A stretch of DNA of 64,000 nt from Chloroflexi bacterium OLB13. GTDB taxonomy: Bacteria; Chloroflexota; Anaerolineae; Aggregatilineales; Phototrophicaceae. The translations under genes were made by a program, and so were the position numbers. Below, one piece after another: positions 1-64,000 of the stretch (positions are counted from its first letter, which is position 1; every line of letters starts with the position of its first letter). The stretch is taken from assembly GCA_001567485.1 (NCBI GenBank), contig JZRA01000048.1, positions 1 to 64,000 of the forward strand, read 5' to 3'. Below the pieces are notes generated by a model. It had not been told where the DNA came from, did not search any database, and was given only the letters and a program-made list of their open reading frames with translations.

Positions 1-96
1 CCGTTGTGGTAGGGTGAGGCGCCGGCGGAGGGATCGGTGGTCGCCGCGCCGCTGGGTGCGTGACATCATGGAATACTACTTCTTCGGGGGAATAGC

Positions 97-1275
97 ATGC
101 GCCGCATCATATCTGTCACGCTGCAAATCCTCATCATCATCGCGATCTCCGTCGGGCTGCTCGAACTGGTGCTGCGTGTGGCAGCGCCGCGCCTGCCCGG
201 CCAGATCGGCGTCGTGGCGCGCTACGTGACCACCGGGCAACCGTTCAGCGAGGCATGGACGCCGGCATGGCGCGAGAACCGCGATCACTTCTACGCGCTC
301 CGCCCCGGCATCGAGAACGCCTTGCAGTATGGCAGCCCGTCCGTGTCGTTCCGGCTCACGACTCATAAGCTGTGGGACGACGGACTGCCGCCCGATGAAG
401 GCATCGGCTTCCGTACCGCGCCGGTCGATTTTGCGCCGGATGTCGTGGTCGTCGGCGACTCGTTCGGTTTCTGCTTCACAGAGCAAGCCGACTGCTGGGT
501 CGACCAGCTTGCCGCGATGACCGGCGACCACATCGTCAATCTCAGTACGCCTGTGACCGGCAGCCTCAGTCATGCGCGCATGATCGAAGATTTCGCCGCG
601 CCGCTCGAACCGCCGATTGTGCTCTGGCAGTTCTTCGGCAACGACTTCTACGATGATTACGTGCTGCACGCGTGGCGCGGGGACATTGATCCGATGCGCA
701 CTGGCGAGACCGTCGATACCGGCGGGTCGTGGATCACGCGAAACACCGTGATTGGCGCGCTGCTCGAACTCGTGGCGACCGGCACATGGTCGGGCTTACC
801 GGCGGGTGACCGCGCTTACGAGCCGCGGTACAGCGCGCCGTATCCGGGCGGCCTCTTAAAGTTCGGCAAGCAGTACGAGCTAACCGCGCTCGACATGAGC
901 CGTGCCGAAACACAGTACGGGCTGGAGCAAACACGCGCGGCGCTGCGTGACGCCAAGGCCCGCGTCGAAGCATGGGGCGGCGCGCTGGCCGTCGTCATCA
1001 TCCCCACGCGCGAGGAAGTCTACTCCGCGATCACCGGCCCCGTGATGGGTGCGGATCAACTCGCGATCCTGTCCGGCGCGCGTGAGGCGATGCACACCCT
1101 CTGCGCGGAGATCGAGCTGCCCTGCTTCGACGCTATGGATGCCTTTAGCACGCCAGAGGCCGTCACGACGGCGCTGTATTACGCCGACGACATGCACCTG
1201 AACCCGAACGGCAATCGCGTGCTTGCCGAGGCTGTGATGCCGTGGCTCGCAGATCTGGGAGGCGCCAATGACTGA
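97..1275 (+). CDS. Membrane-anchored SGNH/GDSL hydrolase-like protein
   Basis: A 392-residue protein with an N-terminal hydrophobic segment (about residues 4-28) that should anchor it to the membrane with the catalytic part outside. Three SGNH-family blocks are visible: block I GDSF with the nucleophile Ser122, block III GND (residues 181-183), and block V DDMH with Asp364 and His367. Proteins of this form often sit beside MBOAT acyltransferases and act in O-acetylation or de-acetylation of surface polymers; no MBOAT gene is visible because the window starts just upstream. The ATG at 97 follows a G-rich stretch (GGGGGA). Its 3' end overlaps the response regulator by 8 bases, so the three genes are probably co-transcribed. 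The substrate cannot be told from sequence. The first 96 bases hold no supportable gene. Confidence 0.8.
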   Translation: MRRIISVTLQILIIIAISVGLLELVLRVAAPRLPGQIGVVARYVTTGQPFSEAWTPAWRENRDHFYALRPGIENALQYGSPSVSFRLTTHKLWDDGLPPDEGIGFRTAPVDFAPDVVVVGDSFGFCFTEQADCWVDQLAAMTGDHIVNLSTPVTGSLSHARMIEDFAAPLEPPIVLWQFFGNDFYDDYVLHAWRGDIDPMRTGETVDTGGSWITRNTVIGALLELVATGTWSGLPAGDRAYEPRYSAPYPGGLLKFGKQYELTALDMSRAETQYGLEQTRAALRDAKARVEAWGGALAVVIIPTREEVYSAITGPVMGADQLAILSGAREAMHTLCAEIELPCFDAMDAFSTPEAVTTALYYADDMHLNPNGNRVLAEAVMPWLADLGGAND

Positions 1276-1945
1276 GACGATCCTGATCATCGACGACGAG
1301 CAGCGCATCATCGACTTGGCGCGAATGTATCTTGAACAGGACGGCTATCTCGTGAAGCACGAGACGGACGGACAGGCGGGTTATCGCCACATCGTCGAAC
1401 ATGAGCCAAGCCTGATCATCCTCGACCTGATGCTGCCCGGCATGGATGGCCTCGAAATCTGCCGCCGCGTGCGTGCCCAAAGCGACGTGCCGATCATCAT
1501 GCTCACCGCCCGCAGCGACGACATCGACAAGATCGTCGGCCTTGAGCTTGGCGCCGACGACTATCTGACGAAACCATTCAACCCGCGCGAGCTGTTGGCG
1601 CGCGTCAAGGCCATCCTACGCCGCACTGACCGCAAAGCCGCCCCGACATCGGAAGTGGTGACCGTCGGCAACCTGACGATCGACCCCGACCGCCGTGTGA
1701 TCGCGGTGGATGGCCGGGAAGTCCAGCTGCGCATGAAGGAGTTCGACCTGATCTTCGTGCTGGCGCGCAATCCCGGCCGCGTGTTCAGCCGTGAACGGCT
1801 GCTCGAAGTGGTTTGGGGCTACGATTTCGCAGGCGAAACCCGCACGGTCGACGTGCATATCGCCCACTTGCGGCATAAACTGGACGGCATGCGGCCGACG
1901 ATCGAGACCGTCTGGGGGGTAGGCTACAAGCTGGAGTCGCGCTGA
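1268..1945 (+). CDS. OmpR/PhoB-family response regulator
   Basis: A 225-residue two-domain regulator. Residues 1-120 are a receiver domain with acidic residues Asp9 and Asp10, phospho-acceptor Asp53 (LDLMLPG), Thr80 and Lys102 (TKPF). Residues 130-225 form an OmpR-type winged helix, with the typical RLLEVVWG and TVDVHIAHLRHKL segments and the final VWGVGYKLE hairpin. A GGAGG ribosome site lies just before the ATG, inside the end of the SGNH gene. The stop overlaps the ATG of the following histidine kinase (TGATG), so the pair should be a two-component system. Its target genes are not evident. Confidence 0.95.
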   Translation: MTETILIIDDEQRIIDLARMYLEQDGYLVKHETDGQAGYRHIVEHEPSLIILDLMLPGMDGLEICRRVRAQSDVPIIMLTARSDDIDKIVGLELGADDYLTKPFNPRELLARVKAILRRTDRKAAPTSEVVTVGNLTIDPDRRVIAVDGREVQLRMKEFDLIFVLARNPGRVFSRERLLEVVWGYDFAGETRTVDVHIAHLRHKLDGMRPTIETVWGVGYKLESR

Positions 1946-3398
1946 TGTCGCTGCGTTGGCGTCTGTTTGCCACGTACTTTCTGCTGCTCGTCGTCACGCT
2001 GGTTGTGATTGTCGGGGCGCTGCTGGTCTTTATCAGCAGCCGGCCGGAGCCACCGCTGACGTCGTATCAGCAGCTCGCCTCGGTCGCGCGGCTGATCCTC
2101 GACGAAGTCGTCCCCGGCGTGACCGGCAGGCTGGCGCTGGCGCAGCTTATGCAGGTGGCAGAAGACAACGACACCCGTATCCTGATCGTGGACAGCGCCG
2201 AATCAACCGTCCAGTTCGATACCGCCGGACTGATCGAACAGGGCACATCTATCAACCTCGAACGCGATCCGACGTACCGGCTCGACACACGCTTCGCCGC
2301 GCTGAAACTGGCCGAGGGGTACTTCGGCAGTTTCATCGACCCGGCGACCGGCGCCGAATGGCTGTACATCGGACTGCGCACCCGGGTGCGTGACTTCACC
2401 GCCGTGCTGGCGGAAATTCGCTCGACGCGCACGTTGAACGATGCGCTGGCCGAGTTCGGCGTATCGCTCGCCGGCCCGCTGATCCAAAGCGCGGTCATCG
2501 GGATGGTGTTCGCGTTCCTTCTGGCCGCGGTGATGAGCCGGCAGATCAGCAAGCCGCTGGCCTCGGTTGCCGCGCCGCCGAGTCGTTAGCGCGGGGTGAC
2601 TATGGCGTAAAGCTGCCGCACAGCGGGCCGAAAGAGGTGCGCGCGGTCGCCGAGGCGTTCAACACGATGACTCATGAGGTGCAGAGCACGCAGCAGTCTC
2701 AGCGTGATTTCCTCGCCAACGTCAGCCATGATCTGAAGACGCCGCTGACGTCGATTCAGGGATATTCGCAGGCCATCATCGACGGGGCCGTGCGCGAGCC
2801 TGCCGTCGCCGCCGAGGTCATCTACAGCGAGGCCGGCCGGCTGACCCGCATGGTGAGCGAGCTGACCGACCTCGCCCGCCTCCAAGCCGGGCATGTCGCG
2901 CTGCACCTCGACCGGATTGATCTGTCGAGCTTGGTCGGGGCGCTGTCGCAGCGGCTTGAGGTGGTCGCCCAGAAGAAGCAAGTCCAGCTTAACGTCATTA
3001 CGCCGGGCCGCCTGATCGTAACGGTCGATGGCGACCGTCTCGCGCAAGTCATCACCAACCTGATTAGCAACGCGATCAACTTCACGCCTGAGGGCGGACA
3101 CATCGACATCGGCCTGCGCGCGCTCGACAACGGTGTCGAGATCGCCGTGCGCGACAGCGGCATCGGGATTCCAGCCGCCGAGCTTTCGCGAGTTTTCGAG
3201 CGCTTCTATCAGGTCGACAAGGCGCGTGGGCCGCGGCGCGGGACGGGTTTGGGGCTGGCGATTGCGAAGGAGATCATCACGGCCCACGGCGGACGCATTC
3301 ATGCCGAAAGCGCCGGCGAGGGTCACGGCACGACGTTTGTCGTTTGGCTGCCGATCACGCCACCGACGACGCCGCAGCTTGTGAAGGCGCAGCCCTAA
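1945..3398 (+). CDS. Sensor histidine kinase, interrupted by a one-base frameshift
   Basis: The kinase is read in two frames. The first part (1945-2589, 214 residues) has an N-terminal membrane helix (about residues 8-32), an extracytoplasmic sensor region of about 140 residues, and a second helix near residues 180-198 leading into a HAMP domain. It stops at 2587-2589. The HAMP sequence continues in another frame from about 2574 (AESLARGDYGV), then runs into the kinase core: H-box NVSHDLKTPLTS, N-box NLISNAINFTP, G1 DSGIG, F-box FERFYQ, G2 GTGLGLAIAKE, ending at 3398. Restoring one base between 2569 and 2577 would give a normal kinase of about 484 residues. It is the natural partner of the upstream regulator. 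This may be a sequencing error or a recent mutation. The 3' end overlaps the convergent mazG gene by 4 bases. Confidence 0.88.
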
Positions 3399-4846
3399 CC
3401 CCGCGACTTGGCGGCGTTCCAATACGCGTCAAGTTCGTCCAGCGTAAACTCAGCCCACGGCCGACCGCTCGCCAGAACCGCATCCTCGATCACCTGAAAA
3501 CGCGTGCGGAACTTGAGGTTGGTCAGGCGCAGCGCGGTCTCAGGATCGTCAACGCCCATATGCCGGCCGAGGTTGACAGCCACGAACAGGATGTCACCCA
3601 GTTCCTTGAGCCGGTCGTCGGGCGATTCGGCGCTCAGCAGTTCGTCCAGTTCTTCGCGCAGCTTGTTCGCGACGGGGCCGATGTCCGGCCAATCGAAGCC
3701 GACCTTGCCCGCCTTGTGCTGAAGCTGATAACTCTGTGCCAGCGGCGCGAGGCTGATCGGGATACCGTTGAGGATGGACGTGGACGCAGCTTCGCCGTTG
3801 GATGCCTTCTCGCGCTGTTTGATCGCCTCCCAGTTGGTCACAACCTGATCGGCATCACTGGCGACTGCGTCCCCAAAGACGTGAGGATGGCGGCGGATCA
3901 TCTTGTGATTGACGGCGCGCAGAATATCGCTCATGGAGAACTCGCCGTCGTCGATTGCGATCTGCGCATGCAGGACGACTTGCAGCAGCACATCGCCCAA
4001 TTCCTCGGCCAGCGCAGTCCAGTCGCCGCGGTCGATCGTATCGAGGACTTCGTGCGTCTCCTCAACGAGATAGCGGCGCAGCGACTCGTGAGTCTGCGCT
4101 TTGTCCCACGGACAGCCTTCCGGCGCGCGCAGGTGGGCGACGATGTCTTGGAAGCGCTCAAAGCTCGCCATATCACCGAGGGGCGGCACAAACAGCGCCG
4201 TCCGCTGACCGATGTGCGGGCTGCGGTCGATCCCGTACAGCGGCATCCGTTCGATGCGCGCATCCGGCGAACCGGCCCCGTGAACAAGCACGACCTCGAA
4301 CTCGTCCGGATACTGGTTCATCAACGTCAGCTTGAGGTCGCTGGCGATCTGGCGGCTGCCAACACTGCCAATCAGCGCGGGGGCGTCGGGGTTGATCGGC
4401 GGGTGGTGCATCGCGCCGACGGTCGCCGCATCAAGCAGCTGTACGCCGTCGACCCCCTCCGCTTCGATCAGCGCCAGCGCCGGCTCGATGAAGCTGACAC
4501 CGGGCAAAATCTCGACCGCGAGTCCGGCCGCACGCGCGGCGTCGATCAGCGGAAGTGTCGTCGGCTCGCCGATCATCGGGTCGCCGGGGACGGCATACAC
4601 GACATCTCCAGCGTGCGCGAGGTCGATCACACGCTGTACGATCGCGGTATGTACCTCGTCAAAGATGGCGTGCGTCTCATACAAGTCGTCACACGTAATG
4701 CGCTGTCCGCTGATCGGCAGGCTCGGCGCGCAGGGATGCTGTCCGGTTCGCAGCACAACCGTTTGCGCCCGTTCGATCGCCGTCCACACGCGCCGCGTGA
4801 TGTCATCGGCGCTGCCCGGCCCCAACCCTACAATGGTGATGGTCAT
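3395..4846 (-). CDS. mazG: Nucleoside triphosphate pyrophosphohydrolase MazG with N-terminal SAM-methylase-like domain
   Basis: About 483 residues. The first ~230 residues resemble the tetrapyrrole (corrin/porphyrin) methylase fold (GLGPGSADDIT; VVYAVPGDPMIGEPT). The C-terminal ~250 residues are MazG, with two all-alpha NTP-PPase units: CPWDKAQTHESLRRYLVEE followed by EELGDVLLQV, and later KLREELDELL followed by KELGDILFV. The same domain order is known from Bacillus YabN. The MazG part hydrolyses non-canonical or excess NTPs to NMP and pyrophosphate; the methylase-like part has no firm activity. A GTG at 4864 would give six more residues, but the ATG at 4846 sits behind GAGGCAGAG and starts exactly at the conserved domain, so it is preferred. 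Confidence 0.92.
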   Translation of the reverse strand: MTITIVGLGPGSADDITRRVWTAIERAQTVVLRTGQHPCAPSLPISGQRITCDDLYETHAIFDEVHTAIVQRVIDLAHAGDVVYAVPGDPMIGEPTTLPLIDAARAAGLAVEILPGVSFIEPALALIEAEGVDGVQLLDAATVGAMHHPPINPDAPALIGSVGSRQIASDLKLTLMNQYPDEFEVVLVHGAGSPDARIERMPLYGIDRSPHIGQRTALFVPPLGDMASFERFQDIVAHLRAPEGCPWDKAQTHESLRRYLVEETHEVLDTIDRGDWTALAEELGDVLLQVVLHAQIAIDDGEFSMSDILRAVNHKMIRRHPHVFGDAVASDADQVVTNWEAIKQREKASNGEAASTSILNGIPISLAPLAQSYQLQHKAGKVGFDWPDIGPVANKLREELDELLSAESPDDRLKELGDILFVAVNLGRHMGVDDPETALRLTNLKFRTRFQVIEDAVLASGRPWAEFTLDELDAYWNAAKSRG

Positions 4847-4963
4847 GGATCGTCTCTGCCTCACAGGCTCATCTGGATCGGTGTTCTACTGGTTGAGGCC
4901 GTCGGTCAACGCCCTGAAGTCTGCGACGCATCCGCCCGCTTCTCAGCACTTGTCCCATTTCAT

Positions 4964-5749
4964 CTAGTATCGCAGCGAAAGGCAGGTCAGCCCACCGTCC
5001 ATCTTCTCGAATTCGGACATCTCCAGCGCGATCACGTTGGCATAGTGCTGTTCCGCGAGCGCCTGCACGGCGGGATATCCCTTCGCAATCAGGATCGTCT
5101 CGTCGTCAATCGGAAGCACCGACGCCGCATACCCCTCATCCGGCGGCAGCGTGACGATCTGGACGGATGGGATCGGTTCAGACAGCTTCATGGCCGGATC
5201 GTGCAGCAGGATACCGGGCGCGAGTTCCGTCAGACCGGTCTTGAGGTGCAGCACATTTTCGACCGGTACATAGTCGATCCGCACCGGCCCGAGCGTGCTG
5301 CGGATCGCCGCTGCGAGCTGATCCGCGCCCGCGCGATTCGTCCGCCGGCTCAGGCCGATCAGGACGCGGTCAGCGCAGAACAGGACGTCGCCCCCTTCAA
5401 TCGCCACGTCGTCGCCGACGGCGCGTATGATGTTCAGGCCTGCCAGCGCTTCGGCGACAGCCGCCTCTTCGCCGCGCCGGTTTGCCAATGCAGGGCGACA
5501 GATGAACGCCGTATCGCCGAAGAGGACGGCGGTATCTTCGGTATAGTGGCCGTCTGGATACCGGTCGTCAGCGGCCAATGTCGTGATCGCGAGGCCGCGG
5601 CTGCGTATCGCGTCGAGGTAGGCGTCGAACTGCCGAATGGTCGCCTCATAAGTCGGTATGCCCAGATGGCCGCGCGTCGTAATCCCGTCCGCGAACGTGC
5701 GTGCCGGCTTTCGGGCCAAAACCCGGCTCATCGGCGGCAGAAGTGACAT
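4964..5749 (-). CDS. ddaH: Dimethylarginine dimethylaminohydrolase (DDAH)-like amidinohydrolase
   Basis: A 261-residue member of the guanidine-modifying (arginine deiminase/DDAH) superfamily. The length and the catalytic set fit DDAH: HYTEDTAV near residues 68-75, GLSRRTNRAGADQL near 132-145, His168 in VLHLKTGLTEL, and the nucleophile Cys256 in LTCLSLRY at the extreme C-terminus. DDAH turns N-omega-methylated arginines into citrulline and an amine. Some bacterial relatives act on other guanidines, so the substrate is inferred. Met7 is a possible alternative start. The gene follows the ribosomal operon terminator and is likely transcribed separately. No urea-cycle or arginine-catabolism genes are adjacent. 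Confidence 0.85.
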   Translation of the reverse strand: MSLLPPMSRVLARKPARTFADGITTRGHLGIPTYEATIRQFDAYLDAIRSRGLAITTLAADDRYPDGHYTEDTAVLFGDTAFICRPALANRRGEEAAVAEALAGLNIIRAVGDDVAIEGGDVLFCADRVLIGLSRRTNRAGADQLAAAIRSTLGPVRIDYVPVENVLHLKTGLTELAPGILLHDPAMKLSEPIPSVQIVTLPPDEGYAASVLPIDDETILIAKGYPAVQALAEQHYANVIALEMSEFEKMDGGLTCLSLRY

Positions 5750-5784
5750 GGCTTGACTCGCTTTCGTGCACTCTGATAGTACGC

Positions 5785-5816
5785 AAAACAGGCAAGATCG
5801 GTTCGACCTTGCCTGT
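5785..5816 (-). terminator. Rho-independent terminator of the ribosomal operon
   Basis: Read on the minus strand, a 9-bp stem ACAGGCAAG/CTTGCCTGT with an 11-base loop is followed directly by TTTT. It lies 31 bases after the rpsI stop and before the ddaH start, closing the rpmJ-rpsI transcription unit. Confidence 0.88.
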
Positions 5817-5846
5817 CTGAAATCGCATCAACCCGCCCGCGCGAGC

Positions 5847-6242
5847 TTAACGCTTGGTGTAGGTCGGCGCCTTACGGGCACGCTTGAGACCCGGCTTCTT
5901 GCGCTCCTTCACGCGGGCATCGCGTGTGAGCAGCTTGGCCGGCTTGAGCTGGCCGCGGAACTCCGCATCGACCTCAAGCAGCGCGCGCGCCACACCGAGC
6001 CGGATCGCATCGCGCTGGCCCGACACGCCGCCGCCGTATACGTGAACGGAGATGTCGTAGTTGCCTTCCTGACCAACGACCCGCAGCGGCTCAAGGCTGA
6101 TCTCGATGTCGCCCGGACGAGTCAGGTATTCCGACGCATCACGCTCGTTCACGACGTAGTTGCCCGTGCCGCCGGGATAAATGCGGACACGTGCGGAAGC
6201 AGCCTTGCGGCGGCCGATACCTTCATAATACTGAGAAGCCAT
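5847..6242 (-). CDS. rpsI: 30S ribosomal protein S9
   Basis: 131 residues, normal length for bacterial S9. It has the N-terminal GIGRRKAASARVRI and the conserved GGGVSGQRDAIRLGVARALL segment. The basic C-terminal tail KARKAPTYTKR-like end, which reaches toward the P-site tRNA, is intact (final residues YTKR). It lies 13 bases after rplM, the usual L13-S9 pair, and is the last gene of the ribosomal operon, followed by a terminator. Confidence 0.98.
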   Translation of the reverse strand: MASQYYEGIGRRKAASARVRIYPGGTGNYVVNERDASEYLTRPGDIEISLEPLRVVGQEGNYDISVHVYGGGVSGQRDAIRLGVARALLEVDAEFRGQLKPAKLLTRDARVKERKKPGLKRARKAPTYTKR

Positions 6243-6255
6243 TTTGCCCGTTCTC

Positions 6256-6687
6256 CTACTTCAGCACTTCGGGGTTTTGCCCGGCGTGCGGATGATCCGG
6301 GCCGGCATACGCCTTCAACTTCTTCGCCATCGAACGGCCGAGCGGGCCTTTCGGCAGCATGCCCTTGACGGCCAACTCCACGACCCGTTCAGGCTGACGG
6401 GCCAGCTTGTCCTTCAACCGTTCCTTCTTCATGCCACCGAAGTAGCCGGAATAGTCGTAGTACATCTTGTCTTCGAGACGGTTGCCGGTCACGGCGATCT
6501 TGTCACAATTGATCACGATCACGTAGTCGCCGGTGTCGAGGTTCGGCGTGAAGATCGGCTTGTGCTTACCGCGCAGGACAGCAGCAATTTTCGTCGCGAG
6601 GCGGCCCAAGGTCTGCCCTTCCGCATCGACGACCCACCAACGGCGCTCGACATCCGCCGGGGTGGTTACAAACGTCTTGACTCTCAT
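6256..6687 (-). CDS. rplM: 50S ribosomal protein L13
   Basis: 143 residues. Family signatures are [16 protein letters not shown] near the N-terminus, [16 protein letters not shown], and the C-terminal [20 protein letters not shown]. The open frame extends 40 codons upstream. The ATG at 6687 is chosen because GGAGGT lies five bases before it and because L13 proteins begin at MRVKTFV-like sequence. It sits between truA and rpsI in the operon. Confidence 0.97.
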
Positions 6688-6745
6688 CGTTACCTCCGGG
6701 TGGGCTTCGAGCGCCTCACCGCTTCCTACTGAATGACCCGATATT

Positions 6746-7495
6746 CTAGTCGTCATAACGCACCGCCTCAAGGACGAGTCCATGCGGTGGTGCTGTCCGC
6801 TGCGCAAGGTTCAGGTCTGCCGCGCGCATCTTGTCTTGAAACATCTCCGGGCTGAGCCATCCCCGCCCGGCATCGACCATCATGCCTACCAATCGCCGCA
6901 CCATGTGGTGCAAAAACGCGTTGGCCTCAACCTCGTAAACGTACAACTCTCCGGCGATCGGCGCTGCGCGGTGGCTCCACTGCGAGGCGAACACGGTGCG
7001 TACCGTGTTGTCGCCTTGCGGCGGGCGTCCGAACGTCGCGAAGTCATGCGTGCCGATCACGCTGGCCGCACAGGCTTGCATCGCCTCGACATCCAACGCC
7101 TTTGGCAGCCACCAAACGCGGCCCCACAGCAAGGGATCGCGCACGGCGGCGGCGTGCACCGTGTAGCGGTAACACCGGCTCCGCGCATCGAAACGCGGAT
7201 GAAAGCCGGGGTGTTCGCACACGTCGCGGACGCTGATGTCCGTCGGGAGTGTGGCGTTAAGCGCCTTTGTTAAGGTCTCAGGCTTGTAGGCCCATTCCGC
7301 GTCGAAGGCGATCACCTGCCCCGTCGCATGCACACCGCTGTCTGTTCGTCCTGCGCCGATCACCGGGGTGTGCGTGCCGGTAATCTGCTCCAGCGCCCGT
7401 TCGATCGCGCCCTGCACGGTGGGTGCATCTCCAGCTTGCCGCTGAAACCCCCAATATGCCCTCCCGTCATAGGCGACGGTCGCGCGATAACGCAC
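6746..7495 (-). CDS. truA: tRNA pseudouridine(38-40) synthase TruA
   Basis: 249 residues, typical for TruA, which isomerises uridines 38, 39 and 40 in the tRNA anticodon arm. The catalytic Asp52 lies in [13 protein letters not shown]. Other TruA features are [12 protein letters not shown] at the N-terminus and [19 protein letters not shown] in the second half. The gene is 5 bases after rplQ and 58 bases before rplM, a common position in Gram-positive and Chloroflexota ribosomal operons, so it is co-expressed with the translation machinery. Confidence 0.96.
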
Positions 7496-7500
7496 CGATC

Positions 7501-7908
7501 TTACGCGCCGGCCCCGCGGTCGACCAGCTCGATCAGCACCATTTCGGCGTTGTCGCCCTTGCGCGGCCCCAGCTTGAACATCCGGGTATAGCCGCCCGGA
7601 CGGTTTGCATAACGCGGCGCAAGCTCATCAAACACCTTCTGCACGATCTCACGGTCGTTGCCGAGCCGGCTGGCGACCAAGCGGCGCGCATGCACGCCGG
7701 CCTCGGGCCGCTGGCTGGCTTCCGCCTTGGCTAGACCACGCTTCGCCAGCGTGATCGTCCGCTCGACGTTGGCGCGCACGAACTGCGCCTTCGCCAGCGT
7801 GGTCTCAATCCGTTCGTGGGTGAGCAGCGCACGGGTCAAGTTCAGGCGCAGTGCCTTTCGATGCCCGGTGTCGCGGCCCAGTCGTTTTCCTGCCATGTGG
7901 TGACGCAT
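7501..7908 (-). CDS. rplQ: 50S ribosomal protein L17
   Basis: 135 residues with the conserved N-terminus MRHHMAGKRLGRDTGHRKAL and the segment RALLTHERIETTLAKAQ. The C-terminal FKLGPRKGDNAEMVLIELV is also typical. It follows rpoA by 26 bases and precedes truA by 5. Start at 7908 is supported by the family's MRH beginning. Confidence 0.97.
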   Translation of the reverse strand: MRHHMAGKRLGRDTGHRKALRLNLTRALLTHERIETTLAKAQFVRANVERTITLAKRGLAKAEASQRPEAGVHARRLVASRLGNDREIVQKVFDELAPRYANRPGGYTRMFKLGPRKGDNAEMVLIELVDRGAGA

Positions 7909-7934
7909 GATTCTTCCTCGCCGTCCCTAACGTG

Positions 7935-8942
7935 TTACTCGGACTCGCCCTCGGTCTGCTCCGATGGCAGGTATCCCTTTTCGCGGAGCTTCTCGACCAG
8001 CTCATCGAGCGACTTCTCACCAAAGTTGCGGATCGCGAGCATCGCGTCGGATCCGCGATCGAGCATCTCCAGCACATCGCCGATGGTCGTGATGCCCGTG
8101 CGCTTGAGCGAGTTGAACACGCGAACGCTCAAGTCAAGTTCCTCAATCATCTTGTCGTGCAGCTGCGAGCGCTTGCTGTTCTGCATCGGCTCGCGGGCTT
8201 CGTCGTACGCCTCGAACTGCGTGTACTGGTCGAACGTCGGATCCATCCCGCCGATGACCGACAGGTGGCGCATCAAGATCTGCGCAGACTGCGCCAGTGC
8301 ATCCTGCGGACGGATTGTGCCGTCCGTCCAAATTTCGAGGATCAGCCGGTCGTAGTTGGTCAGGTTGTTGACACGGGCTGGTTCGACCTCGAACTTAACG
8401 CGCTTGACCGGGCTGAAGATGGCATCGACCGGCAGTTCGCCAATCGGGAGCCGGCCGCGCTCCTCCGCCGGGCTGAAGCCACGGCCCGCGCGCACTTCGA
8501 ATTCCATTTCGAGGTGTGCGTTCGGGGAATCAACAGTGAACAGGTACAAGTCGCTGTTGATAATCTGCACTTCAGGCGGGCAGCGGATGTCGGCCGCCGT
8601 TACAATGCCTTCCCCACGATGTTCCAACCGGAGCCGGGCGGTTTCGCCGTCGAGCTTCACACGAAGCTGCTTGACCTGCAAGATCAGCTGTGTCATGTCT
8701 TCGCGAACATCGGGGATCGCGGAGAATTCGTGATGCACGTCGCTGACTCGGATGCTGGTCACTGCTGCGCCCTGCAACGACGACAGGAGAACACGGCGCA
8801 GGGCGTTGCCCAACGTCAGACCGAAACCCTTTTCGAGCGGGCTGATGACGAAGCGACCATAATTGCGCGTTGCCGCGTCGCTTTCGACCTTATGCGGCAA
8901 GACCATTTGGGTCAGATTCACGCCGGTGTCCTCCTTGAACAT
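7935..8942 (-). CDS. rpoA: RNA polymerase alpha subunit
   Basis: 335 residues. The N-terminal dimerisation domain (about 1-230) contains NYGRFVISPLEKGFGLTLGNALRRVLLSSL, which marks the alpha dimer interface, and the PVKRVKFEVEPARV region. After a linker of about 20 residues, the alpha C-terminal domain (about 255-325) has the helix-hairpin-helix NFGEKSLDELVEKLREKGY, which contacts UP elements and activators. It lies 30 bases after rpsK. rpsD, often found between rpsK and rpoA, is absent here. Confidence 0.98.
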   Translation of the reverse strand: MFKEDTGVNLTQMVLPHKVESDAATRNYGRFVISPLEKGFGLTLGNALRRVLLSSLQGAAVTSIRVSDVHHEFSAIPDVREDMTQLILQVKQLRVKLDGETARLRLEHRGEGIVTAADIRCPPEVQIINSDLYLFTVDSPNAHLEMEFEVRAGRGFSPAEERGRLPIGELPVDAIFSPVKRVKFEVEPARVNNLTNYDRLILEIWTDGTIRPQDALAQSAQILMRHLSVIGGMDPTFDQYTQFEAYDEAREPMQNSKRSQLHDKMIEELDLSVRVFNSLKRTGITTIGDVLEMLDRGSDAMLAIRNFGEKSLDELVEKLREKGYLPSEQTEGESE

Positions 8943-8972
8943 AGAAACGCGTAACCCAACGGAAGCAGCAGC

Positions 8973-9377
8973 TTAGACGCGGCGCTTCTTCGGAGGACGT
9001 ACACCATTGTGCGGCACCGGAGTCTGATCGGTGATCGACCGCACCTTCAAGCCGCTGGCCTGAATGGCGCGAATGGCCGACTCGCGGCCGGGGCCGGGGC
9101 CTTTGACGAACACATCGACTTCCTTCATGCCGTGGCCCGCGGCCGAATCGGCAGCCGCCTGCGCCGCAAGCCGCGCCGCGTATGGGGTGCTCTTGCGGCT
9201 GCCGGTGAATCCGGAAGTGCCAGCGCTCGCCCAAGCCACCACGTTGCCCGATTGATCGGTCATCGACACGATCGTATTGTTGAATGTGGCAAAGATGTGA
9301 GCCTGACCGTAAGGGATGTTCTTGACGACCTTCTTGGTCACCTTACGGCTGCTGGCCCCCTGTTTCCCGCGTGCCAT
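8973..9377 (-). CDS. rpsK: 30S ribosomal protein S11
   Basis: 134 residues with typical S11 segments: [18 protein letters not shown], the [14 protein letters not shown] helix, and the C-terminal [16 protein letters not shown] that contacts 16S rRNA near the platform. The N-terminus ([15 protein letters not shown]) is basic, as usual. A 130-base gap holding two strong hairpins separates it from rpsM upstream. Confidence 0.98.
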
Positions 9378-9405
9378 ACTTCCTCCAGAAAGGGTATTAC
9401 GCCAC

Positions 9406-9491
9406 GATGCGCCCTGTCATGTCCGAGGGCGCATCAGCATGAGAACGGATAGACACAGACTGCGCTAACACGGGAGACCCGCCGCGCAGTC
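9406..9491. promoter_or_regulatory. Two hairpins between rpsM and rpsK
   Basis: The 130-base gap contains two strong inverted repeats. The first has a perfect 10-bp stem (GATGCGCCCT at 9406-9415 with AGGGCGCATC at 9426-9435) and a 10-base loop. The second has an 8-bp stem (GACTGCGC at 9458-9465 with GCGCAGTC at 9484-9491). Neither is followed by a T-run on the minus strand, so simple terminators are unlikely. An mRNA-processing, stabilising or ribosomal-protein autoregulatory role is inference. Confidence 0.6.
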
Positions 9492-9507
9492 TCAGCTCAA
9501 ACGCCGG

Positions 9508-9894
9508 TTACTTCTTGCCGCCCTTCTTGCGACCACGGCCCGGAACGGTCTTCTTGACACCCCGGCGGGTGCGGGCATTTGTCCGGGTGCGCTGGCCGCG
9601 AACGGGCAGCAGCCGGCGGTGGCGGAGACCCCGGTACGATCCGATCTCCTGCAAACGCTTGATGTTCGACAACACCGCGCGGCGCAGATCACCCTCGACC
9701 ACGAAGCTGCTAGTGATGTACTCACGCATCGACTGCACTTCTGCTTCGGTCAAGTCCTGCACACGAGTGTCCGGATTCACACCGGTCGCAGCGAGAATCT
9801 GCTTGCTGCGGGTCGGCCCAATCCCAAAAATATAGGTGAGTGCAACTTCGACCCGCTTATTCCGCGGAAGGTCGACACCCTCGATACGCGCCAT
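9508..9894 (-). CDS. rpsM: 30S ribosomal protein S13
   Basis: 128 residues. It begins [20 protein letters not shown], has the [13 protein letters not shown] helix-turn-helix typical of S13, and ends with the basic [16 protein letters not shown] tail that lies near the decoding site and tRNA. It starts 9 bases after the rpmJ stop. The usual upstream neighbour rpmJ is present. Confidence 0.98.
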
Positions 9895-9903
9895 AGCTTA
9901 ACC

Positions 9904-10017
9904 TTACCCTTGCCGCTGCTTATGCTTCGGATTCGAGCAAATAACCATGACCCGGCCATGACGCTTGATGACGCGGCACTTAGGGCAGCGGGCCTTAATG
10001 GACGTTGATACCTTCAT
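9904..10017 (-). CDS. rpmJ: 50S ribosomal protein L36
   Basis: A 37-residue protein read from the ATG at 10017 to a TAA at 9904. It starts [20 protein letters not shown] and carries the zinc-ribbon ligands Cys11, Cys14, Cys27 and His32, so it is the zinc-binding (C+) form of L36. A GGGGA ribosome site precedes the ATG. It is the first gene of the unit and lies about 35 bases after a predicted transcription start. infA, commonly just upstream of rpmJ, is not here. Confidence 0.96.
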
Positions 10018-10058
10018 GAGTGACGGTCCCCAGACAAGCCGAGCACGACAGGCCGAGC

Positions 10059-10087
10059 ATTATACACACGCGGCTGTGCGCTGTAAA
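10059..10087 (-). promoter_or_regulatory. Sigma-70-type promoter of the ribosomal operon
   Basis: On the minus strand, a -35 box TTTACA (10087-10082) and a perfect -10 box TATAAT (10064-10059) are separated by 17 bases, reading into rpmJ with a leader of about 35 bases. This is one of the best promoters in the window, as expected for a ribosomal unit. A second minus-strand TATAAT at 10156-10151 has no good -35 partner. Confidence 0.8.
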
Positions 10088-10250
10088 CGGTAATTTGACG
10101 CCTCTACGCAAGTGTTCGTCGGGGCGTGCTGCATAGTGAGATGCCCGCCCATTATAGCCGGGTACGTCCGGATTTCTAGACTCAAAACCCTTCCGGTCGC
10201 CCAGTCGATTTCGCTGTAACTCCTCTACATCTATGTGTGTCATTTGTCGC

Positions 10251-10256
10251 TATAAT
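10251..10256 (+). promoter_or_regulatory. Candidate -10 box for comM
   Basis: A perfect TATAAT lies 33 bases before the comM ATG. No convincing -35 hexamer is found at 16-18 bases upstream, so only the -10 element is called. It faces away from the divergent ribosomal promoter. Confidence 0.5.
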
Positions 10257-10288
10257 GCCGCACGCACTGAACCAAAGGATTCCGAGTT

Positions 10289-11824
10289 ATGCTGTCTGTG
10301 GTAAAGGCGTGCGCGCTGGAAGGTCTCGACGGCCATATCATCGAGGTCGAGACCGACTTCAACCCGCGTGGCAATATCCCCTTGTTCACCATCGTTGGAC
10401 TGCCCGACGCAGGCGTACGCGAAAGCCGTGAACGTGTGCGCGCGGCGATCAAGAACAGCGGCTTGCAGTTCCCACCGAAAGTGTTCGTCGTCAACCTCTC
10501 GCCAGCCGACCTGCCCAAGCAAGGCCCGGTGTATGATCTCGCAATTGCCGTCGGTGTGCTGGTCTCCACCGATCAGATGCCCGCCGGCCCAACCCGTGAC
10601 GCGATGTTCATCGGCGAACTGTCGTTGGATGGCAGCGTGCGGCATGTTAAAGGTGTGCTGCCGATGGCCTACACCGCCGTGCAGAACGGCATCACGACGC
10701 TTTACTGCGCCCCGGAAGACGCCCCACAGGCCGCGCTCGTCGGGGGCCTTACCGTGTATGCCGTGCCGTCGTTGGCGGTGCTGGTCGAGCATATGTACGG
10801 AATGCGCCAGCTTGATGTCACGCCGCCGACACCGTTCAACGACGACGACAGCGTGCCGGATGGCATCGTGGACTTCGCCGACATCAAGGGGCAGGAACAG
10901 GTCAAGCGCGCGCTGGAGATCGCGGCCGCCGGCAGCCACAACCTGCTGATGACCGGCTCGCCCGGCGTGGGCAAGACTTTGTTGGCGCGCGCCGTGCCGG
11001 GAATTCTACCGGCGCTCGACATCGAAGAAGCACTCGACGTCTCGCGTATTTATTCGGTAGTCGACCTGCTCTCGGCCGATCAACCGCTGATCCGCCAGCG
11101 TCCATTTCGCGCGCCCCACCACACGATCAGCCAAGCCGGCTTGATCGGCGGTGGCAACCCGCCCAAGCCGGGCGAAATCACGCTGAGTCACCGCGGCGTG
11201 TTGTTTCTGGACGAACTGCCAGAACTGCCGCAGGCGACGCTTGAAGTCCTGCGCCAGCCGGTCGAAGATCGCGTGGTCACGATCAGCCGCGCGCGTAACA
11301 GTATCACCCTGCCGGCCAACTTCATCCTGATCGGCGCGCGCAACCCGTGCCCGTGCGGTTATTTTGGCGACACACTCCGGCCGTGCACATGTTCGCCCAA
11401 TATCGTACAGCGGTATCAATCCAAATTGTCCGGCCCGCTGATGGATCGCATCGACATCCACATCACGGTGCCGCGCGTCGAGCACGAGAAGATGATGGGC
11501 AGTGACCGCGCCGAGCCATCGAGCCGCATCCGTGAACGGGTCACACGCGCACGCCAGCGCCAGTCACAGCGCTTCGCAGATCATCCGAAACTTCAGACCA
11601 ACAGCGATATGACCGTCAGTGAGATCGCTGAGTTCTGCCCGCTGACCAAAGAAGCGCAGGCCCTGCTCGATCTGTCGGTGAAGCGCATGCAGTTGAGCGC
11701 GCGGGCGTTTCACCGCGTGCTGAAGCTCTCACGCACGATTGCCGACCTCGCCGACTGTGACACCATCGAAATGGCGCACGTCGCCGAAGCGGTGCAGTAT
11801 CGGCCCAAAGCGATGACCGGTTAG
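10289..11824 (+). CDS. comM: YifB/ComM family Mg-chelatase-like AAA+ ATPase
   Basis: 511 residues, the normal length of ComM/YifB. The N-terminal third (about 1-180) is the Lon-protease-like fold of the family (GLPDAGVRESRERVRAAI; LSPADLPKQGPVYDLAIAVG). The AAA+ module follows with Walker A GSPGVGKT near residues 223-230 and Walker B VLFLDELPE near 302. A Cys-rich insert NPCPCGYFGD with CTCSP and the C-terminal YifB domain (AFHRVLKLSRTIADL) complete it. In naturally competent bacteria ComM is a hexameric helicase that promotes branch migration during integration of imported DNA; it also occurs in bacteria not known to be competent. It converges on the phosphofructokinase gene, 10 bases apart. 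Confidence 0.95.
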   Translation: MLSVVKACALEGLDGHIIEVETDFNPRGNIPLFTIVGLPDAGVRESRERVRAAIKNSGLQFPPKVFVVNLSPADLPKQGPVYDLAIAVGVLVSTDQMPAGPTRDAMFIGELSLDGSVRHVKGVLPMAYTAVQNGITTLYCAPEDAPQAALVGGLTVYAVPSLAVLVEHMYGMRQLDVTPPTPFNDDDSVPDGIVDFADIKGQEQVKRALEIAAAGSHNLLMTGSPGVGKTLLARAVPGILPALDIEEALDVSRIYSVVDLLSADQPLIRQRPFRAPHHTISQAGLIGGGNPPKPGEITLSHRGVLFLDELPELPQATLEVLRQPVEDRVVTISRARNSITLPANFILIGARNPCPCGYFGDTLRPCTCSPNIVQRYQSKLSGPLMDRIDIHITVPRVEHEKMMGSDRAEPSSRIRERVTRARQRQSQRFADHPKLQTNSDMTVSEIAEFCPLTKEAQALLDLSVKRMQLSARAFHRVLKLSRTIADLADCDTIEMAHVAEAVQYRPKAMTG

Positions 11825-11834
11825 GCGGCGTGTT

Positions 11835-12935
11835 TCAGTCTCCGAGGCTGACGCCGAGACTGCGCGCCGTCTCGATCCACGGATGATCCAGCGGCACCGT
11901 CTTGCGCTTGCCGACGACTTGTTCGAGCGGCACCGCCTCCGTGGAGTCACCGCGCGCCGCGACCATAATACCGAAGCGCTCCTCGTGGATATAACGCGCA
12001 CACGCTGCGCCGAGCCGGGTCGCCAGCAGACGATCCGCCGCCGACGGAATGCCCCCGCGCTGTACATGGCCGAGGATCGTCACGCGGGACTCCAGCCCGG
12101 TGAGCTGCTCAAGCTGCTGAGTCAGGCGCTGCGTGCTGTTCATCCGCTCGGCTTCCAACGCGGCAAGCTCCGCCTTCGCCTTCTTACCCTTGCCGTTCTT
12201 GAGGACTTTGTCCATCTTCGCGCGCAGGTCATCCGGCACAGCGCCCTCAGAAACCGCGACGATGCTGAACGCCTTGCCTTCCCGAACGCGCTGCCGGATC
12301 GATCCGGCAACCCGTTCGATGTTGTACGGGATTTCGGGAATCAAGATGACGTCGGCGCCTCCGGCGATCCCCGCCCCAAGCGCAAGCCAGCCGGTGTTGT
12401 GTCCCATCACCTCGACCACGATAATCCGGTGATGACTATGGGCGGTGCTGTGCAAGCGGTCGATGGCCTCGGTCGCAATCGTCAGCGCCGTGTCGAACCC
12501 GAACGTGACGTCGGTCATCGCCACGTCGTTGTCAATCGTCTTGGGCAGCGTGATGATGTTCAGCCCGTGCTGCATGAGATGGTACGCGTTCTTGGCCGTG
12601 CCTCCACCGCCCAAACACACCAGCACGTCCAGATGATGGTTGCGATACGTCTCCAACATGACTTCGGTCATGTCCATCGTCTTGTTACCGATCGGCATCT
12701 TCTGCGGCTTGTCCCGGCTCGTCCCCAGAATGGTGCCGCCGATGGTGAGGATTCCAGAGAGCGCCGCGCTGTTTAACGCGACCGTGCGGTTCTCCATGAG
12801 GCCGCGAAAGCCATCGCGAAACCCGATGATCTGCATGCCATAGACGTTCTGCCCCGTCTTGCCCACGCCGCGAATCGCCGCGTTCAGACCCGGACTGTCG
12901 CCACCCGCCGTTAGGATCCCAATGTACTGCGTCAT
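11835..12935 (-). CDS. pfkA: 6-phosphofructokinase with an unusual GGGG nucleotide loop
   Basis: 366 residues of the PfkA superfamily, which phosphorylates fructose 6-phosphate in glycolysis. Visible are [17 protein letters not shown] near residues 8-24, GTILGTSR near 68-75, PKTIDND at 131-137 with the catalytic acidic pair, [11 protein letters not shown], and GHVQRGG. Donor type is uncertain. The position equivalent to E. coli Gly104 is Gly, which suggests ATP, while the Lys in PKTIDND is seen in pyrophosphate-using and actinobacterial forms. The usual GGDG or GGDD motif reads GGGG (109-112), so an Asp thought to help bind the magnesium-donor complex is missing. A lysine-rich insert lies near residues 245-260. 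A TATGAT at 13054-13049 is a possible -10 box. The 12936-13235 gap otherwise holds only the terminator listed below and an inverted CCGGGAC/GTCCCGG pair in the leader. Confidence 0.88.
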
Positions 12936-13136
12936 GTTCGCTCTCGATTCGCTGGAGGCCGGGACAGCACCCTGCCGGTCAGCGTCCGCCTGTCACAGCT
13001 GAGGTGATGGGCGAAATGCCGTCCCGGTCGATCCTCACGTCTGACACGATCATAACATCCCACAGGCGTCCGCCGAAACCTCATCCTGACCCGGATGAGT
13101 CGCGTCGGCACATCCTCAAAGGCTGCGTGACGCGTT

Positions 13137-13175
13137 AAAAAAGCAGCGCACCCGATGAGGAATGCTCAGGTGCGC
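13137..13175 (-). terminator. Rho-independent terminator after the 123-residue hypothetical gene
   Basis: On the minus strand, GCGCACC pairs with GGTGCGC, with an inner TGAG/CTCA stem, and a CTTTTTT run follows. It lies about 60 bases after the stop at 13236. Confidence 0.87.
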
Positions 13176-13235
13176 CGCCGATTGATCTACTGTGCTGAGG
13201 ATGTGGGGTATCAGCGGCATGACGCCGCGACCGCG

Positions 13236-13607
13236 TTATACCGCCTGTGCTTGGCCCAATTTCCCCGTCTCGAACGGTTCGACGGTGAGCTGCATCGTGC
13301 GGATCAACCGGCTGACATAGGGGTTGTGGACGACCGGCATCACCATACAGTCGCCCATACGGGTCAGCGTGCAGTGAAAGACGCGGACACAGCGATTTCC
13401 ACCAAACCACTTGTATTCCAACAGTACCGTGCGGTCAAGTTCCCAGCCGTTCAGCATCATCGTGATTAAACAGTCTCCGCCGCCATAGCGTTCCGAGTCG
13501 GGCGACCAGTGCTGTGCAACATCCATATACTCGACGTGGAAATTGGCAGGGCTATGTCCGAGCATTTCGATACCCTCCGTCCAAACGGTACAACCTCTGA
13601 TCTTCAC
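13236..13607 (-). CDS. Hypothetical protein, 123 residues
   Basis: A 123-residue protein of unknown family, without signal peptide or membrane segment. It contains four cysteines (GCT, GDC, RC, HC, GDC-type contexts), an aromatic WFGGNRC stretch and a PVVHNPYVSRLI motif, and looks like a compact beta-rich fold. It is judged a real gene because GAGGTG lies just before the ATG, because a strong terminator follows, and because amino-acid usage is protein-like. I do not recognise the family and assign no function. Confidence 0.65.
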   Translation of the reverse strand: MKIRGCTVWTEGIEMLGHSPANFHVEYMDVAQHWSPDSERYGGGDCLITMMLNGWELDRTVLLEYKWFGGNRCVRVFHCTLTRMGDCMVMPVVHNPYVSRLIRTMQLTVEPFETGKLGQAQAV

Positions 13608-13673
13608 CTCATTGAGTTAAGGCGCAGTTAAACATTCTTGATGACTTGACACGAAATAAGCTTACCTCACTTT

Positions 13674-13688
13674 TGTGCGATTTGCACA
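13674..13688. promoter_or_regulatory. Inverted repeat TGTGC-N5-GCACA upstream of asnS
   Basis: A perfect 5-bp dyad with a 5-base spacer lies in the divergent gap between the hypothetical gene and asnS, about 40 bases before the asnS -10 box. Its size and symmetry suit a dimeric regulator's operator. No regulator can be named. Confidence 0.35.
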
Positions 13689-13728
13689 TGTAGGGTCAAC
13701 CCAAAGACCGCCCACTCCCTGTGCATGC

Positions 13729-13734
13729 TATAAT
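13729..13734 (+). promoter_or_regulatory. Candidate -10 box for asnS
   Basis: A perfect TATAAT lies 41 bases before the asnS start codon. No good -35 hexamer is seen at normal spacing. Confidence 0.5.
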
Positions 13735-13775
13735 GCCGGCGTTTTGGCGGCAGCGTAACGACAAAGGAGCGGGCC

Positions 13776-15113
13776 GTGGCGCCTGTAATCGCGATTCGGG
13801 ATATCGCCGACCACGTCGGTGAAGATGTGACAGTGCGCGGCTGGGTCTATAACAAGACCGGCAAGGGCAAGCTCGCGTTTGTGCTGCTGCGCGATGGCAC
13901 CGGCATTCTCAACTGCGTTGCCTTCAAGCCCAACCTCGACGAGCACGAGTTCGATCGCGCGGACAAAGCGACGCAGGAGTCCTCGGTGATCGTGACCGGC
14001 ACGGTGCGCAAGGACGAGCGCGCCAAAGGGATCCCCGGCGGATACGAGCTGGACATCAAGACCTTCGAGGTCTTGCAGGCCACACAGGACTACCCGATTG
14101 GGCCGAAGGAACACGGGACGGAGTTCTTGATGGACAACCGTCACTTGTGGCTGCGCTCCTCGCGCCAGTGGGCCATCCTGCGCATTCGCGCCACGATCGT
14201 AGCGACACTTCGCAATTGGCTGGACAGCAACGGATACCTGCTTGTCGACACGCCGATTATCACGCCAGCCGCGGGCGAAGAGACGACGACGCTCTTTGAA
14301 CTCGATTATTTCGGCGAGCCGGCGTATCTGGCCCAGACCGGTCAGCTTTACAACGAAGCGAACATGATGGCGTTCGGCAAGGTGTACTGCTTCGGCCCGA
14401 CGTTCCGCGCCGAGAAGTCCAAAACGCGCCGCCACCTCATCGAGTTTTGGATGCTTGAGCCAGAGATGGCGTTCTTTTCCCTCGAAGACCTGATGGACAC
14501 CGAGGAGCAGATGATCACGGCGGTGGTTCAGCGCGTGCTTGAACTTCACCGTCCTGAGCTGGAGCTGCTTGAGCGCGACGTGACGAAGATGGAGTCCATC
14601 GTGTCGCCGTTCCCGCGCATCAGCTATGACGACGCCATCGAGCGCCTCAAGACTCTACGCGAACAAACAGACGATCCCGAACAAAAGGAACTGCTCAAGA
14701 TCGAATGGGGCGAAGACTTCGGCAGCCCGCATGAAACGGCGCTGACCGGGCTGTTCGACCGGCCTGTGTTCGTCTATCACTACCCGAGCGCCGTCAAGGC
14801 GTTCTATATGCAGCCTGTCGAGGGACGCCCTGAGGTGTGCCGCAGCGTCGATCTGCTGGCGCCGGAGGGCTACGGCGAAATCACCGGAGGCAGCGAGCGC
14901 ATTTGGGACGCGGAGTTGATCGACCAGCGTGTATCAACGATTGGCATCAGCCGTGACGCCTACGCGTGGTATCTCGACCTGCGCCGCTTCGGCAGCGTGC
15001 CGCATGCGGGGTTCGGCCTCGGCCTTGAGCGCACAGTCGCTTGGATTTGCGGGCTGCAGCACGTCCGCGAGACCATCCCGTACGCACGCATGTTGAACCG
15101 CAAATATCCGTAA
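13776..15113 (+). CDS. asnS: Asparaginyl-tRNA synthetase
   Basis: 445 residues, class IIb synthetase that charges tRNA-Asn. An N-terminal OB-fold anticodon-binding domain (about 1-110, VRGWVYNKTGKGKLAF) is followed by the class II catalytic domain. Motif 1 lies near DTPIITPAAGE, motif 2 is FRAEKSKTRRHLIEFWMLEPE, and motif 3 is GFGLGLERTVAWICGL. The motif 2 context and overall length fit AsnRS rather than AspRS, which carries a GAD insert absent here. The start is GTG at 13776, chosen because AAAGGAG lies at the right distance and because the protein begins at the OB-fold. It is monocistronic, with its own terminator. Confidence 0.96.
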   Translation: MAPVIAIRDIADHVGEDVTVRGWVYNKTGKGKLAFVLLRDGTGILNCVAFKPNLDEHEFDRADKATQESSVIVTGTVRKDERAKGIPGGYELDIKTFEVLQATQDYPIGPKEHGTEFLMDNRHLWLRSSRQWAILRIRATIVATLRNWLDSNGYLLVDTPIITPAAGEETTTLFELDYFGEPAYLAQTGQLYNEANMMAFGKVYCFGPTFRAEKSKTRRHLIEFWMLEPEMAFFSLEDLMDTEEQMITAVVQRVLELHRPELELLERDVTKMESIVSPFPRISYDDAIERLKTLREQTDDPEQKELLKIEWGEDFGSPHETALTGLFDRPVFVYHYPSAVKAFYMQPVEGRPEVCRSVDLLAPEGYGEITGGSERIWDAELIDQRVSTIGISRDAYAWYLDLRRFGSVPHAGFGLGLERTVAWICGLQHVRETIPYARMLNRKYP

Positions 15114-15168
15114 GCAAACCCGTGTCATCGCCTATCAGCCGCGGCGCCGTAACATCTTGTTCGTCTCG

Positions 15169-15198
15169 ACCCCCGATCACGTTCTGTTCGGGGGTTTT
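15169..15198 (+). terminator. Rho-independent terminator of asnS
   Basis: An 8-bp stem ACCCCCGA/TCGGGGGT is followed by TTTTCGTT, about 55 bases after the asnS stop. Confidence 0.88.
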
Positions 15199-15229
15199 CG
15201 TTCACCAACATCCCTGAGCTTTATCTGAT

Positions 15230-15258
15230 TTGACCCACTTCACAAACTGCGTTATGCT
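15230..15258 (+). promoter_or_regulatory. Sigma-70-type promoter of the ArsR-type regulator gene
   Basis: TTGACC (15230-15235) and TATGCT (15253-15258) are separated by exactly 17 bases, 54 bases before the ATG at 15312. Good agreement with both consensus hexamers. Confidence 0.72.
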
Positions 15259-15311
15259 ATTCATGCGTTTATTCGCAATTCCGGAAAATCGGAATCACGG
15301 AGGCCGCTTCC

Positions 15312-16379
15312 ATGTTTCGTACCGATTTTGTCCTCGCCCCGCGAACCATATCCGTGCGCGTCGTCGTACATCCGGCACGCTCGCTCATCAACTCCATGCT
15401 GCTGTTGAACATCACCGATCTGCGCTCCGGTTTAAGCGAGTGGATCACCGAAACCGCCGCCAGCTTCACGCCTGAGTTCGCCCGTGACAACCACATCGCG
15501 GGAATCCTCGCCGGGATGATTCCACTCGGCGACGATCCGCTGGAATTCCCCGATCTGATCGAGCGTATGCGGCGTTTAGACTTCACCGAGGCCATTCCGC
15601 AGTTCATTAGCGAGATCGCCGAGCACATGGACGTCCGCGTCGATGACCTGATGGCGAGCCGCGATTCATTCATCAAGCACACCGCCGAGCACATGATCGC
15701 CAAAGGCGAGGAGCTTGAGCCTGAGCATGTCGGCGCCGCCTACGATCTGCTGCACACTCCGGAGGTGTGCGGAGCTTTCCTCACCACCCATTTGCAGCGC
15801 CTGTGGGATCTCTACTTCGCCGACGAATGGAATCGCACGCGATCTATTTTGTACGAGACGGCCGCGCTGTTCGATCAGCTCGACCTGACCGACCTCACCC
15901 CGCTGGAGGCCATTCAGGCAGTCACCGGGCGAGACATGACGAACTTTATGCACGACGAAGAACAGATCAACGAGATGATCTTCGTGCCGTCTCTCCATAC
16001 CGGGCCGTATGTCTCGAACTGGGGGCCGGATCGTTCTGGCCGAACCTATCTCGTCTTTGGCGCGCGTGTACCGGAAGGGATTGCCAACGTGTCGACGGAA
16101 CTTAGCTTGCGTGATCTGCTCACTCAACTTGCGGCGCTGGCTGATGACACACGGCTTCACATCTTGTCCCTGCTGACGCAGCACACCGAGTTGTGCTCGC
16201 AGGATTTCCAGCACATGCTCAACCTCAGCCAGTCGGCCGCGTCACGTCATCTGCGCCAGTTGGTTGCGGCCGGCTACCTGAACGAGCGCCGGCGCGACCT
16301 CAACAAGTGCTTCAGCTTGAACGGCCAGCGTGTGCAGGAGACATCCGCGTCACTGCGCATCTTACTCGGCAGAAAATAG
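15312..16379 (+). CDS. ArsR-type winged-helix regulator with long N-terminal domain
   Basis: 355 residues. The C-terminal ~85 residues are an ArsR/SmtB winged helix ([51 protein letters not shown]). The N-terminal ~260 residues are an alpha-rich domain of unknown role, about twice the length of a whole classic ArsR protein. It lacks an obvious Cys-based metal site, so it is more likely to sense a ligand or protein. The gene has its own promoter, and its stop is 2 bases before the trmD ATG, so trmD is probably co-transcribed. Confidence 0.85.
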
Positions 16380-16381
16380 TC

Positions 16382-17137
16382 ATGCGCATCGACGTCTTGA
16401 CGCTGTTTCCGGAGATGTTCGACGGGCCGATGAACAGCAGCATGATGTGGAAGGCCCGCGACCGCGGCCTGCTGACGTTCGAGGCCCACGACATCCGGCA
16501 CGGGTCGATCGACCGCCACCGCACCGTGGACGACACGCCCTACGGCGGCGGCGGCGGCATGGTGCTGCGCGTCGATGTCCTTGATCGCGCGGTGCGCGCC
16601 GTTATCGGCGACGACACGCCGCCCGTGATCTATCTGTCACCGCAGGGCCGTCTTCTCTCCCATGACGTCGCGCGCGAACTGGCCCAGCACGACCGGCTTG
16701 TCTTACTCTGCGGCCACTACGAAGGGATCGACGAGCGCGCCCACGACCTGTTCATCACCGACGAGATCAGCATCGGAGACTATGTGCTGACCGGCGGAGA
16801 GCTTGCCGCGATGGTCGTGATCGACGCGGTAATGCGGCATGTGCCGGGACTGCTTGGGGCGGACGGCGCACACGAGCGTGACAGCCACGCCGACGGTTTG
16901 CTCGAAGGCCCGCAGTACACACGCCCGGCGGAGTACAAAGGGCTTTCCGTTCCCACCGTGCTTCAACAGGGGAATCACGCCGAAGTTGCTGCGTGGCGGC
17001 GCCGGCAGCAGCTTCGTCGGACATGGGACAGCCGGCCCGATCTGCTTTACAAGGCACAGCTCAGCGAATCCGACCGATACAATCTCGGCACACTGGCCGA
17101 CGAGGACGCGCGAGCAATTCGCACATCGCGGACGTAG
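16382..17137 (+). CDS. trmD: tRNA (guanine-37-N1)-methyltransferase TrmD
   Basis: 251 residues, typical TrmD, which makes m1G37 in tRNA and prevents +1 frameshifting. It begins [16 protein letters not shown] and has the [16 protein letters not shown] loop, YLSPQGR, the SAM-binding trefoil knot [11 protein letters not shown], and [20 protein letters not shown]. The C-terminal part ([13 protein letters not shown]) is complete. The frame stays open upstream, but the ATG at 16382 starts exactly at the family N-terminus. It follows the ArsR-type gene by 2 bases instead of the usual rimM/rplS neighbours. In the 17138-17323 gap I see only a GTGC-TTCG-GCAC mini-hairpin. Confidence 0.96.
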
Positions 17138-17347
17138 CAGTTGTCCCGGTGTGCCGACGGATGTCCGCTGCGCGGATGAGCGCGCTCGCCGCTTAGCCAC
17201 CGTGCTTCGGCACATGGCGATACGCTGTCGCTGCCTGCCACCAAAGTAAAATGCGCCTACGAATGCAGAGTTAAGTGCTTGTGTCGCGTGTAACGTGGTA
17301 CACTTCTGAGCAGACTCTCTCATATGGCTGCATGGACCGAGGCCGTT

Positions 17348-17752
17348 ATGCGGAAACAGCAGTACCGAAGCGACGCCCTTGAGGAGAAACTCCGTACACT
17401 CTACGCGATTGTCGATGGCGTGAAGGCGGCGGTAATCGTCAACAAGGACGGGCTGCTGGTAGCCGCGTTTCCACCCGGCGACGAAGACAACCCGCACGAA
17501 AACCCAACCAGCAGCCCACAAGTTGCGGCGATGTCCGCCACGCTCATCAGCCTCGCCGAACGCACGCTCGGCCGTCTCGCACAAGGTGATCTGGAACGCT
17601 TGATGATGGAAGCCGAGGAAGGCGTGATGGTCGTATACCCGGCGGGGCGGGCCTCACTGGCGGTGCTGGCCGAGAAGAACGCGCGCATGGCCTACGTCCT
17701 GTATGCCGCCAAACGCGCCGCCGAAGACATCGCGGGGATCCTCGGCACGTAG
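17348..17752 (+). CDS. Roadblock/LC7-domain protein
   Basis: About 134 residues forming one Roadblock/LC7 domain (LYAIVDGVKAAVIVNKDGLLVAAF; VMVVYPAGRASLAVLAEKNARMAYVLYAAKRAAEDI). Such proteins (MglB-like) bind small Ras-like GTPases as regulators or scaffolds in prokaryotes; no GTPase gene is adjacent. An in-frame ATG at 17324 would add eight residues. The ATG at 17348 is preferred because GAGG lies five bases before it. Its 3' end faces the FHA-domain gene with only 6 bases between. Confidence 0.82.
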   Translation: MRKQQYRSDALEEKLRTLYAIVDGVKAAVIVNKDGLLVAAFPPGDEDNPHENPTSSPQVAAMSATLISLAERTLGRLAQGDLERLMMEAEEGVMVVYPAGRASLAVLAEKNARMAYVLYAAKRAAEDIAGILGT

Positions 17753-17758
17753 CCCGCG

Positions 17759-18100
17759 TCAGTCGACGTAGTTGACCTGCAAGTTCAACTTTCCGAGGCG
17801 AAGCCAATCGCCATCAAACAATCGATGTTCGACATACGGGGCGATGCGCTCGCCGTTCACGAACGTGCCGTTGCGGCTGCCGAGATCTTCGACGTAAACC
17901 GCGCCGTCGATGCTGAACAGGTCGGCGTGATGACGCGACACGCCGTGACGCCGTGCGCCATACGGCCCGAAGTCGATGCCGGGTTCGACGCCGCTGTCCT
18001 TGTCACGCCGCCCCAAAGCGAGCGGCGTTTCATCGACGACGACATCCAATGCCTCAGGTTCACCACGAACATGCAGTCGCAAAGCCGCTGGGTTCGCCAC
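17759..18100 (-). CDS. FHA-domain protein
   Basis: About 113 residues, essentially one forkhead-associated domain, which binds phosphothreonine peptides. The core motifs are LALGRRD near residue 34, GVSRHHADLF, and the loop LGSRNGTFVNGERI. The open frame extends into the MFS gene, but a GTG at 18100 preceded by GGGAGG starts just after the MFS stop and is chosen. It is the last gene of a minus-strand run with the MFS transporter. No Ser/Thr kinase gene is in the window, so its partner is elsewhere. Confidence 0.85.
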   Translation of the reverse strand: MANPAALRLHVRGEPEALDVVVDETPLALGRRDKDSGVEPGIDFGPYGARRHGVSRHHADLFSIDGAVYVEDLGSRNGTFVNGERIAPYVEHRLFDGDWLRLGKLNLQVNYVD

Positions 18101-18114
18101 CGTGGGCCTCCCGT

Positions 18115-19542
18115 CTAATCGGTCGCCGCCGCCACCGCGTGATCGGGCAAGAGGGTCTCCGCATCTCGAATCGCAGGCACGAGATAACCGGCGGCCGCAA
18201 TCATCATGCCGAGTATACCTGCGATGACGAACATCAGCGAAATCCCCGCGCCCGGCCCCGTGCCGACCAGCCACCCAAACACGCCCGAAAGCGCGCCATC
18301 CGGCTGCATAGCTGGCCCGAAGATCAAATCGGCGGACGGCCCGGACAGCAGCATCGCCAACGGCACTGAAATCTGCGCGATGAGCCGGCGCACGGCGAAC
18401 ACCCGCCCTTGCACGTCGGGAGCCACCTTAGCTTGCCAGATCGCTTGATTCGATCCGTTGAGGATCGGGATAAAGAACGACTCGAAGAACGCGCCGAAGG
18501 CCCACATGATGCTCACTTGTCCAAGCCCGATCACCATCGTCCCGAACAAGCTCCCTCCGAACATGCCCATCAGCACCCCATGGACACGCTTCTTCGGGCC
18601 GCCCCACGCGCTCAAGAACAGCCCGCCAATCAGCCCGCCGATACTACCGGCGGCAAAGATCGCGCCGAGCAGCACTTTGTCGCCCGTCAGCAGAACACCA
18701 TCGCTCAGCCCCACCGTTACCACTGCCGGAAGCGACGACGAGTGAATCGGGACGAGCGACATCTCCGTGCGCGCTAAGATGAGCGCCGGCAAGATCGTGA
18801 ACACAAACGAGCCGGTCAGGTTGATCCCGAAAAAGATGAGCTGAAGCCCGAGCAGGCTCGGCCGATCTTTGATGTACTTGAAGCCATAGAGTACCTCGGC
18901 CCGAAACCCGCCCGACCGGCTCTCGGCCCCAGCCTCGGTGCGGGCGGGCTGCGGAATGTGCACGATAAGCAGCGCGCCGATGGCGATGAGGAATGTCGCG
19001 ATGTCGATGAACAGCAGACCTTGCAGTCCAATCGCAACATACAGCACGCCGCCTAACACAGGCGAGAAGATGCCGGAGGCGGTCTCGGCGATACTCTGTA
19101 AGCCGGATGCGCGCGCATATTGAGTCGGCTTAATCATCGTGCTGATCGCCGCCGAATACGCCGGGAACTGGAACGCCTCTCCCGCACTAGCGACCGCAAC
19201 TGCGGCATAAAGGTGCCACAGTTCCAATTTGCCGATCCCAGCCAGCAAGATGATCGACAAGAGCGCGCAGGTCGACAATGCCGCCATAAGGTCGGAGACC
19301 ATCATCGCCAGCTTGCGGTTCCAGCGGTCGACCAGTGCACCCGCAATCGGACTCAGGATGATCCCCGGCACGAAGCCGAAGAACCCGGCGAGCGCGAGCG
19401 CCGTCGCTTCACCCGTCTTCTCCCACGCCCACAGCGTGACCGCGAAGCGGGTCATGCCAGTGCCGAAAAGCGACACGACTTGACCGGCCCAGATCACGAG
19501 AAACGCACGCATCCCATGAATGCCAGCCTGCGATTCAGGCAT
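18115..19542 (-). CDS. MFS transporter, EntS/MacA-type exporter group
   Basis: 475 residues with about 10-12 membrane helices. It shows the MFS family motif A-like sequence DRWNRKLAMMVSDL in the first cytoplasmic loop and a WAWEKTGEATALALAGFFGF segment typical of the exporter group that includes enterobactin and macrolide efflux proteins. An extra extracytoplasmic loop lies near residues 250-285 (SLVPIHSSSLPAVV). The substrate is not inferable. It lies 14 bases before the FHA gene and 28 bases after the LiaF-like gene, so it may share their transcript. Confidence 0.85.
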   Translation of the reverse strand: MPESQAGIHGMRAFLVIWAGQVVSLFGTGMTRFAVTLWAWEKTGEATALALAGFFGFVPGIILSPIAGALVDRWNRKLAMMVSDLMAALSTCALLSIILLAGIGKLELWHLYAAVAVASAGEAFQFPAYSAAISTMIKPTQYARASGLQSIAETASGIFSPVLGGVLYVAIGLQGLLFIDIATFLIAIGALLIVHIPQPARTEAGAESRSGGFRAEVLYGFKYIKDRPSLLGLQLIFFGINLTGSFVFTILPALILARTEMSLVPIHSSSLPAVVTVGLSDGVLLTGDKVLLGAIFAAGSIGGLIGGLFLSAWGGPKKRVHGVLMGMFGGSLFGTMVIGLGQVSIMWAFGAFFESFFIPILNGSNQAIWQAKVAPDVQGRVFAVRRLIAQISVPLAMLLSGPSADLIFGPAMQPDGALSGVFGWLVGTGPGAGISLMFVIAGILGMMIAAAGYLVPAIRDAETLLPDHAVAAATD

Positions 19543-19570
19543 CAGTTGTTCTCACAGCATGAACAGGGTG

Positions 19571-20524
19571 TTACCGGGCAATCTCGGTAATGCGGATCGC
19601 TCCACGCGCGCTGACGACATAACGCAGTTGGGTCGCCGCCCGGTCGAAGTTGCGTGATTCGAGCACATCACCGACCAGATAATTATACAGTGTCGCGTCA
19701 TACTGCGGGTCGATTCCACTGCCGGCGCGGTTCAACTCGAAACGCGCGCCAACGCCGCTGGGCACGGCCACTGTGATCCCCCCATCGGCCGCGGTCAGCG
19801 TTCCCATCGGCGCGGTCGGATCCGCAGTGACCGAAGGTGAACGCGGCTGATAGTCCGGTAGGTTCACAATGGCATCGCCGCGCACCACGTCGAGGTTCAA
19901 GCGTTCAAGATCGAGCAAGTCGAGATTGAGTGTCGCGGCGCCCTGTTGAACATGGACGGCGACATCCAGCGCAACGCCCGTTGGCAGCGTCAACGCAAGC
20001 TTTCCACGTCCGACATCCTCAAGATCGGGGAAGGGGTTCGGCTGCGACTCGGTGATCTTCAAGACCGCACGCCCGGTTCCATCATCCGCATACGTCACAT
20101 CGACCGCGCTTTCGGTGCTGCCGACGAACTGTCCGCTCACGGTGCGCTGACCGCTGGCATCAGCCACCAAGTCAAGATCCGACGACAGCAGCGCGATCTC
20201 AAGGCTGACCAGCGTCACGTTCGGGCCGACGGCTTCAGAGACGACGACAGTCTGATCGGTGCGCTGTTGAGCCGCGCGGCCGGAAAACGCGACCAGCGCG
20301 ATATTGACGACGATGAACGCGGTAAGCGCAAGCGCGATGATGCTGGCGAACGGGACACGCCCGCGCAGCACCGTTCCCAACCCAAGCGCGATCAGTACCG
20401 CCGGAAGCGCGCGCAGCAGCAGATCGTTGAGGCCGGCAGGCAGCACGCCAAGCGCCTGCCCGATCAGAACGGCGCCGACAGCCAGCACCAGCAAACCGAT
20501 GAGGAAGTTTCGCTGATCGCGCAT
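19571..20524 (-). CDS. LiaF-like membrane protein with C-terminal adhesin-type repeat fold
   Basis: 317 residues. The N-terminal ~95 residues have four short hydrophobic segments (LIGLLVLAVGAVLIG; ALPAVLIALGLGTVL; IIALALTAFIVVNIAL) like the LiaI/LiaF membrane domain. The rest is a beta-solenoid-like region (VSLEIALLSSDLDL; GKLALTLPTGVALDVAVHVQQGAATLNL), as in LiaF/DUF4097-type proteins. In Firmicutes such proteins modulate envelope-stress two-component systems. Start is the ATG at 20524, in a TAATG overlap with the PspC gene, indicating translational coupling. The far longer upstream extension is not used because it would overlap PspC entirely. Confidence 0.75.
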   Translation of the reverse strand: MRDQRNFLIGLLVLAVGAVLIGQALGVLPAGLNDLLLRALPAVLIALGLGTVLRGRVPFASIIALALTAFIVVNIALVAFSGRAAQQRTDQTVVVSEAVGPNVTLVSLEIALLSSDLDLVADASGQRTVSGQFVGSTESAVDVTYADDGTGRAVLKITESQPNPFPDLEDVGRGKLALTLPTGVALDVAVHVQQGAATLNLDLLDLERLNLDVVRGDAIVNLPDYQPRSPSVTADPTAPMGTLTAADGGITVAVPSGVGARFELNRAGSGIDPQYDATLYNYLVGDVLESRNFDRAATQLRYVVSARGAIRITEIAR

Positions 20525-20883
20525 TACGCCCTCACCTGCCGGAAGATCAGGATCAACCCAAAGACGGCCACGACCACCGGCAGGTATAAGCTCTGCCCCG
20601 CCGGCATCGGCAGCAGACGATAACGCTCGGCGATCCATCCGCCGACGATAACGACGCCCAACAGCAGGACGGCGAGCGTCGACATGATACCACCACGCCG
20701 GATCACCAGCGATCCTTGCGGCATCGCCAGCCACAGCGCAGCGTAATACAGCGCGACCGCTCCGGATGTCAGCAGCGCGCCGACGGCGAACAGCACCCGC
20801 ACGATCCATCCATTAACACGAAAAGCGCCGGCGATCCCGCCGCACACCCCGCCTAGTAGCCGATCCGTGAAGCTGCGATACAC
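20524..20883 (-). CDS. PspC-domain membrane protein
   Basis: 119 residues. The N-terminal ~60 residues match the PspC domain (SFTDRLLGGVCGGIAGAFRVNGWIVRVLFAV, then ALYYAALWLAMP). Two further hydrophobic segments follow (LAVLLLGVVIVGGWIA and LYLPVVVAVFGLILIF). PspC proteins act in envelope-stress sensing. It is coupled by TAATG to the LiaF-like gene, a pairing known in envelope-stress loci of Gram-positive bacteria. Confidence 0.88.
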   Translation of the reverse strand: MYRSFTDRLLGGVCGGIAGAFRVNGWIVRVLFAVGALLTSGAVALYYAALWLAMPQGSLVIRRGGIMSTLAVLLLGVVIVGGWIAERYRLLPMPAGQSLYLPVVVAVFGLILIFRQVRA

Positions 20884-20926
20884 ACTCGATCCTATCGTCG
20901 CGTTTCGACCTCTATCCGCGCGCCGG

Positions 20927-21304
20927 TCATGCCCACAGGAACCGCACCGTCAGGCGCAAACGCCCAAGTTCCAGCTCATCCGAGTCTCGCAGCCGATACG
21001 GCTGGCCGGAGCGCAAAGGCTTTCCGTTCAGGCGCGTGCCGTTGGTTGTCTTGAGATCGGTGACGAACACGTCTCCGGCCTCGACTAAGAGCTGAACGTG
21101 CCTGCGGCTCACCCCCTGCTCGCCTGCGCCGAAGCGGCTCAAGTCGATATCGACGTCGTCGTCTGATTCGTCGTTGCGCCGCCCTACGATCAGGTCAGGC
21201 TCGACCTGCACAACCAACCGTCGGGAGTCGATGCGAAACTCGTATTTCTTCGGTGCGACCTGATCGTCGCTGGAAAGCACCCGCTGTACGCGCGGCTCAC
21301 TCAT
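20927..21304 (-). CDS. FHA-domain protein
   Basis: 125 residues. An N-terminal ~35-residue lead is followed by a forkhead-associated domain with LIVGRRND, GVSRRHVQLLV and DLKTTNGTRLNGKPL, where the usual SRNG loop reads TTNG. An acidic insert (DESDDDVDID) interrupts the first strands. The ATG overlaps the stop of the Crp/Fnr reading frame by 4 bases. Two FHA genes within 3.5 kb and no kinase nearby suggest a shared phosphothreonine signal generated elsewhere. Confidence 0.87.
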   Translation of the reverse strand: MSEPRVQRVLSSDDQVAPKKYEFRIDSRRLVVQVEPDLIVGRRNDESDDDVDIDLSRFGAGEQGVSRRHVQLLVEAGDVFVTDLKTTNGTRLNGKPLRSGQPYRLRDSDELELGRLRLTVRFLWA

Positions 21305-22083
21305 CTCCGGCCCCCCGCCGCGTTAGGTCGTCGCCCAAGTGTGACTTTTCTGTGCCGGTTTTGCAAGCGCCGGCCGTTAACGCTCAGGGATCGCCGCTGG
21401 CATGACGTTCGACTCGGCAAGGCTCTCCAACCCCGCGCGATCCGCGACAAACACAAGCGTCCGCGTTTCTTGAGCAAGCCGGCGTTCAGCAGCGCACGCA
21501 GCGCACGCCCCACGACTTCGCGCGTGGTACCGAGGATCGCGGCGATCTCCTCCTGAGACAAGCGCGACGGCGATTCGCCGATCTGGTCGGCGTAGGTCGT
21601 CTCATGCAGGTACAGCTTGGCGAGGCGCGACGGAATGCTGCGGAACGTCATGTCCTCAAGACGTTCGATGTAGTCCCGGTTCACGCGCGCCATCCACTGG
21701 AGCGTGCGCGCCATGAACGCCGAATCGGCGGCCAGCAGTTCCACCAGCGCGTGATGGCTGATGATCACCACCTCGCTGGCGGTCACCGCGACGGCATTAT
21801 ACGGGTTGGATGCGCCATCCACAGCGGCGACCTCGTTGAACGTCGCTGGCGGACGCAGCAGACTGAGGGTGTGCATCCGGCCCTCCGGGCTGATACGGTA
21901 AATGCGCACCAAGCCCTCGGTGACGATATGCAGCCCTGCGCATGCCGTCCCTTCACAGAAGATCTCGGCGCCTGCTTGAAACGCGTGCGGATGGCCCGCA
22001 GCGCCGATGCGGCGCAGACTCACGTCATCTAAACCTGCGAAAGCCGGGACACTGCTCCACCGAGCCTGCGTGTTTGCGATCAC
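21301..22083 (-). CDS. Crp/Fnr-family transcription regulator with a likely C-terminal frameshift
   Basis: The N-terminal half is a cyclic-nucleotide-binding-like beta-barrel (FCEGTACAGLHIVTEGLVRIYRI; NEVAAVDGASNPYNAVA). The helix-turn-helix follows (SRLSQEEIAAILGTTREVVGRALRALLNAGLLKK). There is no Fnr-type cysteine set. As read, the tail after LLKKRG is a basic, low-complexity 48 residues ending at 21301. In another frame the DNA encodes TLVFVADRAGLESLAESNV and stops at 21377, which looks like a genuine Crp C-terminus. A one-base deletion near 21455-21465 is therefore likely. GTG at 22083 is the chosen start (GGGCGTGGA before it); the frame also stays open to a TTG at 22158. It heads the FHA-PspC-LiaF-MFS run. 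Confidence 0.82.
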   Translation of the reverse strand: MIANTQARWSSVPAFAGLDDVSLRRIGAAGHPHAFQAGAEIFCEGTACAGLHIVTEGLVRIYRISPEGRMHTLSLLRPPATFNEVAAVDGASNPYNAVAVTASEVVIISHHALVELLAADSAFMARTLQWMARVNRDYIERLEDMTFRSIPSRLAKLYLHETTYADQIGESPSRLSQEEIAAILGTTREVVGRALRALLNAGLLKKRGRLCLSRIARGWRALPSRTSCQRRSLSVNGRRLQNRHRKVTLGRRPNAAGGRR

Positions 22084-22199
22084 TCCACGCCCTACGATCA
22101 ACTCACCTAACGTTCCAAAACCGGGGGACTCAGCCCCGGACTCTAATAGGTTCAACAAGCGGCGAGATCGACGATCCCCCCGCGCACTCGACGCCTCGC

Positions 22200-22607
22200 C
22201 TAGTGCGGCAGCACCAGCGCCAGCAGGATCAATACGCCGAACGACGCCGCGGCCAACAATCCCATGCTCCGCAAATCGGCCAGAACGAAGCCGTACTGTG
22301 CGCGTAGTTCTTCAGGCGTGACGATCTTGGTCGGGTGCGCCAGAAGCTCGGTGATCTCGTCAGCGGTGAGCGCCTTCTTGCGTGCTTCTTCGTTGCGTTC
22401 GCGCAGGCGCTTGGCGGTCGATACGCTTCGCCGCACCGGTGCGGACGAAGGCGCCGCGGACGCCGGCGATGCCGATTCAGCCGCCGGTACGCTCGCATCC
22501 GCGATGTCGCCGTCCTGCTGCTCCAACGCACGGGCCTGCTGACGTGCGCGCTCAAGCACGTCCTTATTGATCCGCTTCTGACCGCCGGCCTTCTTCTTCG
22601 GTGGCAT
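22200..22607 (-). CDS. Hypothetical tail-anchored membrane protein
   Basis: 135 residues. It begins MPPKKKAGGQKR and has a basic N-terminus, an Ala/Ser/Pro-rich low-complexity middle (about residues 35-60), a charged helix RLRERNEEARKKALT, then TKIVTPEELRAQYGFVLADLRSM and one C-terminal membrane helix (LLAAASFGVLILLALVL). The topology suggests a cytoplasmic body with a membrane tail. It lies 23 bases after the sortase gene on the same strand, so the two are likely one transcript. I do not recognise a family. Confidence 0.7.
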   Translation of the reverse strand: MPPKKKAGGQKRINKDVLERARQQARALEQQDGDIADASVPAAESASPASAAPSSAPVRRSVSTAKRLRERNEEARKKALTADEITELLAHPTKIVTPEELRAQYGFVLADLRSMGLLAAASFGVLILLALVLPH

Positions 22608-22630
22608 ACGTGTCCGCCTCGTTTCCTCGT

Positions 22631-23689
22631 CTATGCACCCGCGTTGTCAACGCGGTCTGCCACTACGATATACCGCTTATTGTTGACGCGGTAGGGGTAG
22701 CAGCTAATCAATGTCACCGTCGGCACCCCTTGATCGTCCATTACAAACGTATCGGTCGGATCGACAATTCGCGTCTCGCGCACACGGTAGACGAACGTGC
22801 GCGAATTGGTGCGAATTGTAAACTCGTCACCCACCTGCATCTGGTCGAGGTCACGGAACAGCTCGCCGTAGATGTCGTTATGGGCAGCTAGCACGACGTT
22901 ACCGGTCGCTGCCGCCGGATGCGCCCCGTTCTGCACTTGGCCCACGCCTTCCTTCAGGGCGTCCCAGTCCGTTCCTTGCACGATCGACTGATCGAGGTTC
23001 AAGCGGGGGATACTGATCGAGCGCGCTGTCTCCGGCGTCTCTGGCGGCCGTACGATGTTCACCGGGAACACCTGCTGCTGCACGGCGACGCGCAGGTGAG
23101 ACGGGACATCGTCAATGAATTCTTCGAGGTTGAAGCGCACCGTGTCGTCGGCTTCGATGACGTGCCCGCCGGGAAGCACATAATCCTCGATGCGGACGGT
23201 CAGGATCGACGTCGGTTCTGGCGTGGGGATACCCGCGCTGCGCTGTTGGTTCGCAAGTTCCTGCGCCGCGCGCGTCTCCTGCTCCAGCGCGTTGATCGAC
23301 ATAATCATGCCCGTGCCCAAGAACAGCAGTCCGGCAACCGCCACAATCTCCACCGCCAGCAGAATACGGTTGATGATGGTCTTGCGCTGGGCCGCGCGTT
23401 CAGGATCCTCAGGCGGGCGCTCAGCAAAGAGATCGTCCTCGAAGCGCGGCTCTGAGGTCTGCGGCGCTGGCCTCGGCGCGGGTGGCGGCTTCTGCGCTGG
23501 CGCAGATGCCTCTTGCTGGACAGACGCGCTTTGCGGCACGGCCTGCGCGGGTGCAGCCGCAGCGGGCATAACACGGCCGTCCTGCTTCAAGCGCTTCAGC
23601 CGCTGCATCCGCTGTTCGCGCTTACGGATCGCCAGAATGCGCTCTAGTTCTTCAATCGAGAGTTCGTCAACGGGGCGCCGATCCCGCAT
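22631..23689 (-). CDS. Sortase family protein with long cytoplasmic N-terminus
   Basis: 352 residues from the ATG at 23689. A basic coiled N-terminus (residues 1-40) and a Pro/Ala/Gln-rich linker (41-100) precede one membrane helix (108-131). The sortase catalytic domain (about 220-350) has His270 (VVLAAHND), Cys330 (TLISCYP) and Arg339 (NNKRYIV), the transpeptidase triad. The layout fits class D/E-type sortases, which join proteins to cell-wall or surface polymers. GAGG five bases before the ATG decides the start. An earlier ATG at 23722 lies inside a minus-strand TATAAT (23726-23721), which would be the promoter -10 box, so it is less likely. No LPXTG-type substrate is adjacent. Confidence 0.87.
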   Translation of the reverse strand: MRDRRPVDELSIEELERILAIRKREQRMQRLKRLKQDGRVMPAAAAPAQAVPQSASVQQEASAPAQKPPPAPRPAPQTSEPRFEDDLFAERPPEDPERAAQRKTIINRILLAVEIVAVAGLLFLGTGMIMSINALEQETRAAQELANQQRSAGIPTPEPTSILTVRIEDYVLPGGHVIEADDTVRFNLEEFIDDVPSHLRVAVQQQVFPVNIVRPPETPETARSISIPRLNLDQSIVQGTDWDALKEGVGQVQNGAHPAAATGNVVLAAHNDIYGELFRDLDQMQVGDEFTIRTNSRTFVYRVRETRIVDPTDTFVMDDQGVPTVTLISCYPYRVNNKRYIVVADRVDNAGA

Positions 23690-23838
23690 GGCATCCTCAA
23701 TCCGGTCATTCAACGGCGCCATTATAGCGGATACACAGGTTCCTATCCGTTGTAATCTGCCGGGATAGGTTAAGCGTACAGTAGAAAACGGCTGGCTGGC
23801 GTCCCGGTAGGCACACCAGCCAGCCTCATACAACGACC

Positions 23839-25581
23839 TTAGAAGTAGCTGGAAATGATGTCCAGCACCGCGCCGATGTTCGACGGATCACCGGACGCGA
23901 CTCGGGTCGCGCTGGCGCGGGCGATTGCGTTCAGCGCGTTGATGTCGGCATCGCTGCCATACGCGACCGGGATGACGATGACCGGGTTCACATCTTCTCG
24001 CGTCGCGCCGATCGCGCGCGTGGCGTCGGCCAGCGTGACGCCCTGTGTGCCGGTGTCCTGACCGTCGCTCAAGACCACCACAGCGCGTATACGATTCGCG
24101 TCGTCGACCGCCGACATCTGTTCGACGGCGCGCTGCACAGCGAGATACAGCTCGGTGCCGCCGTTAGCGCGCACGTTTCGGACTGCCGGAAGGATTTGAT
24201 TCAGGTTGCTCTCAAGCCGGTTCATCGGGATAACCTCGCGATAATCGTCGCTGAACACGGCCAGCCCAACGCGGTTATCAACCTCAAGCGCGTTGATAAA
24301 AGCCTCGGCCGCGGTGCGTGCCTGCGTGATCTTGTCGCCGTTCATCGAGCCGGAGACATCGATCACCAGCAGCACGTCGGCCTGCTTCTTCACAAACGAC
24401 CAACTCTGCTGAATCTCAGCGACGACTTCCGGATCAGGAACGTTCAGCACCTCAGGCGGGCCGTCGACGTCGATACCATTCTCAGGCACAAACGGGAACG
24501 CCAGCTCGACCGCCGGGTTAGCCGGGCGGAAGCCGTTCTCCATGACCAGCTCTTGCACCGGCTCGGTGAGCATGAAATCAACGAAGACACGCGCGGCCTC
24601 GCGCTGTTCAGCCGTGACCCAGTCCGCATTGACAATACCCATCGGGTGCTCGTGCCAGAACGTGCCTTCCTTCGGGTACAGCGCGACGAGCCGTTCGGGC
24701 GGCTTGAGCGACGTCTTACCCTGATTGATGTAGATCAGGTCGTTCTCTTCTAGCGCGACGAAATCGAGATACTCGGTTCCCTGCGCGATATATTCCTTGA
24801 ACTCCGTCGTCCGGCGCGAGTAATGGCGGATCAACTGTTCGATGTTACGCACGCCTTCCTGCACGTCTTCATCCCGTACTTCGTCAAGCGTGAGAACGCG
24901 GCCCGTGAACCCATTTGACCGCGCCGACGCGTAGAACTCGGCGATGAGGGTCGAAAGCGCCGTCGAACTCACATACGGGTCGGTATGCCCGTAGTACACC
25001 TGCCGGCGTGCGTTCGGCAGGCCGAAGTCCTGCCAACCGTTCGGGCTGTTCAACACTTGCAGCAGTTCTTCCCAGCCGACATCGTCATAGCCGACCGTCT
25101 GCCGGATCGCGTTCAGGCGGCTTTCCCAGATCGCCATGACGACCGGCGCGAGAGCGGTGGCTTGCGTGTCGGCTAGATCGAACAACTGCCGGCCGCTCTG
25201 GAAGTTCGCCAGCGCGAGCCAGTGGCTGACAGACGGCGAGAAGATCGTCGGGCGTTCGACGTTCTGGTTGTTGGGCGCGATGATGGCGTTGACGATCCCC
25301 TGCATCACCGTGCCGGACGAGCCGTCCTTACCCGTGATGTAGATTGGCTTTTCGCCCGACGCCAGCGCTGCGCCAGTGACCGGATTGCGCCCTTCCGCAT
25401 AGGCCGAGTTGAACTGATCCATCAGCGCCGGCATGAACGGCGCGAACTCCGGCGAATACACAATGGAGATCTGAACGGCGTTGGCAGGGATTCCGCCGGT
25501 GGATCCATTACCGCCCTGATCGCATCCGCTGAGGGCCGCGACTGCGAGCAGCATCACGAGCACTAATCGTTTGAATGACAT
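23839..25581 (-). CDS. Extracellular substrate-binding lipoprotein with VWA domain
   Basis: About 580 residues. A lipoprotein signal (MSFKRLVLVMLLAVAALSGC, lipobox LSGC) is followed by a family-1-like solute-binding fold (about 35-370; ISIVYSPEFAPFMPALMDQF; GKDGSSGTVMQGIVNAI). A von Willebrand factor A domain fills about residues 400-580. Its MIDAS motif DVSGSM lies near residue 407, with Thr in GGTELY and Asp in LSDGQD completing the metal site. Such double-domain proteins are frequent in Chloroflexota and may display ligand- or protein-binding at the cell surface. The ATG at 25581 is preceded by AAGGAG. It follows a second binding protein by 35 bases. No permease genes adjoin. Confidence 0.85.
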   Translation of the reverse strand: MSFKRLVLVMLLAVAALSGCDQGGNGSTGGIPANAVQISIVYSPEFAPFMPALMDQFNSAYAEGRNPVTGAALASGEKPIYITGKDGSSGTVMQGIVNAIIAPNNQNVERPTIFSPSVSHWLALANFQSGRQLFDLADTQATALAPVVMAIWESRLNAIRQTVGYDDVGWEELLQVLNSPNGWQDFGLPNARRQVYYGHTDPYVSSTALSTLIAEFYASARSNGFTGRVLTLDEVRDEDVQEGVRNIEQLIRHYSRRTTEFKEYIAQGTEYLDFVALEENDLIYINQGKTSLKPPERLVALYPKEGTFWHEHPMGIVNADWVTAEQREAARVFVDFMLTEPVQELVMENGFRPANPAVELAFPFVPENGIDVDGPPEVLNVPDPEVVAEIQQSWSFVKKQADVLLVIDVSGSMNGDKITQARTAAEAFINALEVDNRVGLAVFSDDYREVIPMNRLESNLNQILPAVRNVRANGGTELYLAVQRAVEQMSAVDDANRIRAVVVLSDGQDTGTQGVTLADATRAIGATREDVNPVIVIPVAYGSDADINALNAIARASATRVASGDPSNIGAVLDIISSYF

Positions 25582-25616
25582 ACGAAGACTCCTTCGAGAA
25601 CCGACCGTGGAAGCGG

Positions 25617-26666
25617 CTAGCCACCGTTGCTGAGTATCCATTGGCGCAGGCCGCTGATGGCAGAGGACTGCGGAATCTGTACCGCCTGAAGACCGGGAAG
25701 CTGGCGCATGATCCCGTAGGGTTCCGCCGCGACGAATTTTGCGGATGTCTCAGGCGGTTCACCGAGCGCGGGCCGCAGGCCGTAGCTGTCGAGCGCGCGC
25801 TGCTGTGCGTCACCCAGCAGGTATGACGCGAACGCCTGCGATGCGGCGCGCTCGTCGCCGGTGGTCTGTGCGCTCGATAACGTGATATACGGAAAATCGA
25901 ACATCACCGGGTAATTAGGATACGCGAACTCCGGTGTATATGTGCGCGCAAGCACGTCCAGCGAGGCCAGCCACTGGCTTTCCGGCCCGATAGCGACATC
26001 GACGGTGCGCCCCTGCGGCCCGGCGACATACGTCGCGACATCGTTCGGGATGGTGTTGAAGTTCGGCACACTGTCGATGACCGGCTTCAACCAATCGCGC
26101 ATCGCTTTATCATTCAACTGCGTATCGGTCAACACGCCCGAATCGTGGAAATGCGCCGCGCCGGAAACTACCACGGCGAATCCCTGCACCGAAAGCGAAG
26201 GCGAAGAAAACGCGACATTGATCCGATTCGACCCCGCCGCTTCTTGTACACCATCCCACGTCAGGGCGGAGATCGCGCTGTCCTCAGACGCATCGCGCAT
26301 CCACACCAACGGCGTGCGCGCCAGCGACAGCGCCTCGGTGTTCGCCGTCACAGCCATGCGAATGCCAGCAGCAAACCCCGACCACGCCGGAATCCAGCCA
26401 TCCGGGTGATTGCTCGATGACCACGGCTCGTTGAGAATCTGCATCCCCGGCGCGACGATGACGTTGACGCGAACGGGCCGGCCCACGCCAACGGTCACGC
26501 CAGACGTGTTGAATTCGAGCGCCGCGGCACGAAGCCACAACTCCGCCAGCGGATCGACGGCGACGTCAATTTCCACCGGCGGCTGGCTGCGCAGCAGTGT
26601 GGTCGCTGCTACGAGCGCCGCGGCGATCAACACAAATAGGATGATGAAAATGGTTCCGCGCCGCAT
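25617..26666 (-). CDS. Extracellular substrate-binding protein
   Basis: About 349 residues. An N-terminal hydrophobic segment (GTIFIILFVLIAAALVAATTLL) acts as an uncleaved anchor or signal peptide. The remainder is a binding-protein fold (DPLAELWLRAAALEFN; NVAFSSPSLSVQGFAVVVSG; FASYLLGDAQQRALDSYGLRP) similar to the solute-binding half of the next gene but without a VWA domain. The ATG at 26666 follows AAAGGGGAAAAG, and residues before it in the open frame are not signal-like. It is transcribed first in the pair. The ligand is unknown. Confidence 0.8.
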   Translation of the reverse strand: MRRGTIFIILFVLIAAALVAATTLLRSQPPVEIDVAVDPLAELWLRAAALEFNTSGVTVGVGRPVRVNVIVAPGMQILNEPWSSSNHPDGWIPAWSGFAAGIRMAVTANTEALSLARTPLVWMRDASEDSAISALTWDGVQEAAGSNRINVAFSSPSLSVQGFAVVVSGAAHFHDSGVLTDTQLNDKAMRDWLKPVIDSVPNFNTIPNDVATYVAGPQGRTVDVAIGPESQWLASLDVLARTYTPEFAYPNYPVMFDFPYITLSSAQTTGDERAASQAFASYLLGDAQQRALDSYGLRPALGEPPETSAKFVAAEPYGIMRQLPGLQAVQIPQSSAISGLRQWILSNGG

Positions 26667-26700
26667 CTTTTCCCCTTTGCGTTCCGCGCATACCGACTCA

Positions 26701-26728
26701 ACTATACAGGGAATACGGCGCGGCACAA
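26701..26728 (-). promoter_or_regulatory. Candidate promoter for the binding-protein pair
   Basis: On the minus strand, TTGTGC (26728-26723) and TATAGT (26706-26701) are separated by 16 bases, 35 bases before the ATG at 26666. Confidence 0.5.
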
Positions 26729-26803
26729 ATTATGAACGCTTGACACCCCCAAACTCTTGGGTAGCGCCGGGCAGGAATTTACGGCGGCTTAACAATTACC
26801 CGC

Positions 26804-26809
26804 TATAAT
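26804..26809 (+). promoter_or_regulatory. Candidate -10 box for the Bax-inhibitor-1 family gene
   Basis: A perfect TATAAT lies 32 bases before the ATG at 26842. The TTGACA at 26740-26745 is too far upstream to be its -35 box. Confidence 0.5.
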
Positions 26810-26841
26810 GACACCGTCAGTTTGAGTCAGGAGACCCTAGC

Positions 26842-27609
26842 ATGGCTCTGTTTAGAAACGACTCCCCAATTGGGATGCAGCCGGGCGGCGACTACGCGAT
26901 TGCGAGCAACCCGGTCAGTACCATCACCATGAATTCCGTTATGCGCCTTGTCTACGTCTGGATGTTCTTGGGCTTGGCGGTTTCGGCGTTCGTCGCGTTC
27001 TTCGTAAGCAATCAGATCGAAACGGCGCTCGCGACCGGCGCCAACAGCATCTGGCTTAGCCCCATCGTCCTCTTCGGTTCGGTGATCGCGACGTTCGTGC
27101 TCGCCATCGTCTTGGGCATCGGTTTGACACGCAAATGGCTCAGCCCGACGTTAGCCGCCGGCCTGTTCATGCTGTACGCGGCCCTCATGGGCGTCATGCT
27201 GTCGTCTGTGCTCGTAGTGTACGCTGACGCAACGATCTTCAAGGCGTTCGGCTCGACCGCGATCTTGTTCGGCATCATGTCGGTCTACGGCTATACGACG
27301 AAGTCCGACCTGACGTCGATGGGCAAGTACCTGATGATGGGCTTGATCGGCCTGATCGTCGCGTCGCTCGTCAACCTGTTCCTCGGCAGCAGCGGGCTGG
27401 ACTACATCATCAGCATTATCGGCGTCCTGATCTTCGTCGGCATGACCGCCTACGACACGCAGAAGATCAAGCGCATGGCCGAAAACCCGGCGATCCAGAA
27501 CGACAGTAACATGGTGCTGAAGGTCAGCATCTACGGCGCGTTGGAACTGTACCTCGACTTCATCAACCTGTTCCTGTTCCTGCTGCGCCTGTTCGGCCGC
27601 AACGACTAG
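26842..27609 (+). CDS. Bax inhibitor-1/YccA family membrane protein
   Basis: 255 residues with seven predicted membrane helices. Family features are VYVWMFLGLAVSAFVAFF in helix 1, FKAFGSTAILFGIMSVYGYTTKSDL, the conserved IGVLIFVGMTAYDTQKIKRM near the C-terminus, and the final ALELYLDFINLFLFLLRLFGR. BI-1 proteins are pH-gated calcium leak channels in characterised bacteria; the role here is inferred. The gene stands alone with its own promoter element and a strong terminator. Confidence 0.93.
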   Translation: MALFRNDSPIGMQPGGDYAIASNPVSTITMNSVMRLVYVWMFLGLAVSAFVAFFVSNQIETALATGANSIWLSPIVLFGSVIATFVLAIVLGIGLTRKWLSPTLAAGLFMLYAALMGVMLSSVLVVYADATIFKAFGSTAILFGIMSVYGYTTKSDLTSMGKYLMMGLIGLIVASLVNLFLGSSGLDYIISIIGVLIFVGMTAYDTQKIKRMAENPAIQNDSNMVLKVSIYGALELYLDFINLFLFLLRLFGRND

Positions 27610-27632
27610 GAACGCCGCACCCAACCCACCTA

Positions 27633-27668
27633 AGCCCCGGCAGCGTTGATCGCCTGCCGGGGCTTTTT
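27633..27668 (+). terminator. Rho-independent terminator of the BI-1 gene
   Basis: An 11-bp perfect stem AGCCCCGGCAG/CTGCCGGGGCT is followed by TTTTT, about 24 bases after the stop. Confidence 0.93.
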
Positions 27669-27730
27669 GCGTGTTCCACTCATCGGGACATGCGATAATA
27701 CGCGGCGGTCTCCACGGTCACGCAAGGGCC

Positions 27731-28197
27731 GCACCCATCCCCACCCTGACGGCTCAGATTGGCCTCAAGGCGCTGCGTGCGATCCAGCGTGAGCGATCCG
27801 TCATGGCCGCGCTCCCGGTCATGCGTGATGAACTCAGAGACATCTTCCGTATCAATGTGCCCGGTTTCAATCCGGTTGTGCTTTCCGGCCCCGAAGCGTG
27901 CCGGTGGGTGTTGGGCGAGCAGCGCGAAAACTTGCTGTGGCGCATCGACACCGACCCGATCACGCAGCTGCTCGACCCGGAACGATTCGCCCCCGGAACC
28001 GCGATTGCTCCGTATTCATACCTTCCGTTCGGCGGGGGAACACGCAGCTGCATCGGGGCGAACTTCGCGCAGATCGAGGCCCGTGTGCTGCAGCGGTTTG
28101 ACGTGAGCGCACAGCTGGCTCAGCGGTATATCCCGCGACCATCGAGCCACGTCCCGGCGTGCCGATGATCGTTAAGCGGCGCTCGTCCAGCCCATAA
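27731..28197 (+). pseudogene. Cytochrome P450 relic: N- and C-terminal ends joined, middle missing
   Basis: The reading frame holds a P450-like N-terminus (LKALRAIQRERSVMAALPVM, then PGFNPVVLSGPEACRWVL and ENLLWRIDTDPITQLL). It jumps directly to a P450 C-terminus (DPERFAPG, then YSYLPFGGGTRSCIGANFA) with the haem-ligand cysteine. About 300 residues of a normal ~450-residue P450, including the I-helix and ExxR motif, are absent. After QRFDVSAQLAQ the frame shifts: the expected ending TIEPRPGVPMIVKRR is encoded in another frame up to a TAA at 28195-28197. No start codon with a ribosome site is seen. It cannot encode a working enzyme. The 3' end overlaps the tail of the convergent fusion gene. 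Confidence 0.82.
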
Positions 28198-31100
28198 GCT
28201 GTACGGCCCGCCGTGGCAGCACCGCGCTGAGCCGTTCCAGTTCGTCCGCATCGAACGGATGGAGCAGCACGAACGCAGCGAGGTACGCCGCCCCGCCTAT
28301 GATGACCGCCAGCAGCAGCGGAATAACAGCGGCCGCCACGACGGTCACGATCAGCATGACGGCAGCAGCGGCATACAGCTTCCACAGCAGATCCAGCCAA
28401 CCGACCTTTCCGATTCCGGTTTGCATCAGGCGCGCGAAATACACGCACAACACAAGCTCGGACGCAATCGTGGTCAGCGCCGCGGCTTGATAGCTGTACG
28501 CCGGAATCAAGAGCATGTTCGTGACGATGTTGAACATGCACGCCGCGGCGAACGCACGCGTCACCCGGCGCTGCAAGTCCAGCGCAACCAGCGCATACTG
28601 CGTCAGGCTGTTCATCCAGCCGATGGGGATGCTCCACACCATGATCTGCAACGCGATCTGCCCATCGGGGAGATAGGCTGATCCGCCCAACAGCCACGTC
28701 AATGGCTCGGCCAGCAGGGTGAATACGACGGCGAAGGGCAGCGCGATCCCCACCAGCAGCTTGATGCTCATCCGGTAGGTCGTGCGCAAGGCAGCGCGGT
28801 CGTCGGCGGCCTGACGGCTCATCGTCGCCATCAGCGCCTGCGTGTAGAACGCTGGCACGACATTGATCGCCAGCAGCCACGAGTACGCCACGCGGTACAG
28901 CCCGACGATTCGCTCACCCTTCATCGCTTCGAGGATGACGATGTCGATCTGGAAAAACACGGTGGCGAGGAAGTGGTTGAGCATCAGCGGCCAGCTGTGG
29001 CCGGCCATCGAACGCACCACAGTCAGGTCAGGCCGCGCGCCACGAGTCGTCCGCAGGATATCGCGCGCGCCCCACAGCAGCACGCCCAGCGTGATCAAAT
29101 TGGTGACGATGCTGACGGCGGCCAGCCCAACGATCCCCCAGCCCACCATTAGCGCGATCACGCCACCAGTCACTTTGCTGATCGTCGTGAGCGATGTCAC
29201 CATCGCCGGATACTCGGCGCGGTCGAACGCATAGTACAGCGAAGTCAGCCCTTTGCTGAAGCTGCCGGGGATCAACCCGACGTAGAACAGCGCGATCGTG
29301 AGCAGGACGTCACCACTCAACGGATCGGACAGCGCCTGCCGTATCAAGAGAAACGCCAGCAGCAGCGGGATCGCCGCGCCAGCCAGAATCAGCCGGAACA
29401 ACGTCGTGCCGGAAAACAGCGCCGCCGCCTGCTCGCGCAGTCGTCCCGCCTCGCGGATCAGGTACACGTCGAGTCCGAAGTTGGTGAAGATGTCGAACCA
29501 GCCAAAGATCACGATGGCGTAGTAGTATTCGCCTGCGCGCTCCGGCCCAAGGATGCGGAACATCACCGACGCAAAGGCGAAGTCGATCCCCCGATTGAAC
29601 AGGTTGAGCATAATCGGCGCGACGGTATTGCGCATCAGCCGCGTGCCACCGGCGTCAGGACGGCGATCGAACAACGCGCGCCACGCCCAAACACCCCCCA
29701 TCAGGAGGGTGAGTGCAACGCCGATCACCGAGCCGAACGCGCCGATCTGGAAGCTGGACGGGCTGTAGATCAGCCGTACGTCGATCGGCGAGTCCGCATT
29801 CAACGAGACGCCGATAAAGTTCTCGAACACGCGCCCGACCGGCACTTCGCGTTCTTCGGTTTCCGGCGCGCCGCTAGGCCGCACAAACGCCTTCCACCCC
29901 GCCGCGTAAGTTTCGCTAACGAACAGCAGCGCATCCCCGTCCGGATCGACGGCGTACACCCGTTCGCGCCCGCTGTCAGAGACGAGACGCGCCTCGTTTC
30001 CGGTGAACAGCGCCGGGTCAAGCGGCTGATCGAGCGTGATGTCAGCGGAATCTGGCGGCAGCACCGCCGCAAGCGGCAGCGCAGACTCGTTCTCATAAAT
30101 CCGTACTGCGCGGTCGCTGTATACCTCCGTCCACCCCGCCGCGTTAAGCTCGGTATCGAGGTGCATCACGAGATAGCGCACACCCAGCAGTTGAAAGCGC
30201 GCGCTGTTGAGGATCGCGGGGATGTCCATCCACCCATACAGCGCGGAAATACGGTTAAAGTCGAGCTGAGACTGTGGATACGCCGCACGCATATACGCGA
30301 CGAACTGTGACGAGATGATACTGTCATAGCCACGCACGTCGCGCAGGCCGTCGCGCAGGGTCATATTGGCTTGCAAGATGTCGCGCTGGCCGTCCCGATT
30401 GAGTGTCAGGTACCGGCCGTCGTCTCCGTGCTCGATCAGGTAGTGCAGCGCCGGAGGGCGATACTCCAACAGCGCCGGATCACTGGCGGCGTTGAACCCC
30501 CACGACGCCAGCATCAGATCGGCCGCGAGCAGCGCAATCGCGCCGACCGTGACAGGCCGAACGCGGTCAATATCCCCGAACAGCCGCAGCAGCACCCACC
30601 CGCTGCCAACGGTCACGACAGCGAGGATCAGCACGTTAGGCGCTTGGTAGCTGAAGAACATCGCCATATCGCTGAACGCGGCGCTGGCTTTCTCCATGCC
30701 CATGACGATCGGCTCAACATGCGACGCCCACAGATCAAACGTCAAGCGCGCCACCAGCAGCCCTAGCGCCAGCACCGCGCCCGCCCCGATCAGCGTCCGG
30801 CCCATCGCACGCGCCCGCGCACGATTCTGAGCGACGGCATCAGCGCCGAACGCAGCCAGCACGGCGACGGCGACGGTCAACCCGTAAATCCAGCGAAACG
30901 GCGTATTGAGCTGATTGATCCCCGGCAGCACGTACACCGCGGCATACGTCGGCAGGCCAAACATGAACGTCAGGCTCGCGATACCCAGCACGGCGAAGAT
31001 CAGCCGGTAAGGCGGGCGCCCTGTCTGTCGCGGCGCGAGAATCGCGAATACCGCAAGCGCCAGTGGCAGTATGCCAACGTAGAGCGCGCTTTCGACGTAG

Positions 31101-32143
31101 TTCTTGATCCCCCAGTCGATGACCTGCAAGCCGTCAGGTTGGGTGAGCGCAGGCTGCCACCCTCCGCCGAACAGGTCAAAATAGGCGTGATGCGCCGGGC
31201 TGCCGTAGAAATTCGGCAGGAGGAACTGGACGAGATCACGCGCCGGATGCGCATAGCTCAACACCTGTTCAAGACTGCTGCGTTCGGCGCGCCAGTTGGT
31301 CTGCACGAACTCAACCAGCGGGACAAGCTGCACCGCGCTCAACAGCAAGCCCACGGCGACCATGCCGAGCAGCCACCCTGCCTTACCCGCCACAGACAGG
31401 ATCGGTTGACGGGCCAACAGCAGTCCCAACAGCCGCGCACCGGCGAAATAACCGGCGATCAACAGCGTATAGATCGTCAGTTCGGCGTGCCCGCTGAGGA
31501 CGCTGCACCCGACCGCCAGCGCGCCGACTGCGGCCCAAAGCGGCGCAGCGGTTCGCCCCGCGAGCGTCCTCCCGCGGAGGATGAACTCGACCGCCAGCAG
31601 AATCAGCGGCAGCCAGATCGCCGCGCCGATAATCATCGGGAACACCGCGCTTGTGACCAGCATCGCGCACAGCTGATATGTGATCGCGGCGAGGACGGCG
31701 GCGAACCGGCTTGTCCCTAGCGCGCGCACGAATCCGAACATGAACACGCCGGCCAGCCACAGGTGGATCACGGTGAACCAGCCATACGCGGCCGCCAGCG
31801 GCAGGATCACGTACAGCACGCCGAGCGGATACAACACCTGCTGCTGCCCCGCGGCAAGGAACGGGATACCGGCGAACTGATAGGGGTTCCACAGCGGGAT
31901 TTCGCCGTCTGCGAACTGCTGGCGCGTGAACGTTTTCCACTGCATATTCTGCAGGACGAGATCGCTCAGCAGATGATTATGCGGGCGATCGGGCGCGCCG
32001 GCCTCATCACGGTACGTATAGAACGGCTCCCACTGATACAGGTTCTCGGCAGGCAGCAGCGTCTTTCCGCCCATCGTTTGCGGCCAGAACAGAATCAGCG
32101 GCAGAAAGAACAGCAGCGCGATGATCGGCAGATCGCGTCGCAT
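28172..32143 (-). CDS. YfhO-like membrane protein fused to a Wzx-type flippase
   Basis: About 1323 residues, with two full membrane proteins in one frame. Residues 1 to ~830 are YfhO-like: MRRDLPIIALLFFLPLILFWP, the WNPYQFAGIPFLA motif, about a dozen helices (GT-C topology), and a soluble extracytoplasmic region (about 560-790). From about residue 836 (MRNTVAPIMLNLFNRGIDFA) there is a polysaccharide-type flippase of the MOP superfamily with about 12-14 helices (FGWFDIFTNFGLDVYLIREAGRLR). YfhO-type proteins glycosylate envelope polymers from lipid-linked sugars, and Wzx proteins flip lipid-linked glycans, so the fusion may couple the two steps; this is inference. The ATG at 32143 follows AAGGG and begins the first helix. 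The internal Met at 29636 could once have been a separate start. Confidence 0.85.
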   Translation of the reverse strand: MRRDLPIIALLFFLPLILFWPQTMGGKTLLPAENLYQWEPFYTYRDEAGAPDRPHNHLLSDLVLQNMQWKTFTRQQFADGEIPLWNPYQFAGIPFLAAGQQQVLYPLGVLYVILPLAAAYGWFTVIHLWLAGVFMFGFVRALGTSRFAAVLAAITYQLCAMLVTSAVFPMIIGAAIWLPLILLAVEFILRGRTLAGRTAAPLWAAVGALAVGCSVLSGHAELTIYTLLIAGYFAGARLLGLLLARQPILSVAGKAGWLLGMVAVGLLLSAVQLVPLVEFVQTNWRAERSSLEQVLSYAHPARDLVQFLLPNFYGSPAHHAYFDLFGGGWQPALTQPDGLQVIDWGIKNYVESALYVGILPLALAVFAILAPRQTGRPPYRLIFAVLGIASLTFMFGLPTYAAVYVLPGINQLNTPFRWIYGLTVAVAVLAAFGADAVAQNRARARAMGRTLIGAGAVLALGLLVARLTFDLWASHVEPIVMGMEKASAAFSDMAMFFSYQAPNVLILAVVTVGSGWVLLRLFGDIDRVRPVTVGAIALLAADLMLASWGFNAASDPALLEYRPPALHYLIEHGDDGRYLTLNRDGQRDILQANMTLRDGLRDVRGYDSIISSQFVAYMRAAYPQSQLDFNRISALYGWMDIPAILNSARFQLLGVRYLVMHLDTELNAAGWTEVYSDRAVRIYENESALPLAAVLPPDSADITLDQPLDPALFTGNEARLVSDSGRERVYAVDPDGDALLFVSETYAAGWKAFVRPSGAPETEEREVPVGRVFENFIGVSLNADSPIDVRLIYSPSSFQIGAFGSVIGVALTLLMGGVWAWRALFDRRPDAGGTRLMRNTVAPIMLNLFNRGIDFAFASVMFRILGPERAGEYYYAIVIFGWFDIFTNFGLDVYLIREAGRLREQAAALFSGTTLFRLILAGAAIPLLLAFLLIRQALSDPLSGDVLLTIALFYVGLIPGSFSKGLTSLYYAFDRAEYPAMVTSLTTISKVTGGVIALMVGWGIVGLAAVSIVTNLITLGVLLWGARDILRTTRGARPDLTVVRSMAGHSWPLMLNHFLATVFFQIDIVILEAMKGERIVGLYRVAYSWLLAINVVPAFYTQALMATMSRQAADDRAALRTTYRMSIKLLVGIALPFAVVFTLLAEPLTWLLGGSAYLPDGQIALQIMVWSIPIGWMNSLTQYALVALDLQRRVTRAFAAACMFNIVTNMLLIPAYSYQAAALTTIASELVLCVYFARLMQTGIGKVGWLDLLWKLYAAAAVMLIVTVVAAAVIPLLLAVIIGGAAYLAAFVLLHPFDADELERLSAVLPRRAVQLMGWTSAA

Positions 32144-32326
32144 GAAAATCCCTTGAACGGTGCGCCAGACGCCGCAAGGGTACATCGTGCCAGCGTTGAT
32201 CCATAGTGCAACTTTGATACAAGCGCCAACGCGAACAGCCCACCCGTATTCAATCCGCTGTCAAGCCGCAATTCACGGAATGGGTTCAGCGAGAAATCGC
32301 GACATTGGTAATAAGTGGACATACAG

Positions 32327-32355
32327 TTGCCGCGCGTGGTTTCGTAGCCTAGTCT
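32327..32355 (+). promoter_or_regulatory. Candidate promoter for pdxS
   Basis: TTGCCG (32327-32332) and TAGTCT (32350-32355) are 17 bases apart, 33 bases before the pdxS ATG. Moderate match to consensus. Confidence 0.45.
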
Positions 32356-32387
32356 GCATAGGCCGAGAGAGCACATAGGTTACGGAC

Positions 32388-33305
32388 ATGGCGACAAACG
32401 GACACACCAATGGACACAACACCGGAGAGACCGGCACCGAAACGGTCAAGCGCGGGCTGGCGCAAATGCTGAAGGGCGGCGTCATCATGGACGTCGTAAC
32501 CCCGGAGCAGGCGAAGGTCGCCGAAGATGCGGGCGCGGTCGCTGTTATGGCGCTTGAGCGCATTCCGGCGGACATCCGCGCGCACGGCGGTGTCGCGCGC
32601 ATGAGCGACCCCGACATGATCGAGGGCATCATGAAAGCCGTCACGATTCCGGTGATGGCGAAGGCGCGCATCGGTCATTTCGTGGAAGCGCAAATCCTCG
32701 AAGCTATCGGTATCGATTACGTTGACGAGAGCGAAGTCCTTACCCCTGCCGACGAGGAACACCACATCAACAAGCACAAGTTCAAGATCCCGTTCGTTTG
32801 TGGAGCGCGCAACTTGGGCGAGGCGCTGCGCCGTATCGCCGAAGGCGCGGCCATGATCCGCACGAAGGGCGAGGCCGGCACCGGCGACGTCGTCGAGGCC
32901 GTGCGCCATGCACGAACGCTGCTTGGGGAAATCCGCCGCCTGACCTCGCTGGACGAGGACGAGATGTTCACGTTCGCCAAGAACATTCAGGCGCCGTATG
33001 CGCTGGTCAAGGAAACGGCTGAACTCGGCCGCCTGCCGGTCGTGAATTTCGCTGCCGGCGGTGTCGCGACCCCGGCCGACGCGGCGTTGATGATGCAGCT
33101 CGGCGTCGATGGCGTGTTCGTCGGCAGCGGTATCTTCAAGAGCGGCGATCCGGCCAAGCGGGCCAAGGCGATTGTCGAAGCCGTCACCCACTTCAACAAC
33201 CCGGACGTGCTGGCGAAGGTCAGCCGCAACCTCGGCGAGGCGATGGTCGGCATCAGCGTTAGTTCGATGACCGACCAGCAGAAGATCGCTCAACGCGGCT
33301 GGTAA
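32388..33305 (+). CDS. pdxS: Pyridoxal 5'-phosphate synthase, synthase subunit PdxS
   Basis: 305 residues. PdxS condenses ribose 5-phosphate, glyceraldehyde 3-phosphate and ammonia into pyridoxal phosphate. The (beta/alpha)8 barrel is complete: the first active-site lysine Lys92 (MAKARIGHF) and the second, Lys160 ([10 protein letters not shown]), are present, with [13 protein letters not shown] and the phosphate site [16 protein letters not shown]. An N-terminal extension ([16 protein letters not shown]) is low-complexity. The glutaminase partner PdxT, usually adjacent, is not in the window. The gene is monocistronic with a terminator. Confidence 0.97.
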
Positions 33306-33319
33306 GACAGACGCGGTGC

Positions 33320-33358
33320 GGCGTGGCGGTGAGCGATTACTGCCACGCCGACGATTTT
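33320..33358 (+). terminator. Terminator between convergent pdxS and the APS reductase gene
   Basis: An 11-bp stem GGCGTGGCGGT/ACTGCCACGCC (one G-U pair), then GACGATTTT. It ends at the stop codon of the opposing gene. Confidence 0.7.
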
Positions 33359-34077
33359 CACCCCTCTACCCGGGTCGGGTCAGGCAGGTGGATGCCGCAC
33401 TCAATCTTCGGTGAGCCACTCCACCGCCCCGCGCGGTTGTCTTCGTCCTGTGTTACGGCGCGGGTACACGGCTGACATCCAATGCTGGTGTAATTCTGGT
33501 CGTGCAGCGGATTGTACGGAAGGCCGTGAGACTCTAGGTACGCCCAAACGCGTCCCTCTGTCCACCTCGCAAAAGGTGAAATTTTCACGTTCTCGTGGCG
33601 CGCATCCCACGCGACGATCCGGGTAGCGCGCCGGGATTCTGACTGGTCGCGTCGCAAGCCGGTGATCCATGCCTGATAGCCAGTCAATGCCTTTTTCAGC
33701 GGGATCACCTTGCGCAGTTGGCAGCATAGGTTCGGATCACGCTGCCACAACGCGTCTCCGTAGGTCTCTGCCTGCTCCTGCGGTGTCTGCTCAGGACAAA
33801 TGCGGACGAGATCAAGATCCCATTCCCGGACGATTTGATCGATGAACTGATAGGTACTCTCAAATAACAGCCCGGTATCAATGGTCAGCACGGAGATACG
33901 CGGGGCAATCGTGCGCAGCATCGAAAGCGCCACAATCCCCGTAGGCTGAAAACTGGTGACGATGGCGAGCTTGTCCGCGAAGGTGTCCCACGACCATCTT
34001 AGGATTTCGGCCGGCGACGCGTCTTCAAACCGCTGATTGAGCGCATCGAAATCCACCTCACGCTGCTCCGTTTCCAA
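33358..34077 (-). CDS. cysH: Assimilatory adenylyl-sulfate (APS) reductase, CysH family
   Basis: About 239 residues of the PAPS/APS reductase family, which reduces activated sulfate to sulfite. The four Cys ligands of a [4Fe-4S] cluster are present: Cys118-Cys119 and Cys201/Cys204 (GCQPC). This pattern marks the APS-using type. The catalytic Cys227 lies in ECGIH near the C-terminus. The P-loop-like TSFQPTGIVAL and WITGLRRDQSESR are also seen. The start is uncertain: TTG at 34077, or GTG at 34056, which has GGAG at a better distance. No sulfate adenylyltransferase or sulfite reductase gene is nearby, so the pathway must be dispersed. Confidence 0.92.
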   Translation of the reverse strand: METEQREVDFDALNQRFEDASPAEILRWSWDTFADKLAIVTSFQPTGIVALSMLRTIAPRISVLTIDTGLLFESTYQFIDQIVREWDLDLVRICPEQTPQEQAETYGDALWQRDPNLCCQLRKVIPLKKALTGYQAWITGLRRDQSESRRATRIVAWDARHENVKISPFARWTEGRVWAYLESHGLPYNPLHDQNYTSIGCQPCTRAVTQDEDNRAGRWSGSPKIECGIHLPDPTRVEG

Positions 34078-34160
34078 TCTCTACCGACATCGGATTGTAA
34101 GCCATATCAACCCTTCTCAGTGTATAGATCGCAGAGTTATCCATTGTGATATAACCCGCC

Positions 34161-34403
34161 TCACGCGCTGTTCGTTACGCGAACAACTGCCCCACGTTCT
34201 ACACGCACCAGCCTGAATTCATCAGCGCGTAGGCCGCGTTTGGCAAACGCCACGCGGAACCCCGTCTCATCACATGCGAGCCGCTGTACCCGCTTATGGC
34301 CTGCGCCCGCCGGATATGCTGTTACCAAGCTACCCAGCCTCGACAGCCACTCAACCACGGTTCGAGTGCCGAGAGACCCGGTCTCCTCGGTCGCGGTGTT
34401 CAT
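34161..34403 (-). CDS. Possible small hypothetical protein, 80 residues
   Basis: An 80-residue frame within the 34078-34561 gap, with protein-like composition (VVEWLSRLGSLVTAYPAGAG; FRVAFAKRGLRADEFRLVRV) and no membrane segment. Support is weak: there is no clear ribosome site and no recognised family. The opposite strand of the same stretch has no better frame. Apart from this and a -10 box at 34495-34500, the gap shows nothing. Confidence 0.3.
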   Translation of the reverse strand: MNTATEETGSLGTRTVVEWLSRLGSLVTAYPAGAGHKRVQRLACDETGFRVAFAKRGLRADEFRLVRVERGAVVRVTNSA

Positions 34404-34494
34404 CGAGCGATAGCGCGTGGCACTTTCTCATCACTCGCCACTCAGCGCTTTCACCGTCTTCCTTTAGGGATACTGCGGTTTTCCGCGCGCGCTG

Positions 34495-34500
34495 TATAAT
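34495..34500 (+). promoter_or_regulatory. Candidate -10 box for the sugar importer operon
   Basis: A perfect TATAAT lies 61 bases before the binding-protein ATG at 34562. No convincing -35 hexamer, so activator dependence is possible. Confidence 0.5.
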
Positions 34501-34561
34501 CAACGCAATGCGCCGCGTGTGCGGCCGCAGCTCGGCAGTGACACATGGAGGCTGTTTCGAC

Positions 34562-35836
34562 ATGAAGAATCGTAGGCTGATTATTGTGTTCGTCACTTTT
34601 GCGCTGTTGCTCACACTTGGTGTGGTACAGGCGCAGGATGCCACGGTCGTGCAGATCTTCTTCCCCATCGCTGTCGACAGCCCGGTCACAGAAATTCTCA
34701 ACGGCTACGCCGAAGCGTACGAAGCGGAACATTCCGGTGTTGACATCCAGTGGTCGTTTGAAGGCGGCTACGCGGACGTCAAGAACCGTCTGCTGACCGT
34801 GAAGGAAGGCGGTGGTGATCTGCCGGCCCTCGCAATCATGCTGGCGACTGACATCTACGACCTTGTCAATGCCGAGGCTGTCCAGTCGTGGGATGCGTTC
34901 GCGTCCGACGAGTATCTCGCGGATTTCACGCCGACGTGGCTGTCCAACAGCTATTACGACTATGACGGCGATGGAACAGGCGAACTCTACGGCCTGCCCT
35001 TCCAGCGGTCGACCGTGCTGCTGTACTACAACGCCGACCTGCTCGACGAAGCAGGATTGAGCGTCCCGGCCAATTGGGATGAACTGGCCTCTGCGGCGCA
35101 GGCGCTCACCACCGACGCGCGCGAAGGCATTCTGATCCCGAACAGCTGGCCGTACTGGGTCTTCCAGCCGTTCGCTGCCGGCGCGGGCCAGAACATCGTG
35201 TCGGAAAGCGATGTCGATGTGTTCTTCGACAACGAGGGCGTCATCAGCGCCTTGCAGTACTGGGTCGACCTCTATCAGGTCTATGGCGCTACGCCTGACG
35301 GCGTGCAGGACAACTGGGGTGACGCGCCCGGCCTATTCGCCGACGGCGCGGCGGCTATGATCGTCCACAGCAGTGGTTCGCTGCGCAGCATCCTCAGCAA
35401 CGCTGACTTCACCGTTGGCGTGAGCGGCGTGCCGGGCAAGGACGGCGGTTCCTACACCGTAACCGGCGGCGGTAATCTATATCTGGTCGCCGGCATTGAC
35501 GACGCGACGGCGCAGGCAGCATGGGACTTCGTACAGTGGCTGACCGAGCCAGCGCAGACGGTCGATTGGAGCATCCAGACCGGCTACTACAACACGCGCG
35601 ACAGCGGGTTCGAACTCGATGCGTGGAAGGAATACGCTGAGGCCAACCCACAGGTCGATGAATCCCGCGCGATGCTGGACTCGGCTGTGCGTGAGTTCTC
35701 GGTGCAGTCGCTCGGTGATGTCCGCAACGTGCTGCACACGCAAATCCTCGCCGTGCTGAACGGCGAAACCGACCCGGCTGCTGCGATGGCCGCAGCGCAA
35801 GAGGGCGCCGACGCGATCCTCGCGATCTTCAAGTAA
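34562..35836 (+). CDS. Sugar ABC importer, extracellular solute-binding protein
   Basis: 424 residues of the family-1 (UgpB/MalE-like) binding proteins. A signal peptide (MKNRRLIIVFVTFALLLTLG, cleavage near VQAQD) is followed by a two-lobed fold: FFPIAVDSPVTEILNGYAEAYE, YGLPFQRSTVLLYYNADLLDEAGL and VAGIDDATAQAAWDFVQWLT. GGAGG lies about ten bases before the ATG. It is the first gene of an importer with two permeases, but no ATPase gene is present. Ligand is probably a sugar or glycerol-3-phosphate-type compound, given the enzymes downstream. A perfect 10-bp hairpin follows the stop. Confidence 0.93.
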   Translation: MKNRRLIIVFVTFALLLTLGVVQAQDATVVQIFFPIAVDSPVTEILNGYAEAYEAEHSGVDIQWSFEGGYADVKNRLLTVKEGGGDLPALAIMLATDIYDLVNAEAVQSWDAFASDEYLADFTPTWLSNSYYDYDGDGTGELYGLPFQRSTVLLYYNADLLDEAGLSVPANWDELASAAQALTTDAREGILIPNSWPYWVFQPFAAGAGQNIVSESDVDVFFDNEGVISALQYWVDLYQVYGATPDGVQDNWGDAPGLFADGAAAMIVHSSGSLRSILSNADFTVGVSGVPGKDGGSYTVTGGGNLYLVAGIDDATAQAAWDFVQWLTEPAQTVDWSIQTGYYNTRDSGFELDAWKEYAEANPQVDESRAMLDSAVREFSVQSLGDVRNVLHTQILAVLNGETDPAAAMAAAQEGADAILAIFK

Positions 35837-35844
35837 CCTGATTT

Positions 35845-35871
35845 GGGCAGGGGGCCGAACACCCCCTGCCC
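35845..35871 (+). other. Intercistronic hairpin after the sugar-binding-protein gene
   Basis: A perfect 10-bp stem GGGCAGGGGG/CCCCCTGCCC with a 7-base loop starts 8 bases after the stop. No T-run follows, so it looks more like an mRNA-stabilising or partial-terminator element that keeps binding-protein mRNA above permease mRNA. Confidence 0.75.
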
Positions 35872-35920
35872 GTCACATTTCTCTTCTCTGTCCTCCACGG
35901 TGCGACACAACGGTGACCCA

Positions 35921-36907
35921 ATGGCTGCACACCCATGGACTCCGCGCTGGCGTGGCAAGCGGGTGAGTCCGCTGCCGTATTTGCTGATTCTCCCGACGCT
36001 CGCGTTCGTCGTGCTGTTCACGATTTACCCGACGTTTCAGGTCATCCGCAGCAGTCAGGTGTACTACCATCCTAACCGGCCCGACCGCACCCGTGAATCC
36101 GACCTCAACCTGCCCGGTGTTGCGGTCGAAAGCCGCAGCATCCGCGGCCCGCATGATGTCGGCCTCGCGTACTTCCGCGCCATGTTCGACCCCACGACCG
36201 AGGAAGGCACGATCTTCTTCCGCGTGTTGGGCAACACGCTGGTGTATGCCGCGGTCACGGTATCGGCCAGCATGGCGCTGGCGTTCCTATTCGCCATGCT
36301 CGTCAACCGTGCCGCCAAATGGATCGGGCTTGCGCGGATCGCGTTGTTCTACCCGACCATGCTGCCGATGGTCAGCGCCGCGACGATCTGGCTGTTCTTC
36401 TTCACGCCCGACTACGGCTTATTCAACAGCGCGCTGCAAGTGTTCGGCTATACTGGCCCGCAGAATTGGGTCATCAACAAAGACCTCGCGCTCGGATCCC
36501 TGATGATCGTGGCGATTTGGAAGGACGCCGGCTACCTGATGATCTTCTATCTCGCGGGTATGCAGAACTTGCCGTCGGAGATCTATGAAGCCGCCGATCT
36601 CGATGGCGCGAGTTGGTGGGTCAAGACGATCCGAATCACACTGCCGCTGCTGCGCCGAACCACCCTGTTCGTCAGCGTGGTGGCGATCATCAGCGCGTTT
36701 CAGAACATCGACCACGCGCTGGTGCTGACGTATCAACTCGTCTCCGGCGAGGCCGACCTGCTGCTCTATGAGATCTACAAGCAGCGCTTCGTCTTGCAGA
36801 ACTATGGTTTTGCCAACGCACTGACTGTCGTTATGATCTTGCTGCTTCTCGTCTTTACGCTGAGCAACTTCTTCCTATCCGAACGTTCGACCGAGGCGCG
36901 CGCATGA
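35921..36907 (+). CDS. Sugar ABC importer permease (MalF/UgpA type)
   Basis: About 328 residues with six or more membrane helices. The EAA motif, which contacts the ATPase, reads EIYEAADLDGASWWVKTIRITLP-like: Glu-Ala-Ala at the start of DLDGAS, then ITLPLL. The N-terminal helix PLPYLLILPTLAFVVLFTIY is typical of MalF/UgpA proteins. The ATG at 35921 is chosen at the expected N-terminus; the upstream extension is across the hairpin region. It overlaps the second permease by 4 bases. Confidence 0.92.
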   Translation: MAAHPWTPRWRGKRVSPLPYLLILPTLAFVVLFTIYPTFQVIRSSQVYYHPNRPDRTRESDLNLPGVAVESRSIRGPHDVGLAYFRAMFDPTTEEGTIFFRVLGNTLVYAAVTVSASMALAFLFAMLVNRAAKWIGLARIALFYPTMLPMVSAATIWLFFFTPDYGLFNSALQVFGYTGPQNWVINKDLALGSLMIVAIWKDAGYLMIFYLAGMQNLPSEIYEAADLDGASWWVKTIRITLPLLRRTTLFVSVVAIISAFQNIDHALVLTYQLVSGEADLLLYEIYKQRFVLQNYGFANALTVVMILLLLVFTLSNFFLSERSTEARA

Positions 36908-37788
36908 GTACCGCCTCGATGAGTATCCGACCCGCTAAGCCACGCAGCTATTCCAAGTGGTTCGTCAACGCGCTGACCATCGTATTGTGTATCCTGTGGG
37001 CGATCCCGATTCTGTGGGCGATCGTCGTGTCACTGCGCCCGCGCAGCGACGCGCTCGGCCGGGGCGACATCTGGTTCGGCCAGTACCTGACGACCGAAAG
37101 CTATCAGATCGTCAACGAGCTTGCCCCGTTTTTCCCGCGCATCGAGGACGGTCGGCTGACTGGTTCGTACTATCAGAACACGCTTCAGTACGTCCTGACG
37201 ACACTTGGCGTACAGCTCATCACGATTCCGCTGGCGGCGTTCGCGTTCGTGCATTTCGAGTTTCCGGGCAAGAAGATCCTGTTCTACCTGATCCTCTCTC
37301 AGATGATGATCCCGACCGCCAGCCTACTCGTGCCAAACTTCGTTACTATCCGCGAGATGGGCCTGTACGATACGACGCTGGCGATTGCGATTCCGTACTT
37401 CGGCTCGGCGTTCGGCACATTCCTGATGCGTCAGGCATTTCTTGAAGTCCCGCGTGAGCTGGTCGAGGCCGGCCAGATCGACGGATGCCGCTGGTATCAC
37501 CTGCTCTGGCACGTCTATCTGCCGCCGAGCCGGCCGACGTTGATCGCGTTCGGACTGGTCAGCGTCAGCTTCCACTGGAACTCGCTGCTGTGGCCGCTGG
37601 TCGTCACAAGCGACAACGCGCGTCCGCTGACCATGGGCCTACTGCGGTTCACGCAGTTGACGGACATCGGCGCACAGTGGAGCCTTATCATGGCGGCGAC
37701 TCTGATTATCGTGGCGCCCCTGCTGCTGATCTTCCTAGTCTTCCAGCGCCAGTTCATCCAGAGCTTCATGCACTCCGGGATCAAGTAA
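36904..37788 (+). CDS. Sugar ABC importer permease (MalG/UgpE type)
   Basis: 294 residues with six membrane helices. The EAA loop reads ELVEAGQIDGCRWYHLLWHV, with the conserved Glu-Ala and Gly. The final FQRQFIQSFMHSGIK is typical of MalG/UgpE C-termini. It overlaps the preceding permease (ATGA), so the pair is translationally coupled. The following 222-base gap to the aldolase gene contains only a TTGACC and a TATGAT that are too close together to form a standard promoter. Confidence 0.93.
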   Translation: MSTASMSIRPAKPRSYSKWFVNALTIVLCILWAIPILWAIVVSLRPRSDALGRGDIWFGQYLTTESYQIVNELAPFFPRIEDGRLTGSYYQNTLQYVLTTLGVQLITIPLAAFAFVHFEFPGKKILFYLILSQMMIPTASLLVPNFVTIREMGLYDTTLAIAIPYFGSAFGTFLMRQAFLEVPRELVEAGQIDGCRWYHLLWHVYLPPSRPTLIAFGLVSVSFHWNSLLWPLVVTSDNARPLTMGLLRFTQLTDIGAQWSLIMAATLIIVAPLLLIFLVFQRQFIQSFMHSGIK

Positions 37789-38010
37789 GCGCCAGAAAGC
37801 ACATCGGAGACTGACACGATACACTCGTACGCCGCGTCAGGTGACGGCAGCGTTCATGACTGCGCCGCTCGCAGAGCGTTGTGCCGCTTAAATTCAGCAA
37901 AATTCTATGTAAGCCAAGAGGCCGGCGGTTGATCGGCCTGCCCATCAATACCAAGCCTTTGACCTCGTTGAGTTATGATCCGAAACTCAGGCTTGAGAGG
38001 AACGGAAAAT

Positions 38011-38685
38011 ATGGCTCAGTTCGATCGCATGACGGTCTACAATACTATCCTTCAGGACGGCATGACGCCGCTGTTCTATCACGCAGACGCTGAAGTCGCG
38101 CAGAAGGTCGTCGGCGCGCTGTCAGCCGGCGGAAGCCACGTTGTCGAGTTCACGAATCGCGGCGATTTTGCGATCGAAGTCTTTTCGCAGTTGGTGAAGT
38201 ACTGCCGCGTAAATCACCCGACCATGATAGTCGGGGTCGGCTCGGTTGAGGATGAGGCGACCGCCGCGCTGTTCGCCGCCCACGGCGCGAACTTCATCAT
38301 CGGGCCTACGTTCAACGAGGCTGTCGCGCGTATGTGCAATCGGAGAAAGCTGCCCTACATTCCGGGCTGTGGCGATCTCAATACCATCGCATCCGCCGAG
38401 GAGAACGGCGCCGAGTTTGTCAAAGTATTTCCCGGTGCAGCGGCGGGCGGGCCGGGGTTTATCAGGGCAGTGCTTGCGCCGCGCCCATGGAGCAAGATCA
38501 TGCCGACCGGCGGCGTTACGCCGGACGAGGCGAACCTGCGCGAGTGGTTCGGGGCCGGCGCAGCATGCGTTGGGATGGGCAGCCAGCTTGTTCAGAGTGC
38601 GTGGATCAAGGCCGGAGCCTTCGACCAAATTTCCGAACTCACCGCATCGACACTGGCGCTGATCCAGCGCATACGGAACGCATAG
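38011..38685 (+). CDS. eda: KDPG/KHG aldolase-family enzyme
   Basis: About 224 residues, a class I aldolase of the Eda family ((beta/alpha)8 barrel). The general-base Glu46 (VVEFTNR) and Schiff-base Lys138 (FVKVFPGAAAGGPGF) are present, with MPTGGVTPDEANLREWFGAGA forming the phosphate-binding end. KDPG aldolase splits 2-keto-3-deoxy-6-phosphogluconate into pyruvate and glyceraldehyde 3-phosphate. The segment around YIPGCGDLNTIASAEENG departs from the usual PG-TPTE motif, so a related keto-sugar acid could be the substrate. AGAGGA precedes the ATG. It lies between the importer and the sugar isomerase. Confidence 0.85.
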   Translation: MAQFDRMTVYNTILQDGMTPLFYHADAEVAQKVVGALSAGGSHVVEFTNRGDFAIEVFSQLVKYCRVNHPTMIVGVGSVEDEATAALFAAHGANFIIGPTFNEAVARMCNRRKLPYIPGCGDLNTIASAEENGAEFVKVFPGAAAGGPGFIRAVLAPRPWSKIMPTGGVTPDEANLREWFGAGAACVGMGSQLVQSAWIKAGAFDQISELTASTLALIQRIRNA

Positions 38686-38895
38686 GGCGGAGTCGCTGTA
38701 GAATTCTGGATCGAAGGGACGCCCGAACAAGTCATACAGGCCGCAAATTCCGGCCTTGCTGACACGCCGGTGTTGGTTGCGTAGGTCGACGCTTCTAAAC
38801 AGCTAAACGACTCACCGCTGACGCAGGCGTGGATCGAAGGTTTCAAACAGAGTTGGCTCAACACCCCGCACACGCCGGGCAAGAAAGGCTCTTAA
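38686..38895 (+). pseudogene. Transaldolase-like relic: both ends kept, middle missing
   Basis: Directly after the aldolase stop, in the same frame, the DNA reads VEFWIEGTPEQVIQAANSGL and ADTPVLVA, a stop at 38782-38784, then DASKQLNDSPLTQAWIEGFK and a TAA at 38893-38895. The first part resembles the N-terminus of the small transaldolase/fructose-6-phosphate aldolase family (FW-D...EE...A...GL-DG). The second resembles its C-terminal helix (DSPLT..GI..F..DW). About 150 residues between are absent, including the Schiff-base lysine. GGCGGAG is at ribosome-site distance from a GTA where a start codon would be expected. Assignment rests on short motifs. Confidence 0.55.
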
Positions 38896-39471
38896 ATGAC
38901 GATCCTACAACCGTTCAAAACCGAGATTGACCTGAAGACCGGCGTGTTCACGCCTGAGACCGGGATCATCAAGCGGTATCTCAGCCAGATGCGATCGATG
39001 TTCGCTGACACAGACGCCGTCGAACGCATCCTTGCCGATGAGGGTGATCGCCTGCTGTATGAGGTGTACGTCACGAAATTACCGGAGGAAGCCGGCCAAA
39101 TTCTGCACTGTACGACCATCATCCATCCGGGCAAGATCGGCAGCGAGTTCCACATGACGAAAGGACATTATCACGCCCGGCGGGAAGAAGGTGAAGTCTA
39201 CCTCGGCCTGTCCGGCGACGGATGTTTGGTGATGCAAACACAGGAAGGCGCGACTGACGTCCAGTTCATGAAGCCGGGAACTGCGGCTTACGTCCCGCCC
39301 TATTGGGCGCATCGCACCGTCAACATTGGCGAAGCGCCGTTCGTATTCTTCGCGGCGTGGGCGGGCGATGCCGGTCATGATTACGGCACGATCGAACGAG
39401 ACGGATTCCGTAAGCTGATCGTTGACGCCGGCGGCCGTGTCGAGGTGACGGATAACCCGAAATACAGGTAA
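38896..39471 (+). CDS. pgiA: Cupin-type glucose-6-phosphate isomerase
   Basis: 191 residues of the cupin phosphoglucose isomerases first known from Euryarchaeota, unrelated to the usual bacterial Pgi. The metal ligands are all present: His91 and His93 (MTKGHYHA), Glu100 (GEVYLGL) and His139 (PPYWAHRTVNIG). The DAGHDYGTI segment near the end is also typical. It interconverts glucose 6-phosphate and fructose 6-phosphate. The ATG abuts the stop of the relic upstream, and it is probably co-transcribed with the KDPG-aldolase-like gene. Confidence 0.92.
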   Translation: MTILQPFKTEIDLKTGVFTPETGIIKRYLSQMRSMFADTDAVERILADEGDRLLYEVYVTKLPEEAGQILHCTTIIHPGKIGSEFHMTKGHYHARREEGEVYLGLSGDGCLVMQTQEGATDVQFMKPGTAAYVPPYWAHRTVNIGEAPFVFFAAWAGDAGHDYGTIERDGFRKLIVDAGGRVEVTDNPKYR

Positions 39472-39527
39472 GGTGGATCGGCTAGGACGAACGAGGACAC
39501 GCTAGCGCGCGCATCGCCAGAATATCC

Positions 39528-39533
39528 TATAAT
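39528..39533 (+). promoter_or_regulatory. Candidate -10 box for the glycosyltransferase gene
   Basis: A perfect TATAAT lies 84 bases before the ATG at 39617; no clear -35 box. Confidence 0.4.
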
Positions 39534-39616
39534 CGGTGAAAGCATCGCGGCCCGACGTGACAATGTGAGAACGATCATGAGTCGTCATTTCATCGATCTG
39601 CCGGCGTCATAGTGTC

Positions 39617-40741
39617 ATGCGCATCAGACTCATCGCCAAGAACGCCAACGAGATCAGCGGGATCTCGAATTATGCGCGGCAGCTGCACGCCACCTATCAA
39701 GCCGCGGGCGTTGAATCCATGCTTGATTCACCTGATCCGACGCCTATACCGGGTTGGATCATGCGCGGCGCGAAAGCCGTGGGCTATGATCTATCCGCGT
39801 TCTTTCGCTCCTACCCGCTGACCGTTCAAGACGCCCCCGATACGATTGTCCATCTGACGTCACAGACGCTGGGCACAACGTTGACGTTTCGTCATCCGGC
39901 CCGAACGGTCATCACCGTGCACGACATCCTGCCGTATATGCTGCGCAACGTGGCGGAGCTTAACCACTATCGACACCACATCGAACGGTTTTTCGACTCG
40001 TTGGCGATGCGCAATCTCAAAAAGGCCGACGTGATCGTCGCTGACTCGGCGTACACCAAGCAGACGCTCATCGACATCCTGCGGATTTCCGGCGAACACA
40101 TTCACGTCGTGCATCTCGGCATCGATCACACGCGATTCCGCCCAATCCCAGCGGCCGATCTCACGAGGAAGCGGTTCGGCCTTCCTGAGGGCGTCCCACT
40201 TGTGCTGTATGTTGGCTCTGAAGCGCCGCGCAAAAACCTGAGCACGCTCATCGACGCGTTGCAGTCCGTACGCGCCGCACATCCCGACGTGATGCTGGTC
40301 AAGGTCGGCCGGCCGCAGTTCGATACCGAGCGACAGCGGCTGATCGAGCAGGTGGCACAGCGCGGGCTTGCGGATAACGTCATCTTCCTCGATGAAGTGG
40401 GTCTCGACGATCTGGTGGCGCTGTACAACCTGTGTGATGTGTTCGTGCTGCCGTCGCTGTATGAAGGCTTCGGATTTCCGGCGCTGGAAGCAATGGCCTG
40501 CGGAACACCGGTCGTTGCAGCCAACGCCGCGTCGCTGCCCGAATTAGTCGGTGACGCGGCGCTGACCGTCGATCCGCGCAGCTCGGAACATATCGCTGAT
40601 GCAGTGGGCCGCTTGCTGAATTCTGCCGAACTGCGGGCTGATCTCTCCAGTCGTGGGAAGGCGCACGTCACCCAGTTCACATGGGAACGGACGGCACGGC
40701 TCACGCTTGCCGCATACGATACCTCACTATCCGCCGGCTGA
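39617..40741 (+). CDS. GT4-family glycosyltransferase
   Basis: 374 residues with the GT-B fold. The N-terminal half contains ISGISNYARQL and TVHDILPYM. The C-terminal nucleotide-sugar site has LYVGSEAPRKNLSTLIDAL and the EX7E-type loop PSLYEGFGFPALEAMACGTPVVAANAASLPEL. The protein is soluble or peripheral and retains the sugar anomeric configuration. The acceptor is unknown: a polysaccharide, glycolipid or compatible solute are all possible given the neighbouring trehalose genes. The ribosome site is weak (GTGTC before the ATG). Confidence 0.9.
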   Translation: MRIRLIAKNANEISGISNYARQLHATYQAAGVESMLDSPDPTPIPGWIMRGAKAVGYDLSAFFRSYPLTVQDAPDTIVHLTSQTLGTTLTFRHPARTVITVHDILPYMLRNVAELNHYRHHIERFFDSLAMRNLKKADVIVADSAYTKQTLIDILRISGEHIHVVHLGIDHTRFRPIPAADLTRKRFGLPEGVPLVLYVGSEAPRKNLSTLIDALQSVRAAHPDVMLVKVGRPQFDTERQRLIEQVAQRGLADNVIFLDEVGLDDLVALYNLCDVFVLPSLYEGFGFPALEAMACGTPVVAANAASLPELVGDAALTVDPRSSEHIADAVGRLLNSAELRADLSSRGKAHVTQFTWERTARLTLAAYDTSLSAG

Positions 40742-40847
40742 GCGCCTTGAGTCCACACACGATCAACGCTGCTCGTTGTTCGGCCGTAATGCGCGTAAAA
40801 TCATCCCCGATTCATCGCAGCAGCGCCCCGGAAAGGACGCACACACC

Positions 40848-42152
40848 ATGGCTAGGATTGCCCTGATCGGCGCAGGAAGCACGGTTTTTGCAAGGAATCT
40901 GCTGGGGGATATCCTCAGCTTCCCGGAGCTTGCCGACAGCGATATCCGCCTCATGGACATCGATCCGTACCGGCTTCATACGTCGGAGATCGTCGCACAC
41001 AAAGTCGCTGAGGCGCTCAGCGCGCGACCGGCGATCACGGCCACGACCGACCGCAGACAAGCTCTACAAGACGCCGACTACGTCATCTGCATGATCCAAG
41101 TCGGCGGCTACAAACCCGGCACCGTCATTGACTTCGAGATCCCGAAGAAGTACGGGCTGCGCCAGACCATCGCCGATACGCTGGGAATCGGCGGAATCAT
41201 GCGCGGCCTGCGGACGATCCCCGTCCTGCTGGACATTACGCGCGACATGGAAGAGGTCTGTCCGGACGCGCTTTTCATCAACTACGTCAACCCGATGTGC
41301 ATGAATCAGTGGGCGCTTGATCGGGGTTCAAAGATCGCCAACGTCGGCCTGTGTCACAGCGTGCCGCACACCGCACAGCAGCTGGCCGCGGACATCGGCG
41401 TGCCGTATGCCGACATCAACTACCTCGTCGCCGGCATCAACCACCTCGCGTTCTATCTCAAATTCGAGCACAAGCACACCGGTCAAGACCTGTATCCGTT
41501 GATCCGCAAGGTCGTCGAAGAACACCGCGTGCCGGACTGGAACCGCGTGCGCTACGAACTGTTCACACGCGTCGGCTACTTCGTAACCGAGTCCAGCGAG
41601 CACCTCAGCGAGTACACGCCGTATTTCATCAAGCGCGACCGGCCCGACCTGATCGAGCAGTACAACATCCCGCTTGACGAGTACATCCGCCGCTGTGAAG
41701 CTCAGATTGCGGGCTGGGAAGCCCTGCGCGCCGAACTTGAGGATCGCGGCGCGCCGATCCACGTCGAGCGCAGCGGCGAGTACGGGTCGCTCATCATCCA
41801 CAGCATGGAAACCGGCGTCCCGCGCGTGATCTACGGAAACGTCGCCAACCACGGCATCATCGACAACTTGCCGCAGGGATGCGCGGTCGAAGTCCCGTGC
41901 CTCGTTGACCAGAACGGCATCCAACCGACCCGGATCGGCGCGATACCACCGCAGTTGGCCGCGCTGATGCAAACCAACGTCAATGTCCAGAGCCTTACTG
42001 TCGAAGCCGCTTTGACAGGCAAACGTGAGCACATCTATCACGCCGCGATGCTCGATCCGCACACCGCCGCCGAGCTTACCCTCGACCAGATTTGGGCGCT
42101 CGTGGACGACCTGATCGAGGCGCATGGCAGCTACCTGCCGGAGTACGCGTAG
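40848..42152 (+). CDS. GH4-family alpha-glucosidase/alpha-galactosidase
   Basis: 434 residues of glycoside hydrolase family 4, enzymes that need NAD+ and a divalent metal and cleave by oxidation-elimination. It starts at the nucleotide-binding MARIALIGAGSTVFARN. Metal and substrate residues lie in NYVNPMCMNQWAL and VGLCHSVPHTAQQ (Cys-His), and AGINHLAFYLKF is conserved. The context fits the AglA/MelA branch rather than the 6-phospho-glycosidase branch, which suits an ABC-imported, unphosphorylated sugar; this is inference. The frame is open far upstream, but the ATG at 40848 with GGAAAGGA upstream is the family start. Confidence 0.92.
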   Translation: MARIALIGAGSTVFARNLLGDILSFPELADSDIRLMDIDPYRLHTSEIVAHKVAEALSARPAITATTDRRQALQDADYVICMIQVGGYKPGTVIDFEIPKKYGLRQTIADTLGIGGIMRGLRTIPVLLDITRDMEEVCPDALFINYVNPMCMNQWALDRGSKIANVGLCHSVPHTAQQLAADIGVPYADINYLVAGINHLAFYLKFEHKHTGQDLYPLIRKVVEEHRVPDWNRVRYELFTRVGYFVTESSEHLSEYTPYFIKRDRPDLIEQYNIPLDEYIRRCEAQIAGWEALRAELEDRGAPIHVERSGEYGSLIIHSMETGVPRVIYGNVANHGIIDNLPQGCAVEVPCLVDQNGIQPTRIGAIPPQLAALMQTNVNVQSLTVEAALTGKREHIYHAAMLDPHTAAELTLDQIWALVDDLIEAHGSYLPEYA

Positions 42153-42189
42153 ACGTCATCATGGCTGGAACGGCGCGCGCCCTACGAAA

Positions 42190-43647
42190 TCAGCGCGCGC
42201 CGCGCATCGCGTCCTCGATCTGCCGCCCAAACCACTGGTGGATGTCGTTTTGGCGCACCTGCTCGGCCAGACGGGACGCCCGCATCGTGCGCTCCGCATC
42301 ACCCATCATCAGCGCCTTTCGAAGCGCCTCGCGCATATCGTACACGTCATACGGCGACACGAGCAGCGGCGCATCGCCAAGCTCCTCCGCAGCCCCTGCC
42401 TCTTCAGACAGGATGATCTGGCCGCTGCGCTGGTTGAGCACGGCCCCCTCCTTTGCGACCAGATTCATCCCGTCCGCGATGGGATTGACCATCAGCACGT
42501 CATATCGAGTCATCGCCGCGACCGCGCGATCGTAGTTGTTGCCGAGTTTGATCTGAACCGGCTCCCAATCCGGTTCGCCCAGCGTCGCGTTGATCTCACC
42601 AACCAGCGCCATGATGTCGCGCAGATAGTGCTTGTATTCGGTGACTTCGGTTCGGCTGGGAACCAGCAGCGCGAGCATCTCGACCTTGTGCCGGAACTCC
42701 GGATACTCGCGTAAGAGGTTCCGGTAGGCGAGGAAACCACGCAGGATGTTCTTGCTCGGTTCGACGCGATCAACCCGCAAGATCAGCTTGCGTTCGCCGA
42801 TACGGGCGTTGATCTGCCGGACGTACTCCTTGACCTCCGGCTTCTCCCGCCGGCGCGTCAAGTCGTCCACGTCTACTGAAATCGGATAGTGCGCCGCTTC
42901 AAGCACCTGTCCGCGATACGTCAGGATGCGCTGCTTCTCCATCACCGCGACGCCCTGTAACACGTCGGCCGCCGTCTGCATGAAACGCCGAACATCACGC
43001 CCGGTTTGGAACCCGAACCGATCCGCCATCAGCATCGATTCGACGATCTCGCGGCGCATCTTCAGCGGCAGCACACGCCACGCGTCCGGGCCGGGCCACG
43101 GAATATGGCAGAACGGCTGGATTACCACCCGACTGCCGAGCCGTTCACGCAGAAAGCGCGGCATCAGGTAGAGGTGATAGTCCTGCGGCATGACGATCAC
43201 CGGGCCGCTGAGCTGCGACACTGTCTGCACGACCGCATCGGCCAGCCGCTTGTTCGCCTCGGCATACGCTTGCCATGCGTGCCACAAGTTCGCGTCCAAT
43301 ACGGGCGTGCGCGGCGTATCGTAAAGCTGATGCTGGACAAACCACAGCAGCGGATTGCTGATGACGTTGTAGTAGGCGTTGTACGTGGATGGAACCGGCG
43401 CGATAAGGCGGACACGCATGTCGTCTAGAGCATGAACCCCATCCCCTTGCATGGCGACCCACTTCCGGTCGCCCCGGCTCAGCGCATGGCTGATCCACAG
43501 CACGTTGTGTGTTTTGGCGACGCCCGTGATCGCGGTCACCAGCCCTCCCGACCCGCGTTCCGGCTTGAGTTCTCCATCCCGGTTATAGAACGAGTATGGG
43601 CCGCGATTCGACACGATTATCAGATGTGGCGAAGTGCCATCTCGCAT
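42190..43647 (-). CDS. otsA: Trehalose-6-phosphate synthase OtsA (GT20)
   Basis: 485 residues. OtsA transfers glucose from a nucleotide sugar to glucose 6-phosphate. Visible are the N-terminal IIVSNRGPYSF with GSGGLVTAI, VMPQDYHLYLMPRFLR, FCHIPWPGPDAWRVLP, LRVDRVEPSKNILRG, and DGMNLVAKEGAVLNQ before the SEEAGAAEEL nucleotide-binding helix. The ATG at 43647 follows GGAGG. It lies 44 bases after otsB, so both enzymes are made together. The 3' end, converging on the GH4 gene, has a GGCGCGCG/CGCGCGCC hairpin overlapping the stop. Confidence 0.96.
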   Translation of the reverse strand: MRDGTSPHLIIVSNRGPYSFYNRDGELKPERGSGGLVTAITGVAKTHNVLWISHALSRGDRKWVAMQGDGVHALDDMRVRLIAPVPSTYNAYYNVISNPLLWFVQHQLYDTPRTPVLDANLWHAWQAYAEANKRLADAVVQTVSQLSGPVIVMPQDYHLYLMPRFLRERLGSRVVIQPFCHIPWPGPDAWRVLPLKMRREIVESMLMADRFGFQTGRDVRRFMQTAADVLQGVAVMEKQRILTYRGQVLEAAHYPISVDVDDLTRRREKPEVKEYVRQINARIGERKLILRVDRVEPSKNILRGFLAYRNLLREYPEFRHKVEMLALLVPSRTEVTEYKHYLRDIMALVGEINATLGEPDWEPVQIKLGNNYDRAVAAMTRYDVLMVNPIADGMNLVAKEGAVLNQRSGQIILSEEAGAAEELGDAPLLVSPYDVYDMREALRKALMMGDAERTMRASRLAEQVRQNDIHQWFGRQIEDAMRGAR

Positions 43648-43691
43648 GATCTGCCTCCATTCGTTGTCTCGGTGGTTACGCCGTATGGCCG

Positions 43692-44519
43692 CTAGATGCG
43701 CACGCAGTCCGCCAGCCACGTCAAGAAGTCGGCGACATCGTCTATGCCATCGGCGAAATACGTGCAGTGATCGGCCAGATCGGGCGGGCCGCTGTCGGGA
43801 TGCACGACGCCAATCGAGACCCCGCGAAGGTCTGCGGCGTTCACCGTCATGTCTCGCAGCACATCCATCGCGTCCAAGTCGGTCACGTCATCGCCGAGGA
43901 AGATCACCGAACGCAGGCCGCATTCGTTGACGACCGACCGGAGCGCCGTGCCTTTGTCAATCGGCTCAGCCGGCTTGACATCCCAGATCATCTGTCCGGG
44001 CGAGATACGCAATCCAAGCGAATCGGTCAACGGGCGCAGCCGGTGTTCAATCGTATGACCGACCTCGGCCGGATTCGGCGCAAGCCGGTAATGGATCGTG
44101 GCAGTCAGCCCCTTCGGCTCGGTGATAACGCCGGGCAGATCGCTGAAATCCAGCGCGTCGATCAGCGTGGTGATGGCTGCCCGTGCGCTGTCCTCGTCCG
44201 GATTAGACCCATCTGCCCCACCACGCCACCGCTCGAATCCGTGATTTCCATAGTAGATGATCTCATCGCGGGGGAAACGGCTGTAAAGGTCGGCTGCCGC
44301 CCGGCCGGAGATCAGCGCGATCCGCACGCCAGCCTCGTTCAGGCGGTCAAGCGCGCTCTGCGAACGATGGTGAATACGGGCGCCATCCGGCCGCGGGTCA
44401 AACGCGCTCAACGTCCCGTCAAAGTCACTGATGATGGCGCTGTTCTCCGCTGTGATGAGGGACTTCAGATACTCGGTGTGCTTACTCCAATGGCGTTCAC
44501 CGTGGGGATCCTCGCTCAT
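43692..44519 (-). CDS. otsB: Trehalose-6-phosphate phosphatase OtsB
   Basis: About 275 residues of the HAD phosphatase superfamily. Motif I SDFDGTLSAFDP holds the nucleophilic Asp, motif II is ALISGRAAADL, a lysine lies in WDVKPAEPIDKGTAL, and motif IV is FLGDDVTDLDAM. It dephosphorylates the OtsA product to free trehalose, a compatible solute. The ATG at 44519 has AAGGCGG upstream and is preferred over the GTG at 44558. It is divergent from citrate synthase. Confidence 0.94.
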   Translation of the reverse strand: MSEDPHGERHWSKHTEYLKSLITAENSAIISDFDGTLSAFDPRPDGARIHHRSQSALDRLNEAGVRIALISGRAAADLYSRFPRDEIIYYGNHGFERWRGGADGSNPDEDSARAAITTLIDALDFSDLPGVITEPKGLTATIHYRLAPNPAEVGHTIEHRLRPLTDSLGLRISPGQMIWDVKPAEPIDKGTALRSVVNECGLRSVIFLGDDVTDLDAMDVLRDMTVNAADLRGVSIGVVHPDSGPPDLADHCTYFADGIDDVADFLTWLADCVRI

Positions 44520-44674
44520 GACAAGCCGCCTTCCCTTGTGCTTGGCACGCGTATCCACAAGTAGAACGCAAAAACATGGGCAGTACGTGAGATTCTCACG
44601 GAACTGAACCCAAACACACGCCGCATCTTTGAACTTCAGGCATCACGGGCGTTCATCACATCTTTCAAGGGTGG

Positions 44675-44680
44675 TACAAT
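44675..44680 (+). promoter_or_regulatory. Candidate -10 box for citrate synthase
   Basis: TACAAT with a weak TTCATC -35-like hexamer 17 bases upstream (44652-44657). It leaves a leader of about 95 bases before the ATG. Confidence 0.45.
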
Positions 44681-44782
44681 CGGTCACGTTAATCGGGTGA
44701 TGATCTACCTGCCTGCACCAGCAGCGTTTCATACGCTCCGGCCAGTCCAGAGATCGAGATATTGCGAAAGGAAGAGCGTTCC

Positions 44783-46057
<1,275 letters not shown>

Positions 46058-46072
46058 GCTTACGTCTCTCAC

Positions 46073-46109
46073 AAAAACAGCGCACTGCTTTAAGCGATGC
46101 GCTGTTTTT
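46073..46109 (+). terminator. Rho-independent terminator of citrate synthase, probably bidirectional
   Basis: AAAAACAGCGCA pairs with TGCGCTGTTTTT over 12 bp, giving A- and T-runs on either side, so it can act for the convergent peptide-importer operon as well. Confidence 0.92.
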
Positions 46110-46151
46110 GATTGTCGAACGGGTGCGTCGTAAACAGCCCGCGCGTCTGTC

Positions 46152-47098
46152 TCACTCGCGCAGACGCGGGTCGAGGGCGTCGCGCAGGCCATCGCCGATG
46201 AAATTGACGCACAGAATGGTCAGCGAGATCATCGTCCCCGGCCAAACGGCCAGCGCGGGGATCAGCGTCATGAAGTCCTTGCCGTCGAACAGCAGGCGGC
46301 CCCATGTCGGAAAATCTGGCGGGAAGCCGAGGCCGAGGAACGACAGCGCCGACTCGGTGATGATGGCACTGGCGATGCTGAACGTCGCCGCGACGATAAC
46401 CGGACTCATCACGTTGGGCAGAATGTGCCGGCGAATAATGCCAGCATCCGACGTGCCGACGCTTCGGGCCGCGAGCACAAATTCGCGCTCTTTGATCGCA
46501 AGCACCTCGCCACGGACGAGCGCGCCGTCGTCATCCAGTTCAACGCGCCGATGATCGTCACGGTGAGGATGAAGATCCCGGCCTCTGTGCCAAAGGTCTT
46601 GCGCAGCGGATCGCGAAACAACATCGTGATAACCAGCAGCAGCGGCAGCAGCGGCAAAGACAGGAACATATCGGTCAGGCGCATCAGCAAGCCGTCGAGC
46701 CGCGCGAAGTATCCCGACAGCAGCCCGATGAGCGTTCCGAGGGTGATCGAGATCGCCATCGCCGTCACCCCGATGGCAAGCGAGATGCGGCCGCCCTGCA
46801 TCACGCGCGCAAGCGTATCGCGGCCGAGGTTGTCCGTCCCAAACGGATGCTCCGGCGATCCATTAGAATACGAGTCGACGATATCGACCTGCGTCGGGTC
46901 AATCGTCCAGATGGTCGGGCCGATCAGCACCATCGCGACGATGACCACAAGCACGATTGACCCGGCCATCGCCATGCGATGACGGCGGAACTGCCGCCAT
47001 GCGTCTGACCAAAGCGACCGTGATTTATTCTCCGCCTGTAATGTTACCGGTTTTGCTGCTGCCGTGATCTTCGAGTTTACGGGTTCGGAAGTCGTCAT
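46152..47098 (-). CDS. Peptide ABC importer permease (DppC type), interrupted by a frameshift
   Basis: A DppC-like permease split across two frames. The first part (47098 down to about 46521) has the N-terminal helix AGSIVLVVIVAMVLIGPTIW, HPFGTDNLGRDTLARVMQGG, and several helices up to LNWMTTAR. The second part, in another frame, continues VRGEVLAIKEREFVLAARSVG, with the permease-ATPase contact loop and the C-terminus FIGDGLRDALDPRLRE to 46152. Restoring one base near 46520 (expected TARLVRGEVL) gives a normal ~315-residue protein. The sister permease at 52500-53414 shows the intact form. Read as the third gene of the SBP-DppB-DppC set. Confidence 0.88.
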
Positions 47099-47116
47099 AT
47101 TGGGCCGACCCTACCG

Positions 47117-48130
47117 CTAACTGAGCCGCACGCGCGGATCAAGCAGTGCGTACAGCACATCCGCGACGATGTTGAAAATGACGATGAGCACAGCAAAGAT
47201 GAAGGTCAGCGCCTGCACCGTCGGCAGATCACCGCCCTGAATGGCGAGGATCAGAAGCTGTCCGAGGCCATTGACACGGAAGATCTGCTCGGTGATGATC
47301 GCGCCCTGAAAGATCGCCGGGATTCCCAGCGCGACGAGCGTCACGACCGGGATCAGGCTGTTGCGCAGGGCGTGGCGCATAATCACGGCGCGTTCCGAGA
47401 TGCCTTTTGAGCGCGCCGTCCGGATGTAGTCTTGATTCAGATGTTCGAGCATCGACGAGCGCGTAAACCGGCTGATCTGCGCCGTGAAGTACAGCGCAAG
47501 GACGAGTGTCGGCATAAAGATCTGCCGGAGCTGAACCAACAGGCTCTGCATGTCGGTCACACGGTGGGTGGTGTCGTATACCGACGGGAACCATTTCAGG
47601 TTTACGCTGAAGATGATAATAAACAACAACCCTGTAAAGAACGTCGGCAGCGAATAGCCTACTATCGCAAAGAACGTCCCGACTTGATCGAATATCGAGT
47701 ACGGCTTATAGGCCGACAACACACCGATCGGCACCGCGATCAGCACTGACAGCAGGTAGGCTGTGCCGACCACCCAGAGCGTTTGAGGTAATCGCTGAAT
47801 GACGAGGTCGACGATCGGACTTCTGGTTTGATACGAGATGTAGCGCAGTCGACCTTCCGAGTCGCCGATCTTGATGCCAGTGACTTGCTCAAGGATATTC
47901 AACGGCTCGTTGATGACGAACTGCACGACCCACTTGGCGTACTTCACATGGAACGGCGCGTTCGCGCCCATCGCCTCGCGGATCTTCTCACGTTCTTCCG
48001 GCGTGATCGTCAGCGGCAGGTTTCCGAGCGGATCCACAGGTGAAAGTTCGAGGATCGCGAAGACCACAAAGCTGATGGCGAACAACGTCGGAATCGCGAT
48101 GAGCAAGCGTCGTAGGATGAATTTTGACAC
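47117..48130 (-). CDS. Peptide ABC importer permease (DppB type)
   Basis: 337 residues. It begins MSKFILRRLLIAIPTLFAIS, as DppB/OppB proteins do, and has six helices. The EAA-type contact loop lies in DYIRTARSKGISERAVIMRHALRNSLIPVV. An insert of about 60 residues between helices 1 and 2 (VKYAKWVVQFVINEPLNILEQ) is typical of this subfamily. It lies 18 bases before the frameshifted DppC gene and 105 bases after its binding-protein gene. Confidence 0.93.
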   Translation of the reverse strand: MSKFILRRLLIAIPTLFAISFVVFAILELSPVDPLGNLPLTITPEEREKIREAMGANAPFHVKYAKWVVQFVINEPLNILEQVTGIKIGDSEGRLRYISYQTRSPIVDLVIQRLPQTLWVVGTAYLLSVLIAVPIGVLSAYKPYSIFDQVGTFFAIVGYSLPTFFTGLLFIIIFSVNLKWFPSVYDTTHRVTDMQSLLVQLRQIFMPTLVLALYFTAQISRFTRSSMLEHLNQDYIRTARSKGISERAVIMRHALRNSLIPVVTLVALGIPAIFQGAIITEQIFRVNGLGQLLILAIQGGDLPTVQALTFIFAVLIVIFNIVADVLYALLDPRVRLS

Positions 48131-48175
48131 GTAGGGTACCTCTGGGACGCTTCTGCAACAATTTAGGAAATGTCT

Positions 48176-48203
48176 CCGGGGTGGGTTTATCAGCCCACCC
48201 CGG
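48176..48203 (-). other. Intercistronic hairpin after the first peptide-binding-protein gene
   Basis: A perfect 10-bp stem CCGGGGTGGG/CCCACCCCGG with an 8-base loop lies 33 bases after the stop of the binding-protein gene and before dppB. No T-run follows on the minus strand. Confidence 0.75.
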
Positions 48204-48235
48204 AACGCATCTACGAGTTCGACATCAGGCGCGCG

Positions 48236-49957
48236 CTAGTTGCTGCGCGTCCAGTCCGCCACATTCCAAAGCTCGGAGTCCCAGCTGTTCATCAGGACGC
48301 CTTCGAGCGAGTTGCTGATCGCCGATACATCACCGCGATGCACCAGACCGATCATCGCGCCGTCCTGAACGATCATGTCGTTCATGGCGATTGCCAGCGC
48401 CGCGCGTTCCTGCAGCGATCCGGTCTGCGCCATCTGAGCAACCAGCGCGTCGTAGTCGGGGTTGCACCAACGCGAGATGTTGTTGCCCAAGTAGTCGTTG
48501 TCCGGACCGGCGATCTCAGCGCACGTCCACTGCGCCATATACGCCTCGGGGTCGGTGCCATCGTAGTTGTTCGTGAACATCTCGACGTCGGCGTAGAACT
48601 TGCCATACGTATCCGGGCTGGCAAGGTCGTTACCGAAGAACACCGCTGCATCGATATTGCGCAATTCCGCCTCGATGCCGATCTGCGCCCACCAGTCCTT
48701 GATCAGCGCCTGCGTGGCCTGACGGACAGCGTTGGTCGACGTTTGATACAACACGCGGAGGGGGATCCCGTTGTATTCACGAACACCGTCACCGTCGCTG
48801 TCAACGATGCCGGCGCCATCGAGCAGCGCGTTCGCGCCGGCGATGTCCTGAACCAAGCACGCCTCATTATTGGGCGAGGCATACGCCGCCGGAGCCGGCA
48901 GCAGGTTGCACGTAGCCTTGCCGGCAGCGCCGTAGAGCTGGCTGGCGATCAGGTCGCGGTCAATCGCCATCGACATCGCCTTCCAGATTTCAGGAACCTG
49001 TAGGAACGGATGACCATTCGAGCCATCTGGCACCCACACCGAGCGCATGTCACCCAGCGCGGAATCGGGGTTGGTGTGGTTGATGTGGATACGCTCGACA
49101 CTGGTGCCGAACGACACAACCAACTGTCCCTGACCGGCAGCAACCATCTGATCGAGGATCTGCGGGACGACTTGCAGGTTCCACGCATAGTCGAACTCGC
49201 CGGTCTCAAGCACGGCGCGAGCCGCAGATTCGGCGTCACCACCACCCTTGAAGACGATTCGCTGGAAGTACGGCTTGCCTTCTTCGCGATAGTTCGGGTT
49301 GGCGGCGAATTCGACCACGTCGTTGGCGAGGAAGTTCGTCACCACATACGGGCCGGTGCCGATCGGATAGAAGTTCTGGTCGGTGCAGTTCTGCGCGTTC
49401 GCGCCTACGCAGTCTGCAAACTGGGCCGCTTGGATGATCGGCGACTGAGCGCCGACAAACGGGCCGTACGGGAACGGCTTGGGGACACCGAATGTGATGA
49501 CGACTGTACGATCGTCAACGGCCTCGACATTCGTCACGTCGGTGAACTTCGACAGCGCGTTGCAGCCCGCATCCGGATGGGTGCAGTACTGCCACGTAAA
49601 CACGACGTCGGCCGACGTGACCGGTGTGCCGTCTGACCACACCAGACCCTCAGAGAGCGTCCAAGTGATCGACATGAGATCTTCGGAGACGCCGCCGTTT
49701 TCGACCGTTGGGATTTCGTCAACGAGCCATGGAACCATCTCGCCCAACTCGTTGTAGCGGGCCAGCGGCTCAAGCACCAACGAACCGCCTTCGATGTCCT
49801 TCGTACCGCCGGAGAGGTACGGGTTCAGGGTCGAAACGGCCTGCCAGTACAGGATGTTGAGCGTGTCACCCTCTTGGGCGACAGCAAAACCGAGTGTCCC
49901 CATCGTCATCGCGACGATCAAGACAAGAACTGCAATTCTCAAAGCTGATTTGCGCAT
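48236..49957 (-). CDS. Peptide ABC importer, family-5 solute-binding protein
   Basis: 573 residues of the SBP_bac_5 (DppA/OppA) family. A signal peptide (RIAVLVLIVAMTMGTLGFAVAQ) precedes the mature protein. Family segments include LSEGLVWSDGTPVTSADVVFTW, FYPIGTGPYVVTNF, ANPNYREEGKPYFQRIVFK and AMSMAIDRDLIA. Four or more cysteines in pairs (CTHPDAGC; CVGANAQNC; CNLL with CLVQ) suggest disulfides. It is most like binders of peptides, though nickel, glycosides or other ligands are bound by relatives. AAAGG lies ten bases before the ATG. Confidence 0.93.
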   Translation of the reverse strand: MRKSALRIAVLVLIVAMTMGTLGFAVAQEGDTLNILYWQAVSTLNPYLSGGTKDIEGGSLVLEPLARYNELGEMVPWLVDEIPTVENGGVSEDLMSITWTLSEGLVWSDGTPVTSADVVFTWQYCTHPDAGCNALSKFTDVTNVEAVDDRTVVITFGVPKPFPYGPFVGAQSPIIQAAQFADCVGANAQNCTDQNFYPIGTGPYVVTNFLANDVVEFAANPNYREEGKPYFQRIVFKGGGDAESAARAVLETGEFDYAWNLQVVPQILDQMVAAGQGQLVVSFGTSVERIHINHTNPDSALGDMRSVWVPDGSNGHPFLQVPEIWKAMSMAIDRDLIASQLYGAAGKATCNLLPAPAAYASPNNEACLVQDIAGANALLDGAGIVDSDGDGVREYNGIPLRVLYQTSTNAVRQATQALIKDWWAQIGIEAELRNIDAAVFFGNDLASPDTYGKFYADVEMFTNNYDGTDPEAYMAQWTCAEIAGPDNDYLGNNISRWCNPDYDALVAQMAQTGSLQERAALAIAMNDMIVQDGAMIGLVHRGDVSAISNSLEGVLMNSWDSELWNVADWTRSN

Positions 49958-50116
49958 GGATCAATAACCTTTCGTTTTCACATAACCCTGCCACCACTCG
50001 CGGGATGGTGGTTGATGAGCATAACGTGAAGATTTCGACGGGTCAACAAATTGAGGAATTGCTGACAAGTGTCGACTGTCATGTCTTGTGGGTGATTACG
50101 GTCACTATACCGTCAG

Positions 50117-50144
50117 CTGGGGCGGCGATGATCTGCCGCCCCAG
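50117..50144 (-). other. Intercistronic hairpin after the second peptide-binding-protein gene
   Basis: A perfect 10-bp stem CTGGGGCGGC/GCCGCCCCAG with an 8-base loop lies 24 bases after the stop at 50169. No T-run follows. The rest of the 49958-50168 gap shows no gene. Confidence 0.75.
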
Positions 50145-50168
50145 TCTGTTGAGTTTGCTAAACCGCCG

Positions 50169-51824
50169 TTACTGCAGCGTCCACTCGTGCACGTACGAGG
50201 TATACCCGTAGTACACCCACGCCGGGCCGGGGTTGAAGTTACCGACGCGATTGTTGGCAACGTGGAAGATGTTCGGCACGTACGTCCAGTTGTACGCCAC
50301 GTCGTCCTGCGTGATCTGCTGGATCTGGTAGTAGATCTCGGCACGTGCAGCAGGATCGCAGCCCGGCAGCGAGCGCGCCTGATCGATCAGCGCGTCGACT
50401 TCCGGGTTGACATACGAAGCGAGGTTGTTGCCAGAGCCAACGATGTCCTCATGGCTGTCGACCAGCGTCATGAAGTCATTCGGATCCGGGGTCTGCGTGC
50501 CGCCGCTGTTGCTCATCGGGGTCGCGTCATATGCTTGGCCGAAGTAAATCTGGTCGATGTAGTTGGCCCACTCGACCAGCTCCAATTCAACATCGAAACC
50601 CACGGCCTCAAGCTGATCTTGAGCCACCAGCGCGGTCGTTTCGAAGTGCTGCAAGATGTTGCTGTAGGAGATCGTGAAGGCGAGGGGTACGCCGTCTTTC
50701 TCGCGTACGCCGTCACCGTTGCTATCAACCCATCCCGCCTCTTCGAGGAGCGCCGCGGCGCCTTCAGGATCGTAGGCCGGACGCGAAATCGAGCTGTTAT
50801 ACGCCCACGTCAGAACCGGAGTGACCGGGCCGACCAAGGGCGTGCCACCCTCTGCGCCACCCAACGTCGAGATGACGTCGTCGATGTTGAAGGCCATCAC
50901 GGCGGCCTTGCGCACCGCAGGATCGCTGAAGATCGGGTGCGGGGTCTGCTCGACCGGGTTGCCCGCTTCGTCATACGCCGACTGCGGATTGGCCGGATCA
51001 GCCCAGTTGAACGACAGGAAGTTCACCTGCAGCGCCGAGAACGACTGATATTGGAGGTTGCTCTTGTCTGCGATCTGCTGGAATAGATCGCCTTGGAAGT
51101 ACGTGTAATCCAGATCGCCCGACTGAATCCCCTGAACAGCGACCGCCTGATCGCCGACAACACGGTTCACAAGGAACGGGATCTTAGGCTCCCCCGCCCA
51201 GTGATCCGGGTTCGCGCGGAAACGCTGGCCTTCATCTGGCGCCCACTCTTCGAGGATGTACGAACCGCCGCTGATATCCGGGTTGGTCCAGAGCGAACTG
51301 GTCTCGAAATCACTGAAGTCGGCGGCGAGTTTGTGCGCCGGCAAGAAGCGAATCGCGCTCAAGTTGCTCAGAATCGAGCAGTCATTACCGGACAGCACGA
51401 CCTCGTACGTCTTGTTGTCGATCTTGTTGACCGAGTCAATGAGGGCGACGTTCTGCTCGAGCACTGTATCAACGTCAGACTTGATCGCGTTGATCGAGTA
51501 GACCATGTCGTCGGCGGTGATCGGCGTTCCGTCACTCCACACTGCGTCTGGATCAATCGAGAAAGTGTACGTCAACCCGTCCTCTGAAATCGTCCACGAC
51601 GTCAGCCCCGGCACGGCCTGACCGGTGAAGCTGTCGGTCAGAAACGGCGCGGGGAAGAGCAGCGAGTAGGCCTGATAGGAGGCGCCGTCGGTGGTCATGT
51701 GAGGATTGAACGTGACGATGTTGCCAAAGCCGCGAATCACGATGGTGTCCGGACTCTGAGCCATGACCGACAGCGGCATGACGACCGCTGCCAACAAGGT
51801 GAAGATGACAAGCAAACGCTTCAT
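50169..51824 (-). CDS. Peptide ABC importer, family-5 solute-binding protein (second copy)
   Basis: About 551 residues, SBP_bac_5 family. The signal peptide is MKRLLVIFTLLAAVVMPLSVMAQ. Typical segments are SIDPDAVWSDGTPITADDMVYS, SGGSYILEEWAPDEGQRFRANP and KAAVMAFNIDDVI. It differs clearly from the other binding protein, so the two probably have different ligands. The ATG at 51824, with GGAGGG upstream, starts at the signal peptide; the longer frame (to 51992) would remove it from the N-terminus. It follows the lipoprotein gene by 109 bases. Confidence 0.93.
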   Translation of the reverse strand: MKRLLVIFTLLAAVVMPLSVMAQSPDTIVIRGFGNIVTFNPHMTTDGASYQAYSLLFPAPFLTDSFTGQAVPGLTSWTISEDGLTYTFSIDPDAVWSDGTPITADDMVYSINAIKSDVDTVLEQNVALIDSVNKIDNKTYEVVLSGNDCSILSNLSAIRFLPAHKLAADFSDFETSSLWTNPDISGGSYILEEWAPDEGQRFRANPDHWAGEPKIPFLVNRVVGDQAVAVQGIQSGDLDYTYFQGDLFQQIADKSNLQYQSFSALQVNFLSFNWADPANPQSAYDEAGNPVEQTPHPIFSDPAVRKAAVMAFNIDDVISTLGGAEGGTPLVGPVTPVLTWAYNSSISRPAYDPEGAAALLEEAGWVDSNGDGVREKDGVPLAFTISYSNILQHFETTALVAQDQLEAVGFDVELELVEWANYIDQIYFGQAYDATPMSNSGGTQTPDPNDFMTLVDSHEDIVGSGNNLASYVNPEVDALIDQARSLPGCDPAARAEIYYQIQQITQDDVAYNWTYVPNIFHVANNRVGNFNPGPAWVYYGYTSYVHEWTLQ

Positions 51825-51933
51825 ACAAACCATCCCTCCATATAGCGGACAAATGAAGTATGCAGCATGCGAATCCGCTATAGCGCGCATTCTATCCAAC
51901 ACGCTGCCTACGCAACAAAAACTCAATGATGTC

Positions 51934-52488
51934 TTATTCAAGGATGCGCACGCTCTCGAGCATTGCAAGCAGCGTCGGCTCAAACCGGTCACGCTGACTG
52001 ACCGGAACGGTGAGGATGAACATATACACGAACGTGTTGTCAGATGTCGTGGCGATCACTTGCGAATGGATCCGCGTATCGTCCGGCCCTTCCGCCCCTT
52101 CGAGATCGACAATCCGCCCGGGCCGGCCATCGAGCGTGATGTCGCGCTCTTCAACGGTAATGCGCCAGTTGTCCGGCTTAGAAAGCGGGCCGGTCTCCAA
52201 GTACGAATTGAGCGCCGCGGATAGGCTGCCGGGGATCGATACTGGCAGGCTGCGCCGTACGGCGAACAGCGGCCCCGGAGACCCGGTCAGCACATCGACC
52301 GGCCCCGCGAACAGAACGCCCTGCATCGGGATTGTGTAATCCCAATCCGTCGGATACTTGAACTCGAAACCGCTGGGGCTTTTGTCGAATGTTCGGGTAA
52401 GCGGCAGCGGTTCGCCTTCACGTGGAGCGCCGGGCGAGCAAGCGGCAAGCGACACGAGCAGCAGAACGATGATCAGACCTCGGCGCAT
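51934..52488 (-). CDS. Putative secreted lipoprotein in the peptide-importer operon
   Basis: 184 residues with a lipoprotein signal (MRRGLIIVLLLVSLAAC, lipobox LAAC). The mature part has GFEFKYPTDWDYTIP, WRITVEERDITLDGRPGRIVDL and a C-terminal MLESVRILE, like PsbP/DUF-type proteins whose fold begins F.YP..W. I do not assign an activity. It lies 11 bases after dppC and before the binding protein, an unusual addition to a peptide-importer operon. Confidence 0.8.
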   Translation of the reverse strand: MRRGLIIVLLLVSLAACSPGAPREGEPLPLTRTFDKSPSGFEFKYPTDWDYTIPMQGVLFAGPVDVLTGSPGPLFAVRRSLPVSIPGSLSAALNSYLETGPLSKPDNWRITVEERDITLDGRPGRIVDLEGAEGPDDTRIHSQVIATTSDNTFVYMFILTVPVSQRDRFEPTLLAMLESVRILE

Positions 52489-52499
52489 ACGGACAGGCT

Positions 52500-53414
52500 T
52501 TACGCTTTGCTGTGCCGTGACTGATGTGGATCGAGCGCATCGCGCAAGCCATCACCGACCAGATAGAAGCACATGACCGTGATCAAGATCATGATGCCCG
52601 GCCAGATCACCAGATGAACGCCCTGCACGAAATACGTCCGCGAGTCGGTCAGCATGTTGCCCCATGTCGGTGTCGGTGGCTGAACGCCCACGCCGAGATA
52701 GCTCAAGCCGGCCTCGACGAGGATCAGGTTGCCGGCGATGATCGACCCGGTGACGATCACGATCGACATCAAGTTCGGGAAGATATGACTGACCAGCAGC
52801 CGGAAATCGGAAGCGCCAAGCGCCCGCGCCGCCAGCACATACTCGCGTTCCTTGATCGACAGCACCTCGGCGCGGACAAGGCGGCTCGTCCCCACCCACC
52901 CCAGCAGCGCAAGAATGATAATCATCCACTCCACCGGCGGCTGCCAGATCGCCGCAATCACGATATAGAGCAAGGTCGACGGGACGGAGCTGAGCGTGTT
53001 GACCAGCCATGTGATCGTATCGTCCACAAGCCCGCCGTAGAATCCGGCCAGCAAGCCAAGCGAGACGCCGATGAAGATAATCATAATACTTGAGGTATAG
53101 GCGACGGCGAGCGAAACACGCCCACCGTAAAGCAGCCGGATCAATTGGTCGCGGCCGAGATGATCCGTGCCGAGCACATGTCTATCCACCCCCGGCGCCG
53201 TGAAGCTGGCCGGCGTGTTGGTGCGTGTGGCATCGACGTCGAGCAGGTCTTCGAGAACGGGCGGCGCGAGATAACATGCCAGCGTCATCAGCACCAGCAC
53301 GATAAAGGCAATCAGAGTCAAACGGTCGCGCACAAAATGCTTTACCGCGTCCTGCCACAGTGAGCGCGCTCTCGTTTCTTTCGTATCGTCGTTGATGTTG
53401 GCAACCGTAGACAT
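52500..53414 (-). CDS. Peptide ABC importer permease (DppC type), intact copy
   Basis: About 304 residues. An N-terminal cytoplasmic stretch (MSTVANINDDTKETRARSLW) leads to helix 1 (LTLIAFIVLVLMTLACYLAPP). VLGTDHLGRDQLIRLLYGGR, the contact loop VLSIKEREYVLAARALGASDFRLL, and LVGDGLRDALDPHQ at the C-terminus are standard for DppC. The ATG at 53414 is chosen because the longer frame's first 46 residues are not protein-like and run into the dppB end. Confidence 0.93.
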   Translation of the reverse strand: MSTVANINDDTKETRARSLWQDAVKHFVRDRLTLIAFIVLVLMTLACYLAPPVLEDLLDVDATRTNTPASFTAPGVDRHVLGTDHLGRDQLIRLLYGGRVSLAVAYTSSIMIIFIGVSLGLLAGFYGGLVDDTITWLVNTLSSVPSTLLYIVIAAIWQPPVEWMIIILALLGWVGTSRLVRAEVLSIKEREYVLAARALGASDFRLLVSHIFPNLMSIVIVTGSIIAGNLILVEAGLSYLGVGVQPPTPTWGNMLTDSRTYFVQGVHLVIWPGIMILITVMCFYLVGDGLRDALDPHQSRHSKA

Positions 53415-53436
53415 AGTCGATCTTTCGGGTCGTCCG

Positions 53437-54462
53437 CTACTTGAGGCGAATGCGCGGGTCGAGCAGCGCGTACAAGAAGTCCGAGAAGAGGATGCCAATG
53501 ATAAACATGATAGCCCCGACGACCACTGATCCCATGACCAGCGGATAGTCACGGTTAAACACGGCGTTCACGACCAGCCGCCCCATCCCCGGCCAGTCGA
53601 ATACCTGCTCGATAATCACCGATCCGCTGAGCAGCGTGCCGACCGACACACCCACATACGTCGCGACCGGGATCAGCGCGTTCTTTGCCGCATGATGCAG
53701 CCAAACCGTGCGATTGGTAAGCCCCTTCGCATACGCTGTCCGCACGTAGTCTTGCGCCAAGACCTCTAGAATTTCCGTCCGAACGAAGCGCGAGACGAAC
53801 GCGACCGTATTGAGCGAGAACACGAACACCGGCAGCAGCATGTGGCGGAACGTCTCGGCGAGGTTAAAACCGCCGCGGCTTGCGATGTCACGCATGCCGC
53901 CCATCGGCAGCACGCCAAGCTGCACGCTAAAAATAATGATCAAGACAAGTCCCAGCCAAAACGGCGGTATCGCGTTTCCGATGACGCTGATAACCCGGAT
54001 CAGCCAGTCGATCCACGTCTTATGAAACACCGCGGCGAGCACGCCCAGCCCAATCCCGATACCGTAGCCGAACACGAGCGAGACGAGCGCAAGCTGAAGG
54101 GTCGCCGGGATACGCTCCAAAATCAGCTTCAAGACGGGTTGTTTGAACCGGATAGACTGGCCGAGGTCGCCTCGCAGCAGACCGTGCCGGATGCCGGGTG
54201 TCTCGCCGGCACCATCGCCGTCCACGTCGATCATGACCCAGTCATTGCCGACAAGCCAGTACACGTACTGAATGATCGGCGGCTGATCCAGCCCTAGCGA
54301 CCGTTCCATGCGGGCGATCGAGACTGCGTCACGCGTCGGGTTGAACGTAATCAGCGCGATGGGGTCGCCGGGCGCGGATACCATGATGATGAACGCAATC
54401 GCCGTGATCCCGAAGAATGTCGGAATCGCCTGCAGCACTCTGCGAAAGACGAATTTCCCCAT
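53437..54462 (-). CDS. Peptide ABC importer permease (DppB type), second copy
   Basis: 341 residues, beginning MGKFVFRRVLQAIPTFFGIT. It has six helices, the GLLRGDLGQSIRFKQPV segment typical of DppB, and the contact loop DYVRTAYAKGLTNRTVWLHHAAKNALIPVATY. It starts 5 bases after the M24 peptidase stop and ends 22 bases before dppC, so it is translated from the same message. Confidence 0.94.
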   Translation of the reverse strand: MGKFVFRRVLQAIPTFFGITAIAFIIMVSAPGDPIALITFNPTRDAVSIARMERSLGLDQPPIIQYVYWLVGNDWVMIDVDGDGAGETPGIRHGLLRGDLGQSIRFKQPVLKLILERIPATLQLALVSLVFGYGIGIGLGVLAAVFHKTWIDWLIRVISVIGNAIPPFWLGLVLIIIFSVQLGVLPMGGMRDIASRGGFNLAETFRHMLLPVFVFSLNTVAFVSRFVRTEILEVLAQDYVRTAYAKGLTNRTVWLHHAAKNALIPVATYVGVSVGTLLSGSVIIEQVFDWPGMGRLVVNAVFNRDYPLVMGSVVVGAIMFIIGILFSDFLYALLDPRIRLK

Positions 54463-54467
54463 GGCGA

Positions 54468-55673
54468 TTACACCGGAATTATCATGCTGTCGAGGTCGCG
54501 TGGGTAGAATGTCATCAGTTCGGCGCCCCCTTCAGTGACCAGCACCATATCGGAATGCCGGAACCCGCCAACCTCCGGCGCGTAAAGACCGGGTTCAATC
54601 GTGAAGATCATGCCGGGTTTGAGCGCCGTCTTATCGCCGCGGTCGAGGAACGGCCCTTCGTGCGACCGCAGGCCGATGGCATGCCCGGTGTGATGCCGCC
54701 AGTACGGCTCCAGCTCGTGTTTGGCGAAATAGGCGCGGACGGCGTTATCGATGTCACACGTCAGCCGCGCCGTTTCAAACGCCTTGAACGCCGTGTCCTG
54801 CGCCCCGATCATGTGGTCGAACAGCCGCTTTTGCGCGTCGGACGGACGGCCGAGGAACCACGTCCGTTCAAGTTCGGAGATGTAGCCCCACATCGGCGCT
54901 GTCGACTCTCCGACCATGACGTCGCCGGCCTCGAACGTGATGTTGTTCGCCAGCATGTGCGGGATCGACGCGCTGCGCCCGATCTGGCCGCGGTAGATGG
55001 CATACGCGCCGGCCGTGACCATGCTCAGCCCGCGATACACCGGCCCGATCGCATCGACCATCGCCCGTGTGGCTTCGTCGCTGGCGCGGCGTTCGACGTC
55101 GGTCTCGGTCAGGCCGGGTTTGGTATATCGCTGCAGCAGTCTCAGCGCAAGGTTGGCCCAATGCAGACTTTCGCGCAGCAGCGCAATCTCAGCCGGCGAC
55201 TTGATCATCATCTGATCTTCGACGTCATCGGTGATCGAGTGCACGGTGATCGGCCGCGCGGTTTGCAGCTCGCTGAGCAGCGGGCCACGGTATCCGTAAA
55301 TACGGGGATAGCCCGGCTGATCGGCGCCGATATCGCCGGTCACGCCCATCTCGTCGAGAAGCTTGCCGAGCGCCACCATCGGGTGCGGGTCGTCGGGATA
55401 CTCGACATAGTGAGAGATGTGATCGATGAGCGCGTTGGCCTGCGCATGTTCGACCTCCATACGCGGCACGAGCATACCGCGTTCGCCCTTGCTGTTCATC
55501 ACGAACGCGATGGGGCGCTCAGTAGGAATGAAGGCGAACCCGCAGTAGTAGATGATGTAGTCGCGGTCGAACAGAACGACCCCGCTGTAACCGTGGCGCT
55601 GGATGGCGTCGAGCAGGTGCTCGCACCGCTGCTGATACTCTTCGTCTTTGATCTTGAGTTGGAAGGCATCCAT
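54468..55673 (-). CDS. M24-family aminopeptidase (Xaa-Pro peptidase type)
   Basis: About 401 residues. An N-terminal creatinase-like domain (about 1-160; GVVLFDRDYIIYYCGFAF) precedes the pita-bread metallopeptidase domain (about 170-400). His in HHTGHAIGLRSHEGP and Glu in FTIEPGLY are present, but the usual first Asp ligands occur in a diverged context (MVGESTAPMWGYISELERTW), where the typical D-x11-D pattern is not seen. So it may be a diverged or non-peptidase M24 member (creatinase-like). Its place at the head of a peptide-importer operon suggests processing of imported substrates. Start choice among Met codons at 55673 and 55709 is uncertain; neither has a good ribosome site. Confidence 0.83.
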   Translation of the reverse strand: MDAFQLKIKDEEYQQRCEHLLDAIQRHGYSGVVLFDRDYIIYYCGFAFIPTERPIAFVMNSKGERGMLVPRMEVEHAQANALIDHISHYVEYPDDPHPMVALGKLLDEMGVTGDIGADQPGYPRIYGYRGPLLSELQTARPITVHSITDDVEDQMMIKSPAEIALLRESLHWANLALRLLQRYTKPGLTETDVERRASDEATRAMVDAIGPVYRGLSMVTAGAYAIYRGQIGRSASIPHMLANNITFEAGDVMVGESTAPMWGYISELERTWFLGRPSDAQKRLFDHMIGAQDTAFKAFETARLTCDIDNAVRAYFAKHELEPYWRHHTGHAIGLRSHEGPFLDRGDKTALKPGMIFTIEPGLYAPEVGGFRHSDMVLVTEGGAELMTFYPRDLDSMIIPV

Positions 55674-55921
55674 GTTACGAAGTCCGTAACGACGCACACT
55701 CGCCGGCATAGTAACACTTGCGGGACAGAACTCCAACAAAGTGCAATACGTATCCACGGACGAGGCTGTTCGTCAACGTGTCTTCGCGATTCTCAGGCAT
55801 AGATTACGCAGGTCGATTCCCGATTCGATCGAGCGCCCGCGAACTCATTCGGCATCAGCGTGTGCGCAACCACACAGCCCCTTCCCTCATTCGACTCTGT
55901 CACCGGGCCTATGCCGTGCGC

Positions 55922-55927
55922 TATAGT
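55922..55927 (+). promoter_or_regulatory. Candidate -10 box for the aldo/keto reductase gene
   Basis: TATAGT lies 50 bases before the ATG at 55977. The rest of the 303-base divergent gap (55674-55976) holds no gene I can support. Confidence 0.4.
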
Positions 55928-55976
55928 GACCGTCGCGCAATCAGTTAGACACGGGCGGACGCCGGGAGAAACAGTC

Positions 55977-56984
<1,008 letters not shown>

Positions 56985-57071
56985 CGGTACGATCTGCGCG
57001 GCCGTCGTCCCTGTCTTGGAAGGCGGCCGTATGCTATGCTGACCACCACGCACGACATGGAGTGAGATGGC

Positions 57072-57908
57072 ATGCCCGACCTGCTGCACCGCCTCAAGAT
57101 CAACACCACACTTGCACGGCGAATACTCACCGGCTTTATCGCCGATCAGATCGCTAAGGCCGGCGCGAAGGGTGCCGTGATCGGGCTGTCGGGTGGCATC
57201 GATTCGGCAGTGTCGGCCTATCTGAGCGTCGAGGCGCTCGGCGCGAAGAATGTGTTGGCCGTGCGCATGCCCTATCGCACATCGTCCGAAAGCAGCATGA
57301 CCGACGCCGACGCTGTCATCGCCGAACTCGGCATACCGGCCGTGACCGCGCCGATCACCGACATGGCCGATGCGCTCATCCACCAATTCCCGGATATGTC
57401 GGACGTTCGCCGTGGCAACATCATGGCGCGTATGCGAATGATCGTCTTGTACGACCAGTCTGCCGCGCGGAGCCTGCTGCCTATGGGCACCAGCAACAAG
57501 ACCGAGTTCCTGCTGGGATATTCGACGCTCTACGGCGACAGCGGCGTTGCGCTTCAGCCAATCGCCGACCTGTACAAGGCTCAGGTTCGCCAGCTCGCGC
57601 AGGACATCGGCGTGCCCAAACAGATCATCGACAAGCCCCCTTCGGCAGATTTGTGGGAAGGCCAGACTGACGAAGGCGAGCTTGGCTTCACCTACAACGA
57701 TGTCGATCAAGTGTTGTACCTGCTCGTCGATGAACGCTACACCGTCGAACAGATCGTCAGCGAGGGCTTCGATGCGAGCTTCGTCAATTCGGTGTGGGGG
57801 CGCGTAAAGAGCAATCACTACAAACGGACGATGCCCAACATCCCCAAGCTCGGCAGCCGCGCAATCGGCCACGACTTTCTTTATCTGCGCGACTACACAG
57901 GCCGGTAG
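57072..57908 (+). CDS. nadE: NAD+ synthase, ammonia-dependent
   Basis: 278 residues. NadE amidates nicotinic acid adenine dinucleotide to NAD+. The PP-loop ATP pyrophosphatase motif GLSGGIDSAVSA is near residue 38. MGTSNKTEFLLGYSTLYGD, PPSADLWEGQTDEGELG and the C-terminal HKR-like KRTMPNIPKLG also match. Length fits the short NH3-dependent form; a glutamine-amidohydrolase domain is absent. Its stop abuts the hydrolase start, forming an operon with the next two genes. TATGCT repeats at 57030-57040 are possible -10 boxes. Confidence 0.96.
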   Translation: MPDLLHRLKINTTLARRILTGFIADQIAKAGAKGAVIGLSGGIDSAVSAYLSVEALGAKNVLAVRMPYRTSSESSMTDADAVIAELGIPAVTAPITDMADALIHQFPDMSDVRRGNIMARMRMIVLYDQSAARSLLPMGTSNKTEFLLGYSTLYGDSGVALQPIADLYKAQVRQLAQDIGVPKQIIDKPPSADLWEGQTDEGELGFTYNDVDQVLYLLVDERYTVEQIVSEGFDASFVNSVWGRVKSNHYKRTMPNIPKLGSRAIGHDFLYLRDYTGR

Positions 57909-58664
57909 ATGATGCCCTTCACATTAACGTCGACGGGCGCGCGCCTGCACTATCTCGACACGGGCGGTGCAGGTGAGCCTGTGCTGCTCGTGCACGGTCT
58001 TCTCGGAACCGCGTCGCAGCACTTCGGCCGGCTGATCGAATGGCTCAAGCCACAGTACCGGGTGCTCGGCTTGACTCTGCGCGGATATGGCTACTCCGAA
58101 CCGAAGCCACGCACGTTTCCGCCGAACTTCTACGAGATCGACGGGCGTGACATCGTCGCGTTCCTTGAGGCGGTCAATCCCGGCCCGGTTCACCTGATCG
58201 GCTATTCCGACGGCGGCGAGTCATCGCTGGTGGCGGCCGGCCTCGCCCCGCAGCAGATCCGCTCGGTGACCACCATCGGCGCGACCGGTTATCTCAGCCC
58301 ACTCTCACGTGACCGTGTGCGGGTGTATCCGGGCGACTGGATCACGCCGGAGGATGTCCAGATGCACGGTATCGCCGACCGCGCCGCCTTTACGAAGCAG
58401 TGGGAAGACAGCTTTAAGGGCATGATTGACGCAGGCGGCGACCTCAGCCTGCGCAGCGCCCATCTCGTGACCTGCCCGGTTCTGATGCTGTTGGGCGACC
58501 GTGACGCGCTCAACCCGGCAGAGGCAGCGCAGGTCTATCTCGACCGTGTGCCGCACGGTAGGCTCGAACTTATCCCGGACTGCGGGCACGGCGTCCATGT
58601 AGAGAAGTGGGACGAGTTCATCGCACTGCTCGGCCCACACTTGAAGCACAGCGGAGGACAGTAG
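57909..58664 (+). CDS. Alpha/beta hydrolase
   Basis: 251 residues with the alpha/beta hydrolase fold. The oxyanion region VLLVHGLLGTASQHFG, the nucleophile elbow GYSDGGESS (Ser in G-Y-S-D-G), the acidic residue in LLGDRDALNP and the catalytic His in PDCGHGVHVEKW form a complete triad. The substrate is unknown; esterases, lactonases and related enzymes share this layout. It starts immediately after nadE and its stop abuts the WD40 gene. Confidence 0.9.
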   Translation: MMPFTLTSTGARLHYLDTGGAGEPVLLVHGLLGTASQHFGRLIEWLKPQYRVLGLTLRGYGYSEPKPRTFPPNFYEIDGRDIVAFLEAVNPGPVHLIGYSDGGESSLVAAGLAPQQIRSVTTIGATGYLSPLSRDRVRVYPGDWITPEDVQMHGIADRAAFTKQWEDSFKGMIDAGGDLSLRSAHLVTCPVLMLLGDRDALNPAEAAQVYLDRVPHGRLELIPDCGHGVHVEKWDEFIALLGPHLKHSGGQ

Positions 58665-59654
58665 ATGAAGAAGATGATCCTCTTGGCGCTGTTGGGCGCG
58701 CTCGTTGTAGGGGTCGTATCCGCACAGGCCACCGCTACACCCGCGCCCATCGCGCCAGATACGGCGGGCGGCTTGCAGTTCGCGTTGGAAATCGTGACGC
58801 CGGATGTCGTGAATGCGCTGGCGTTCAGCCCCGATGGATCGCTGCTGCTGACGGCCAATCAGGATACGTCGGTGCGGCTGTATTCGCTGGCGGACGGTGA
58901 GCAGGTCAGCGAGTCTTACGAGCACTTCTCGTTTGTGAAGGGCGCCGCGTTCGCAGAGAGCTTCGCCGTCACGTCCGGCTGGGATCACACGCTGATCGTC
59001 TGGGATACATCGGACGAGACGCTCGCCGTCCGGTCACAGATCACCGGCTATGACGCGGTCATCGAGCATCTCGCCATCAGCCCGGACGGCACACGGATCG
59101 CGTTTGGCGTCGGCGATGGGCGGGTGCGTGTCGCGGATGCGGCCACCGGCGACGTACTGTTTGAGCTTCCAGTCGGCGCGCTTCGTGTGACCGCGGTCGC
59201 ATACAGCCCGGACGGCTCGCAGATCACGGTCGCCGGCGGGTTTCCCGCGTCCGGCGCCCTGACTTACGACGCCACCGACGGCTCCGTGCTGGCATCGCTG
59301 GCCCACCCGGCGACCGTGACATCGCTGGCATACGCGCCGGACAGCCTGCTGCTGGCGGTGGGCGGCGACGACGGCAGCGTAACGCTGTGGCGTGAAGGCG
59401 AGCAGATCGCCTCGCTGGAAGTCAACGATTGGGTGACGGATGTCGTCTTCAGCCCCACTGCGCCGATCCTTGTGGCGGCCCGTCAGGACGGGGTCATGAC
59501 AGTCTGGGACGTCACCGATCCCGCTTCGCCGGCGTTGATCGTCGGGGTTGTGGCGGCTGATGCTGCGATCAACGATGTCGCGTTTCAGCCGGACGGCACG
59601 CGCCTCGTCACCGCGTCCGCAGACGGCAGCGTCAGGCTCTGGCAGGTCAAGTAA
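58665..59654 (+). CDS. Secreted WD40-repeat protein
   Basis: 329 residues. A signal peptide (MKKMILLALLGALVVGVVSAQA) precedes about six or seven WD40-type blades, visible as repeated NALAFSPDGSLLLTANQD, VTAVAYSPDGSQITVAGG, VTSLAYAPDSLLLAVGGDDG and NDVAFQPDGTRLVTASADG with following V.LW segments. It should form a beta-propeller outside the membrane, usually a protein-interaction platform. It is the last gene of the nadE operon. Confidence 0.92.
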   Translation: MKKMILLALLGALVVGVVSAQATATPAPIAPDTAGGLQFALEIVTPDVVNALAFSPDGSLLLTANQDTSVRLYSLADGEQVSESYEHFSFVKGAAFAESFAVTSGWDHTLIVWDTSDETLAVRSQITGYDAVIEHLAISPDGTRIAFGVGDGRVRVADAATGDVLFELPVGALRVTAVAYSPDGSQITVAGGFPASGALTYDATDGSVLASLAHPATVTSLAYAPDSLLLAVGGDDGSVTLWREGEQIASLEVNDWVTDVVFSPTAPILVAARQDGVMTVWDVTDPASPALIVGVVAADAAINDVAFQPDGTRLVTASADGSVRLWQVK

Positions 59655-59664
59655 CGGGAATCAA

Positions 59665-59692
59665 AACGGGGCGCTCAGCAACGCCCCGTTTT
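59665..59692 (+). terminator. Rho-independent terminator of the nadE-hydrolase-WD40 unit
   Basis: A 9-bp stem AACGGGGCG/CGCCCCGTT ends in TTTTCGTTT. The A-rich other side may let it also serve the convergent SH3/PA14 gene. Confidence 0.85.
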
Positions 59693-59706
59693 CGTTTCGG
59701 TCGCTC

Positions 59707-60780
59707 TCAGCGAATCGGCACCGCGTCGATCAGCCCCACAATCTTGACATACGGCGCATAGATCCAGCCGGTGATCCCCTCGTACTGGATGTGCAGCCAG
59801 AAATTCATCCCGCCCTGCACCGTGCGCCCGATGATGCGTACCGGGTCACCCCACGGCACCTGACCGAGCAGCTGAGTGCGCTGGCTCGGCCGGCGGCGAA
59901 TGTTCATCACCGACCGCGTATACCCGATGACGTCCAAACGCGGCGGCAGGTCAGTCGGGTTGTCGATCTGGTCGAAGATCGTCTGTGTTTCGGGCACGGC
60001 GTCCAAGTTACCCGTCACCTCAAGATAACGCCCGGACGACCAGCCGATCCGGTCACCGACCTGAATCTTGTACCACGGGAACAAGCCCTCATCGAAGTTC
60101 TTCTCAAGCACCGGATACGAATTGTCGGGCCGGGCTACCGCCACCATCGACGCGCCGAGATACGGGCCGGTGCGAACGGCCAAGCCGCGCACGAAGTTGA
60201 CGCTGCCCAGCGCCGGCGGCACGGCCGTCGCGGTCGGGCCAATAGGCGTCGTAAACCCGCCGCCAGCGACGCCCCATTGGAACACAAGGATCGCATCGCC
60301 GGTGAAGTCGACATAGTCGATCACGAAATCGAGGCTTTGGCCGGCAGAGACCGTCTGCGTAAAGGTGTACGTCGCGTAGTTCGGCGATGTTCCCGTGAAC
60401 GGGATGAACTGATTGAGGACGATCTGACCGTTGATCGTGACACGAACGCCGTCATTCGCATACACGGTGAATGTGTACGTCCCGGCCTGTGCGAACACTT
60501 GATTGGAGATAAAGCGCGCCGAGAAATTGTCCGCATTGACACCCGCGACGGGCTGCGTGCTGCGATCTTTCAACGGAGGCCCGCTGGCCCAGTTAAAATA
60601 CACGCCGTTCGGATACGGTTCGTTGGTGACAACGGGCGAGCCGGATTGATCCGTATTGTTCCAGAACGACCCAATCCAGTTGGTTCCGACCTGCTGGGCT
60701 GACACCTCTGGCGCGATGAAGAGGGTCAGGCCGCTGGCAAGCAGCAGGACAGCCAGCATTGCTACTAAAGATCGCTTCAT
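59707..60780 (-). CDS. Secreted protein with PA14-like and SH3-like domains
   Basis: About 357 residues with a signal peptide (MKRSLVAMLAVLLLASGLTL, cleavage near VSAQQ). Residues ~30-180 resemble a PA14-type carbohydrate-binding beta-barrel (NWIGSFWNNTDQSGSP; TYTFTVYANDGVRVTINGQIV; FVIDYVDFTGDAILVFQW). Two bacterial SH3-type repeats follow (LAVRTGPYLGASMVAV ... WYKIQVGDRIGWSSGRYL; MNIRRRPSQRTQLLGQVPWG ... WLHIQYEGITGWIYAPYV). This suggests cell-surface or wall-glycan binding. GGAG lies before the ATG at 60780. Confidence 0.87.
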   Translation of the reverse strand: MKRSLVAMLAVLLLASGLTLFIAPEVSAQQVGTNWIGSFWNNTDQSGSPVVTNEPYPNGVYFNWASGPPLKDRSTQPVAGVNADNFSARFISNQVFAQAGTYTFTVYANDGVRVTINGQIVLNQFIPFTGTSPNYATYTFTQTVSAGQSLDFVIDYVDFTGDAILVFQWGVAGGGFTTPIGPTATAVPPALGSVNFVRGLAVRTGPYLGASMVAVARPDNSYPVLEKNFDEGLFPWYKIQVGDRIGWSSGRYLEVTGNLDAVPETQTIFDQIDNPTDLPPRLDVIGYTRSVMNIRRRPSQRTQLLGQVPWGDPVRIIGRTVQGGMNFWLHIQYEGITGWIYAPYVKIVGLIDAVPIR

Positions 60781-60850
60781 GAGACACTCCACGCCGATGG
60801 CCGCCGTAAACTGAACACGGTTGGCCTGCAACTTTATGGCCGACCCTGCG

Positions 60851-60856
60851 TATGAT
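60851..60856 (+). promoter_or_regulatory. Candidate -10 box for the DUF4342 gene
   Basis: TATGAT lies 47 bases before the ATG at 60903; no clear -35 box at standard distance. Confidence 0.35.
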
Positions 60857-60902
60857 AAGTATAGCAAGGATCGAACGAACGCAACGTATGGAGAGCTTAA
60901 CC

Positions 60903-61241
60903 ATGAGCGACGAAAAGAACAAGCAGGCCAAGACCATCACAGAAGAGCTGGAAGGCGTCGGGAATCAGGTGGTGGAGCACGTGCAGGAACTGATCCGTCA
61001 AGGCAACGTGCGCCGCCTCATCATCAAAACGGCGGACGACCGCGTCCTGATCGACACGACACTGACGGTCGGCGCAATCGCCGGCACGGTGCTCGGCCTG
61101 ATGGCCGGCCCGATTGGCGCGATCATCGCGGCGGTTGGGGCCACGGTCGCGCGCTTGAAGATCGAGATCGTCCGCGAAATCACGGATAGCGACGTGACGC
61201 AGGGCGGGGCCAAGTCCAAGATCGACATCAAGGACGAGTAA
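60903..61241 (+). CDS. DUF4342-like small membrane-associated protein
   Basis: About 112 residues. A charged N-terminal helix (EELEGVGNQVVEHVQELIRQGN) leads to VRRLIIKTADDRVLIDTTLTVG, then a glycine-rich hydrophobic segment (AIAGTVLGLMAGPIGAIIAAVGATVARL) and a charged tail. This layout matches the DUF4342 family, common in Chloroflexota and Firmicutes, of unknown function. The ATG at 60903 follows GAGAG. It has its own terminator. Confidence 0.8.
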   Translation: MSDEKNKQAKTITEELEGVGNQVVEHVQELIRQGNVRRLIIKTADDRVLIDTTLTVGAIAGTVLGLMAGPIGAIIAAVGATVARLKIEIVREITDSDVTQGGAKSKIDIKDE

Positions 61242-61255
61242 CGTCCAGCAAAGAC

Positions 61256-61297
61256 GGCGGGCATTCTTAGATCATCAGGATGCTCGCCGTTTTTTTG
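61256..61297 (+). terminator. Rho-independent terminator of the DUF4342 gene
   Basis: A 9-bp stem GGCGGGCAT/ATGCTCGCC (one G-U pair) is followed by TTTTTTT, 15 bases after the stop. Confidence 0.9.
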
Positions 61298-61303
61298 TTC
61301 CGG

Positions 61304-61996
61304 TTATTCGGTGCGCACGCGGATTTGCTCAGCGAGGTTGTGGCCGATGATGCGGTACTCGCCGTGCAGCTTGAGCTGAATCGGGCCGTTGAACGGGGCG
61401 ACATGGTGTACGACCAGTTCGACGCCGGGGATCAATCCGAGCGCGTGCAGATAGTGCAGGCGATCCGCTTCGCGCGTCGTGACCCGCGTGATCACGAGGT
61501 TCGTGCTGGTCGGCGCTTCGGCCAACGCCATATCGTCGATAGGCGCCAGATTGCCCTCAGCGTCAGGAATCGGCTCACCGTGCGGGCAGAACTGCGGCTG
61601 TCCGGCCATCTCGTACATGCGATCGAGCAGCGCGGGCGTCAAGCCCGTGCACATACGCTGCGCCTCATCGAAGATCGTCTCCCAGCCGAACCCCATCACA
61701 TTGACCAGAAACGCTTCGGCGATGCGGTGGCCGCGCAGGCGGATGCGTGCTTCGCGCTGCCCCGCCTCGGTCAAGCGGATCCCTTGATACGGCGCGTGTT
61801 CGATGAGTCCGTGCGAGCGCAGGCGGTTCACCATGCGATTGACGGCGGGCGGTGTTACCCGCAGCAGATCGGCGAGGGCGGACGTGCTGACGTACGCGCC
61901 GTCGTCTCCCAGCCGATCAGTCAGCCGGTAGATTTCGACAAGATAGTCGCGCATCTTGCCGCTGATGTCCTCGGCGGGAAGATCGTGTTGTTCCAC
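61304..61996 (-). CDS. DtxR/MntR-family metal-dependent regulator
   Basis: 230 residues. An N-terminal winged helix (YVSTSALADLLRVTPPAVNRMVNRLRSHGLIEH) is followed by the dimerisation/metal domain (ALLDRMYEMAGQPQFCPHGEPIP, with Cys-Pro-His-Gly as in iron-type DtxR regulators) and a C-terminal FeoA/SH3-like domain (VHHVAPFNGPIQLKL). The protein should repress iron or manganese uptake genes when metal is plentiful. It lies 3 bases after the metallophosphoesterase gene, and the iron-type permease gene lies upstream on the same strand, a plausible target. Confidence 0.93.
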   Translation of the reverse strand: MEQHDLPAEDISGKMRDYLVEIYRLTDRLGDDGAYVSTSALADLLRVTPPAVNRMVNRLRSHGLIEHAPYQGIRLTEAGQREARIRLRGHRIAEAFLVNVMGFGWETIFDEAQRMCTGLTPALLDRMYEMAGQPQFCPHGEPIPDAEGNLAPIDDMALAEAPTSTNLVITRVTTREADRLHYLHALGLIPGVELVVHHVAPFNGPIQLKLHGEYRIIGHNLAEQIRVRTE

Positions 61997-61999
61997 GCG

Positions 62000-62731
62000 C
62001 TACATACCCAGTTCGAGACGCGCCACAAGCCGATCCGGCATCCGGTGTTGGCGCATCCGGCGCTGGACGGCCGCGACATCGTACGGGATGCGGCGGTGCT
62101 CCCAGATGTTGTGTTCGAAATCGAGGATCGAATAGGCGGCGCGCGGGTCGGCGTCACGAGGCTGGCCCACACTGCCGGGGTTGATGATCTGCCGGCGGCC
62201 GTTGAGCGTGCGGGGCTGTCCGTATACCGGCCGATTCATCGAGACATCCCCGAAGCTGCCGAACAGCTCGTAGATCATCGGCTGATGGGTATGCCCGACG
62301 ACACAGTACGGGGTTTCAAAGTGCGGAAAGTTGTCGGCCGCCGTTTTGGTCTCCAGAATATATTCGAGGATCGGCTCGCGCGGGCTGGCGTGGGCCAACG
62401 TGTAGTCCCCGATGACGAACGTGACCGGCAGGGCTTCAAGCCACTGCAAGTTTTCGTCGGTCAGGCTTTCGCGCGTCCAGTCAACCGCGCGCCGTGCGTC
62501 GGGGTTGAAGGTGCGAATGTCGAGCCGGTCAAGAACCGCCCAGTCATGGTTGCCGGCGAGACAGAGGTGCGGGAGTTCACGCAGCATGGTCACGCACTCG
62601 TTGGGATCCGGGCCATAACCAACCACGTCCCCGAGGCACCACACGTAATCCCACTGACCTTTGGCGTCCCGCAGAACGGTCTCGAACGCGGTGACGTTTG
62701 CATGAATATCGGAAATGATGAGAACTCGCAT
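62000..62731 (-). CDS. Metallophosphoesterase, YfcE/MJ0936-like
   Basis: 243 residues, calcineurin-like phosphoesterase. Metal-binding motifs are intact: SDIHANVTAF (Asp, His), LGDVVGYGPDP (Asp), LAGNHDWAV (Asn-His), LAHASPREP (His) and VVGHTHQPM (Gly-His-x-His). The fold acts on phosphodiesters or phosphomonoesters; substrate unknown. The ATG at 62731 starts at MRVLIISDIHAN. A minus-strand TATTAT at 62784-62779 is a possible -10 box. It is co-transcribed with the DtxR-type regulator. Confidence 0.92.
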   Translation of the reverse strand: MRVLIISDIHANVTAFETVLRDAKGQWDYVWCLGDVVGYGPDPNECVTMLRELPHLCLAGNHDWAVLDRLDIRTFNPDARRAVDWTRESLTDENLQWLEALPVTFVIGDYTLAHASPREPILEYILETKTAADNFPHFETPYCVVGHTHQPMIYELFGSFGDVSMNRPVYGQPRTLNGRRQIINPGSVGQPRDADPRAAYSILDFEHNIWEHRRIPYDVAAVQRRMRQHRMPDRLVARLELGM

Positions 62732-62846
62732 ATAGTCGCTGTGTTCCGTTAGCCGCGCCTCGTGCTGAACGCGGTACGATAATACCATCGCTACGGCGCT
62801 GTTGCGATAAGGGTATGGGGTGTCAGGCTCAATTCGTGCCTAACCC

Positions 62847-64000
62847 CTAGAATACACCCGCAACGCTGATTCGCAGTCGTTCGATAATAGCAAACGCTGC
62901 GCCGCACACAATGAGCAAGATGACGCTCATCGCGAGCGCCTGCCCATAATTAGATGCGCCGGGCTGTCCCAGCAGCCGGAAAATCACGATCGGGATGGTC
63001 GGCGTATCCGGCCGGGCGATGAACAGCGACGCCCCGAATTCGCCCAGACTCACCGTGAACGAAAACGATGCCCCCACTGCCACCGCGCGCCCGATGATCG
63101 GCAGCCGTACCCGCCGCCACACGCCGGCCGGCCCTTCGCCGAGCGCCCGCGCCGCATCCGTGACGTTGTTGGGGATAAGCTGGAGCGCCGGCAGCACCGC
63201 CCGCACCACGAACGGCAGCGCGACCAGCGTATGCGCCAGCGGAATCAGCACCGCGCTGGATCGGAGGTTAAGCGGTGGGTTGCCCATCGCGATCAAATAG
63301 CCGAAGCCGAGCGTCACCGCGCTGGTCGCCAGCGGCAGCATAAATAACGCGTCCAGCCAGCGCCAGCGCCGCGCATTGACCAGCGCCGCGGTGATCAACC
63401 CTAAGCCGACCGCCAGCGCCGTCGTGATGGATGCAAACACCAGCGAGTTGCCGACGGCCGCCAGCGGCGGGACGAACAAGATCGACCCACGCGGATTCTG
63501 CGCCAGCCGCGCGAAGTTCTCAAGCCCGCCGGCGGTGGTGAGCGCCCGCACGACTAAGGCGGCCAACGGCGTCACCAGCAGCGCGGTCATCGCCGCGACG
63601 ACCACCAGCGCGCCCAGCTTCGCGCGCCACGAATGCGGCAGCCGCGACACGGACGCCTCGCCGCGCATCGGCACGGTGATCCGGCGCTGCAAACGCGAGT
63701 ACACCAGCAGCATCCCGAACATCAGCCCGATCTGGATCAGCGACAGCGCGGCCGCAACGGGCAGATCGAAGATGCTCAACGCCTGCCGGTAGATCTCGAC
63801 CTCGAGTGTCGCGTAGCGCGGCCCGCCGAGGATCAACACGACTCCGAAGCTGGTGAACGTGAAGATGAACACCAGCACCGACGCCGCGCTGATCGCCGGG
63901 GCCAGCATCGGGAGACGCACCCGTGTCCAGAGCTGCCACGACCCAGCGCCCAAACTGCGCGCGGCTTCCTCGACCTGCGGCGATTGATTCGACCAGTAGC
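62847..64000 (-). CDS. Two-domain ABC permease, iron/thiamine type (5' end cut off by the window)
   Basis: The reading frame is open from 64000 down to the stop at 62847, giving the last ~384 residues. It begins inside the first permease domain's ATPase-contact loop (VEEAARSLGAGSWQLWTRVRL, continuing past the window edge) and includes a full second domain with its own loop (VTDAARALGEGPAGVWRRVRLP). Such fused double permeases (FbpB/SfuB, ThiP) import ferric iron or thiamine. The DtxR-type regulator downstream favours iron, as inference. ATPase and binding-protein genes would lie outside the window. An imperfect hairpin at 62817-62847 ends the gene. Confidence 0.9.
   Translation of the reverse strand, partial: YWSNQSPQVEEAARSLGAGSWQLWTRVRLPMLAPAISAASVLVFIFTFTSFGVVLILGGPRYATLEVEIYRQALSIFDLPVAAALSLIQIGLMFGMLLVYSRLQRRITVPMRGEASVSRLPHSWRAKLGALVVVAAMTALLVTPLAALVVRALTTAGGLENFARLAQNPRGSILFVPPLAAVGNSLVFASITTALAVGLGLITAALVNARRWRWLDALFMLPLATSAVTLGFGYLIAMGNPPLNLRSSAVLIPLAHTLVALPFVVRAVLPALQLIPNNVTDAARALGEGPAGVWRRVRLPIIGRAVAVGASFSFTVSLGEFGASLFIARPDTPTIPIVIFRLLGQPGASNYGQALAMSVILLIVCGAAFAIIERLRISVAGVF

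Follow-up and report, generated by a model that had tools for sequence, protein, structure and literature searches.

How one gene comes to encode both a YfhO-type GT-C glycosyltransferase and a Wzx-type flippase, and what such a protein would do, is the question raised by this locus in a 64-kb stretch of DNA from Chloroflexi bacterium OLB13 (the whole stretch analysed, here called the window). The ORF list and translation give a single uninterrupted open reading frame of 1323 aa plus stop on the reverse strand, starting with an ATG at 32143; an upstream ATG at 32185 is a possible alternative start that would extend the gene to 28172-32185 (Table 1). YfhO (PF09586) is matched in the first half at 64.0 bits against a Pfam curated cut-off of 28.5, and Polysacc_synt (PF01943) is matched at residues 837-1110 at 88.3 bits against a cut-off of 28.2. 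The latter is the best-matching Pfam family of the protein, and PF13440 is also matched in the flippase half; PF03023 (MurJ) is absent from the protein's Pfam matches. The NCBIfam relatives, among them HfsF, Wzx_EPS and PgfM1, all fall below threshold, and no relative in the PDB was found by sequence alone. The frame is open from ATG to stop, with no stop at the domain junction and an even GC content across it. The preliminary description, which reported two complete membrane domains in one frame and no stop between them, therefore holds on both points. Its placement of the junction near 29636 was close and is adjusted by the AlphaFold2 helix boundaries, in which the last YfhO helix runs to about residue 825 and the flippase half opens with a helix from residue 832, to about 29650-29668. 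Topology in both protein families suggests that the linker between these helices lies on the cytoplasmic side.

Table 1. Features of the fused gene and of its immediate surroundings in the window
Feature	Position	Strand	Basis
Fused YfhO-type GT-C / MOP flippase	28172..32143	-	ORF, translation, Pfam, full-length orthologs
GT-C half, aa 1-825	29669..32143	-	PF09586, AlphaFold2, Foldseek ArnT 5f15, AftD 6wbx
First extracytoplasmic loop region, aa 26-106	31826..32068	-	Conservation
C-terminal extracytoplasmic domain of GT-C half, about aa 575-795	within 29669..32143	-	AlphaFold2
Last transmembrane helix of GT-C half, aa 796-825	within 29669..32143	-	AlphaFold2
Junction: short predicted cytoplasmic linker, aa 826-831	29651..29668	-	AlphaFold2 secondary structure
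Wzx/MurJ-type MOP flippase half, aa 832-1323	28175..29650	-	PF01943, PF13440, AlphaFold2, MurJ/WzxE matches
Cytochrome P450 remnant	27671..28168	+	Profile 384-437 of 462
Sortase gene, solute-binding/VWA chimera, solute-binding-like protein	22631..26726	-	

The structure was predicted with AlphaFold2 as two overlapping pieces, residues 1-1200 (pLDDT 93.1, pTM 0.92) and residues 784-1323 (pLDDT 93.3, pTM 0.91). To judge from a pTM this high across the two halves, they have a defined relative arrangement in the model, which stops at residue 1200; structure prediction, named beforehand as a check on the interface, thus returned a confident single unit over residues 1-1200. The model of the GT-C half resembles ArnT (5f15; Foldseek E 1.2e-4) and, over the range 1-820, AftD (6wbx; Z 20.8, 5.3 A, 559 residues). 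For the flippase half, in which Arg, Asn and Pro positions are invariant, a MOP fold is predicted over the full length, and its model matches MurJ (6nc6; Z 33.9, 3.2 A, 448 residues) and WzxE (9g9n; Z 33.5, 3.0 A, 400 residues) at 11-16 % identity in the structural alignments.

Conservation extends over the whole chain. The OLB13 protein and 73 fused homologs (74 full-length sequences) align with conserved residues in both halves, which argues that the fusion is more than chance. Among 87 sequences, D61, E221, E351, R285, K347, R417 and R577 are invariant in the GT-C half, as are R863, R897 and R917 in the flippase half; positions 61, 221 and 351 are acidic in 87/87, and position 33 is D or E in all of them. 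The first extracytoplasmic loop region is among the most conserved stretches, with D61, N56, N66, W85 and P87 invariant. By analogy with GT-C enzymes in general, the loop acids at position 33 and D61 are presumed to be the catalytic acids.

The domain order was searched for in relatives and is found fused across Anaerolineae and in several other Chloroflexota lineages. In the source genome and 60 relatives, 60 of the 61 genomes have matches, most of them single full-length frames about 1300-1470 codons long with 44-57 % identity, whereas the separate YfhO and Wzx paralogs that these genomes contain reach only about 23-36 %. A scan of the genomes of 84,980 species with patterns derived from the OLB13 fused protein gave 78 loci, nearly all of them full-length fusions if the contig extends far enough, and all labelled Chloroflexota or Anaerolineae except L101. 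This Bacteroidetes-labelled contig has a fused gene of 48 % identity, whose neighbours are common to Chloroflexota loci, and is probably misbinned. A class survey of 199 Anaerolineae genomes (completeness at least 80 %) found matches in 181, mostly full-length fused; a hand count of the rows listed gives about 130 genomes with an open frame of at least 1300 aa at the match, and the fusion is absent from families f33 and f55. Full-length fusions at 35-39 % identity also occur beyond the class (G345, G323, G309, G374, G330, G405, G252, G259 and others). Judged from these sequence comparisons, the fused protein is ancient and nearly universal in Anaerolineae (Chloroflexota).

Clustering of gene neighbours identified a DPM1-like GT2 gene that adjoins the fused gene in distant lineages. 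In the class-wide tblastn search, at least 51 genomes from 24 families carry this GT2 immediately upstream of the fused gene, in the same orientation and no more than 400 nt away. The counts combine positions from two tables, were checked by script and rest on tblastn positions because the greedy ORF caller missed some GT2 genes. The same linkage is seen in the more distant lineages G345, G252, G309, G262 and G249, and 8 of 25 ORF pairs have a 4-nt overlap between GT2 and fusion, an arrangement typical of translational coupling. The partner GT2s are short proteins of about 240-260 aa with no evident membrane part and, going by the activity of their relatives, would be of the polyprenyl-phosphate-sugar synthase type. 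The OLB13 genome holds its copy on another contig (G000:C131:8703-9443, L147), unlinked to the fusion; a co-occurring GT2 elsewhere in this genome had been suggested as something to look for. It is a Glycos_transf_2 protein of 251 aa, 57 % identical to the linked GT2 used as query, is placed among the linked GT2s in a tree with moderate branch supports, and has dolichol-P-mannose synthase as its best solved relative (5mlz, E 1.9e-30). The two genes are apart in the family of the source genome. Strict co-occurrence was considered and rejected: families f33 and f55 have the GT2 but lack the fusion, and in f47 the fusion is present and no GT2 was matched at the threshold of E 1e-40. The proposal that the protein could act as a stand-alone glycosylation machine is contradicted by the GT2 found directly upstream in at least 24 families.

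Several loci show further features around these glycosyltransferase genes. Stand-alone YfhO paralogs are accompanied by a second GT2 paralog: runs of consecutive stand-alone YfhO-like and other large membrane genes are found at L219-L222, with a second DPM1-like GT2 paralog near the YfhO-like gene runs at L219-L221. At L149, L152, L153 and L102, a response-regulator-like gene directly precedes the DPM1-like GT2, and at the first three of these a 211-213 aa protein precedes the response-regulator-like gene. At L102 the pair is followed by the fused gene, which family f33 lacks.

Many Chloroflexota genomes outside Anaerolineae have only a stand-alone flippase, about 525-560 aa long and 31-39 % identical to the C-terminal half, and no recognisable YfhO gene lies directly beside it among the flippase-bearing neighbourhoods read. 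In a quick tree of the flippase half, whose deepest forks are open, stand-alone and fused sequences interleave, and at least three changes are forced by the starred branches; stand-alone L129 is sister to fused L166 with a support of 99, both belonging to family f62. A profile built from the final YfhO helix and the linker of fused proteins is matched by the N-terminal extensions of the stand-alone flippases L123, L122, L124 and L133, at 32.1, 28.3, 25.7 and 15.1 bits respectively; none of 420 control segments scores above 6.8 bits. Stand-alone YfhO proteins end in a recognisably similar segment and helix (4 of 12 score 10.6-15.3 bits), so this helix belongs to YfhO. Since stand-alone flippases in some families retain it as a scar, fusion probably preceded fission. 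A fused ancestor whose YfhO part was later lost would be the simplest reading for families f68 and f105; the converse, a flippase that brought an extra helix and displaced the end of YfhO when the two fused, is less likely. Family f62, in which fused genes also occur, includes G389, where the flippase half alone comes about 130 nt after the GT2 (L229:2024-4346) and the YfhO part is gone; this arrangement ties the GT2 to the flippase. A pair of separate, adjacent genes in related genomes had been named as the mark of a recent read-through; instead, relatives are fused class-wide, and some unfused flippases look like later fissions. These scars provide a natural experiment on how the flippase half acts by itself.

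In at least 24 families the gene comes immediately after a DPM1-like GT2, so the fusion is interpreted as two parts of a three-part system. In the known scheme, a GT2 makes a polyprenyl-P-sugar inside, a flippase turns it over and a GT-C enzyme transfers the sugar outside (PMC8035078). Applied here, the DPM1-like GT2 would load one sugar onto polyprenyl phosphate on the inner side of the membrane, and the C-terminal MOP flippase half would turn the polyprenyl-P-sugar over. The N-terminal YfhO-type GT-C half, with its active loop outside, would then move the sugar from the lipid to an acceptor, which may be a surface polymer, a glycolipid or a protein. On balance, the fused protein probably is such a single-chain flip-and-transfer unit of a three-component transmembrane glycosylation system, working with the partner GT2. 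The preliminary description's coupling of lipid-linked sugar flipping with sugar transfer is graded likely. Against this reading, MOP flippases are known mostly for diphosphate-linked oligosaccharides, GT2 and fusion are only loosely coupled, and the two genes are separate in the family of the source genome. Direct hand-over of the flipped sugar between the halves is plausible. A specific version, in which the MOP flippase passes the polyprenyl-P-sugar straight to the GT-C site of the same chain with no release into the membrane, fed by a co-transcribed DPM1-like synthase, is put forward tentatively, as a possibility with the chances against it; if true, it would define a conserved envelope glycan of Chloroflexota.

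The pairing of flippases with glycosyltransferases is usually guessed, and the fusion states it outright. Kept through deep divergence and paired with a GT2, it serves as a natural 'Rosetta stone' for the cooperation of MOP flippases with YfhO-type enzymes, and one chain offers flipping and transfer for measurement together. Little is known of the cell surface of Anaerolineae, and the fusion also suggests that their envelope carries a conserved modification.

Comparison with known systems shows what is shared and what differs. CsbB/GtcA/YfhO of Firmicutes (PMC5836110, PMC7389260, PMC8035078) likewise combines a GT2 partner, a flippase and a YfhO-type GT-C that would use polyprenyl-P-sugar outside; there, the flippase is a small GtrA-type protein from a separate gene, whereas here it is of the MOP (Wzx/MurJ) type and joined to the YfhO half, with a short DPM1-like protein as the GT2. 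In Streptococcus pyogenes, a GT2, a Wzx-type flippase and a GT-C acting on one lipid-linked sugar have been proposed for GacI/GacJ/GacK/GacL (PMC8035078), so calling the fusion an undescribed system was too strong. The Gac genes are separate and GacL is classed as PMT-2, whereas the GT-C of the fusion is YfhO and shares its chain with the flippase, and no polymer cluster lies near the fusion in the window. MurJ and WzxE share their fold with most of the C-terminal half (Z about 33) and are both stand-alone; their known substrates are lipid II and lipid III. ArnT, which was solved with undecaprenyl phosphate, and AftD match the N-terminal half in fold and have no flippase domain, and the sequence family of the fusion is YfhO. 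Dolichol-P-mannose synthase 5mlz has 374 aa against 251 aa for the partner GT2 and carries an added membrane part; in the fusion system, the flippase sits in a gene other than that of the GT2. The kind of system is therefore already known from GacI/GacK/GacL and CsbB/GtcA/YfhO, and the apparently new elements are the fusion, its class-wide conservation, the GT2 linkage and the fission scars. No description of these four was found in the open-licence papers searched, where YfhO in Chloroflexi, a Wzx-Wzy fusion, Anaerolineae flippases and a GT-C with a flippase domain also gave no hits.

Among the alternatives, the one that survives best reassigns the substrate of the flippase half. It would move the acceptor, a polyprenyl-diphosphate-linked oligosaccharide or polymer unit, to which the GT-C half would add a sugar during its emergence, while a GtrA-type protein flips the GT2 product. 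The solved relatives MurJ and WzxE both flip diphosphate-linked glycans, and in some other lineages (L162-L167) fused genes lie near further GT2s and large membrane genes that are GT-C-like by eye. GtrA homologs are present in 35 of 41 genomes, OLB13 included (G000:C37), so another protein could flip the GT2 product; for the same reason, absence of GtrA is unusable as support for the MOP half. Against this alternative, the other six of the 41 genomes have no GtrA match, G389 keeps GT2 and flippase together with the YfhO part gone, and the window has no polymer cluster near the gene. At the fused locus itself, the flippase is of the MOP type and not of the GtrA type. The usual flippase in such systems is GtrA-type, with Wzx-type also admitted, as proposed for GacK (PMC8035078), and in Listeria a Wzx homolog is dispensable and the GtrA-type GtcA is required (PMC7389260). 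Given these precedents, the single-chain flip-and-transfer unit is retained as the best explanation, at somewhat better than even odds, and flipping of the acceptor is taken to be rather unlikely, at about one chance in four.

The flippase-like half could also be a structural or regulatory module, for example for recognition of an acceptor or lipid carrier, that has lost transport. Nothing direct favours this; the complete MOP fold with its invariant positions speaks against it, and survival of the flippase alone where the YfhO half was seemingly lost argues for a function of its own, which makes such a module improbable. Still less probable is an extra flippase for lipid II or another peptidoglycan precursor with an attached glycan-modifying domain. 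Its fold is close to MurJ and it is near-universal in the class, but clear MurJ homologs, usually several per genome, occur in 41/41 genomes including OLB13, PF03023 is missing from the Pfam scan, and the linkage is to a DPM1-like GT2 and not to mur genes. Replacement of the lipid II flippase is rejected in view of the MurJ homologs in all genomes checked. That two genes were merged by accidental read-through or by an annotation artefact has no supporting evidence and is ruled out for practical purposes by the single frame kept across the class and beyond, the only split loci of the 78 (L079 and L099) being broken elsewhere than at the domain junction.

In the window, the neighbours of the fused gene are a sortase, a VWA/solute-binding protein, Bax1-I, a P450 remnant, SOR/SNZ (PdxS), PAPS reductase and an ABC transporter; none is a glycan gene, in agreement with the earlier remark that no polymer cluster is adjacent. 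The cytochrome P450 remnant is a C-terminal end only and abuts the 3' end of the fused gene, and the sortase gene stands in a row with a solute-binding/VWA chimera and a solute-binding-like protein. In many lineages (L068, L078, L080-L083, L085, L087, L154 and L155), the fused gene is followed on the same strand by a tRNA-synthetase-like gene with an OB-fold start, of the asparaginyl type by eye.
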